A stretch of 40,256 bases of DNA from Hyphomicrobiales bacterium (lineage in GTDB: Bacteria; Pseudomonadota; Alphaproteobacteria; Rhizobiales; Rhizobiaceae): positions 1 to 40,256 of the forward strand of contig DUSC01000211.1 in NCBI GenBank assembly GCA_012842935.1, read 5' to 3'. Positions 1 through 40,256 of this stretch are shown here, one piece after another (the stretch's first letter is position 1; each line of letters starts with the position of its first letter). Under the pieces are notes generated by a model. It was given only the letters and a program-made list of their open reading frames with translations, was not told the DNA's origin and made no database searches. The translations under genes and the position numbers were made by a program.

Positions 1-759
1 ATCCTGTTCAATGGCGAGAACCTGCTGGCGGCAAGCGAGACGCGGATGATCGAGATCCGCCGCCACCAGATGGGCATGGTGTTCCAGCACTTCGCCCTGC
101 TTCCGCATCTCAGCGTGCTCGCCAACGTCGCCTTTCCGCTGGAGGTGCAAGGCGTGCCGCGCATCGAACGCGAGGCGCGCGCATCGAAGATGATCGAGCT
201 CGTCGGGCTTGCCGGCAAGGAACGTTTCCTGCCGCGCGAACTCTCCGGCGGCCAGCAGCAGCGCGTCGGCATCGCCCGGTCGCTCGCGGTGGAACCGGAA
301 CTGTGGTTTCTCGACGAGCCGTTCTCGGCCCTCGACCCGCTGATCCGCCGCGAGATGCAGGACGAGTTCATCCGGCTGCAGTCGGTACTGAAGAAGACGA
401 TCGTCTTCATCACGCACGACTTCGACGAGGCGATCCGCCTCGCCGACAAGATCGCCATCATGAAGGACGGCGAGATCGTCCAGGCGGGCACGCCGGAGGA
501 CATCGTGCTCAGTCCGGCGACGCCCTATGTCGCCGAGTTCACGCGCAACGTGCCGAAGGCGAAGGTCGTCAGGGTCGCCTCGATCATGAAGCCCGCCGGC
601 GACGTTGCCGGCCCCTCCGTCCCGTCGACCCTGACCGTTGCGGCGGCCGCCCCGTTGTTCGCAGCGCGCGTTCCCTCACTCGCCGTCGTCGACGCGGCGG
701 GACGGCCGGTCGGTCGGCTCGACCGCGATGACGTGGTCGACCTGATGATGAGTGGCTGA
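1..759 (+). CDS. ABC transporter ATP-binding protein, glycine betaine/proline (ProV/OpuA) type, 5' truncated by window edge, C-terminal CBS-like region
   Basis: Frame 1 open from base 1; signature LSGGQQQRVGIARSLAVEPELWFLDEPFSALDPL, H-loop TIVFITHDFDEAIRLADKIAIM; C-terminal CBS-like PSLAVVDAAGRPVGRLDRDDVVDLM. Confidence 0.93.
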   Translation: MLFNGENLLAASETRMIEIRRHQMGMVFQHFALLPHLSVLANVAFPLEVQGVPRIEREARASKMIELVGLAGKERFLPRELSGGQQQRVGIARSLAVEPELWFLDEPFSALDPLIRREMQDEFIRLQSVLKKTIVFITHDFDEAIRLADKIAIMKDGEIVQAGTPEDIVLSPATPYVAEFTRNVPKAKVVRVASIMKPAGDVAGPSVPSTLTVAAAAPLFAARVPSLAVVDAAGRPVGRLDRDDVVDLMMSG

Positions 760-761
760 CC

Positions 762-2783
762 ATGGCGACACCGGCTCACCAGTTCCTGGCCGCGAGGCAC
801 CACGCGACGCCGAGGTCGGCGCTGACGCCCGCCGGTGCCGGCTGGGCGATTGCGATCGTCGCCTTCCTTGCGCTCTGGCAGTTCGGCGGCGCGCTGAAAT
901 GGGCGTTCGACTATCCGAAGGCCTATGCAATCCCGGCGCAACGCTGGATCGGCGACCTGATGAAGTGGCTGCTCAACGAAGCGAGCTTCGGCCTGTTCAC
1001 CTTCACCGACCTGACGCGCTTCATCGCCGCGGTGATCGACTTCCCCTACCGCATCGTGCTCAGCCTGCTCTCGACCGGCTTCCTTTCCGGCCAGGGGTCG
1101 AGTGCCGTGCAGATCCTGCCGCCGCTCTCCTGGATCGCCGTGATCGCCGTCGCCACGCTGATCGGCTTCCACGCCGGGGGAAGGAAGCTCGCGATCCTTG
1201 TCGCCGCCTGTTTCGGCTTCCTCGCCGCATTCGGCCAATGGACCAGCGCCATGGTGACGCTCGCCTCGATCCTCGTCGCCGTGCCGCTCGGCGTGATCCT
1301 CGGCCTGCTGCTCGGTATCGCAGCCTACCGCTGGCCGCGCTTCGAGCGGGCGCTGACGCCGGCGCTCGACCTGATGCAGACGATCCCGGTGTTCGCCTAT
1401 CTCGTGCCGATCCTGTTCCTGTTCGGCTTCGGCCCGACGGCCGCGGTGGTGGCGACGTTGATCTATGCCATGCCGCCGATGACACGCATCGCCGCTTTGG
1501 CGCTGCGCGGCGTACCTTCCGAGATCCGCGACCTCGGCAGGATGATCGGCTGCACCGGGCGGCAGATGACATGGCGTGTGCTGGTGCCGTCGGCCAAGGA
1601 CAGCCTGATGGTCGGCGTCAACCAGGTGATCATGCTGTCGCTGAACATGGTCATCATCGCCTCGATGATCGGCGCCGGGGGGCTCGGCTTCGACGTGCTC
1701 GCCGCGCTGCGCCGCCTCGATATCGGCGCCGGCCTGGAGGCCGGGATCGCCATCGTCGTGCTCGCGGTAGCTCTCGACCGGGTGAGCCAGGCCTTTGCAC
1801 GGCGGTCCGCCGATGCGCCGCGGCCGGCCGGGAGGAACCTCCTCGCCCGGCATCCCTATACAGCTGCGTCGCTGGCGATCGTCGTCGCCGCCGCGCTCGC
1901 CGGGCTCGTCGTGCCGGCCGTGCAGACCTATCCCGAGACGCTGCGCGTCTCCACCGGCCCGTTCTTCTCCGACGTGGTCGGCTGGATCAACGTCAATTTC
2001 TTCGACACGCTGGAAGCGCTGAAGAACGCGGTGCTGCTCAACGTGCTGGTGCCGCTGAAACGCCTGCTCGGCGGCCTTCCATGGGTCGGCGTCGTCGCAC
2101 TGCTCGCCTTCGGCGGCTGGCGCCTCGGCGGCATGCGGCTGGCGCTTCTCGCCGGGGGACTGTCCTTCTTGATCGCCGCCACCGGCCAGTGGGAGAAGGC
2201 CACGATCACGGTGTACCTGTGCGGCATCTCGGTCGTCATCGCCTCGCTGATCGGCATTCCCGTCGGCATCCTCTCGGCTGAGCGGGAGCGGCTGTGGCGC
2301 TGGGTGCAGGCGGTCATCGATACGCTGCAGACGCTGCCGTCCTTCGTCTACCTGATGCCGGCGGTGATGCTGTTCCGCGTCGGCGACTTCACGGCGATGA
2401 TCGCGGTCGTCGCCTATGCCGTGGCGCCGGCAATCCGCTACACCGCGCTCGGGCTGCAGAAGGTCGACCCGCAGCTGATCGAGGCCGGACGGGCCATGGG
2501 CTGCACCCCCTGGCAGATCCTCACCAAGATCAAGCTGAAACTGGCGCTGCCCGAGATCATGCTGGGGCTGAACCAGACGATCATGTTCGCCCTGTCGATG
2601 CTCGTCATCACGGCGCTGGTCGGAACGCGCGACCTCGGCCAGGAGGTCTACATCGCGCTGACCAAGGCCGATACCGGTCGCGGCCTCGTCGCGGGCCTTG
2701 CCGTCGCCTTCATCGCCATCATCGCCGACCGGCTGATCGCGGCCGGTGCGGCGCGGAGCCGCAAGCGCCTGGGGCTGGCCTGA
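762..2783 (+). CDS. Glycine betaine/proline-type ABC transporter permease with two fused permease domains
   Basis: 673 aa; two BPD_transp_1-like repeats (TPALDLMQTIPVFAYLVPILFLFG...IRDLGRMIGCTGRQMTWRVLVPSA and QAVIDTLQTLPSFVYLMPAVMLFR...LIEAGRAMGCTPWQILTKIKLKLALPEIMLGLNQTIMFALSM); starts 2 nt after the ATPase stop. Confidence 0.93.
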   Translation: MATPAHQFLAARHHATPRSALTPAGAGWAIAIVAFLALWQFGGALKWAFDYPKAYAIPAQRWIGDLMKWLLNEASFGLFTFTDLTRFIAAVIDFPYRIVLSLLSTGFLSGQGSSAVQILPPLSWIAVIAVATLIGFHAGGRKLAILVAACFGFLAAFGQWTSAMVTLASILVAVPLGVILGLLLGIAAYRWPRFERALTPALDLMQTIPVFAYLVPILFLFGFGPTAAVVATLIYAMPPMTRIAALALRGVPSEIRDLGRMIGCTGRQMTWRVLVPSAKDSLMVGVNQVIMLSLNMVIIASMIGAGGLGFDVLAALRRLDIGAGLEAGIAIVVLAVALDRVSQAFARRSADAPRPAGRNLLARHPYTAASLAIVVAAALAGLVVPAVQTYPETLRVSTGPFFSDVVGWINVNFFDTLEALKNAVLLNVLVPLKRLLGGLPWVGVVALLAFGGWRLGGMRLALLAGGLSFLIAATGQWEKATITVYLCGISVVIASLIGIPVGILSAERERLWRWVQAVIDTLQTLPSFVYLMPAVMLFRVGDFTAMIAVVAYAVAPAIRYTALGLQKVDPQLIEAGRAMGCTPWQILTKIKLKLALPEIMLGLNQTIMFALSMLVITALVGTRDLGQEVYIALTKADTGRGLVAGLAVAFIAIIADRLIAAGAARSRKRLGLA

Positions 2784-2784
2784 A

Positions 2785-3678
2785 ATGTACAAGACCAACG
2801 AACAGAGGCTGAGATCCCTGCCCTGCTGGAAAGGCGGCGTCGCCATCGAGCCGCTGCGCGGCGGCATCAGCAACGAGAGCTGGCTGGTGACCGACGGTGC
2901 CGGCAGGCATGTCGTGCGTTTCGGCAAGGACTATCCGTTCCACCATGTGCTGCGCGAGCGCGAGATCATGACGGCGCGCGCCGCGCACGCCGCAGGCTTC
3001 GCGCCCGAACTCCAGTATGCCGAGCCGGGCATCATGGTTTCGGCCTTCATCGAGGCGAAAACCTACGGGCCGAACGACGTGCGCGCCAATGCCGAGCGCA
3101 TCGGCCGGCTCATGCGCGACTTCCACCAGACCATGCCGCGCTACGTCTCGGGGCCCGGCTTCATGTTCTGGGTCTTCCACGTGATCCGCGACTATGCGCG
3201 CACGCTCGACCGAGGCGGCAGCCGCATGGCGCCGGAGCTGCCCTCCTATCTCGCGCTCGCCGACGAGCTGGAGCGGGCTCAGGCACCGTTGCCGATCGTC
3301 TTCGGCCACAACGACCTCCTGCCCGCGAACTTCCTCGACGACGGAGACCGGATCTGGCTGATCGACTTCGAGTATGCCGGCTTCAACACGGCGATGTTCG
3401 ACCTCGCCGGTGCTGCTTCGAATGCCGGCATGAACGACGAGGAGGCGCGGCGCCTGCTAACCGCCTATTTCGGCCATGAGCCGGGCGTCGACATCCTTCG
3501 TTCGCACGCCGCCATGCAATGCGCGTCGCTCCTTCGCGAAGCGATGTGGAGCATGGTCTCCGAACTCCATCTCCGCGCCCCCGGCGTCGACTACGTCGCC
3601 TACACCGGCGAGAACCTGGCGAAGCTGGGAGCGGCGCTGGACCAATACCGCACGATCTACGGAAAGAGCCCATCATGA
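2785..3678 (+). CDS. Phosphotransferase, choline/ethanolamine kinase-like (APH superfamily)
   Basis: LRGGISNESWLVTDGAGRHVVRFG, catalytic loop IVFGHNDLLPANFLDDGDRIWLIDFEYAGFNTAMFDLA; ATG at 2785. Confidence 0.88.
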   Translation: MYKTNEQRLRSLPCWKGGVAIEPLRGGISNESWLVTDGAGRHVVRFGKDYPFHHVLREREIMTARAAHAAGFAPELQYAEPGIMVSAFIEAKTYGPNDVRANAERIGRLMRDFHQTMPRYVSGPGFMFWVFHVIRDYARTLDRGGSRMAPELPSYLALADELERAQAPLPIVFGHNDLLPANFLDDGDRIWLIDFEYAGFNTAMFDLAGAASNAGMNDEEARRLLTAYFGHEPGVDILRSHAAMQCASLLREAMWSMVSELHLRAPGVDYVAYTGENLAKLGAALDQYRTIYGKSPS

Positions 3679-6116
3679 CCCTGCCCAGCCACGCTTCGAT
3701 CGTCGTCATCGGCGGCGGCATCATCGGCTGTTCGACCGCCTACCATCTGGCGCGCGACCACAAGGCCGACGTCGTGCTCATCGAGCAGGGCAAGCTCACC
3801 TCCGGCTCGACCTGGCATGCGGCCGGCCTCGTCGGCCAGCTGCGCTCGTCGGCGTCGATCACCCGCGTGCTGAAGTACTCGGTCGAGCTTTACAAGGGGC
3901 TCGAGGCGGAGACCGGGCTTGCCACCGGCTGGAAAATGACCGGGTGCCTGAGGCTCGCCACCAACCAGGACCGCTGGATCGAGTTCCGCCGGCTGGCCAC
4001 GACGGCGAAGAGCTTCGGCATGGACATGCATCTGCTGTCGCCCGCCGAGGTCAAGGCGATGTGGCCGCTGATGGAGGTCGGCGACCTCGTCGGCGCCTCC
4101 TGGCTGCCGACCGACGGCCAGGCGAGCCCGTCCGACATTACCCAGTCTCTGGCCAAGGGCGCGCGCATGCACGGTGCGAAACTCTACGAAAACGTCCGCG
4201 TCACCGGCTTCGACATGAAGGGCGACCGCATCGTCGCGGTAAGGACCGACAAGGGCGACATCGCCTGCGACAAGGTCGTCAACTGCGCCGGCCAGTGGGC
4301 GCGCCAGCTCGGCGCCAAGGCGGGCATCAACGTGCCGCTGCAGCCGGTCAAGCACCAGTACATCATCACCGAGAAGATCGAGGGCCTTTCCGCCGACGCG
4401 CCGACCATCCGCGATCCCGACCGGCGCACCTACTTCAAGGAGGAGGTCGGCGGGCTGGTGATGGGCGGCTACGAGCCGAACCCGCAGCCGTGGACCACCG
4501 GCGACGTGCCCGACGACTGGGAGTTCCGCCTGTTCGACGACGACTACGACCATTTCGAGCAGCACATGACGCAGGCGATCGAGCGCATCCCGGCGCTGGC
4601 CCATACCGGCGTCAAGCAGATGATCAACGGCCCGGAGAGCTTTACGCCCGACGGCAACTTCATCCTCGGTTCAGCGCCCGAATGCGCCAACATGTATGTC
4701 GGAGCCGGCTTCAACGCCTTCGGCATCGCGTCGGGCGGCGGTGCCGGCTGGGTGCTGGCGCAATGGGTCGTCGACGGCGAGGCACCGCTCGATCTCTGGG
4801 TCGTCGACATCCGCCGCTTCTCCGGCCTGCACCGCGACAGGCAATGGGTCTGCGACCGGACGCTCGAGGCCTACGGCAAGCACTACACGATCGCCTTCCC
4901 GCACGAAGAATATGAAAGCGGCCGGCCGCGCATCGTCTCGCCGCTCTATGAACGGCTGAAGCGCCACCGCGCCGTGTTCGGCTCAAAGCTCGGCTGGGAG
5001 CGGCCGAACTGGTTCGCTCCCGAGGGCATGGAGGCCAAGGACGTCTATTCGATGGGCCGGCAGAACTGGTTCGACGCCGTCGGCGCCGAGCACGCCCACG
5101 TACGCGAGGCAGTCGGCATCTTCGACCAGTCGTCGTTCGCCAAGTACGAACTCGAAGGCCGCGATGCCGGCCGCGCGCTCGACTGGATCTGCGCCAACGA
5201 CGTCGGCAAGCCGGCGGGACGGCTGACCTACACGCAGCTGCTCAACACGCGCGGCGGAATCGAGGCGGATCTGACCGTGGCGCGGCTGTCCGACGATCGC
5301 TTCTACATCGTCACCGGCACCGGTTTCCGCACTCACGATCTCGCCTGGATCGCCGACCACATCGGCGCCGGCCTCGACGCGCGGCTGACCGACGTCACCG
5401 AGGATTTCGGCACGCTGTCGCTGATGGGGCCGAAGGCGCGGCTCGTGCTGGAGACGGTGACCGACGCCGACGTCTCGAACGCCGCCTTCCCGTTCGGCCA
5501 CGTCCGCGAGATCGGCATCGCCGGCAGCACCGTCCGGGCGCTGCGCGTCACCTATGTCGGCGAGCTGGGCTGGGAACTGCACGTTCCGATCGGCGCCATC
5601 GGCGAGGTGTTCGACGCACTGATGGCGGCCGGCGAGCCGTACGGCATCCGCCCGATCGGCTACCGGGCGCTCGAATCGCTCCGCCTCGAGAAGGGCTACC
5701 GCGCCTGGGGCTCGGACATCACGCCGAACGATACGCCCTTCGAAGCCGGTCTCGGCTGGGCAGTGAAGCTCAGGAAGAACACCGACTTCGTCGGGCGCAA
5801 GGCACTAGAGGCGATCGCCGGCCAACCGCTGAAAAAACGCCTCGCCGGGTTCACCGTCCACGATCCGCGCGTCGTCCTCGTCGGTCGAGAGACCATCCTT
5901 CGTGACGGACAGCCAGTCGGCTACCTCACCAGCGGCGGTTACGGCTACACGGTCGGCAGGAACGTCGGCTACGGCTACGTGCGCAACACCGACGGCGTCA
6001 CCGACGAATTCCTCGCCGCGGGCGACTACGCGCTGGTGGTGGCCATGGAGACGGTCCCGGCGGAGATCCATCTCGAACCGCTCTACGACCCGAAGGGCGA
6101 TCGCGTGAAGGGCTGA
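3675..6116 (+). CDS. FAD-dependent oxidoreductase with GcvT-type aminomethyltransferase C-terminus (dimethylglycine/sarcosine dehydrogenase-like)
   Basis: N-term Rossmann IVVIGGGIIGCSTAYHLARD; STWHAAGLVGQLR covalent-FAD-type His motif; C-terminal GcvT-like YVGELGWELHVP, EKGYRAWGSDITPNDTPFEAGLGWAVKL; ATGA overlap with upstream kinase. Confidence 0.93.
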   Translation: MTLPSHASIVVIGGGIIGCSTAYHLARDHKADVVLIEQGKLTSGSTWHAAGLVGQLRSSASITRVLKYSVELYKGLEAETGLATGWKMTGCLRLATNQDRWIEFRRLATTAKSFGMDMHLLSPAEVKAMWPLMEVGDLVGASWLPTDGQASPSDITQSLAKGARMHGAKLYENVRVTGFDMKGDRIVAVRTDKGDIACDKVVNCAGQWARQLGAKAGINVPLQPVKHQYIITEKIEGLSADAPTIRDPDRRTYFKEEVGGLVMGGYEPNPQPWTTGDVPDDWEFRLFDDDYDHFEQHMTQAIERIPALAHTGVKQMINGPESFTPDGNFILGSAPECANMYVGAGFNAFGIASGGGAGWVLAQWVVDGEAPLDLWVVDIRRFSGLHRDRQWVCDRTLEAYGKHYTIAFPHEEYESGRPRIVSPLYERLKRHRAVFGSKLGWERPNWFAPEGMEAKDVYSMGRQNWFDAVGAEHAHVREAVGIFDQSSFAKYELEGRDAGRALDWICANDVGKPAGRLTYTQLLNTRGGIEADLTVARLSDDRFYIVTGTGFRTHDLAWIADHIGAGLDARLTDVTEDFGTLSLMGPKARLVLETVTDADVSNAAFPFGHVREIGIAGSTVRALRVTYVGELGWELHVPIGAIGEVFDALMAAGEPYGIRPIGYRALESLRLEKGYRAWGSDITPNDTPFEAGLGWAVKLRKNTDFVGRKALEAIAGQPLKKRLAGFTVHDPRVVLVGRETILRDGQPVGYLTSGGYGYTVGRNVGYGYVRNTDGVTDEFLAAGDYALVVAMETVPAEIHLEPLYDPKGDRVKG

Positions 6117-6167
6117 CGCCGTCCGGCCGCCCCTCCGAGGTTCCATTCCGACACGAACGAGACGACC

Positions 6168-8585
6168 ATGACCTTCCGTGCCGACCGACACGTCCACATC
6201 CTGATCATCGGCGGCGGTGCCGTCGGCACGTCGGTTGCCTACCACCTCGCGCGCGACGGAGCGAAGGACGTGCTGCTTGTGGAGAAGGCGCAGCTGACCC
6301 ATGGCTGCACCTGGCATGCCGCCGGCCTCGTCGGGCAGTTGAGGGGCAAGCGCAACCTGACGCGGCTGATGCAGAACTCCGTCGCCGTGTTCGACCGCCT
6401 GGAGGAAGAGACCGGCCAGCACATCGCCTGGAAGAAGGTCGGTTCACTCAGACTCGCCGGCAGCCCGGCGCGCTGGAGCGAGATCCGCCGCTCGATGGGC
6501 CAGGCGAAGAGTTTCGGCGTCGAATGCCACTCCCTTTCGGCGGACGAGGCGGCGAAATATTTCCCCTTCATCGTCAAGGAGGGCATCGAAGGCGCAGCCT
6601 TCATCCCCGGCGACGGCTACATCGACCCCTATTCGCTGACCATGGCCTACGCCAGGGGCGCCCGGCAGTACGGCGCGCGGATCGAGGAAGGTGTGAGGGT
6701 CGAGGAGATCGTGGTCAAGAACCGCCGCGCGGTCGGCGTGGCCACCGACGGCGGCACGATTTCCTGCGACATCCTCGTCAACTGCGCCGGCCTTTGGGCC
6801 AAGCGCGTCGGCGCCATGGCCGGCGTGCCACTGGCGGCGGGCGTGGTCGAGCACCAGTACTTCCTCACCGAGAAGAAACTGACGTTCGATCCCGGCCTGA
6901 CGACGCTGCGCGACCCCGACAACAACTTCTATCTGAAGCCTGACACGGGCAGCTTCGCCATCGGCGGCTGGGAGGACGGCACGAAAGGCTGCTGGCGCGG
7001 CATGCCGCCGCTCGACTTCGGCCGCGAGCTGTTCGCACCGAACATGGAGCGGCTGGAACTGTTCGCGCTGCCGGCGGCGAACCGGCTGCCGGTATTGAAC
7101 GAGATCGGCATCCAGACGGTCATCAACGGGCCGATCCCGGTCTCCTTCGACGGCGAGCCGATCATGGGACTGGCGCCGGAGCTCGACAACTTCTACGTCG
7201 CCTGCGGATTCACTGCCGGCATCGCCGCCTCCGGCGGCGCCGGTCTTGCACTCTCCAACATGATCCTCCACGGCGACGCGGGCATGGACCTGTGGCCCTT
7301 CGACGTCCGCCGCTTCGGCGCCGTCCAGGCGCAGGGCCGCTATCTCGAACAACGTGCCATCGAAGCCTACGGCGCCTATTACAAGATCCACTGGCCGGCA
7401 GAGGAAGCGCATGCGGCGCGCGGGCTCAGGCGCTCGCCGCTTCACGAGGAACTGCGCCGGCGCGGCGCCGTGTTCGGCTCCAAGTTCGGCTGGGAGCGGC
7501 CCAACTGGTTTGCCACCGATGACGGCCGGTCGGTCGAACTGGGCAGCTTCGAGGACAGGCCGGGCTGGTTCGACGCCGTCGGCGCCGAGGTGCGCGCCAT
7601 CCGCGAACGCGCTGCGCTGATCGACCAGAGTTCGTTCTCCAAGTTCGAGATCGCCGGCCGCGGCGCCTTCGACGCCCTGCAGCGTATCGCCGCCAACGAC
7701 CTGTCCGGCCCCCCCGGCAAGGCGGTCTACACGCAGCTGTGCAACGAGAAGGGCGGGATCGAGGCCGACGTCACCATCGTGCATGCGGCGGAAGAGCTAT
7801 TCTACCTCGTCACCGGCTCGGGCTTCGGCGTGCGCGACGGCCACTGGGTGTCGCGCCACCTGCCGGCCGGCGTCGTCCTTCGCGACGTCACCAACCGCTT
7901 CGCCACCATCAACCTGTGCGGCCCCCGGGCACGCGACATCCTGCAGAGCGTGTCCGACGACGATCTCTCCAATGCCGCGTTACCCTTCCTCTGCGCGCGC
8001 CGCATAGAGGTCGGCAACGCCGAGGCACTCGCCGTTCGCATCGGCTATGTCGGCGAACTCGGCTACGAACTCTACGTGGCCCAGGAGTACGCCGCGCACG
8101 TCTACGAAACGCTGGAGGCCGCCGGCCGCGAGCACGGCATCGCCAATGCCGGCTACCGCGCCATCGATGCCTGCCGGATGGAAAAGGGCTACCTCTACTG
8201 GTCGGGCGACATCACGCCCGACTACAATCCCTACGAGGCGGGGCTCGGCTTCGCCGTGGCTCTCGACAAGGGCGAATTCATTGGCCGCGAAGCGCTCAGC
8301 CGCATCAAGGCCGAGGGCGTGAAGCGGCGGCTGTGCTCTTTCACGATCGACGGCTTCGCGCCGCTGCACGGTGGCGAGGCGATCATCCTCGAGGGTCGCG
8401 TGGTCGGCTCCACCTCGTCGACCGGCTACGGCTACACGCTCGGCAAGACGATCGCCTTCGGCTACCTTCCCGTCGAAGCGGCCGGGGAAACGGGCTTCGT
8501 GATCGAGGCCTTCGGCAAGTCCTACGCCGCGACCCGCGGTCCGCGCACGCTCTATGACGCGCGCATGGAGAGGCTGAAGGCATGA
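6168..8585 (+). CDS. FAD-dependent oxidoreductase with GcvT domain, paralog of the preceding gene
   Basis: ILIIGGGAVGTSVAYHLARDGAKDVLLVEKAQLTHGCTWHAAGLVGQLR; GcvT part YVGELGYELYVAQEY, EKGYLYWSGDITPDYNPYEAGLGFAV. Confidence 0.93.
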   Translation: MTFRADRHVHILIIGGGAVGTSVAYHLARDGAKDVLLVEKAQLTHGCTWHAAGLVGQLRGKRNLTRLMQNSVAVFDRLEEETGQHIAWKKVGSLRLAGSPARWSEIRRSMGQAKSFGVECHSLSADEAAKYFPFIVKEGIEGAAFIPGDGYIDPYSLTMAYARGARQYGARIEEGVRVEEIVVKNRRAVGVATDGGTISCDILVNCAGLWAKRVGAMAGVPLAAGVVEHQYFLTEKKLTFDPGLTTLRDPDNNFYLKPDTGSFAIGGWEDGTKGCWRGMPPLDFGRELFAPNMERLELFALPAANRLPVLNEIGIQTVINGPIPVSFDGEPIMGLAPELDNFYVACGFTAGIAASGGAGLALSNMILHGDAGMDLWPFDVRRFGAVQAQGRYLEQRAIEAYGAYYKIHWPAEEAHAARGLRRSPLHEELRRRGAVFGSKFGWERPNWFATDDGRSVELGSFEDRPGWFDAVGAEVRAIRERAALIDQSSFSKFEIAGRGAFDALQRIAANDLSGPPGKAVYTQLCNEKGGIEADVTIVHAAEELFYLVTGSGFGVRDGHWVSRHLPAGVVLRDVTNRFATINLCGPRARDILQSVSDDDLSNAALPFLCARRIEVGNAEALAVRIGYVGELGYELYVAQEYAAHVYETLEAAGREHGIANAGYRAIDACRMEKGYLYWSGDITPDYNPYEAGLGFAVALDKGEFIGREALSRIKAEGVKRRLCSFTIDGFAPLHGGEAIILEGRVVGSTSSTGYGYTLGKTIAFGYLPVEAAGETGFVIEAFGKSYAATRGPRTLYDARMERLKA

Positions 8586-9490
8586 CGACCGACATCGACC
8601 GCGCCAGGGAAGTGCTCGGCGGCATCCCTTCGCTTTCGGGCTACAACGGGCCGATCGTGCGGCTCGGCGGGCTGACCAACCTCGTCTTCCAGGTCGGCGC
8701 GTATTGTCTGCGCATACCGGGCAAGGGAACCGAGGAATACATCAACCGCGCCAACGAGGGCGTCGCTGCGTGCGAGGCGGCGAAGGCCGGCGTCAGCCCG
8801 GAGGTGATCCATTTCGACGGGAGGAGCGGCGTCATGGTCACGCGCTTCATCGACGGAGCCCAGACGATGTCGCCGGCCGCCTTCAAGCTCAACGCCGGTG
8901 CTCCCGGGCGCGCGGGCGAGGCTTTCCGCCGGCTGCACATGTCGGGCGCGACGTTTCCGTTCCGGTTCGAACTGTTCGCCATGATCGACGACTACCTGAA
9001 GGTGCTGTCGTCCAAGGACGTGGCGCTGCCGGCCGGCTACCACGACGTCGTGCGCGAGGCCGGCACGGTGCGCGCCGCACTGTCCGCGCACGAACTGCCG
9101 CTCGCCGCCTGCCACTGCGACCCGCTCTGCGAGAACTTCCTCGACACGGGTGAGCGCATGTGGATCGTCGACTGGGAATATTCGGGCATGAACGATCCGA
9201 TGTGGGATCTCGGCGACCTCTCGGTGGAAGGCAAGTTCGACGCCGACCAGGAAGAGGAGATGATCCGCGCCTATTTCGGCGGCGTCCCGCGACCTGCCGA
9301 GCGCGGCCGCATCGTGATCTACAAGGCAATGTGCGATCTCCTGTGGACGTTGTGGGGGCTGATCCAGCTCGCCAACGGCAATCCCGCCGACGACTTCCGC
9401 GCCTATGCCGACGGCCGATTCGCCCGCTGCCGGGCTCTGATGGAAACCGAAGCTTTCGCAGCGCATGTTGCAGCAGTGACGAAGGGATAG
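8582..9490 (+). CDS. Phosphotransferase, choline kinase-like, paralog of 2785..3678
   Basis: LGGLTNLVFQVGAYCLRIPGKGTEEYINR; LPLAACHCDPLCENFLDTGERMWIVDWEYSGMNDPMWDLGDLSVE; ATGA overlap with upstream oxidoreductase. Confidence 0.9.
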   Translation: MTTDIDRAREVLGGIPSLSGYNGPIVRLGGLTNLVFQVGAYCLRIPGKGTEEYINRANEGVAACEAAKAGVSPEVIHFDGRSGVMVTRFIDGAQTMSPAAFKLNAGAPGRAGEAFRRLHMSGATFPFRFELFAMIDDYLKVLSSKDVALPAGYHDVVREAGTVRAALSAHELPLAACHCDPLCENFLDTGERMWIVDWEYSGMNDPMWDLGDLSVEGKFDADQEEEMIRAYFGGVPRPAERGRIVIYKAMCDLLWTLWGLIQLANGNPADDFRAYADGRFARCRALMETEAFAAHVAAVTKG

Positions 9491-9586
9491 GGCGAGGCGG
9501 GCTGCTCGCCCGGTTCCCGCCCAAAAGATGCCACGAAACCGGGCTTCACCGCAGACGAAGAGGATTCGCCGCGACGGAACCATGGC

Positions 9587-10075
9587 ATGGCACGACTGAC
9601 CGACGCCGACCGCCGGTGGCTGCTCACGGCCGGCAGCGCCTCGATGCTCGTGGTGCTGGCAGGTTGCCAGGGCGTGCTGTCGCTCGACCAGACCGAAGGA
9701 AGCTCGGATTCGGCCGAGGCGATCCTCGCCGAGATCCGCGCGCGGAACGGACTTCCGGCGCTCTCGCCCGACGGGAGGCTGGAGCGCGCCGCACGTCAGC
9801 AGGCCGGCTACATGGCGCTGTCGGGAAGGATGGAACACCGCACCGGATGGGGCCGCGACTTCGCGGCGCGCATGAAGGCGAACGGCATCAAGGGGGCGGC
9901 GGCGGAGAACATCGCCTACGGCCGCTGGGAGCCGGGCGAGCTTATACGCATCTGGATGGCTTCGGCGCCACACCGGCGCAACATGCTCGACCCGCGCTTC
10001 ACCCGCTACGGCCTGGGCAACGCCGCGGACGGCAACGGAGGCCGGCGCTACTGGGCGCTGGTGCTGGGCAGCTGA
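9587..10075 (+). CDS. CAP (SCP/PR-1-like) domain protein, probable lipoprotein
   Basis: 162 aa; lipobox-like LVVLAGCQG; ARNGLPALSPDGRLERAARQQAGYMA..., AENIAYG, WMASAPHRRNMLDPRFTRYGLG. Confidence 0.85.
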   Translation: MARLTDADRRWLLTAGSASMLVVLAGCQGVLSLDQTEGSSDSAEAILAEIRARNGLPALSPDGRLERAARQQAGYMALSGRMEHRTGWGRDFAARMKANGIKGAAAENIAYGRWEPGELIRIWMASAPHRRNMLDPRFTRYGLGNAADGNGGRRYWALVLGS

Positions 10076-10106
10076 GCGGCATGACGGCGGTCCTTCCGGG
10101 GTCGTT

Positions 10107-11384
10107 TCAGTGCTGATGCCGTCTCTCAACGCTCTCCGGACGGCCCGGGAGCGAAAGCCGCACCGGCCGTCTCTCCCGCTCGGCGACGATCCTGCCGCGC
10201 GACACGACGCAGAGCCGCTCGGCGCGCAGGCGGATCGCCTCGACGGGACCGCCGGCGTCGAGCACGACGAGGCTGGCGCGCTTGCCGACCTCCAGGCCGA
10301 GATGGTCGAGCCCCATGATGGACGCGTTGACGCTGGTGACCATGTCGAAGCAGCGCGCCATGTCGGCCGGACTGGTCATCTGCGCGACGTGCAGGCCCAT
10401 GAAGGCGACGTCGAGCATGTCGGCGGTGCCGAGCGGATACCAGGGATCGAGCACGCAGTCCTGGCCGAAGCCGACGCGGATGCCGGCCCTGATCATCTCC
10501 GGCACGCGAGTCATGCCGCGGCGCTTTGGATAGGTGTCGTGGCGACCCTGGATGACGATGTTGATCAGCGGGTTGGGGATGGCCGAGACGCCGGCCTCGG
10601 CGATCAGCGGCAGGAGCTTGGAGACGTAGTAGTTGTCCATCGAGTGCATCGAGGTCAGGTGCGAGCCGGCGACGCGCCCCTGCAATCCGAGCCTCTGGGT
10701 CTCATAGGCCAGTTGCTCGATGTGCCGCGACATCGGGTCGTCGGTCTCGTCGCAATGCATGTCGACCATCAGACCGCGCTCGGCGGCGATCTCGCAGAGC
10801 TCGGTCACCGAGCGGCGGCCGTCGGCCATGGTGCGCTCGAAATGCGGGATGCCGCCGACGACGTCGATGCCGAGGTCAAGCGCCCTGACCGTGTTGCGCA
10901 TGGCGCTCGGGCTCCGGTAGAAGCCGTCCTGCGGGAAGGCGACGAGCTGCAGGTCGAGATACGGCGCCACCTCCCGCTTCACCTCGAGCAGCGCCTCCAC
11001 GGCGAGCAGGCGGTCGTCACAGGTGTCGACATGGCTGCGGATGGCGAGCAGGCCCATCGACACCGCCCAGTCGCAATAGCGCAGCGCGCGCTCCTTGACT
11101 GCCTCGTGGGTGAGCAGCGGTTTCAGCTCGCCCCACAGCGCGATTCCCTCGAGCAGCGTCCCCGACGCGTTGATGCGCGGGATTCCGTAGGAGAGGGTGG
11201 CGTCCATGTGGAAATGCGGGTCGACGAAGGGCGGCGAGACGAGGCAGCCGGACGCGTCGACAACGCGGCCGGCCTCCGCCGTAAGGTTCGGCTCGATCGC
11301 GGCGATCGTCTCGCCGGAAATACCGATGTCGGCCGTGCGGCCGTCGGGCAGCGTACCGCCCTTGACGATAAGGTCGAAACTCAT
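10107..11384 (-). CDS. Amidohydrolase family protein, cytosine deaminase-like
   Basis: 425 aa; FVDPHFHMDATLSYG, MGLLAIRSHVDTCD, MVDMHCDETDDP, GFGQDCVLDPWYPLGTADML. Confidence 0.87.
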   Translation of the reverse strand: MSFDLIVKGGTLPDGRTADIGISGETIAAIEPNLTAEAGRVVDASGCLVSPPFVDPHFHMDATLSYGIPRINASGTLLEGIALWGELKPLLTHEAVKERALRYCDWAVSMGLLAIRSHVDTCDDRLLAVEALLEVKREVAPYLDLQLVAFPQDGFYRSPSAMRNTVRALDLGIDVVGGIPHFERTMADGRRSVTELCEIAAERGLMVDMHCDETDDPMSRHIEQLAYETQRLGLQGRVAGSHLTSMHSMDNYYVSKLLPLIAEAGVSAIPNPLINIVIQGRHDTYPKRRGMTRVPEMIRAGIRVGFGQDCVLDPWYPLGTADMLDVAFMGLHVAQMTSPADMARCFDMVTSVNASIMGLDHLGLEVGKRASLVVLDAGGPVEAIRLRAERLCVVSRGRIVAERERRPVRLSLPGRPESVERRHQH

Positions 11385-12322
11385 CTCTCCCCCTTCTGAT
11401 ACGGGATCATGAGCGCCTTGGGATAGGTCGCCCGGCGGGCGACCAGGACCAGCGCCAGGATCGACAGGACATAGGGCAGCATCAGGAACACCTGGTAGGG
11501 CACAATGCCGCCGGCGAGCTGCTGCAGCCTGATCTGGTAGGCGTCGAAGGCGGCGAACAGGATGGCGCCCAGCAGCGCCTTGCCGGGCCGCCAGGAGCCG
11601 AAGACGACGAGGGCGATGGCGATCCAGCCGCGGCCGTTGACCATCTGGAAGAAGAAGGAGTTGAAGGCCGACATGGTCAGGAAGGCGCCGCCTACCGCCA
11701 TCAGCGCGCTGCCGGCCATCACCGCGCCCATGCGGATGCCGGTCACCGAGATGCCTTGCGCCTCGACGGCCGAAGGATTCTCGCCCGCGGCGCGGACGGC
11801 CAGCCCAAGCGGCGTCCGGTAGAGCACCCAGGCGACGACGGCGACCGAAACGAAGGCGAGGTAGGTGAGCGGCGTCTGCGAGAACAGCGCCTCGCCGAGC
11901 ACCGGGATCTTAGACAGGCCGGGGATCGCAAACGGCTGGAACGGCTCGATCTTGGGCGGCGACGTCACCTGCGGCAACGCAAGGCGGTAGGTGAAGTAGG
12001 TCAGGCTGGTGGCGAGCAGGGTGATGCCGATGCCCACCACATGCTGCGAGAGGCCGAGCGGCACGGTGAGCGTGGCGTGGAGCAGGCCGAAGGCCGCGCC
12101 GGCAAACGCCGCGACGAACACACCCGTCCACAGGTCGCCGCCCGAATAGACGGTGAACCAGCCGGCGAAGGCACCGACCGTCATGATGCCCTCGATGCCG
12201 AGGTTGAGCACGCCGGCGCGCTCGCAGACCAGTTCGCCCAGCGTGGCGAAGATCAGGGGCGAGGCAATGCGGATCGCGGCGACCCAGAACGAGGTGGTGA
12301 AGAGGATGTCGAGGGCTTCCAT
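11381..12322 (-). CDS. ABC transporter permease, BMP/nucleoside uptake type
   Basis: Start MEALDILFTTSFWVAAIRIASPLIFATLGELVCERAGVLNLGIEGIMTVGAFAGW; the track ORF extends upstream but this ATG (12320-12322) gives the canonical N-terminus; ATGA overlap with amidohydrolase. Confidence 0.9.
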   Translation of the reverse strand: MEALDILFTTSFWVAAIRIASPLIFATLGELVCERAGVLNLGIEGIMTVGAFAGWFTVYSGGDLWTGVFVAAFAGAAFGLLHATLTVPLGLSQHVVGIGITLLATSLTYFTYRLALPQVTSPPKIEPFQPFAIPGLSKIPVLGEALFSQTPLTYLAFVSVAVVAWVLYRTPLGLAVRAAGENPSAVEAQGISVTGIRMGAVMAGSALMAVGGAFLTMSAFNSFFFQMVNGRGWIAIALVVFGSWRPGKALLGAILFAAFDAYQIRLQQLAGGIVPYQVFLMLPYVLSILALVLVARRATYPKALMIPYQKGER

Positions 12323-12324
12323 CG

Positions 12325-13389
12325 TCACCTCCACCGCACCCTGTACCGCGACAAGAGGATCGCCGTCACCATGGTGAGCAGGGCCGTCGCCACGACGACG
12401 TCGGCGATGTAGCTCGGCACGCCGGCCGAGCGGCTCATGGCGTCGGCGCCGACGAAGATGCCGGCGACAAAGATCGCCGCGGCGACGACGCCGAGCGGAT
12501 TGAGCATGGCGAGCATGGCCACGACGATGCCTGAATAGCCGTAGCCGGGCGACAGATCGAGGGTGAGATTGCCCTTCAGTCCCGCAACTTCCGAGAAGCC
12601 GGCCAGCGCGGCCAGGCCGCCGGACAGCAGCGCCGTCTTCAGGAGCACGGTATCGACCGGGATGCCGGCAAAGCGCGCGGCCTGAGGATTGTGGCCGACG
12701 GCGCGCATCTCGTAGCCGAGCACCGTCTTCTTCATCACCACCCATGTCGCGACCGCAGCGGCGAGCGCCAGCACGAAACCGTAATGCAGGCGCTTTCCAG
12801 TGACGATACGCGGCAGCTGTGCGTCGGCGACGACCTTCGACGATTGCGGCCAGCCGAGGCCCGTCGGGTCTTTCAGCGGCCCCTCTAGCAGCATCGAGAC
12901 AAACAACAGCACGACGAAATTGAGAAGCAGCGTCGTCACCACCTCGTCGACGCCGAATCGGGTCTTGAGAAGCGCAGGGCCAAGCAGGAGAAGCGCGCCC
13001 GCCGCCATCGCGGCGATGGCGATCACAGGAAGCAGGACCGGCTGCGGCAGCGGCAACGCACCGGTGCCGAGCACGACGGTGACGATGCCGCCGGCATAGA
13101 GCTGAGCTTCGGCGCCGATGTTCCACAATTTCGCGCGGAAGGCGACCGCCACCGCCAGCCCGGTGAAGATCAGCGGGGTGGCGCGGGTCAGCGTCTCAAG
13201 CGCGGCGAACTGCGACCCGGCGGCTCCCCTGGCGACGAGCCAAATGACGGAAAAGGGCGAAGCGCCTGCCGCCAGCACGAGGAAGGAGACGAACACCAGG
13301 GTCGCCACGATCGCGCCCAGCGGATAGAGCAGGAGAATGGCGAGCGGCGGAGCGGGTTTCGGTTCAAGCCGCATCAGATCCCTCTCCAT
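12325..13389 (-). CDS. ABC transporter permease, BMP/nucleoside uptake type
   Basis: 354 aa; ATPLIFTGLAVAVAFRAKLWNIGAEAQLYAGGI, VDEVVTTLLLNFVVL, GYSGIVVAMLAMLNPLGVVAAAIFVAGIFVGAD; start may be the internal ATG at 13374. Confidence 0.9.
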   Translation of the reverse strand: MERDLMRLEPKPAPPLAILLLYPLGAIVATLVFVSFLVLAAGASPFSVIWLVARGAAGSQFAALETLTRATPLIFTGLAVAVAFRAKLWNIGAEAQLYAGGIVTVVLGTGALPLPQPVLLPVIAIAAMAAGALLLLGPALLKTRFGVDEVVTTLLLNFVVLLFVSMLLEGPLKDPTGLGWPQSSKVVADAQLPRIVTGKRLHYGFVLALAAAVATWVVMKKTVLGYEMRAVGHNPQAARFAGIPVDTVLLKTALLSGGLAALAGFSEVAGLKGNLTLDLSPGYGYSGIVVAMLAMLNPLGVVAAAIFVAGIFVGADAMSRSAGVPSYIADVVVATALLTMVTAILLSRYRVRWR

Positions 13390-13482
13390 TGGCGGGAGGG
13401 TGCCGGGCGCAGCGGCACGGAGGGAGTCGCAACGGGCGGGCGGCTAGGCAACGTCGACGTTGCTCCCCACCGGCGGAAGGGA

Positions 13483-13529
13483 CGCCACCCGGCCGGGCGT
13501 CGTCCGGCCACTGTCCCCTCAAAGGGAAG
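13483..13529. repeat. Degenerate copy of the same intergenic repeat
   Basis: cgccacccggccgggcgtcgtccggccactgtcccctcaaagggaag, alignable by eye with 15185-15234. Confidence 0.45.
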
Positions 13530-13552
13530 GTAAAGCACCGAGGACAGGATCC

Positions 13553-15127
13553 TCATGCCGCCGCCTCCCCCTGGTGGCCGGCCATCAGTTCGCCGAGCTG
13601 GGCAATGGTGCGCTCGCCGCGCGCGGAGGCGCCGGAGAGACGGCCGCGCGACATGACGACGATGCGGTCGGACAGCGCCATGATTTCCTCGAGGTCCTCC
13701 GAGATGAGCAGGATCGCGGCTCCGCGCTCGCGTGCCTCCAGCAGCCGCCGGTGGACATAGGAGACTGCACCGACGTCGAGGCCGCGCGTCGGCTGGTTGG
13801 CGAGGATGATCCGCGGCTCCGGATCGAGCGCGCGGCCGAGGATGAGCTTCTGCATGTTGCCGCCCGAAAGCAGCCGGATGCGCGCGTCCGGCGACGGACA
13901 CTTGACGTCGTAGTCGCGGATGATCTCCTCGGCGAAGGCGCGCGCGGCGGCCCAGTCGAGCAGGCCATGGCGGGCGAAGCGCGGACTGCGGTACTGCTCG
14001 GAGATGACGTTCTCGGCGACGCTCATGTCGCCGATCGTGCCGACGGCGTGGCGGTCTTCCGGAATGCGGCCGATGCCGAGGTCGAGCGCAGCCCTCGGCG
14101 ACCAGACGGAGACGACCCTGCCGGCGATCTCGATTTCGCCCGTCGTCGGTATCTCGGTGCCGGCAACAACGCCGGCGAGCGCCGACTGGCCGTTACCGGA
14201 TACGCCGGCGAGACCGGTGATCTCGCCGGCGCGCAACGTCAGCGTGACCCGGTCGAGGCGCGCGCCGGTGCCGCGGCCGCCGGTCGAGACTTCGCGCAGA
14301 ACCAGCAGCGGAGCCCCGCCGCGCAGCGGCGCCACCGGCGGCGACACCACCTCCTGGCCGACCATCAGCGCGGCCAGTTCGGCGCGGCCGCTCGCCGCCG
14401 TCACGCGCTCGCCGGCCAGCCGCCCGGCGCGCAGCACGAGAACGCGGTCACTCACCGCCATGACCTCGGCGAGCTTGTGCGAGATGAAGATGATCGACAG
14501 GCCCTTGGCGACGAGCAGCTTCAGCGTGCCGAACAGCGCCTCGGTCTCGCCCGGGGTGAGCACGGCAGTCGGCTCGTCGAGGATCAGGATGCGCGCGTCG
14601 CGATAGAGCGCCTTGAGGATCTCGACGCGCTGGCGTTCACCCACGGTGAGCGCCGCGATCGTCGAGTCGGGATCGACGAAAAGGCCGAAATCGGCCGAAA
14701 GCGCGCGGATGCGGGCGCGGGCCGCGCCGAGTTCGAACCGCGGCCGCCAAAGCGGCTCGGTGCCCAGCGCGATGTTCTCCACCACCGTCATGTTGTCGGC
14801 CAGCGTGAAGTGCTGGTGGACCATGCCGATGCCCGCCTCCAGCGCCGCCTTCGGATCGCCGGGACGGAGCGGCGCGCCGAAGGCCTCGACGGTCCCCTCG
14901 TCGGCGACGTAGTGACCGAACAGGATGTTCATCAGCGTCGTCTTGCCGGCGCCGTTCTCGCCAAGCAGCGCGATCACCTCGCCGCGCATCAGTTCGAACG
15001 AGATCGCGTCGTTGGCGACCAGCGGGCCGAAACGCTTGGTGATGCCGGAGAGGCGGAGGACGGGTTCGCGCGCGCTCCCTCCCCCTTGAGCGGAGGGTGG
15101 CGGCGAAGCCGCCGGGTGGGTTTGCAT
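13553..15127 (-). CDS. ABC transporter ATP-binding protein (two ATPase domains), BMP/nucleoside uptake type
   Basis: Two Walker cassettes: GENGAGKTTLMNILFG...LILDEPTAVLTPGE and GVSGNGQSALAGVV...LLSGGNMQKLILGRALDPEPRIILANQPTRGLDVGA; start placed at ATG 15127 (MQTHPAAS), more upstream start possible. Confidence 0.9.
   Translation of the reverse strand: MQTHPAASPPPSAQGGGSAREPVLRLSGITKRFGPLVANDAISFELMRGEVIALLGENGAGKTTLMNILFGHYVADEGTVEAFGAPLRPGDPKAALEAGIGMVHQHFTLADNMTVVENIALGTEPLWRPRFELGAARARIRALSADFGLFVDPDSTIAALTVGERQRVEILKALYRDARILILDEPTAVLTPGETEALFGTLKLLVAKGLSIIFISHKLAEVMAVSDRVLVLRAGRLAGERVTAASGRAELAALMVGQEVVSPPVAPLRGGAPLLVLREVSTGGRGTGARLDRVTLTLRAGEITGLAGVSGNGQSALAGVVAGTEIPTTGEIEIAGRVVSVWSPRAALDLGIGRIPEDRHAVGTIGDMSVAENVISEQYRSPRFARHGLLDWAAARAFAEEIIRDYDVKCPSPDARIRLLSGGNMQKLILGRALDPEPRIILANQPTRGLDVGAVSYVHRRLLEARERGAAILLISEDLEEIMALSDRIVVMSRGRLSGASARGERTIAQLGELMAGHQGEAAA
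15075..15120. repeat. Palindromic intergenic repeat element
   Basis: ctccctcccccttgagcggagggtggcggcgaagccgccgggtggg; stems CCCTCC/GGAGGG and GGCGGC-gaa-GCCGCC; oppositely oriented related copy at 15185-15234. Confidence 0.6.
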
Positions 15128-15184
15128 CGACGGGCTCGACGTTGCCGGTTGAGATCTGATCACGGTGGAACCGGACGGGACCGG

Positions 15185-15234
15185 CCCCACCCGGCCGGCC
15201 TTCCGGCCAGCCACCCTCCCCCTCGATGGGGAGA
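15185..15234. repeat. Palindromic intergenic repeat element, inverted relative to 15075-15120
   Basis: ccccacccggccggccttccggccagccaccctccccctcgatggggag; shares the CCACCCTCCCCCTC block with the reverse complement of 15075-15120. Confidence 0.6.
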
Positions 15235-15242
15235 GTCCGAAC

Positions 15243-16277
15243 TCAGCTCGACTTCGGCTCGTTGTCGTCGATGGCGACGGTGAACGAGCCGTCCTTGATC
15301 GCCGCCTCCCTCGCCGCGACCAGCGCCACGGCTTCCGCCGGCACCTTGCCCTCGAAGGTGCCGAGCGGGGACAGCGAGCATCCGCCAGCCTTCATGAAGG
15401 AGTAGACGCCGTAGTCGTCGGCCTTGAAGGTTCCAGCCTTCACCTCGGCGATCGCCTTGTCGAGCGTCGGCTCGAAGTGCCAGAGCGCGGAGACAACGAC
15501 CGTGTCCGGGTAGTCCGCCTGGGTGTCGATGACGTTGCCGATGGCCAGCACGCCCTTTTCCTTGGCCGCGTCCGAGACGCCGAAGCGCTCGGCGTAGAGC
15601 AGGTCGGCGCCGCCGTCGATCTGGGCGAAGGCGGTCTCCTTGGCCTTGGGCGGATCGAACCAGGAGCCGATGAAGGCGACCTGGAACTTCGCATCGGGAG
15701 CCGTCTCCCTGACGCCGGCCATGAAGGCGTTCATCAGCCGGTTGACCTCGGGGATCGGATAGCCGCCGACCATGCCGATGTTCTTCGACTTGGTCATGGC
15801 GCCGGCGATGATGCCCGACAGGTAGGAGGCGTCCTGAATGTAGTTGTCGAAGACGGCGAAATTGGGCAGCGCCGGATCATGCTTGAAGCTCGACCCCTCC
15901 AGGAAGGCGACGTCAGGATAGTCCTTCGCGACCGCGCGCGCCGCGTCCTCGACGGCGAACACCTCGCCGACGATCAGCTTGTGACCGGCTTCGCAATATT
16001 CGCGCATGACGCGCTCGTAGTCGTTGTTGGAGGTATTTTCCGAGAACACGTACTCGATGTCGCCGCGGTCCCTGGCAGCCATCGCCGCCTTGTGGATGCG
16101 GCTCACCCACTGCTGTTCGACCGGCACCGTGTAGATGGCCGCGACCTTGATCGGGTCGGCGGCGAAGAGGCGGCTCGGGAAGGCACCGGCGGCGGCCATT
16201 GCGCCGCCCGCGCCGGCCGCCTTGAGAAGGGTGCGGCGGCTCACGCCGGACAGGATCCTGCTTGCTGGATTGCTCAT
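15243..16277 (-). CDS. BMP family ABC transporter substrate-binding protein
   Basis: Tat-like leader SRRTLLKAAGAGGAMAAAGAFPSRLFAADPIKVAAIYTVPVEQQWVSRIHKA; PBP1-type body (KNIGMVGGYPIPEVNRLMNAFMAGVRE). Confidence 0.92.
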   Translation of the reverse strand: MSNPASRILSGVSRRTLLKAAGAGGAMAAAGAFPSRLFAADPIKVAAIYTVPVEQQWVSRIHKAAMAARDRGDIEYVFSENTSNNDYERVMREYCEAGHKLIVGEVFAVEDAARAVAKDYPDVAFLEGSSFKHDPALPNFAVFDNYIQDASYLSGIIAGAMTKSKNIGMVGGYPIPEVNRLMNAFMAGVRETAPDAKFQVAFIGSWFDPPKAKETAFAQIDGGADLLYAERFGVSDAAKEKGVLAIGNVIDTQADYPDTVVVSALWHFEPTLDKAIAEVKAGTFKADDYGVYSFMKAGGCSLSPLGTFEGKVPAEAVALVAAREAAIKDGSFTVAIDDNEPKSS

Positions 16278-16417
16278 GTGATAGGCCCTCTGGCTGGTTG
16301 GAACGTTCTGACGAACCCCGTCGTTTTTTTATCGTTTGGTCAACTTTATGAGAAATCCGGAAGCCCTGCAATCGGGATTCCGCAGCGGCAGAACCGCTGT
16401 CCGAAGGCGAACGCGCG

Positions 16418-16984
16418 TCAGAGGCTCGAGGTCGCGGAAACGCCGGCGCCGAGCAGCAGGACGTAAGTGACGACCGCGACCAGCAGGCCGCGGAACGCGA
16501 AGCCGACAAAACGATACTTCTCCCTGTTGATCGCCGAGAGGTTGTCGACGTTGCCGAGATACTGCTCGAACAGGTAGGCCTGGTCGAGCGAGGCGTTGGC
16601 GTTTAGGAAGACTTCGCGATTGCCCGGCCAGCCGCCCCAATAAAGGGAGGTCGATGTCGAACGGTGGCGCGGCAGGACGACCAGGATGGCACTGACCAGG
16701 GAAACCACGACGGCGAGGGCGAGAATTGCCGAGAGCGCGATGGCCAGCGGATCGCCGGAGAGGTAGCGCTGCAGCTTGAAGACTCCCCTGCCCTCCGCCG
16801 AGGAGACCAGGAAGGCGAGCATGAAGGTGAAGATGTAAGCCGCCTTCTGGTCGGCGATGCGGATCTGGTCGTAGTAGATGTCGTTGATCTTCTTCAGGTG
16901 ATCGAGGTAGTGCGGCGAACCGATCGCCCCCGTCGCGGTCGACGCCGGGGCGGCTGCCTCCACGCTCTTCTTTCTGGTCGCCAT
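16418..16984 (-). CDS. Small multi-TM protein resembling DUF5706 / Pycsar effector PycTM family
   Basis: Start MATRKKSVEA (16984); DQIRIADQKAAYIFTFMLAFLVSSAEG... helix 1, LSAILALAVVVSLVSAILVVLPRH helix 2, C-terminal NVDNLSAINREKYRFVGFAFRGLLVAVVTYVLLL; the layout (D.KA in TM1, TM2 ending in ..LPR.., Q/N..S.I...KYR.. before last TM) matches my recollection of DUF5706. Confidence 0.68.
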   Translation of the reverse strand: MATRKKSVEAAAPASTATGAIGSPHYLDHLKKINDIYYDQIRIADQKAAYIFTFMLAFLVSSAEGRGVFKLQRYLSGDPLAIALSAILALAVVVSLVSAILVVLPRHRSTSTSLYWGGWPGNREVFLNANASLDQAYLFEQYLGNVDNLSAINREKYRFVGFAFRGLLVAVVTYVLLLGAGVSATSSL

Positions 16985-17054
16985 GCCCGCCCCTCGCCGT
17001 CCACAACAATCTGCCGGATGATTGCCGCATGCGCGCCTCGCCGGCAACGGTTTC

Positions 17055-17084
17055 TTGACAGGCTCCGCGCCTTGCTCGCATATC
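17055..17084 (+). promoter_or_regulatory. Candidate sigma-70-type promoter of the NsrA-like/cyclase operon
   Basis: Perfect TTGACA at 17055-17060, weak CATATC at 17079-17084 (18-bp spacer), 28 bp before the ATG at 17113. Confidence 0.4.
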
Positions 17085-17112
17085 CCGCCCGAGGGATGCA
17101 TCACACAACGTC

Positions 17113-20100
17113 ATGCGACGACTCGGAGCAGGCATTGCCGCGCTTGCGGTGCTTGGGAGCGCACTGCCGGCGCCGGCGGACGTCTTCCCGCGTCTTTCGC
17201 CTGCCACCGCCTCGGTGATTGCGCGCAAGACCGGCGAAGAAGTCCGCTTCATCGACGTCGACGGCTGGCGCGGCGTCGACATCGCCCAGCAACTGCTGGT
17301 CGGCGACGCCCTGCGGACCAACGCCTACGGTCACCTTGCCGTCCTCTTCGTCGACAACACCCAGATCCGCCTCGGCCGCAACTCCACCATGGTCGTGAAG
17401 AAGATCGGCAACGCCGAGGACACCGTGCTCGGCCTCGAGGAAGGAACAATCTGGGGCCGCGCCGAACGCGGCGACGAGGGCGTCACCATCGAAACGCCGG
17501 CCGCGGCGGCGGCGATACGCGGCACCGACTGGACGCTGACCGTCGACGGCGACAAGACCTCTCTCATCGTGCTCGAAGGCGTCGTCGAGCTCTACAACGA
17601 CTACGGCTCGGTGAGCGTCACGCGCGGCGAGGCGGCCTCGGCGCGGATCGGACAGGCGCCGACCAAGACGATCATCGTCGATCCCGACGACCGCGAGCAG
17701 ATGCTCTACTATCTCGCGCTGCGCGGCGCTTTCGACTGGTTGCCGACTTCGCCGTTGCCAAGCCCCGGCATGCGCGGCGAACGCGATCGGATCGCCGCAA
17801 AGCCGGAGGCGGCGCGAAATGCCGACGACTGGCTGACGCTCGCCGAGATCGCGCATTCCTACGAGGGGCGCGAGGCGGCATTGGACGCGCTGGAGCAGGC
17901 CGCCGCCTTCCGCCTGACGCCTTCGCAGAAGGCCCGCTACGACCTCGTCGACGCCATGATCACGGCGGCGGAGGGGCGCTACGACGAGGCGGCGAGACTG
18001 TTCGCCCGCGCCGCACCCCGCCTCGACCGCAAACGGCGTGCCGTCGCCGCCTATGCGGGCTATTTCGCCCGGGCGCTCGCCAATCCGGACCGCGCCGAAG
18101 CCCCGCCGACGGTGCGCGCGAGCGGACCATATGCTGCGCTCGCCGAAGCGCTGGCCGCCGGCTTCCTCGAAGACATCCCGGCGGCGATCGCGGTCCTCAA
18201 GGGCGCGGAAGCGCGCTATCCCGACGACCCGACGCTGCCCGCGACCCGCGCCCAGCTGGCACTGCTCCTCGACGACCGCGCGCAGGTGGACGAGGCGATC
18301 GGGCGGTCACTGGCGATCGACCCCGACGATCCGACGGCGCTGGAAGCCCGCGCCAACTACCGCTCCGGTGTCGAAAGCGACCTCGACGGGGCGCTCGCCG
18401 ACCTGAAACGCGCGACAGCGATCGCGCCGGGTTCGACGACCATCTGGAACGCACTGGGTCTCGTGCAGTCCACACGAGGCGCCCAGCGCGAGGCGGAAGC
18501 GGCGCTGAAGCGTGCGATCGAACTCGACCCGCAGGATCCGGCATCCCGGGCCAACCTGGCGCTCTTCTATCTCGATCAGGACCGGGTGAAGGAAGCCAAG
18601 GCGGAGATCGACAAGGCGATCGCGCTCGACCCGGCCTTCGACGTCGCGCTGGTCGCGCGCGGCCGTTACCACCTACAGACGGGCCAGCTCGACAAGGCGA
18701 TGCAGGACCTGCTCGCCGCGACGACGGCGAACCCGGCGCTCGCCCAGGCGCTGCTTCTGCTCGCCGCGGCCTACTACGAGAGCGGCGACCGCGAGCCGGC
18801 GGCGCAGGCGATGGAGAACGCCGACCGGCTCGATCCGAACGACCCCGTCACTTCGAATTTCCGCACGGTTGTCGCCATCGACGACTACGATTCCGATGCG
18901 GCGCTGAAGTATGCGCGAGAGGCGCTCGACCGGTCGCGGGCGCGCGGCGGCGTCTACCGGCCGCTCAGCGCCAACAAGGACGCCGGGTCGGTTCTCAACG
19001 AGGCCTTCCGGCTGCAGGGCCTCGATGCCTGGGGCCGCTACTACGGCGCCGCCGTCTTCGACCCGTTCAACGCCACCGGTTATGTCGACCAGGCGCAGGC
19101 CGGCAGCCCGGATCCCTTCGTCTCGGCGATGCAGTTCGGCGGGGTGCCGACCGAGCCGGTCGGCAACAGCACCAGCTTCTCGTCCTTCTTCCAGGGGCTG
19201 ATGCTCGATCCGGCGATGCTGTCGGGCCGCTCGCGAAGCGCCAATCTGTTCCGCCGGCCGTTCATCGAAGGTGCGATCGGCGGCGGCTTCGTCCGGACCG
19301 GCAGCGACTGGGGCTGGATGAGCGAGGCGGAGTTGCAGGCCTACCAGTCCGGCCCAGTCCCCTGGAGCTTCAATGGGCAGCTGCGCTGGTACCGCGGCGA
19401 CGATTTCCGCACCAGCACGGCGCCGGGGCTGACCGTCCCCAACGTCCAGTTCGACCTCGGCTTCGACAACATCGCCGGAACGGGCTACCTGACGGCGCGA
19501 CCGACGCCCTACGACCGCATCGTCACGTTTGTCGACGTGCGCGACAACCGGTCGAGCCTGACGGACGCCGTCGTCGTGCCTTTCCCGCCGGTGCCACCGT
19601 TCGATGCGATCGGCTACGACCGCGTCGTCAACGACAAGACCGGCGAGGCCGGCATTGCGTGGAGCCATACCTACGGCTACCGCAACATCGGCAACGTGGC
19701 CGTTTTCGGTTCGGGATTCCGCCGCAGCGGCCACGAGGAGGCGACCCTCTTCGTCGACTTCGGCGGCGGTCCGGTTCCGTTCGGCGGGCGCGTGGTCGAC
19801 ACGACCACGCGACAGAACGCCTACCTCGCCGCGGCCAACCACATGGTCGGCATCGAAGACCTGACGCTGCGTTACGGCGTCGAGGGCGGCCGCATCGAGC
19901 AGAACCGGCGTGGGATCGACACGATCGTCACGATCCTCGATCCTATTCCGGAGACCACGATCGATACGACGGATCTCGCTGTGGCGATGGGCCGCGCCTA
20001 TGTCGACGCGCTCTACGAGGTGACGCCGGACCTCAGGCTCGAGGGCGCGCTGTTCGCCACGCATCTTTCGGGCGGCGGCGGGTCGTTGACCCGGGTCGAT

Positions 20101-20805
20101 CCGCGCATCGGCGCGGCGTGGATGCCGGTCGAGGGCCACTGGCTTCGCGCCGGCTTCCTGCGCGAGACGTCGGCCGCGAATTCAACCACGCTCGCCCCGA
20201 TCGGCGTCCTGGGACTTCAATCGAATCAGGTTCCGCTCGGCATCGGCGGCTACTCCGATACGTTCGCCCTTCGCTGGGACGCGGAGTGGAGCGACCGGTT
20301 CTTCACCACGCTCGACTACCAGCACCAGGACCTGACCGGTCTCAGCATTCCGGTTCCGGCCTCGTTGGACACGATCGACGTCCCTTCCGCGCGCATCGAC
20401 CGGGCCAGCGCCACCGCCAACGTCTGGCTGGGCGGCGGCTTCGGCGCGTTCGGCACGCTGGTGTGGACGGAATCGCAGGACCGCGACACGGCGAGCCCCG
20501 GCTTCGGCGGGCCGCTGCCCTACATACCCGAACTCGCCGGCCGCGTCGGGCTGACCTGGGTCAATCCAGCCAACATCAAGGTGACCGCCGCAGCCACCTA
20601 TATCGGCCCGCGCAGCGGCAACGTGTTCGGCGACAGGCTGGACGGCTACTGGACCGCCGATGCGATGTTGACCTGGGAGCCCTTCGACAAGCGCTTCGAG
20701 CTTGAGCTCGCCGCCTACAACATTTTCGACGAGCGTTTCTCGGTCGCCCACGAGACGGCCGGCTGGGGCCGAACCCTGGTCGGATCGCTGAAAGTCCGCT
20801 TCTGA
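17113..20805 (+). CDS. FecR domain - TPR repeats - C-terminal outer-membrane beta-barrel protein (NsrA-like)
   Basis: 1230 aa; signal peptide MRRLGAGIAALAVLGSALPAPA; FecR-like VGDALRTNAYGHLAVLFVDNTQIRLGRNSTMVV..AAAIRGTDWTLTV; TPRs (AIAPGSTTIWNALGLVQSTRGAQREAEAALKRAIELDPQDPASRANLALFYLDQ); C-terminal amphipathic-strand region ending AAYNIFDERFSVAHETAGWGRTLVGSLKVRF with terminal Phe. Confidence 0.85.
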   Translation: MRRLGAGIAALAVLGSALPAPADVFPRLSPATASVIARKTGEEVRFIDVDGWRGVDIAQQLLVGDALRTNAYGHLAVLFVDNTQIRLGRNSTMVVKKIGNAEDTVLGLEEGTIWGRAERGDEGVTIETPAAAAAIRGTDWTLTVDGDKTSLIVLEGVVELYNDYGSVSVTRGEAASARIGQAPTKTIIVDPDDREQMLYYLALRGAFDWLPTSPLPSPGMRGERDRIAAKPEAARNADDWLTLAEIAHSYEGREAALDALEQAAAFRLTPSQKARYDLVDAMITAAEGRYDEAARLFARAAPRLDRKRRAVAAYAGYFARALANPDRAEAPPTVRASGPYAALAEALAAGFLEDIPAAIAVLKGAEARYPDDPTLPATRAQLALLLDDRAQVDEAIGRSLAIDPDDPTALEARANYRSGVESDLDGALADLKRATAIAPGSTTIWNALGLVQSTRGAQREAEAALKRAIELDPQDPASRANLALFYLDQDRVKEAKAEIDKAIALDPAFDVALVARGRYHLQTGQLDKAMQDLLAATTANPALAQALLLLAAAYYESGDREPAAQAMENADRLDPNDPVTSNFRTVVAIDDYDSDAALKYAREALDRSRARGGVYRPLSANKDAGSVLNEAFRLQGLDAWGRYYGAAVFDPFNATGYVDQAQAGSPDPFVSAMQFGGVPTEPVGNSTSFSSFFQGLMLDPAMLSGRSRSANLFRRPFIEGAIGGGFVRTGSDWGWMSEAELQAYQSGPVPWSFNGQLRWYRGDDFRTSTAPGLTVPNVQFDLGFDNIAGTGYLTARPTPYDRIVTFVDVRDNRSSLTDAVVVPFPPVPPFDAIGYDRVVNDKTGEAGIAWSHTYGYRNIGNVAVFGSGFRRSGHEEATLFVDFGGGPVPFGGRVVDTTTRQNAYLAAANHMVGIEDLTLRYGVEGGRIEQNRRGIDTIVTILDPIPETTIDTTDLAVAMGRAYVDALYEVTPDLRLEGALFATHLSGGGGSLTRVDPRIGAAWMPVEGHWLRAGFLRETSAANSTTLAPIGVLGLQSNQVPLGIGGYSDTFALRWDAEWSDRFFTTLDYQHQDLTGLSIPVPASLDTIDVPSARIDRASATANVWLGGGFGAFGTLVWTESQDRDTASPGFGGPLPYIPELAGRVGLTWVNPANIKVTAAATYIGPRSGNVFGDRLDGYWTADAMLTWEPFDKRFELELAAYNIFDERFSVAHETAGWGRTLVGSLKVRF

Positions 20806-22817
20806 TGGCCGCCACCCGCCGTTGGTGGACAGCGTTGGCCTCGGCCGAGGCGTCGCCGGCGGCGCGGACCCGCGACCGCCTGCGCGGTGTCGCGCTGATC
20901 GTCGTCTCGGCGTTCGCGGTTCTCGCCGCAATCTCGTTTTCCGCACCGTGGCGCCTTCTCGAAGCGCGCGTCTTCGACTACCTGTCGACGCTCTCGCCGC
21001 CACCGCGTCCGGCGGACGGACCGATCATCGTCGCCATCGACGAGCCCTCCTTCGCCGAACTCGGGCTGCAATGGCCCTGGCCACGCGACATCCACGGCCG
21101 GCTGGTCGAGGCCTTGCGCGACGCCGGCGCCAGGGTGATCGGCCTCGATATCATCTTCGCCGAGCCGTCGGCGAAACCCGGCGCCGACGCCGCGTTGGCC
21201 GCGGCGCTGGGTCCCGACGTCGTCCTCGCCGCCGACGAGACGCTGATCGATACGCCGCTCGCCGTGCAGACGATCCGCGTCGAGCCGCTGCCCGCGCTAA
21301 CCGATACCGGTGCAAAGTCAGGCATTGCCTCGATCGTTCTCGACCGCGACGGCACCTTGCGGCGCGTGCCGCGTTATCCCGACGGCTTCGCGGCCATGCT
21401 CCTCGACGCGGGCGGCATACCTTACAAATCGCCGGCGCCCGGGGTCCTGCTGCAATCCTTCGGACCGGCGCGCACCTATGAGACGGTCTCCTACTACCAG
21501 GCGCTGGAGCCGGCGGCGTTCCTGCCGCCCGGCTTCTTCTTCGGACGGACGGTCATTGTCGGCCTGTCCATGCAGTCCGCCCCGACGACCGACGCGGGGG
21601 GCGCGGACGCCTTCGCCACGCCGCAGACCCTGCGCACCGGCCGGCTCGTCGCCGGCGCCGAGATCCACGCGACGATCTACGACAATCTGCGCGCCGGCCT
21701 CTTCGTGCGACCTGCGGCGGGGGCGCTTTCGCTCGGCGCTATCGCGGCTGCGGCGGGGCTCGCCGGACTGGCCGTGCGCAGATCCACCGGTTGGCCGACC
21801 GTCGTCGCGGGAATCGTTACGGTGGCAGCCTGCATCGCAGGAAGCTGGACCCTGCTGCGTTTCGGCCGGTTCTTCGTGCCGCCGATCGCGCCGGCGGTCG
21901 CCTTCGCCGGCGTCGCGGCGGCTCAAGGAGCGCGCGACTACGCCGCCGAGTTCCGCCTACGGCAAGGCATCACCCGTGCCTTCTCGCAGTATCTCTCGCC
22001 GGTACTGGTCGAGCGCCTGGCGAGCGATCCGTCACAGTTGCATCTCGGCGGCGAACGGCGAACCTTGACCGTCCTGTTCTGCGACGTGCGCGGCTTCACC
22101 ACGATCTCGGAGCGGCTGAGGGACGATCCGCAGCGCCTGACCACGCTGATCAACCGGCTGCTCAACCCGCTGTCGGCGGTGATCCTCACCGCGGGAGGAA
22201 CGATCGACAAATACATCGGCGACGCCATCATGGCCTTCTGGAACGCGCCCCTCGACGATCCGGAGCACGCCGAGAAGGCCGTCGGCGCGGCGGTCGGCAT
22301 GCTCGCCGCGGTCGACGCTCTGAACGCCGAACTCGCCGCCGAAGCGATTGCGGCCAGCGAGACACCGATCGAGATCCGTATCGGGATCGGTATCAACACC
22401 GGCGACTGCGTCGTCGGCAACATGGGATCCGACGTTCGGTTCAACTATTCGGTGCTCGGCGACCCGGTCAATCTGGCTTCCCGGCTCGAGGGCGAGACGA
22501 AAGTGTACGGTGTGCCGATCCTCATCGGCGACGAGACGGCGCGGCGTCTCTCCGGCCGATATCCGGCGATCGAACTCGACCGCGTCCTGGTCAAGGGCAA
22601 GACCGAAGCCGCCGTCGTCCATACGGTCCTGGGCGTGGCCGGTGCCGTCGCCGCGATCGACGACGCCGCGCGCGCGGCGCACCAGGCGTTCCTCGACGAT
22701 TTCTACGCCGGCAGGAAGGCGGACGCGGCGGCCCGGATCGACCGGCTGGCGCGGCAGTTGCCGACGCTGGCAACCTACTACGAAAGGATGCGGGCGGCGG
22801 CAGCGAAGTCCCGGTAG
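20805..22817 (+). CDS. CHASE2 domain-containing class III adenylate/guanylate cyclase (CyaK-like)
   Basis: CHASE2: RVFDYLSTLSPPPRPADGPIIVAIDEPSFAELGLQWPWPRDIHGRLVEALRDAGARVIGLDIIFAEPS; cyclase: LTVLFCDVRGFTTISERL, GTIDKYIGDAIMAFWNAP, RIGIGINTGDCVVGNMGSDVRFNYSVLGDPVNLASRLEGETK; start overlaps upstream stop (TGATG). Confidence 0.93.
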   Translation: MAATRRWWTALASAEASPAARTRDRLRGVALIVVSAFAVLAAISFSAPWRLLEARVFDYLSTLSPPPRPADGPIIVAIDEPSFAELGLQWPWPRDIHGRLVEALRDAGARVIGLDIIFAEPSAKPGADAALAAALGPDVVLAADETLIDTPLAVQTIRVEPLPALTDTGAKSGIASIVLDRDGTLRRVPRYPDGFAAMLLDAGGIPYKSPAPGVLLQSFGPARTYETVSYYQALEPAAFLPPGFFFGRTVIVGLSMQSAPTTDAGGADAFATPQTLRTGRLVAGAEIHATIYDNLRAGLFVRPAAGALSLGAIAAAAGLAGLAVRRSTGWPTVVAGIVTVAACIAGSWTLLRFGRFFVPPIAPAVAFAGVAAAQGARDYAAEFRLRQGITRAFSQYLSPVLVERLASDPSQLHLGGERRTLTVLFCDVRGFTTISERLRDDPQRLTTLINRLLNPLSAVILTAGGTIDKYIGDAIMAFWNAPLDDPEHAEKAVGAAVGMLAAVDALNAELAAEAIAASETPIEIRIGIGINTGDCVVGNMGSDVRFNYSVLGDPVNLASRLEGETKVYGVPILIGDETARRLSGRYPAIELDRVLVKGKTEAAVVHTVLGVAGAVAAIDDAARAAHQAFLDDFYAGRKADAAARIDRLARQLPTLATYYERMRAAAAKSR

Positions 22818-23269
22818 GCGTCCGCCGGAGGGCGCGTTGCGCCGCGCCAGCTCGGAATTCTCCCGAGGCTCCAGCACCGCCTCGAGGGACCGCCCCCCGG
22901 GTGCGGAGCGGTTGCCGCCCTTTCCCCTCCGGTCCGGGGTCACCCGGGCCTCGCCGACCATGTTGGCGAGCCACAGGATCGCCCGGCGAGGACGGCTGGC
23001 TCGCGCATCCGGCAATCGCGGGCATGCCGGTGCAGCATGTTGTGGAAGGACCGACACCAATGTCGCACGCGATACCGATTGGGCTTCTGCCAGGATCGTC
23101 CCCACCCCCTTGTCCGCGGCCGCATGTCGCGGTGTGCGTGGCGCGCTTCTGACGGCAATGAATTGTTTCACCTCATAACCTTTTGTTGGTGTATTCGTGC
23201 CACGGTCGCCGGGGGCAAGACTTGCGGACCCTGCCGTCTCGCGAGTCGAAATTTCGAAGGGGTTTTCGA

Positions 23270-24498
23270 GTGAATCCAATTCGATTGGTTCGCGACCGGG
23301 TACGCGCCTTCGGTGCAAGCCTGGCGGGCAACATCGCCGTCTATTTCGCGCTGAGCGCGCTGCCGCTGCTCGCCGGAATCGCGCTGGGGATCGACTATGC
23401 CGACGCGCTGCGCAAGAAGAGCGCGCTTTAGGCGCTTCTCGATGGCGCAGTGCTGGTCGGTGCGGCGGACGCGCAGGATCCGGCAGGAGCCGCGAAGAAC
23501 TTCTTCATTCGGTCGACCGGCATGAGCGCCGAGGACTACGCCGATCTTTCCGCCAAGGGACGGATCAGTTTCGTCCTCAATGACAACACGCTTTCAGGAA
23601 CCGTCACCCGGACCTTCGCGCGGCCGATCCAATCCGTGGTCGGCGGTTCGCATGTGGACATCACCGTTGCGGCACAGGTGCGACTGCGCAAGGCGGCGGC
23701 CCAGGGTCCCTGCATCACCGTGCTGGCCAATTCCGGCCAGGCGCTGCTGCTCAACAGCGGCGCGAAGATGGACGCGCCGAACTGCGAGGTCCACGTCCAC
23801 TCGACCAAGGATCCCGCCTTCATCATGAATGCCGGCGTCGACCTCAAGATCGCCAAGCTCTGCGTCAAGGGAACGAAATACATCAAGAACGGCGGCACCG
23901 TGACCAAGCTGGAGACCGGCTGCAACGTCGCGGCGGATCCCTATGCCAAGAGTATCCCCGAACCCGCGGTGCCAGCGACCTGCCAGACGTCGGGGGCGAA
24001 GGACGTACGTCGCACACGCTCAATCCGGGCGCGCATTGCTGGGTCAATTTCAACGGCAGCCCGACGATCACCTTCAAGCCCGGCCTGCATATCATCCGCG
24101 GATCGATGAACATCAACAGCGGCTCCACCGTGATCGCCGAGGGTGTCACCTTCTATTTCCCGGACCGGGACAGCAAGATCCAGGCGAACGGCGCCCTGAC
24201 GATGAAAGCGACGGCGCCGACCAGCGGCACCTACAAGGGAATCCTGATGTTCGAGAAATGGAGCGACGCGGCCAGCAATCCCTGGACCAGCCAGTATGTC
24301 TTCAACGGATCCAATAGCGAATACCTGGAAGGCGTTATCTACCTTCCGTACCGGGACGTCACCTACAACTCGACGACCAACGTCACTGGCAGCAAGATTT
24401 CGATGGTCGTCAACACCCTCATCGTGAACTCGGCGAACTGGAAATACGAGGGTCTCGCGTCCGGCGGGGGCCAGACGAGCTTCTATCTGTCGAAATAG
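23270..24498 (+). pseudogene. TadE/TadG-like pilus assembly protein, disrupted by in-frame TAG and a frameshift
   Basis: GTG start VNPIRLVRDRVRAFGASLAGNIAVYFALSALPLLAGIALGIDYADALRKKSAL-TAG(23429-23431)-ALLDGAVLVGAADAQDP in the same frame; continues to about 23995, then switches to frame 1 (RTSHTLNPGAHCWVNFNGSPTITFKPGLHIIRGSMNINSGSTVIAEGVTFYFPDRDS...FYLSK*). Confidence 0.82.
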
Positions 24499-24558
24499 GC
24501 CCGTCGAAACAGGCCGAACCTCTCGACCGCTCGGCATAACCTGACCGCGGCTCAACGC

Positions 24559-26124
24559 TCAGCACTTCCGTCCCCAGCCTCCGCCTCTGGCTGTATGGAT
24601 CAGGATCTCGTCGCTCGGCTCGACAACCGCGCCGGAGACGAAGGCGTGATCCTCGCGGCGGCCGTCGCGGCGCAGGATCGACAGGCCGTTCGTGCCGCCC
24701 GCGCTGCCCCCGGCCGAGCCCCAGACGGGCATGCGGTTGCGGCTGTAGCCGGCCGAAAGCACGACGCGGCTGCGCGGCCGATAGCTGACGTCGAGCCCGC
24801 GCCCGCCCGAATGAAGTCCCGCGCCCTCGCCGCCCTCGCCCAGCCGCTTGTAGCCGACCTCGATGCCGTAGCGGGCCTCGCAGATCTCGACCGGGCAGTT
24901 GAAGGTCTCGCCGTGCGAGGTCGAGTACATGGCGTCGAGGCCGTCGCGGGTCGCGGTCGCGCCCCAGCCGCCCATCTGCGGCTCGACCATGGTGAAACGG
25001 CGGCCGGTGTCCGGGTGGTCGCCGGCGATCACCGTGCCGCAGATCGAGGCGAAATGGCCCGCGGGCAACCGCTCCGGCATGGCGCGGGCCATGCAGCGCC
25101 AGAGCATGTCGTAGAGGCGGATGCGCGTCTCGAAATAGTAGCCGTGCGGCGCCGTTCCCTCGGCGTGGAAGATCGTTCCGGGCTCGGTGACCACCTCCAG
25201 CGCTCGGAACGAGCCGGCATTTGCGAACAGCGTCGGGTCGGTCAGCGCCTTGAAGATCATCTGGCAGGAGATCACGGCGCCGTCGCGGCTGGTGTTGTAG
25301 GGCGCCGCGCGCTGCCCTGGATTACCGGTCAGGTCGACGCGGAAGCGGTCAGCGGAGATGTCGATGCGCGCCCGCCACAGGGCGCCGTCGTCCTGCTCCT
25401 CCTCGATCTCGTATGAACCCTGCGGCAGGGCGGCGAGCCCGGCGCGGCCGCGCTTCTCGCCCTCGGCGAAGAGGTCGGCGAGCGCGGCTTCGTAGGCTTC
25501 GACCCCATAGGCCGCGACCAGCTGGCGGATGCGTGTTTCGGCCTTGCGGCCGGCGGCGACCTGCGCCCATAGGTCGCCGCGGACGAAGTCGGGCAGGCGC
25601 GAGTTGGCCATGATGATGTCGAAGACCGCGTCGATCGGCCGCCCGCCCTCGAACAGCTTCACTGCCGGCAGGCGCAGTCCTTCCTGGAAGATTTCCGACA
25701 CGTCGACCGCCATCGAGCCGGGCGTCTTGCCGCCGACGTCGTTCCAGTGGGCGATCGAAGCCGCCCAGGCAACGCAACGCCCTTCGGCGAACACCGGTTG
25801 GGCGATGACGACGTCGTTCAGGTGGGTGACGCCGCCATAGTAGGGATCGTTGGTGACGAAGCAGTCGCCGTCGCGGATGGCCTCGATCCCGTGGATGCCG
25901 ACGATACGCTTCACCGCCTTGTCGAGCACGCCGACGAAGGTCGGGATGCCGGCGCCGGAGCTGACCAACTCGCCGCGCGCGTCGGTGATGCCGGTGCCAA
26001 CGTCGAGCACCTCGTAGATGATCGGGCTCATCGCCGTCTTCTTCAGCACCGCGAACATCTCGTCGGCTGCCGCGACCAGCGCCGACTGGATGACGGATGT
26101 CGTGAAGAGGTCGGCGGAGGTCAT
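24559..26124 (-). CDS. Hydantoinase B/oxoprolinase family protein (HyuB-like)
   Basis: AADEMFAVLKKTAMSPIIYEVLDVGTGITDARGELVSSGAGIPTFVGVLDKAV, FVTNDPYYGGVTHLNDVVIAQPVF, MVEPQMGGWGATATRDGLDAMYSTSHGETFNCPVEICEARYGIEV. Confidence 0.92.
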   Translation of the reverse strand: MTSADLFTTSVIQSALVAAADEMFAVLKKTAMSPIIYEVLDVGTGITDARGELVSSGAGIPTFVGVLDKAVKRIVGIHGIEAIRDGDCFVTNDPYYGGVTHLNDVVIAQPVFAEGRCVAWAASIAHWNDVGGKTPGSMAVDVSEIFQEGLRLPAVKLFEGGRPIDAVFDIIMANSRLPDFVRGDLWAQVAAGRKAETRIRQLVAAYGVEAYEAALADLFAEGEKRGRAGLAALPQGSYEIEEEQDDGALWRARIDISADRFRVDLTGNPGQRAAPYNTSRDGAVISCQMIFKALTDPTLFANAGSFRALEVVTEPGTIFHAEGTAPHGYYFETRIRLYDMLWRCMARAMPERLPAGHFASICGTVIAGDHPDTGRRFTMVEPQMGGWGATATRDGLDAMYSTSHGETFNCPVEICEARYGIEVGYKRLGEGGEGAGLHSGGRGLDVSYRPRSRVVLSAGYSRNRMPVWGSAGGSAGGTNGLSILRRDGRREDHAFVSGAVVEPSDEILIHTARGGGWGRKC

Positions 26125-26126
26125 GA

Positions 26127-27227
26127 TCAGGTCCGCGCCACGTAGAGGTCGCGCGGCAGGGACGACAGGATCTCCGGCCCGTCCTCGCGCAGGATGACGA
26201 TCTCCTCGAGGCGGATACCGAACCGGCCGGGCAGGTAGATGCCGGGCTCGATGGAGAAGACCATGCCTTCCTCGAGCACGGTCTCGGACGCCGAGGTGAT
26301 GTAGGGCGGCTCGTGGCCGTCGATGCCCATGCCGTGGCCGGTACGGTGGACGAAGAACTCGCCGTAGCCGGCGTCGGCAATCACGCTGCGCGCGGCGGCG
26401 TCGACGTCGCGGGCGCGCACGCCGGGCCGCGCCGCTTTCAGCGCCGCCTGCACCGCCTTCTCGACGATGGTGTGGACCTGGCCGTAGCCCTCCGGCGGAC
26501 GGCCGACCACGGCCATGCGGGTGATGTCGCTCGGGAAGCCCGCCTTGCGGCCGCCGATGTCGATGACAACCGCATCGCCCTCCTCCAGCCGGCGCTGGCC
26601 CGTCTGGTGATGCGGGAAGGCGCCGTTGCCGCCCGCGCCGACGATCCAGAAGGCCGGCGTCGCGCCTTCCGAGGCGAAATGGTCCCTGATGATGCCCGCA
26701 AGCTCGAGCTCGGTCATGCCCGGCCGGATCGAGGCGAACGCCTTCTGCATGGCGCGGTCGGCGATGCCGGCATTCATCTTGAGTTTGGCATATTCCACCG
26801 GATCCTTGCGCATGCGCAACGCGCCGAGCGTCTCGCCGGTGAACACGTGCCTGGCGTCCGGCAGCATGCCGAGCAGGAGCAGGGCGAAGTCGGCGCGCAT
26901 GGTCTCGTCGAGCGCGACCTTCGTCACCGCCTGTGTCTCGATGTCGGCGAGTGCGGCGGCGAGCGCGGCTTCAGGTCCCTCGGCGTCTGCCCAGGTGAAG
27001 AAGGAGATGTCGGTCGCTTCGCGCGTACCTTCCGCGTTGAGTACCGGCATCAGGAACGTCTCCTTGCGCTCGCCGACGAGCAGCAGGCAGGGCCGCTCGT
27101 CGGGATGCGGGTGGAATCCGAGCAGCCAGTCCATGTGCGATCCGGGCGCCACGGCGACGAGGCCGGTGCCGGTTTCTCTCATCTTGCCGCGCAGGCGGGT
27201 AAGGCGATCGGCGGTGGGGTGCGTCAT
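26127..27227 (-). CDS. M24 family metallopeptidase (Xaa-Pro aminopeptidase/creatinase-like)
   Basis: HHQTGQRRLEEGDAVVIDIGGRKAGFPSDITRMAVVGRP, FFVHRTGHGMGIDGHEPPYI, LEEGMVFSIEPGIYLPGRFGIRLEEIVIL. Confidence 0.92.
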   Translation of the reverse strand: MTHPTADRLTRLRGKMRETGTGLVAVAPGSHMDWLLGFHPHPDERPCLLLVGERKETFLMPVLNAEGTREATDISFFTWADAEGPEAALAAALADIETQAVTKVALDETMRADFALLLLGMLPDARHVFTGETLGALRMRKDPVEYAKLKMNAGIADRAMQKAFASIRPGMTELELAGIIRDHFASEGATPAFWIVGAGGNGAFPHHQTGQRRLEEGDAVVIDIGGRKAGFPSDITRMAVVGRPPEGYGQVHTIVEKAVQAALKAARPGVRARDVDAAARSVIADAGYGEFFVHRTGHGMGIDGHEPPYITSASETVLEEGMVFSIEPGIYLPGRFGIRLEEIVILREDGPEILSSLPRDLYVART

Positions 27228-27318
27228 GGGGGCCTCGTCTTTGATCTCTGTTTTTTTGGCGGCGAAGCTGCGACGTCTCCCGGATGCCGCGCCTTCGACG
27301 AATGGATAGGTCTACGTC

Positions 27319-28131
27319 CTAGGCTGCCTCGACAACGATCCGGCTGCCGAACGGCTCGTTGGTATCGAACTGACCGAAGCGAGCGATCTCGTCTTCCGGC
27401 GGCGCCTCGCAGGACCACTTGCGGCTCGGCTTCCAGCCGCACTGGCGGCGCAGAACCGCGGCATACTCGGCCCGCTTCAGCGCCGCGATCGACGGGTCGA
27501 TGACCGGCACGCCGAGCCGTTCCTCAACGTCCCTGTAGAATCCGACCTCCATGGTGCAGCCGAGGATGAGAGCTTCGGCGAAGTCCTCCTCGACCGCCTT
27601 GCGGCCGGCCTCGATCAGCCGCCGCTCGGTTTCGGCGTGGTCCTTCTGGAAGTCGTTGACGCCGAGCTCGACGTGGTAGAACCCCGACAGCCGGTGTTCG
27701 TGGCCGTGCTCGCGCACGGTCGAGCTCATCTGGTGGACCCACTTGCGCCGGCCCACGATGATGCCGAAACGGTTCGACAGGCTGGCGGCGATCTCGCAGG
27801 AGGCGACGCAGGGTGCGGTGACGATCATGCCTTCCGAGACCTCGCGCGCATCGTGCAGCCCGGTGTCGTAGAAGCAGCCGATTGCCAGCGCGTCGAAGCC
27901 CTCACGGGCCGCAGCGCGCGTGGCGCGGATGATGCCGCGCGTCACCATCGCCTCGTAGGAGCGGTATTCGATATGCGTGAAGCCGCCCTCCTCGGCCGGC
28001 AGCGAAGTGACGTGCACCTCGGTGCCCGGCATCTTGTGCTCGGCCGCCATTCTGGCGAATACCGGATCGTAGGCCCCGACATGGGAGACGGGGCTGAGAT
28101 ACATGATTTTCAGCGGCTTTTCGCGCGACAT
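27319..28131 (-). CDS. Aspartate/glutamate (hydantoin) racemase family protein
   Basis: ALAIGCFYDTGLHDAREVSEGMIVTAPCVASCEIAASL; EALILGCTMEVGFYRDVEERLGVPVIDPSIAALKRAEYAAVL, two catalytic-type Cys contexts. Confidence 0.85.
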   Translation of the reverse strand: MSREKPLKIMYLSPVSHVGAYDPVFARMAAEHKMPGTEVHVTSLPAEEGGFTHIEYRSYEAMVTRGIIRATRAAAREGFDALAIGCFYDTGLHDAREVSEGMIVTAPCVASCEIAASLSNRFGIIVGRRKWVHQMSSTVREHGHEHRLSGFYHVELGVNDFQKDHAETERRLIEAGRKAVEEDFAEALILGCTMEVGFYRDVEERLGVPVIDPSIAALKRAEYAAVLRRQCGWKPSRKWSCEAPPEDEIARFGQFDTNEPFGSRIVVEAA

Positions 28132-28168
28132 GGTCGTATTCTCCTGTTCGCTTCGTCCTTGGCGGAAC

Positions 28169-29833
28169 TCAGCCGGTGTAGCCGTAGACCTCGCGCGCCC
28201 GCTCCGGCGTGATCAGCCCATTGCGGATGTCCTCCGCCACCAGGGCTCGGTCCCGCTCCTTCGGATCGCCGAGGCCGCCGCCCGTGCCGGTGACGACGCG
28301 GATGACGTCGCCCGTGTGGGTGGTAAGGCCGGAGACGAAGGAAAAGCGCTTGTCGGTGCCGTCCCTGCCGAGATAGCGGATGTAGTTGGGCGAGCCTTCG
28401 CGGCCTCCGTCGAGTGCCCAGGGCGGGAACTTCGAGCGGGTGTAACCGGCGGTAAGGAAGCCGTTGTCACCGCGGATGCGGTAGTCCATGACGATGCCGC
28501 GCCCCCCGGCGAACTTGCCCTCACCGCCGGGCTCGGTGTTCAGTTCCATGCGGTCGACGTAGAGGCCGTTGCGCGCCTCGTTGATCTCGGCGGGGCAGTT
28601 GTAGGTTTCGCCATGGAAACCGCAGAAGATCGCCGAATTTCCGTCGCGGCCGCGGGATGCGCCCCAGCCGCCGATCTGCGGCTCGATGATCGTGTACTGG
28701 CGGCCGGTGTCGGGGTGAATGCCGCCGATGAAGGTTCCGCACACCGAGGCGAAGTGCCCGGCGGCGAGCCGGTCGGGCATGTGCGGCGCCAGGCAGCGCC
28801 ACATCAGGTCGTAAACACGCAGCTCGATCTCGTAGTAGAAGCCGATCGGCGCCGGCTCCTTGGCGTGGAACACCGAGCCCTCGCGGGTGAGCAGGCGGAT
28901 CGGCCGGAACGAACCCTCGTTGGCCGGCGAGTACGGATCCGTCAATGACTTGAAGATCATCTGGGCCGCGACCATGACCCCGTCGCGGCTGGTGTTGACC
29001 GGATTCGTCGACTGGTCGGGATTGTCGCGCAGGTCGACGGTGAATTCGGTGTCGGAAATCGTGATCTTGACGTTGAAGGTGCGGCCGTCGTCCTGCTCCT
29101 CGGAGAGTTCGAACGTGCCCTTGGGCAGGTTCGCCAACTCCTTCAGCGAGACCTGCTCGCCATAGTCGAGGAACGAGGCCATGGCGTTGGCGAAGGTGCC
29201 GACCCCGTACTTCTCGGCGATCTCGACGAGGCGCCGCGCGCCGATGCGAACCGAGGCGATCGCTGCCCAGACGTCGCCTTCGAGCACGTCGGGCATGCGC
29301 GAATTGACCTTGATGATCTCCATCACCGGGCGGATCGGCTCGCCCCTTGAAATGATCTTGATGGCCGGCAGGCGCAGTCCCTCTTGGAAAATCTCGGTCG
29401 CCTCGCCGGTCAGCGAACCGGGCGCCATGCCGCCGACGTCGGAGTTGTGGGCGATGTTGGCCGTCCAGGCGATGATGCGGTCGCCGGCGAAGACGGGCAT
29501 GGCCACCACGATGTCGTTCAGATGGGTGACGCCGCCGTAATAAGGATCGTTGGTGGCGAAGACGTCGCCGGGCTCGATGTCGCCGGGCTTGCCGAACTTT
29601 GCGACGATCACCTTCACAGCCTTGTCGAGCACGCCGATGAAGGCCGGGATGCCGGCACCCGACGACGCGAGCGCGCCCCTTGCGTCGGTGATGCCGGTGC
29701 CCATGTCGAGCACCTCGTAGATGATCGAGCTCATCGCCGTCTTCTTCATGACGGCGAACATCTCGTCGGCGGTCGCCTGCAGCGAGTTCTGGATGATCTC
29801 CAGCGTGATCGGGTCGTTGGACATGTCGGTCAT
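28169..29833 (-). CDS. Hydantoinase B/oxoprolinase family protein, second HyuB paralog
   Basis: Start MTDMSNDPITLEIIQNSLQATADEMFAVMKKTAMSSIIYEVLDMGTGITDARGALASSGAGIPAFIGVLDKAV; FATNDPYYGGVTHLNDIVVAMPVF; IIEPQIGGWGASRGRDGNSAIFCGFHGETYNCPAEINEARNGLYVD. Confidence 0.92.
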   Translation of the reverse strand: MTDMSNDPITLEIIQNSLQATADEMFAVMKKTAMSSIIYEVLDMGTGITDARGALASSGAGIPAFIGVLDKAVKVIVAKFGKPGDIEPGDVFATNDPYYGGVTHLNDIVVAMPVFAGDRIIAWTANIAHNSDVGGMAPGSLTGEATEIFQEGLRLPAIKIISRGEPIRPVMEIIKVNSRMPDVLEGDVWAAIASVRIGARRLVEIAEKYGVGTFANAMASFLDYGEQVSLKELANLPKGTFELSEEQDDGRTFNVKITISDTEFTVDLRDNPDQSTNPVNTSRDGVMVAAQMIFKSLTDPYSPANEGSFRPIRLLTREGSVFHAKEPAPIGFYYEIELRVYDLMWRCLAPHMPDRLAAGHFASVCGTFIGGIHPDTGRQYTIIEPQIGGWGASRGRDGNSAIFCGFHGETYNCPAEINEARNGLYVDRMELNTEPGGEGKFAGGRGIVMDYRIRGDNGFLTAGYTRSKFPPWALDGGREGSPNYIRYLGRDGTDKRFSFVSGLTTHTGDVIRVVTGTGGGLGDPKERDRALVAEDIRNGLITPERAREVYGYTG

Positions 29834-29843
29834 GACGTTCACC

Positions 29844-31919
29844 TCAGGCCGCGAGATGGATGTGGATGTTGCCGTAGCCGTCGACCTCGACACGGTTGCC
29901 CGGATGGATGACGACGGTCGTGCCCGGATCCTCGACGATCGCCGGGCCGACAAACGTCATGCCCGGCTCGAGTTTCGTGCCGTCGTAGATCGCCGCGCGC
30001 CGGACGCCTTCCAGCGCGTAGTCGACGTCACGATAGCCCTTCAGCGCGACCTCGGCTGCGGCACCGGTCGCCGCGCGCTTCTTCATGGTCAGCTTACCGA
30101 CCTCCGCCGAGGCGACGAGGTGGATGCCGACCATCTCGACGGGGGCGTGGAGCCGGTAGGTGTATTCGCGCTCGTAGGTGTCGTGGAACGCCGCCTCGAT
30201 CTCGGCGAGGCGCGCGTCGGTGACCGCGCCCTCGGCGATCAACACCTCGGTGGTGTGCTCCTGGTTCTGGTAGCGGAACTTGCCGTAGCGCAGGAAGCGG
30301 ATCTTCGCCGGGTCGACACCTTCCGCCGTGAACTGGGCGCGGGCTCGCTCCTCGCTCTCGGCGAAGACCGCCTCGATGCCGGCCGCCGCGCCCTTCTTCA
30401 GGTCGGCCAGCCGCGTGACGAAATAGTCGCGGCGCAGGTCCGACATCATCATGCCCCAGGCCGAGAACACCGAGGCGCCGGCGGGCACGACGACCTTCCT
30501 GACGCCGAGCTCGGCCGCCAGGGCCACCGCGTGCATGGCGCCGCCGCCGCCGAAGGCGACCAGGGTGAAGTCGCGCGGATCATGGCCGCGGTTGAGCGAG
30601 ACCAGCTTCAGCGCGTTGACCATGTTGTTGTTGGCGATGCGGACGATACCGCGCGCCGCCTCGTCGGCATCGACGCCCAGCTTCTCGCCGACCGCCCTGA
30701 TCGCCTTGCCGGCCGCCTCCATGTCGGCGACGATCTCGCCGCCGCAGAAATAGTCGCGGTTGATGCGGCCGAGCCAGAGGTTGGCGTCGGTCGTCGTCGC
30801 CCTGTCGCCGCCGCGGCCGTAGGCGGCCGGGCCGGGCATGGCGCCGGCCGATTGCGGGCCGACGTGGAGCTTGCCGAAATCGTCGACCCAGGCGATCGAG
30901 CCGCCGCCATTGCCGATCTCGACCAGGTCGACCACCGGGACCATGATCGGATAGCCGGCCGAGGTGCGGTCGCGCTCGATCCAGTAATCGGTCTTGATCT
31001 TCACCTCGCCGTTCTCGACCAGCGAACACTTGGCCGTGGTGCCGCCGATATCGAGGGCGAGCACGTTGGGCTCGCCGATCAGCTTGCCGAGCTCGGCCGC
31101 GCCCCAGAAGCCCGACGCGGGACCGGACTCGACCATGGTGATCGGGATCCGCGACACGGACTCGAGCGAATCGACGCCGCAGTTGGACTGCATGATGTAG
31201 GGACTGCCCTTGAAGCCCTTTTCCTTGAGGCCGCCAGCGAGGCGCGACAGGTAGCGCTGCGCGATCGGCTGGACGTAGGCCGAGAGCACCGCGGTGTTGG
31301 TACGCTCGTATTCGCGCCACTCGCGGGTGATCTGGTGAGAAGAAACGACCGAAACGCCCGGCCAAAGGCGCTCGACCTCGGCAAGGGCGGCCTGCTCGTG
31401 GCTGGTGTTGGCGTAGGAGTGCAGGAAGCAGATGGCGATCGCCTCGACGCCCTCCCGGCGGAAATCGTCGAGGATCGCCGGGAGGCCGGAGAGGTCGAGC
31501 GGCTTCAGGACCTCGCCCTTGTAGGAAACGCGGCCTGGCAGCTCGCGGCGCAGGTAGCGCGGCACGAAGGGCTTCGGCTTCTCGTAGTGCAGGTTGAAGA
31601 AGTCGGGACGGTTGCCGCGGGCGATCTCCAGCGTATCGCGGAAACCCTCGGTGGTGATCAGGCCGACCTTGACGCCCTTGCGCTCGGTCAGCGCGTTGAT
31701 GACGACGGTGGTGCCGTGGGCGAGGAAGTCGACGGTCGCCGGGTCGACGCCGCCCTTTTCCAGCACGTTGAGCACGCCCTGCTCGAAGTTCGGCGGCGTG
31801 GTGTCGGATTTCGCCGTGACGATGCGCGACTCGCCCGTCGTCCGGTCGGTCTCGAAGCAGACAAGGTCGGTGAAGGTGCCGCCGACGTCGGTCGCGACAC
31901 GGATCGTCTTGTTCGCCAT
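29844..31919 (-). CDS. Hydantoinase A/oxoprolinase family protein (HyuA-like)
   Basis: RVATDVGGTFTDLVCFETDRTTGESRIVTAKSDTTPPNFEQGVLNVL, DFLAHGTTVVINALTERKGVKVGLITTEGFRDTLEI, VLALDIGGTTAKCSLVENGEVKIKTDY. Confidence 0.94.
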   Translation of the reverse strand: MANKTIRVATDVGGTFTDLVCFETDRTTGESRIVTAKSDTTPPNFEQGVLNVLEKGGVDPATVDFLAHGTTVVINALTERKGVKVGLITTEGFRDTLEIARGNRPDFFNLHYEKPKPFVPRYLRRELPGRVSYKGEVLKPLDLSGLPAILDDFRREGVEAIAICFLHSYANTSHEQAALAEVERLWPGVSVVSSHQITREWREYERTNTAVLSAYVQPIAQRYLSRLAGGLKEKGFKGSPYIMQSNCGVDSLESVSRIPITMVESGPASGFWGAAELGKLIGEPNVLALDIGGTTAKCSLVENGEVKIKTDYWIERDRTSAGYPIMVPVVDLVEIGNGGGSIAWVDDFGKLHVGPQSAGAMPGPAAYGRGGDRATTTDANLWLGRINRDYFCGGEIVADMEAAGKAIRAVGEKLGVDADEAARGIVRIANNNMVNALKLVSLNRGHDPRDFTLVAFGGGGAMHAVALAAELGVRKVVVPAGASVFSAWGMMMSDLRRDYFVTRLADLKKGAAAGIEAVFAESEERARAQFTAEGVDPAKIRFLRYGKFRYQNQEHTTEVLIAEGAVTDARLAEIEAAFHDTYEREYTYRLHAPVEMVGIHLVASAEVGKLTMKKRAATGAAAEVALKGYRDVDYALEGVRRAAIYDGTKLEPGMTFVGPAIVEDPGTTVVIHPGNRVEVDGYGNIHIHLAA

Positions 31920-32422
31920 CACAGGCCTCCCCGGGCGTTGAGTTCGTTGAGCAGAAGGTAGACGGCGCCGGGCAGCTTCAGCGCCTCGGCGGCCTCGACC
32001 CTCTCGGGCGTGTAGTAGCCGGCCTCGTGGAGGCAGTTGATGGTTCCGAGCACGGCGCCGCCGACGACGATCGGCACGTTGATGACGCTCTCGCAGCCGA
32101 GAGACCGGATCAGCTCATGGTCGGAGAAGACGGCAGCGATGCCCTCTATGTCGTTGGCGACGAAAGTGCGCTTCTCGCGGATGACCTGCCGCGACCAGTC
32201 GGTCTCGTTGGCGGGCTTGGTGCCGGAGACGGGATAGGCGTCGGGCATGTTGGAGTAGATGCGGCTGGCGACGCCCTTCTTGCCGTCATGGGCCATGACG
32301 GTGAACAGCTTGACGCCGACGACGTCGCGGGTCAGCGCCCACAGCGCGTCGAACGCCTGCTCGGGCAGTCTGTCGCCGTCCGCGACGGCCCTGGTGAACG
32401 CGGTATAGTCAGGCATTTGCAT
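31919..32422 (-). CDS. Stand-alone GAF domain protein
   Basis: 167 aa; WALTRDVVGVKLFTVMAHDG...FVANDIEGIAAVFSDHELIRSLGCESVINVPIVVGGAVLGTINCLHEAGYYTPERVEAAEAL, a GAF fold with no fused output domain. Confidence 0.82.
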   Translation of the reverse strand: MQMPDYTAFTRAVADGDRLPEQAFDALWALTRDVVGVKLFTVMAHDGKKGVASRIYSNMPDAYPVSGTKPANETDWSRQVIREKRTFVANDIEGIAAVFSDHELIRSLGCESVINVPIVVGGAVLGTINCLHEAGYYTPERVEAAEALKLPGAVYLLLNELNARGGL

Positions 32423-33224
32423 CGGTCTTCTCCATGAGCCGGTTGCGCAGTTCCGCCTCGCCGGCGGTGACGACCGGGACGGCGCCGATCAGCCGGCGCG
32501 TGTAGGGGTGTTTCGGGTCGGCGAAGATCGCCTCGGTCGGCGAGAGCTCGACGAGCCTGCCTTTCTCGAACACGGCGACGCGGGTCGCCACGTTGCGCAC
32601 CACGGACAGGTCGTGCGTGATGAAGATGTAGGTCAGGCCGCGCTTCTCGCGCAGTTCGTTGAGCAGCTTCAGCACGCGCGCCTGGACGAGCACGTCGAGA
32701 GCGGAGGTCGGCTCGTCGAGCACGACCAGCTCCGATTGGCAGGCGAGTGCGCGGGCGATCGCGACGCGCTGGCGCTGCCCGCCGGAAAGCGCGGCCGGCG
32801 AGCGGGTGCGGAAGGCGGCCGGCAGGCCGACCTCCTCGAGAAGCTGGCCGGTGCGCTCGTCGCGGCCGGACCTCTCGCCGATCTCGTGGACGTCGAGGGC
32901 GAGTCTCAGCGAGGCGCCGATCGAGCGGCGCGGGTTGAGCGACGACAGCGGATTCTGCTGCACCAGCTGGATGGCGCGGCGATGGACGAGGTCGCGCCTT
33001 CCCGGCAGGGCACTGCCCTTGAAGGCGATCTCGCCCAACGTCTGCGGATAGATGCCGAGGATCATGTTCGCGACTGTCGACTTGCCCGAGCCGCTTTCGC
33101 CGACGATCGCCAGGCACTCGCCTTCGTCGACGTCGAAGGAGACGCCGTCGACGGCGCGCACCTCGCGGCCTCCGGTATGGAAGGTCTTCGACACGTCGCG
33201 AAGCGAAAGGAAGGGGTGGCTCAT
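32409..33224 (-). CDS. Peptide-type ABC transporter ATP-binding protein (DppF-like)
   Basis: IVGESGSGKSTVANMILGIYPQ, AALSGGQRQRVAIARALACQSELVVLDEPTSALDVLVQARVLKLL, PKHPYTRRLIGAVP. Confidence 0.92.
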   Translation of the reverse strand: MSHPFLSLRDVSKTFHTGGREVRAVDGVSFDVDEGECLAIVGESGSGKSTVANMILGIYPQTLGEIAFKGSALPGRRDLVHRRAIQLVQQNPLSSLNPRRSIGASLRLALDVHEIGERSGRDERTGQLLEEVGLPAAFRTRSPAALSGGQRQRVAIARALACQSELVVLDEPTSALDVLVQARVLKLLNELREKRGLTYIFITHDLSVVRNVATRVAVFEKGRLVELSPTEAIFADPKHPYTRRLIGAVPVVTAGEAELRNRLMEKTDANA

Positions 33225-34114
33225 GCGGGCACCCCTTCCGGTTCGCCGAAGCCCTCGTGGACGACGAGCGGGGCGAAATATTCTTCCGACGCGTCCTCGA
33301 TGTCGGGGATGCCGCCACCGGTGATGCGCGGCACGGCGCTGAGCAACGCACGCGTATAGGGATGACGCGGGTCTTCGAACAGGGCGGCCGTCGGCCCCTG
33401 CTCGGCGATCCGACCCTTGTAGATGACGTAGACGCGGTCGGCGAACTCGCGCACGACGCCGAGATTGTGCGAGATGAACAGCACCGAGGTGCCGTGGCGG
33501 GCGACGAGGTCGCGCATCAGCCCGAGCGTCTGCGCCTGCACGGTGACGTCGAGCGCCGTTCCCGGCTCGTCGGCGATCAACAGCGACGGCTCGTTGGCCA
33601 GCGCCATGGCGATCATGACACGCTGGTTCATGCCGCCGGAGAGCTGAAAGGAATAGGAATCGAGCACCCGCTCGGGCTCGCCGATGGCGACATCGGCGAG
33701 CGCGGCCGCGGCCCTGCGACGCGCCCCGGCGAGGTCGAGGCCCGGCTCGGCGCGCTTCAGCACCTCGTGGAACTGGGTGGCGATCGTGTAGACCGGGTTG
33801 AGCGAGGAGGTCGGATCCTGGAAGATCATCGACATCCGCGTGCCGCGCAGCGCATGGCGCTCGCGCCCGGAAAGGCGCGACAGGTCGCGTCCCTCGAACG
33901 CGACGAGGCCGGAGATGCGGGCACTCTTCAGGTTCTGCAGCAGGCCGAGCACGATGCGCGCCGTGACCGACTTGCCTGAACCGCTTTCGCCGACCAGCGC
34001 GACGCGCTCGCCCCTGGCGATGTGCAGCGAGATGCCGTGGAGGACCTCGATGAGGCCGGAATAGCCGCGGAAGCCGAGACGCAGGTCGCGGATGAGCAGC
34101 GTCGGCGCGGTCAT
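33221..34114 (-). CDS. Peptide-type ABC transporter ATP-binding protein (DppD-like)
   Basis: Start MTAPTLLIRDLRLGF at 34114; ALVGESGSGKSVTARIVLGLL, SGGMNQRVMIAMALANEPSLLIADEPGTALDVTVQAQ, PRHPYTRALLSAVPRI. Confidence 0.92.
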   Translation of the reverse strand: MTAPTLLIRDLRLGFRGYSGLIEVLHGISLHIARGERVALVGESGSGKSVTARIVLGLLQNLKSARISGLVAFEGRDLSRLSGRERHALRGTRMSMIFQDPTSSLNPVYTIATQFHEVLKRAEPGLDLAGARRRAAAALADVAIGEPERVLDSYSFQLSGGMNQRVMIAMALANEPSLLIADEPGTALDVTVQAQTLGLMRDLVARHGTSVLFISHNLGVVREFADRVYVIYKGRIAEQGPTAALFEDPRHPYTRALLSAVPRITGGGIPDIEDASEEYFAPLVVHEGFGEPEGVPA

Positions 34115-34944
34115 TGCTCGGCTCCCAGCACTTCGCGCAGCGCGTCGCCGACGAGATTGAAGCCGAACACCGCGACCAGGATGGCGAGGCCGGGAAAGAC
34201 CGTCAGCCACCAGGAATCGGGCAGGTATTTCGCTCCGTCGGCTACCATCGAGCCGAGGTCCGGCGTCGGCGGCTGGACGCCGAGACCCAGGAAGGAGAGC
34301 GAGGAGGCGATCAGGATGACGAAGCCGAGGTCGAGCGTCATCTTGGTGACGATCGACGGCACGCAGTTGGGCAGGATCTCGCGGAACATGACGTGCAGCC
34401 GCGAGGCGCCGATGATTTCCGCGGCGAGCACGTAGCCCTCCTCCTTCTCGGCGCGCGTCAGGTTGTAGACGAGGCGCGTGTACCAGGGCCACCACATGGC
34501 GGTGACCGCGATCATGCCGTTGGTCAGCGTCGGCTCGAGCACGCCCATCATCGACATGGCGAGCACCAGCGGCGGGATCGACAGGAAGACGTCGGTCAGC
34601 CGCATCAGCAGATACTCGGTCCAGCCGCCGAGATAGCCGGCGAGAAGACCGATGGCGACGCCCACCGGCACGGCGAGCACCAGCACGACGACGCCGAGGA
34701 TGAGCGAGATGCGGTAGGCGTAGACGATGCGGGTGAAGAGATCGCGGCCGACCAGGTCGGTGCCCATGACGTAGGGCCATTCCGGCGCCTTGTTGAAGTT
34801 GGCGAAGTCGACCACGGCGCCGGCATGCGCCGGGAACGGCGTGATGAAGTCGGCGAAGACGGCCGACAGAACGACGACGGCGACGATGACGAGGCCGAGC
34901 AGCGACAGCGGGTTGCGCAGGAGGATCGCGAACGTGCGCTTCAT
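34111..34944 (-). CDS. Peptide-type ABC transporter permease (DppC-like)
   Basis: 277 aa; HAGAVVDFANFNKAPEWPYVMGTDLVGRDLFTRIVYAYRISLILGVV; EEGYVLAAEIIGASRLHVMFREILPNCVPSIVTKMT. Confidence 0.92.
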   Translation of the reverse strand: MKRTFAILLRNPLSLLGLVIVAVVVLSAVFADFITPFPAHAGAVVDFANFNKAPEWPYVMGTDLVGRDLFTRIVYAYRISLILGVVVLVLAVPVGVAIGLLAGYLGGWTEYLLMRLTDVFLSIPPLVLAMSMMGVLEPTLTNGMIAVTAMWWPWYTRLVYNLTRAEKEEGYVLAAEIIGASRLHVMFREILPNCVPSIVTKMTLDLGFVILIASSLSFLGLGVQPPTPDLGSMVADGAKYLPDSWWLTVFPGLAILVAVFGFNLVGDALREVLGAEQ

Positions 34945-35966
34945 GACGCCCTCTGCGAATAGCGGATGCGCGGGTTGATGAAGGCGATCAGCAGGTCGAC
35001 GATCACGTTGACGATGAGGAACATCGCGGAGATGATCAGCACCGTGCCGACGATGGCGTTGAGATCCTTGCGCAGGATGACGGCGACGCCGTATCGCGAC
35101 AGGCCCGGCCAGGCGAAGACCGCCTCGACCAGGAAGGCGTTGCCGAGCATGGCGGCGAAGTCGAGGCCGATGATGGTCAGCGACGGGATCATCGAGGGGC
35201 GGAAAGCGTAGCGGCCGGCGATGCGCCGCTCGGGGAAGCCGTAGGACTGCGCCATCTCGATGTACGGCTTGTCGTAGGTCTCGACCATGTTGGAGCGCGT
35301 CAGTCGCGCCGCCTGGCCGATGCCGGAGAGCGCCAGCGCGAAGGCCGGCAGCACGATGTGCCAGGCGGCGTTGGAGAAGGCGCGCAGGTCGCCGGCGAGC
35401 AGCGTGTCGATCATCAGGAAGCCGGTGACCGTCCGGATCGTCATCGTGTCGGAGATGCGCCCGGCGATCGGGAAGAGGGGCAGGAAATAGGCGAAGGCGA
35501 GCATCAGGATCACCGCCCAGACGAAGGCGGGAGCCGACACGCCGAGCAGGGTGACGAGGCGGACGAGGTTGTCGATCCAGCTGTTGCGGTAGCGCGCGGA
35601 AAGGATGCCGAGCGGCAGGCCAATGACCACCATCATCACGCCGGAGACAAGCACCAGTTCCAGCGTCGCCGGGAGGAACTGGGCGATGTCCGTGGTGACG
35701 GGCCGGTTTGTGTAGAGCGAGACACCGAGATCGCCGCGCAGCAGGTCGGCGACGAACCGGCCGTACTGGACGACGATCGGCTGGTCGAGATTCAACCGCT
35801 CGCGCAGTGCCGCCACCTGATCTGCCGAGGCGTTCGGCCCGAGCGCGATGCGCGCCGGATCGCCGGGGATGACCCGGGCGATGGCGAAGATGAGCATGGA
35901 GACTCCGATCAGAACGACCAAAGACGTCCCAAGCCGCTTCGCGAGGAGGCGGACGACAGGCGGCAT
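34941..35966 (-). CDS. Peptide-type ABC transporter permease (DppB-like)
   Basis: 341 aa; RVIPGDPARIALGPNASADQVAALRERLNLDQPIVVQYGRFVADLLRGDLGVSLYTNRPVTTDI; LVEAVFAWPGLSRYGVAVILRKDLNAIVGTVLI. Confidence 0.92.
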   Translation of the reverse strand: MPPVVRLLAKRLGTSLVVLIGVSMLIFAIARVIPGDPARIALGPNASADQVAALRERLNLDQPIVVQYGRFVADLLRGDLGVSLYTNRPVTTDIAQFLPATLELVLVSGVMMVVIGLPLGILSARYRNSWIDNLVRLVTLLGVSAPAFVWAVILMLAFAYFLPLFPIAGRISDTMTIRTVTGFLMIDTLLAGDLRAFSNAAWHIVLPAFALALSGIGQAARLTRSNMVETYDKPYIEMAQSYGFPERRIAGRYAFRPSMIPSLTIIGLDFAAMLGNAFLVEAVFAWPGLSRYGVAVILRKDLNAIVGTVLIISAMFLIVNVIVDLLIAFINPRIRYSQRAS

Positions 35967-35990
35967 GATGCTTCCCGTGACGGTGGACGG

Positions 35991-36013
35991 GCCGGCGGCT
36001 CGACGCCGCCGGC
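35991..36013 (-). repeat. Intercistronic stem-loop between substrate-binding protein and DppB genes
   Basis: GCCGGCGGC-tcgac-GCCGCCGGC, perfect 9-bp stem with 5-nt loop, 24 nt past the SBP stop, no U-tract. Confidence 0.55.
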
Positions 36014-36036
36014 AGTAAGAGGGTCGGAACTCGCGA

Positions 36037-37629
36037 CTACTCGTTCATCTCCATCAGCCGGAAGCTGAAGCCCATGCCGTTCAGGCTGAAGCCCTTGGAC
36101 GGATCGGACAGCGCCGGCACTGAAACGCGCTTGCTCGCCGCGAAGACGCCGGTCTGGTCGTAGGCATAGATGCTCGGCTGCAGTTCGCGCAGGCGCTTGC
36201 TCACCTCGGTATAGGCGGCGGCGCGCTCCTCCTGCGAGGTCACGGTGCGGCCCTTGTCGAGGAGTTCGTCGACCTTGGAGTCCTTCAGGTATTCCGGCGA
36301 CTGCCAGGTTCCCGCCGCCGATGAGTGGTACATGCCGTAGATCAGCGTGTCCGGATCGCCGGTGACGGCATTGACGAAGACCTGGCTGATGTTCGGCGTG
36401 TTCTCGGGCTTCGTCACCATCTCGGTGAACAGCGCCCACGGCACCTTCTTCACTTCGGACTTGATGCCGATCTCGGCGAAATTGGCCTGCATCAGCAGCG
36501 CGAAGCGCTCTTCCAGCGGCACCTCGCCGATCCACGAAAGTTCGACCGTGAAGTCCTTGTACCGGCACTCGGACAGGTATTTCCTCGCTGCGTCGAGGTC
36601 GCGCTTGTACGCCTCGGAGGCGGGCAGCGAGCCGAGCATGCCGACCGGGAGCGGGCCGGAGGCCGGGCTGCCCTGCGAGACGGTGTCGGTGATCGCCACC
36701 ATCTTGATCGCGGCGTCGTAGTCGAAGGCATTGGCGACCGCGAGGCGGCAGTTCAGATCGTCGAACGGCGGCTTGGCGGTGTTCATCTTGATGTAGAAGC
36801 CGGCGCCGCCCGACTCGGTTAGCAGTTGCGCGCCTTCCGCGGCGAGCGACTTCAGCACTTCCGGCGGCAGCCACTGCGAGGAGATGTCGTGCTCGCCCTG
36901 CGCGATCAGCGTGCGCACGGTCGCCGCCTCGAGGCCGTAGCGGTAGCGCACGACGTCCGGGGCCTTCGCCGGCACGCCGAGGAAGTAGTCGGGATTCTTG
37001 GCCAGCACCGTCTCCTGCTGGGGATTGTGCGAGACCACCTTGTAGGCGCCCGTGCCGGCGCCGTTTGTCGACAGGAAGGCCTGGCCCCAGTCCTTCATCT
37101 CGCCGTCGCCCTCGCCGAGATTGGCCATGACCAGCTTCTTGTCGACGATCGGCAGGCGCAGCAGCGCCGAAAGGAATGGCGAATAGGGAGCGGACAGGGT
37201 GAACCTGACCGTCGAGCCGTCGACGGCTTCGGCGCCCTTCACGCCGGCGAACAGGTAGGAGAGACCCTGCCCGAGCGCCTTCATTCGGTCGAGCGAGAAG
37301 ACGACGTCCTCGGCGGTGAGCGGGTTGCCGCTCTGGAACTTCACGTCGCCGCGGAGCTCGAACGTGTAGGTAGTGCCGTCGGTTTCCCAGCTCTCGGCGA
37401 GATGCGGGACGACGCCGCCGCTGCCCTGGGCGGCGAGCACCAGCGTGTCGTAGACGTTGAACATCAGCACCGAGTCGGCATAGTCGGTCGCCTTGGCCGG
37501 ATCGAGTTCGCCGACGGCGACTTCGTCGACGCGGAGGACGGTTTCGGCGAGCGCGGGGCTGGCGAGATGCGCGGTCAGCGCCGTCCCGGCAAGCAGCGCG
37601 GCAGCTAGCGATTTCATCAAAGGTTTCAT
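36037..37629 (-). CDS. Peptide-type ABC transporter substrate-binding protein (SBP family 5)
   Basis: Start MKPLMKSLAAALLAGTALTAHLASPALAETVLRVD (signal peptide); HLAESWETDGTTYTFELRGDVKFQSGNPLTAEDVVFSLDRMK. Confidence 0.92.
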   Translation of the reverse strand: MKPLMKSLAAALLAGTALTAHLASPALAETVLRVDEVAVGELDPAKATDYADSVLMFNVYDTLVLAAQGSGGVVPHLAESWETDGTTYTFELRGDVKFQSGNPLTAEDVVFSLDRMKALGQGLSYLFAGVKGAEAVDGSTVRFTLSAPYSPFLSALLRLPIVDKKLVMANLGEGDGEMKDWGQAFLSTNGAGTGAYKVVSHNPQQETVLAKNPDYFLGVPAKAPDVVRYRYGLEAATVRTLIAQGEHDISSQWLPPEVLKSLAAEGAQLLTESGGAGFYIKMNTAKPPFDDLNCRLAVANAFDYDAAIKMVAITDTVSQGSPASGPLPVGMLGSLPASEAYKRDLDAARKYLSECRYKDFTVELSWIGEVPLEERFALLMQANFAEIGIKSEVKKVPWALFTEMVTKPENTPNISQVFVNAVTGDPDTLIYGMYHSSAAGTWQSPEYLKDSKVDELLDKGRTVTSQEERAAAYTEVSKRLRELQPSIYAYDQTGVFAASKRVSVPALSDPSKGFSLNGMGFSFRLMEMNE

Positions 37630-38312
37630 GACGACTTCCCCTTCTTTGTCTTCAGTGGCTTGGGTAGGCTCTTGAGCCGGGCGTTCCGGCGAACGGCCAT
37701 GCTCGTCCCGGCTGTCCCGGCGGACGGCCCGTCGCCGAAGACGTCCATCGTGCAGGTATGCAGGATGGTCGCCGGTCGATCGGTGTGGTTCCACGTGGAG
37801 TGGACGCGCGTCGACGGGAAATGCAGGGAATCGCCCGCCTCGAGCACGATCTCCTCGCCGTCGACTTCCACGGTGATGGCGCCGTCGAGGATGAAGAAGA
37901 TCTCCTCTCCCTCATGCGAGATCGGCTCGGAGCGATGCCCGGGCGGCTCGTGGATGAGCACGCTGCGCAGCACGTTGCCGGGGAAGGTCGTCGACAGGCG
38001 CTCGTAGGTGAGAGAGGCGCCGCCGATCGCGTAATGCGGGCGTTCGGCGTGGCGTGTCATCGGTGCCGTCACCTTGGGCTGCTCCAGGAAATCGCCGACA
38101 TTCGCGCCGAGCACGCGCGCCACGGCGACCAGGGACGACAATGATGGCGTGGTGATGCCGCGCTCGATCTGCGAGATGAAACCGACGGAGAGGCCTGCCC
38201 GGTCGGCGACTTCCTGGAGCGTCAGCCCGAGGTCGCGGCGGCGCTGGCGAAGACGGTCGCCGAGGGGCTCGTAGCCGCCGGGCTGAACCGCCTGCTGCGC
38301 CGCGCTGTCCAC
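37626..38312 (-). CDS. XRE-family HTH transcriptional regulator with C-terminal cupin domain
   Basis: LGDRLRQRRRDLGLTLQEVADRAGLSVGFISQIERGITTPSLSSLVAVARVLG; cupin EPISHEGEEIFFILDGAITVEVDGEEIVLEAGDSLHFPSTRVHSTWN; GTG at 38312 is 5 nt from GGAGG (track uses GTG at 38318). Confidence 0.92.
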   Translation of the reverse strand: MDSAAQQAVQPGGYEPLGDRLRQRRRDLGLTLQEVADRAGLSVGFISQIERGITTPSLSSLVAVARVLGANVGDFLEQPKVTAPMTRHAERPHYAIGGASLTYERLSTTFPGNVLRSVLIHEPPGHRSEPISHEGEEIFFILDGAITVEVDGEEIVLEAGDSLHFPSTRVHSTWNHTDRPATILHTCTMDVFGDGPSAGTAGTSMAVRRNARLKSLPKPLKTKKGKSS

Positions 38313-38323
38313 TGGCACCTCCG

Positions 38324-38340
38324 TTTTAGTATTGGTAAAA
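38324..38340 (-). promoter_or_regulatory. Operator-like site 1 upstream of XRE-cupin gene
   Basis: TTTTAGTATTGGTAAAA on + strand; TTTTA-N7-TAAAA dyad; overlaps the putative -10/start region of the leftward promoter. Confidence 0.6.
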
Positions 38341-38341
38341 A

Positions 38342-38370
38342 AATCTTGCCCATCGGCGCCGCCGAGTCAA
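38342..38370 (-). promoter_or_regulatory. Candidate promoter between the two operator-like sites
   Basis: On - strand TTGACT (38370-38365), 17-bp spacer, AAGATT (38347-38342); -10 match is weak. Confidence 0.4.
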
Positions 38371-38376
38371 TCGCTT

Positions 38377-38393
38377 TTTTACAAATACTAAAA
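38377..38393 (-). promoter_or_regulatory. Operator-like site 2 upstream of XRE-cupin gene
   Basis: TTTTACAAATACTAAAA, reverse complement TTTTAGTATTTGTAAAA; 16 of 17 bases identical to site 1 in inverted orientation. Confidence 0.6.
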
Positions 38394-38423
38394 ATCCAGC
38401 AGAAACGGCGGCTTACGTCTGGT

Positions 38424-38450
38424 CGGCGCCGCGGCGAGGTCGCGGCGCCG
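38424..38450 (-). terminator. Stem-loop downstream of the BKACE gene (terminator-like, no U-tract)
   Basis: CGGCGCCGCG-gcgaggt-CGCGGCGCCG, perfect 10-bp stem directly after the BKACE stop. Confidence 0.4.
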
Positions 38451-38461
38451 GAACGGACGGA

Positions 38462-39394
38462 TCAGAAGTTGACCTGATCGCCGCCCTTGAGGCTGAGGAT
38501 TTCGCGTGCTTCAGCCGGCGTCGCGATCTCGAGGCCGAGGCCCTCGACCATGCGCCGGGCCATCGTGACCTGTTCCGCGTTGCTGGCCGCCAGGCGCCCC
38601 TTGCCAGCCCATATCGAATCCTCGAGACCGACGCGGAGATTTCCGCCCATCAGCACCGACTGCATGGCGATCGGCATCTGGTTGCGGCCGGCGCCAAGAA
38701 CGGACCAGCGATAGGCGTCGCCGAACAGGCGGTCGGCGGTACGCTTCATGTGCATGACGTCTTCCGGGTGGGGACCGATGCCGCCAAGAATCCCGAACAC
38801 GCTCTGGATGAAGAAGGGCGGCTTGATGAGGCCCCGATCGACGAAATGGGCGCAGGTGTAGAGGTGGCCGATGTCATAGCACTCGATTTCGAAGCGCGTG
38901 CCGTTGTCGGCGCAGCGCGTCAGGATCGTCTCGATGTCGGCGAAGGTGTTGCGGAAGATGCGGCCGCGCGACCCTTCGAGGTAGGGGCGCTCCCAGTCGT
39001 GCTTGAAATCCTTGAAACGCTCTAGCATCGGGTAGAGGCCGAAGTTCATCGAGCCCATGTTGAGCGAGGCGACCTCCGGCTTGAAGTGCAGCGCCGGCGC
39101 CAGGCGTTCCTCGATGCTCATCGTCGCGGCACCGCCGGTGGTGATGTTGACGACGCAGTCGACGCGCTGCTTGATCACGCCGAGGAACGGCCGGAACGCC
39201 TCCAGCGATTGATCGGGCTCGCCGGTGTCCGGCTTGCGGGCGTGGAGATGGACGATCGCGGCGCCCGCTTCTGCCGCGCCGATCGCCGCCTCGGCGATCT
39301 CGGCGGCGGTCACCGGCAGGTGCGGTGACATCGACGGCGTATGAATCGAGCCGGTCACGGCACAGGTGATGATGACTTTCCGCGATGCTGCCAC
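38462..39394 (-). CDS. 3-keto-5-aminohexanoate cleavage enzyme family (BKACE/DUF849)
   Basis: KVIITCAVTGSIHTPSMSPHLPVTAAEIAEAAIGAAEAGAAIVHLHARKPDTGEPDQSLEAF; SLNMGSMNFGLYPML; RVGLEDSIWAGKGRLAASNAEQV. Confidence 0.93.
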   Translation of the reverse strand: MAASRKVIITCAVTGSIHTPSMSPHLPVTAAEIAEAAIGAAEAGAAIVHLHARKPDTGEPDQSLEAFRPFLGVIKQRVDCVVNITTGGAATMSIEERLAPALHFKPEVASLNMGSMNFGLYPMLERFKDFKHDWERPYLEGSRGRIFRNTFADIETILTRCADNGTRFEIECYDIGHLYTCAHFVDRGLIKPPFFIQSVFGILGGIGPHPEDVMHMKRTADRLFGDAYRWSVLGAGRNQMPIAMQSVLMGGNLRVGLEDSIWAGKGRLAASNAEQVTMARRMVEGLGLEIATPAEAREILSLKGGDQVNF

Positions 39395-39520
39395 GCTTTC
39401 CTCCGCTTGATAGAGACGGCTTACCGCCGACGGGCAGACAATGCGTCGGAAGCGGTGCCGTCTTCAAGCCCGAGGACTGTGCCAGCCCGACACGGAGACT
39501 GGCCTTGACCGGGCGCGGGA

Positions 39521-39700
39521 TCAGCTCCGCTTCGCCGGCCGCTGCGCCTCCGGCTTGTCGTTCTCGTCGTCGAGCAGGACGCGCACGGCCGCACCGTCGA
39601 GGTCGTCGTACTGGCCGCTGCGCAAGGCCCAGAGGAAGGCGCCGAGGCCGAGCGCGCCGAGGAAGAGCGCGATCGGGATCAGGAAGACGAGCGTCGTCAC
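39521..39700 (-). CDS. ccoS: Cbb3-type cytochrome oxidase assembly protein CcoS
   Basis: GTG start at 39700, not in the supplied ORF track; translation (V)TTLVFLIPIALFLGALGLGAFLWALRSGQYDDLDGAAVRVLLDDENDKPEAQRPAKRS*; typical CcoS TM plus LRSGQYDDLDGAAxRxLLDD. Confidence 0.92.
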   Translation of the reverse strand: MTTLVFLIPIALFLGALGLGAFLWALRSGQYDDLDGAAVRVLLDDENDKPEAQRPAKRS

Positions 39701-40256
39701 CGCATCGCTCCGGCGACACGGTCCGTGCCGACGCCTGCGGCGGTCCGGCGGGCCGCCTCGCCGCCGCCGTTGAGGCGCATGGCATTGGCGATGACGAGCA
39801 CCGAGGACATCGACATGGCGATCGCTGCGATCAGCGGCGTGACGAAACCGAGGATCGCGATCGGTACGGCGATGATGTTGTAGACGATGGCGAGCGCCAG
39901 ATTCTGCCGGATCAGCCCACCCGCGGATCGCGAAACGGTCAAGGCCAGCGGCACGGCCGACAGGCTTTCGCGCAGGAAGACGAAGTCGGCGGCGTTGCGG
40001 CCGACGTCGGCGGCCGTGGCCGGTGCGATCGAGACATGGGCGGCGGCGAGCGCGGGAGCGTCGTTGAGACCGTCCCCGACCATCAGCACCCTGCGGCCGG
40101 CTTGGGCCATGGCCTCGATCCGCTCGGTCTTGCCGCCGGGCAGGAGTCCGGCCTCGAAATGCGGGATGCCGAGCTTGCGCGCCACCGCCTCGGCGGCGTC
40201 GGCGCGGTCGCCGGTCAGCATCGCCACATCGAGGCCGAGCGAATGGAGTGCGGCAA
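39697..40256 (-). CDS. ccoI: Heavy-metal translocating P-type ATPase, CcoI-like, C-terminal part only (5' end outside window)
   Basis: AMLTGDRADAAEAVARKLGI, KTERIEAMAQAGRRVLMVGDGLNDAPALAAAHVSIAPA, AIAMSMSSVLVIANAMRL; overlaps ccoS start (GTGA). Confidence 0.85.
   Translation of the reverse strand, partial: AALHSLGLDVAMLTGDRADAAEAVARKLGIPHFEAGLLPGGKTERIEAMAQAGRRVLMVGDGLNDAPALAAAHVSIAPATAADVGRNAADFVFLRESLSAVPLALTVSRSAGGLIRQNLALAIVYNIIAVPIAILGFVTPLIAAIAMSMSSVLVIANAMRLNGGGEAARRTAAGVGTDRVAGAMR

What the first reader, a model, noticed from the sequence alone, without database searches (positions are those of the whole stretch)
38324..38393. Twin operator-like palindromes bracket the promoter of the XRE-cupin-led operon
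TTTTAGTATT(G/T)GTAAAA occurs twice in inverted orientation (16/17 identical), each with a TTTTA-N7-TAAAA dyad, centres 53 bp apart (about five helical turns). A TTGACT-17-AAGATT promoter candidate lies between and under them. Strongly AT-rich in a GC-rich window. Suggests autoregulation, possibly with looping or cooperative binding.
Basis: partly seen in the sequence, partly recalled or inferred. Interest (0 to 1): 0.6.

Follow-up and report, generated by a model that had tools for sequence, protein, structure and literature searches.

The report
Paired repressor sites around metabolic promoter
Two near-identical DNA palindromes bracket the promoter of a regulator gene that leads a nutrient uptake and breakdown operon, and they are very probably the landing sites through which that regulator shuts off its own operon: a well-conserved but ordinary kind of bacterial switch.

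Summary
Two palindromes (38324-38340, 38377-38393; 53 bp apart) bracket a promoter driving an XRE-cupin regulator, an Opp-type ABC transporter and HyuA/HyuB-like hydrolases. They are the only exact matches to TTTTA(G/C)-N5-(C/G)TAAAA in the held 4.0-Mb genome.

Of 88 XRE-cupin loci, window included, 84 carry TTTTAG-N5-CTAAAA in their own promoter: all those above 46% identity. In 60, two sites lie 46-53 bp apart with TTGAC between them (60 of 60); 6 have abutting sites, 18 a single site. Only one comparable match lies elsewhere in 961 kb. One further relative (L145) shows the same symmetric half-site change in both sites. The layout matches the published operator of the Pseudomonas XRE-cupin PsdR (TTAAG-N5-CTTAA).

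Best reading: two dimer operators, one just upstream of -35 and one over the predicted start site, for autorepression by promoter occlusion, relieved by an unknown cupin ligand. Helically phased looping is not supported: the spacing varies over 7 bp without compensation. A paralogous XRE-cupin promoter in the same genome has its own private pair of related sites. New member of a known kind; nothing was tested at the bench.

The parts
38377..38393 (-). Operator site 1 (just upstream of -35): TTTTAGTATTTGTAAAA on the coding strand
   Evidence: site 1 columns TTTTAG/CTAAAA nearly invariant in 60 twin-site loci, central 5 bp variable
38365..38370 (-). -35 element TTGACT
   Evidence: TTGAC between the two sites in 60 of 60 twin-site loci, 3-8 bp after site 1
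38342..38347 (-). Candidate -10 element AAGATT (weak match; 17-bp spacer)
   Evidence: sequence; 3 of 6 consensus bases; not flagged; position fits the weakly conserved columns before site 2
38324..38340 (-). Operator site 2 over the predicted transcription start (about 38334-38336): TTTTACCAATACTAAAA on the coding strand
   Evidence: its centre (AATA) is conserved in site 2 but not in site 1, as expected if it also holds the start site (inference)
37626..38318 (-). XRE-cupin regulator gene (HTH_3 + Cupin_2); real start probably GTG at 38312, after GGAGG at 38322-38318
   Evidence: Pfam; start inferred from Shine-Dalgarno spacing and from the relative L003, which lacks the first GTG
36037..37629 (-). 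Solute-binding protein family 5; ATGA overlap with the regulator's stop codon
   Evidence: Pfam SBP_bac_5; sequence
32409..35966 (-). Opp/Dpp-type permeases and ATPases of the operon
   Evidence: synteny in most orthologous loci
24559..32422 (-). GAF protein, HyuA- and HyuB-like subunits, Asp/Glu-racemase-superfamily protein, M24 peptidase, second HyuB-like subunit: rest of the putative operon
   Evidence: best NCBIfam models for HyuA/HyuB are caprolactamase alpha/beta, below cut-off
38424..38450 (-). GC-rich hairpin (10-bp stem, 7-nt loop, no U run) after the upstream BKACE gene, perhaps separating the two transcription units
   Evidence: not flagged as terminator

Best explanation
[quoted passage not shown] Each binds one dimer through TTTTAG-type half-sites separated by 5 bp. 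The downstream site covers the predicted transcription start and the edge of -10; the upstream site ends a few bases before -35, so the pair sandwiches the core promoter. Without inducer the dimers keep RNA polymerase off and hold the regulator, the Opp-type transporter and the hydrolase genes low. A small molecule related to the transported substrate, bound by the cupin domain, would release them. Shown by sequence: the sites, their geometry around a conserved -35, conservation with the regulator gene, near-absence elsewhere. Inferred: that this regulator binds them, repression rather than activation, start-site position, ligand.
For: 84 of 88 XRE-cupin loci have the motif in their own promoter; 109 strong hits in 29.9 kb of promoter against 1 in 961 kb elsewhere. 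The motif stays with the regulator when it is followed by an M24 gene and no transporter (L040, L041, L046, L049, L050). In L145 both sites show the same symmetric half-site change TTATAG/CTATAA. Relatives under 47% identity lack the motif. TTGAC lies between the sites in 60 of 60. Only these two exact sites exist in the own genome. PsdR operator TTAAG-N5-CTTAA (PMC10965056); XRE-cupins are dimeric core-promoter repressors (PMC7901475).
Against: No binding or expression data. The -10 element is weak. Eleven Ensifer/Sinorhizobium-type relatives keep only the upstream site, which is less obviously repressive. The paralogue on contig C190 has a nearly identical recognition helix, so it could bind too.
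Confidence: 0.85

Rival explanations
1. Same operators, but the upstream site is an activator site (dual regulator): the liganded dimer at about -50 helps polymerase while site 2 represses.
For: The upstream site is the better conserved of the two; 11 relatives retain only that site.
Against: The gap between site 1 and -35 varies 3-8 bp, about half a helical turn, unlike contact activation; 7 relatives keep only the start-site operator and 6 have both sites downstream of -35; the P. aeruginosa family members with determined regulons all repress (PMC7901475).
Confidence: 0.1
2. The two sites hold a DNA loop or helically phased tetramer across the promoter, as the first reader suggested (a variant of the best explanation, not exclusive of it).
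For: 53 bp is close to five turns in the window; 54 of 60 twin-site loci lie at 49-53 bp.
Against: Range 46-53 bp with no compensation between the two gaps (r=+0.16); 17-bp tandem and single-site relatives; a 50-bp loop is stiff (general knowledge).
Confidence: 0.1
3. The palindromes are sites of another regulator, global or encoded elsewhere, for example the paralogous XRE-cupin on contig C190.
For: The paralogue has a nearly identical recognition helix and its own promoter carries related sites TTGAGG-N5-CTAAAA.
Against: A global regulator would have more than one promoter per genome; here the refined motif is private. The motif stays with this gene through many genomes and gene orders. Additional cross-binding by the paralogue is not excluded.
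Confidence: 0.04
4. The inverted pair forms an RNA hairpin or attenuator.
For: Arms 38324-38342 and 38375-38393 are 18/19 complementary.
Against: Site 1 lies upstream of the predicted start; central bases of the two sites are not complementary in orthologues (44% inverted versus 41% direct).
Confidence: 0.01

Closest known systems
PsdR (Pseudomonas aeruginosa XRE-cupin repressor of mdpA and dppA3)
   Same: XRE-cupin domain order; operator with 5-bp centre and AT-rich arms (TTAAG-N5-CTTAA against TTTAG-N5-CTAAA); regulates Dpp/Opp-type uptake and a peptidase next to it
   Different: PsdR's two sites surround its gene and serve two promoters, and lasR is a further target; here both sites lie in one promoter. 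Half-sites differ; the operon here adds HyuA/HyuB-like hydrolases
Other Pseudomonas XRE-cupin repressors (ErfA, PauR, PA1884, PA4987)
   Same: local repressors in core promoters of uptake and processing genes; palindromic operators where determined
   Different: different targets and pathways; their operator sequences were not compared here
PuuR (E. coli)
   Same: XRE-cupin architecture; weak similarity to NCBIfam NF007408 (68.7 bits)
   Different: far below the equivalog cut-off of 211 bits

Membership tests
XRE-cupin transcriptional regulators | N-terminal Cro/C1-type HTH followed by C-terminal cupin | tested here: met
   HTH_3 residues 23-73 and Cupin_2 residues 122-187, both above cut-off
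XRE-cupin transcriptional regulators | palindromic operator in the core promoter of its own or neighbouring metabolic genes | tested here: met
   84 of 88 loci, around TTGAC; by sequence only
XRE-cupin transcriptional regulators | binds as dimer and represses | not testable with these tools
   needs EMSA, footprint, mutant
PuuR orthologue | reaches NCBIfam NF007408 cut-off (211 bits) | tested here: not met
   68.7 bits
PsdR-type operator | TTAAG-N5-CTTAA | tested here: not met
   same N5 layout, half-site TTTTAG instead
Helically phased DNA-looping operator pair (AraC/GalR-like) | spacing held in helical phase across orthologues | tested here: not met
   46-53 bp, uncompensated

The most novel reading that the evidence does not exclude
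A family of XRE-cupin regulators in Rhizobiales and relatives in which a two-operator sandwich (start-site operator plus upstream operator at about -50) has repeatedly changed arrangement (50-bp twin, abutting 17-bp, single upstream, single start-site) while the half-site stayed fixed, with the upstream site acting as an activator site when ligand is bound, so that one dimer type switches the promoter both ways.
Probability: 0.1. Interest if true: 0.45.

Novelty: new member of a known kind. Interest (0 to 1): 0.3.

Why it matters
It assigns a specific operator (TTTTAG-N5-CTAAAA) and a mostly single-promoter regulon to a widespread Rhizobiales XRE-cupin regulator that controls an Opp-type transporter with HyuA/HyuB-like hydrolases of unknown substrate. 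That gives a direct way to find the ligand: test candidate lactams, hydantoins or peptides for release of the protein from this DNA.

Tried and rejected
Helical phasing: tested by gap compensation and not supported. Conserved inverted orientation: rejected. Larger regulon: the extra exact sites looked at in G020 (L131) and G061 (L132) lie among genes unrelated to the operon; treated as chance. One extra site in the AT-rich genome G067 lies about 80 bp before an Opp-type permease gene (32% identical to permB), with TTTGAC after the site; that genome's XRE locus (L077) lacks the transporter, so this could be a remote target, but chance matches are common in that genome (8 control hits); left open. 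Paralogue on C190: no TTTTAG-N5-CTAAAA dyad, but a private pair of TTGAGG-N5-CTAAAA sites. Literature searches for the motif or this regulator found nothing. Structure prediction was not run: a monomer model would not decide operator binding.

Full report
OBSERVATION. No dinucleotide shuffle of the window gives a match at up to 3 mismatches. In the held assembly (4.03 Mb, 310 contigs, about 89% complete) these are the only matches at up to 3 mismatches. The refined pattern TTTTAS-N5-STAAAA also matches exactly only here, with one 1-mismatch site elsewhere. Raw counts per genome are close to those of the reversed control pattern in several genomes, so the weight of the evidence is location, not number.

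SETTING. On the minus strand the sites lie upstream of an XRE-cupin gene (HTH_3 + Cupin_2). Its stop overlaps the start of an SBP family 5 gene (ATGA), followed by two permeases, two ATPases, a GAF protein, HyuA- and HyuB-like subunits, an Asp/Glu-racemase-superfamily protein, an M24 peptidase and a second HyuB-like subunit. The best NCBIfam models for the HyuA/HyuB proteins are caprolactamase subunits, well below cut-off, so the substrate is unknown. The first GTG of the called ORF overlaps the Shine-Dalgarno GGAGG and is absent from the sister-species locus L003; the start is more likely GTG at 38312 (inference).

COMPARATIVE TEST. Of 88 XRE-cupin loci including the window (80 from genome contigs; the rest from whole genomes; duplicate loci removed, some near relatives remain), 84 carry the dyad in the 320 bp before the gene. 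Sites scoring at least 11 of 12 occur 109 times in 29.9 kb of those promoters and once in 961 kb of the other sequence of the same loci. The four without it are 40-46% identical to the query (L091-L094). Seven relatives above 50% identity from a later draw (L140-L146) all have two sites 45-52 bp apart; three of these (L140-L142) look like copies or close kin of loci already counted. L145 changes both half-sites of both sites symmetrically, to TTATAG/CTATAA, as expected for a dimer operator. Relatives at 42-47% identity (L147-L150) lack the dyad and have instead a TTTTGCTTATATCAAAA-like element, so the specificity changes outside this group.

GEOMETRY. In 60 loci two sites lie 46-53 bp apart (15 at 50, 15 at 51, 10 at 53), and TTGAC lies between them in all 60, 3-8 bp after site 1 and 25-30 bp before site 2. 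With the rhizobial consensus CTTGAC-N17-CTATAT (PMC2873474), site 2 covers about -7 to +10 and site 1 about -57 to -41 (inference). The central bases of site 2 (AATA) are conserved while those of site 1 are not, which fits a start site inside site 2 (inference). In the window TTGACT is 38370-38365 and AAGATT 38347-38342.

OTHER ARRANGEMENTS. Six relatives have two abutting sites (17 bp) downstream of -35, eleven Ensifer/Sinorhizobium-type relatives keep only the upstream site and seven keep only the start-site one. On the regulator tree these arrangements need about 11 changes, so the layout is evolvable while the half-site is fixed. The motif stays with regulators that lead only an M24 gene, so it belongs to the regulator, not to the transporter operon.

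LOOPING. If helical phase mattered, the gap from site 1 to -35 and that from -35 to site 2 should compensate. They do not (r=+0.16; total variance larger than the sum of the parts; 90% of permutations are no more variable). Related sequences are not independent, so this is a modest test, but together with the single-site and tandem relatives it removes the basis for phased looping.

MECHANISM. Published XRE-cupin proteins of P. aeruginosa are dimeric, local repressors acting in core promoters (PMC7901475); PsdR, which controls peptide uptake and a dipeptidase, binds TTAAG-N5-CTTAA (PMC10965056). The operator here has the same N5 layout. Promoter occlusion with release by a cupin-bound metabolite is therefore the most likely mechanism (0.85). 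Activation from site 1 (0.10) and binding by another regulator (0.04) are less likely.

PARALOGUE. The genome has a second, 52% identical XRE-cupin gene leading a 69% identical SBP gene on contig C190. Its recognition helix is nearly the same. A pattern allowing the variant half-site (TTKANG-N5-CTAAAA) finds exactly two places in the genome, both in that promoter, 31 bp apart, in inverted orientation around TTGACA. Whether the two systems cross-talk is open.

NOVELTY. No paper on this motif or regulator was found in the open-access library; subscription literature and the RegPrecise database itself were not searched. The kind of system is well known; the operator and its distribution appear not to have been described in what could be read here.

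Noticed in passing
own genome G000:C190:6057-6104 (in L135, L151): Second XRE-cupin + SBP5 cluster with its own private pair of TTGAGG-N5-CTAAAA sites 31 bp apart around TTGACA; nearly identical recognition helix, so cross-talk is possible.
   Followed up: partly
window 38462-39394: BKACE gene upstream meets the NCBIfam equivalog 3,5-dioxohexanoate:acetyl-CoA acetone transferase (551 bits, cut-off 430); among the fetched loci it is next to the regulator only in the same-genus locus L003/L084, so it is probably not part of the conserved operon.
   Followed up: partly
window 24559-31922: HyuA plus two HyuB-like subunits, with an Asp/Glu-racemase-superfamily protein and an M24 peptidase: a lactam/hydantoin-type catabolic set of unknown substrate.
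   Followed up: partly
L133:1912-1928 (genome of L077): A perfect TTTTAG-N5-CTAAAA site about 80 bp before an Opp-type permease gene, in a genome whose XRE-cupin locus lacks the transporter: possible remote target of the regulator, or chance in an AT-rich genome.
   Followed up: partly
L072: Contig labelled Acidimicrobiales carries an operon and regulator that group with Alphaproteobacteria: mis-binning or horizontal transfer.
   Followed up: no
L147-L150: More distant XRE-cupin relatives (42-47%) share a TTTTGCTTATATCAAAA-like element instead: a different operator specificity.
   Followed up: no
window 38424-38450: Perfect 10-bp GC hairpin without a U run just after the BKACE stop codon.
   Followed up: partly
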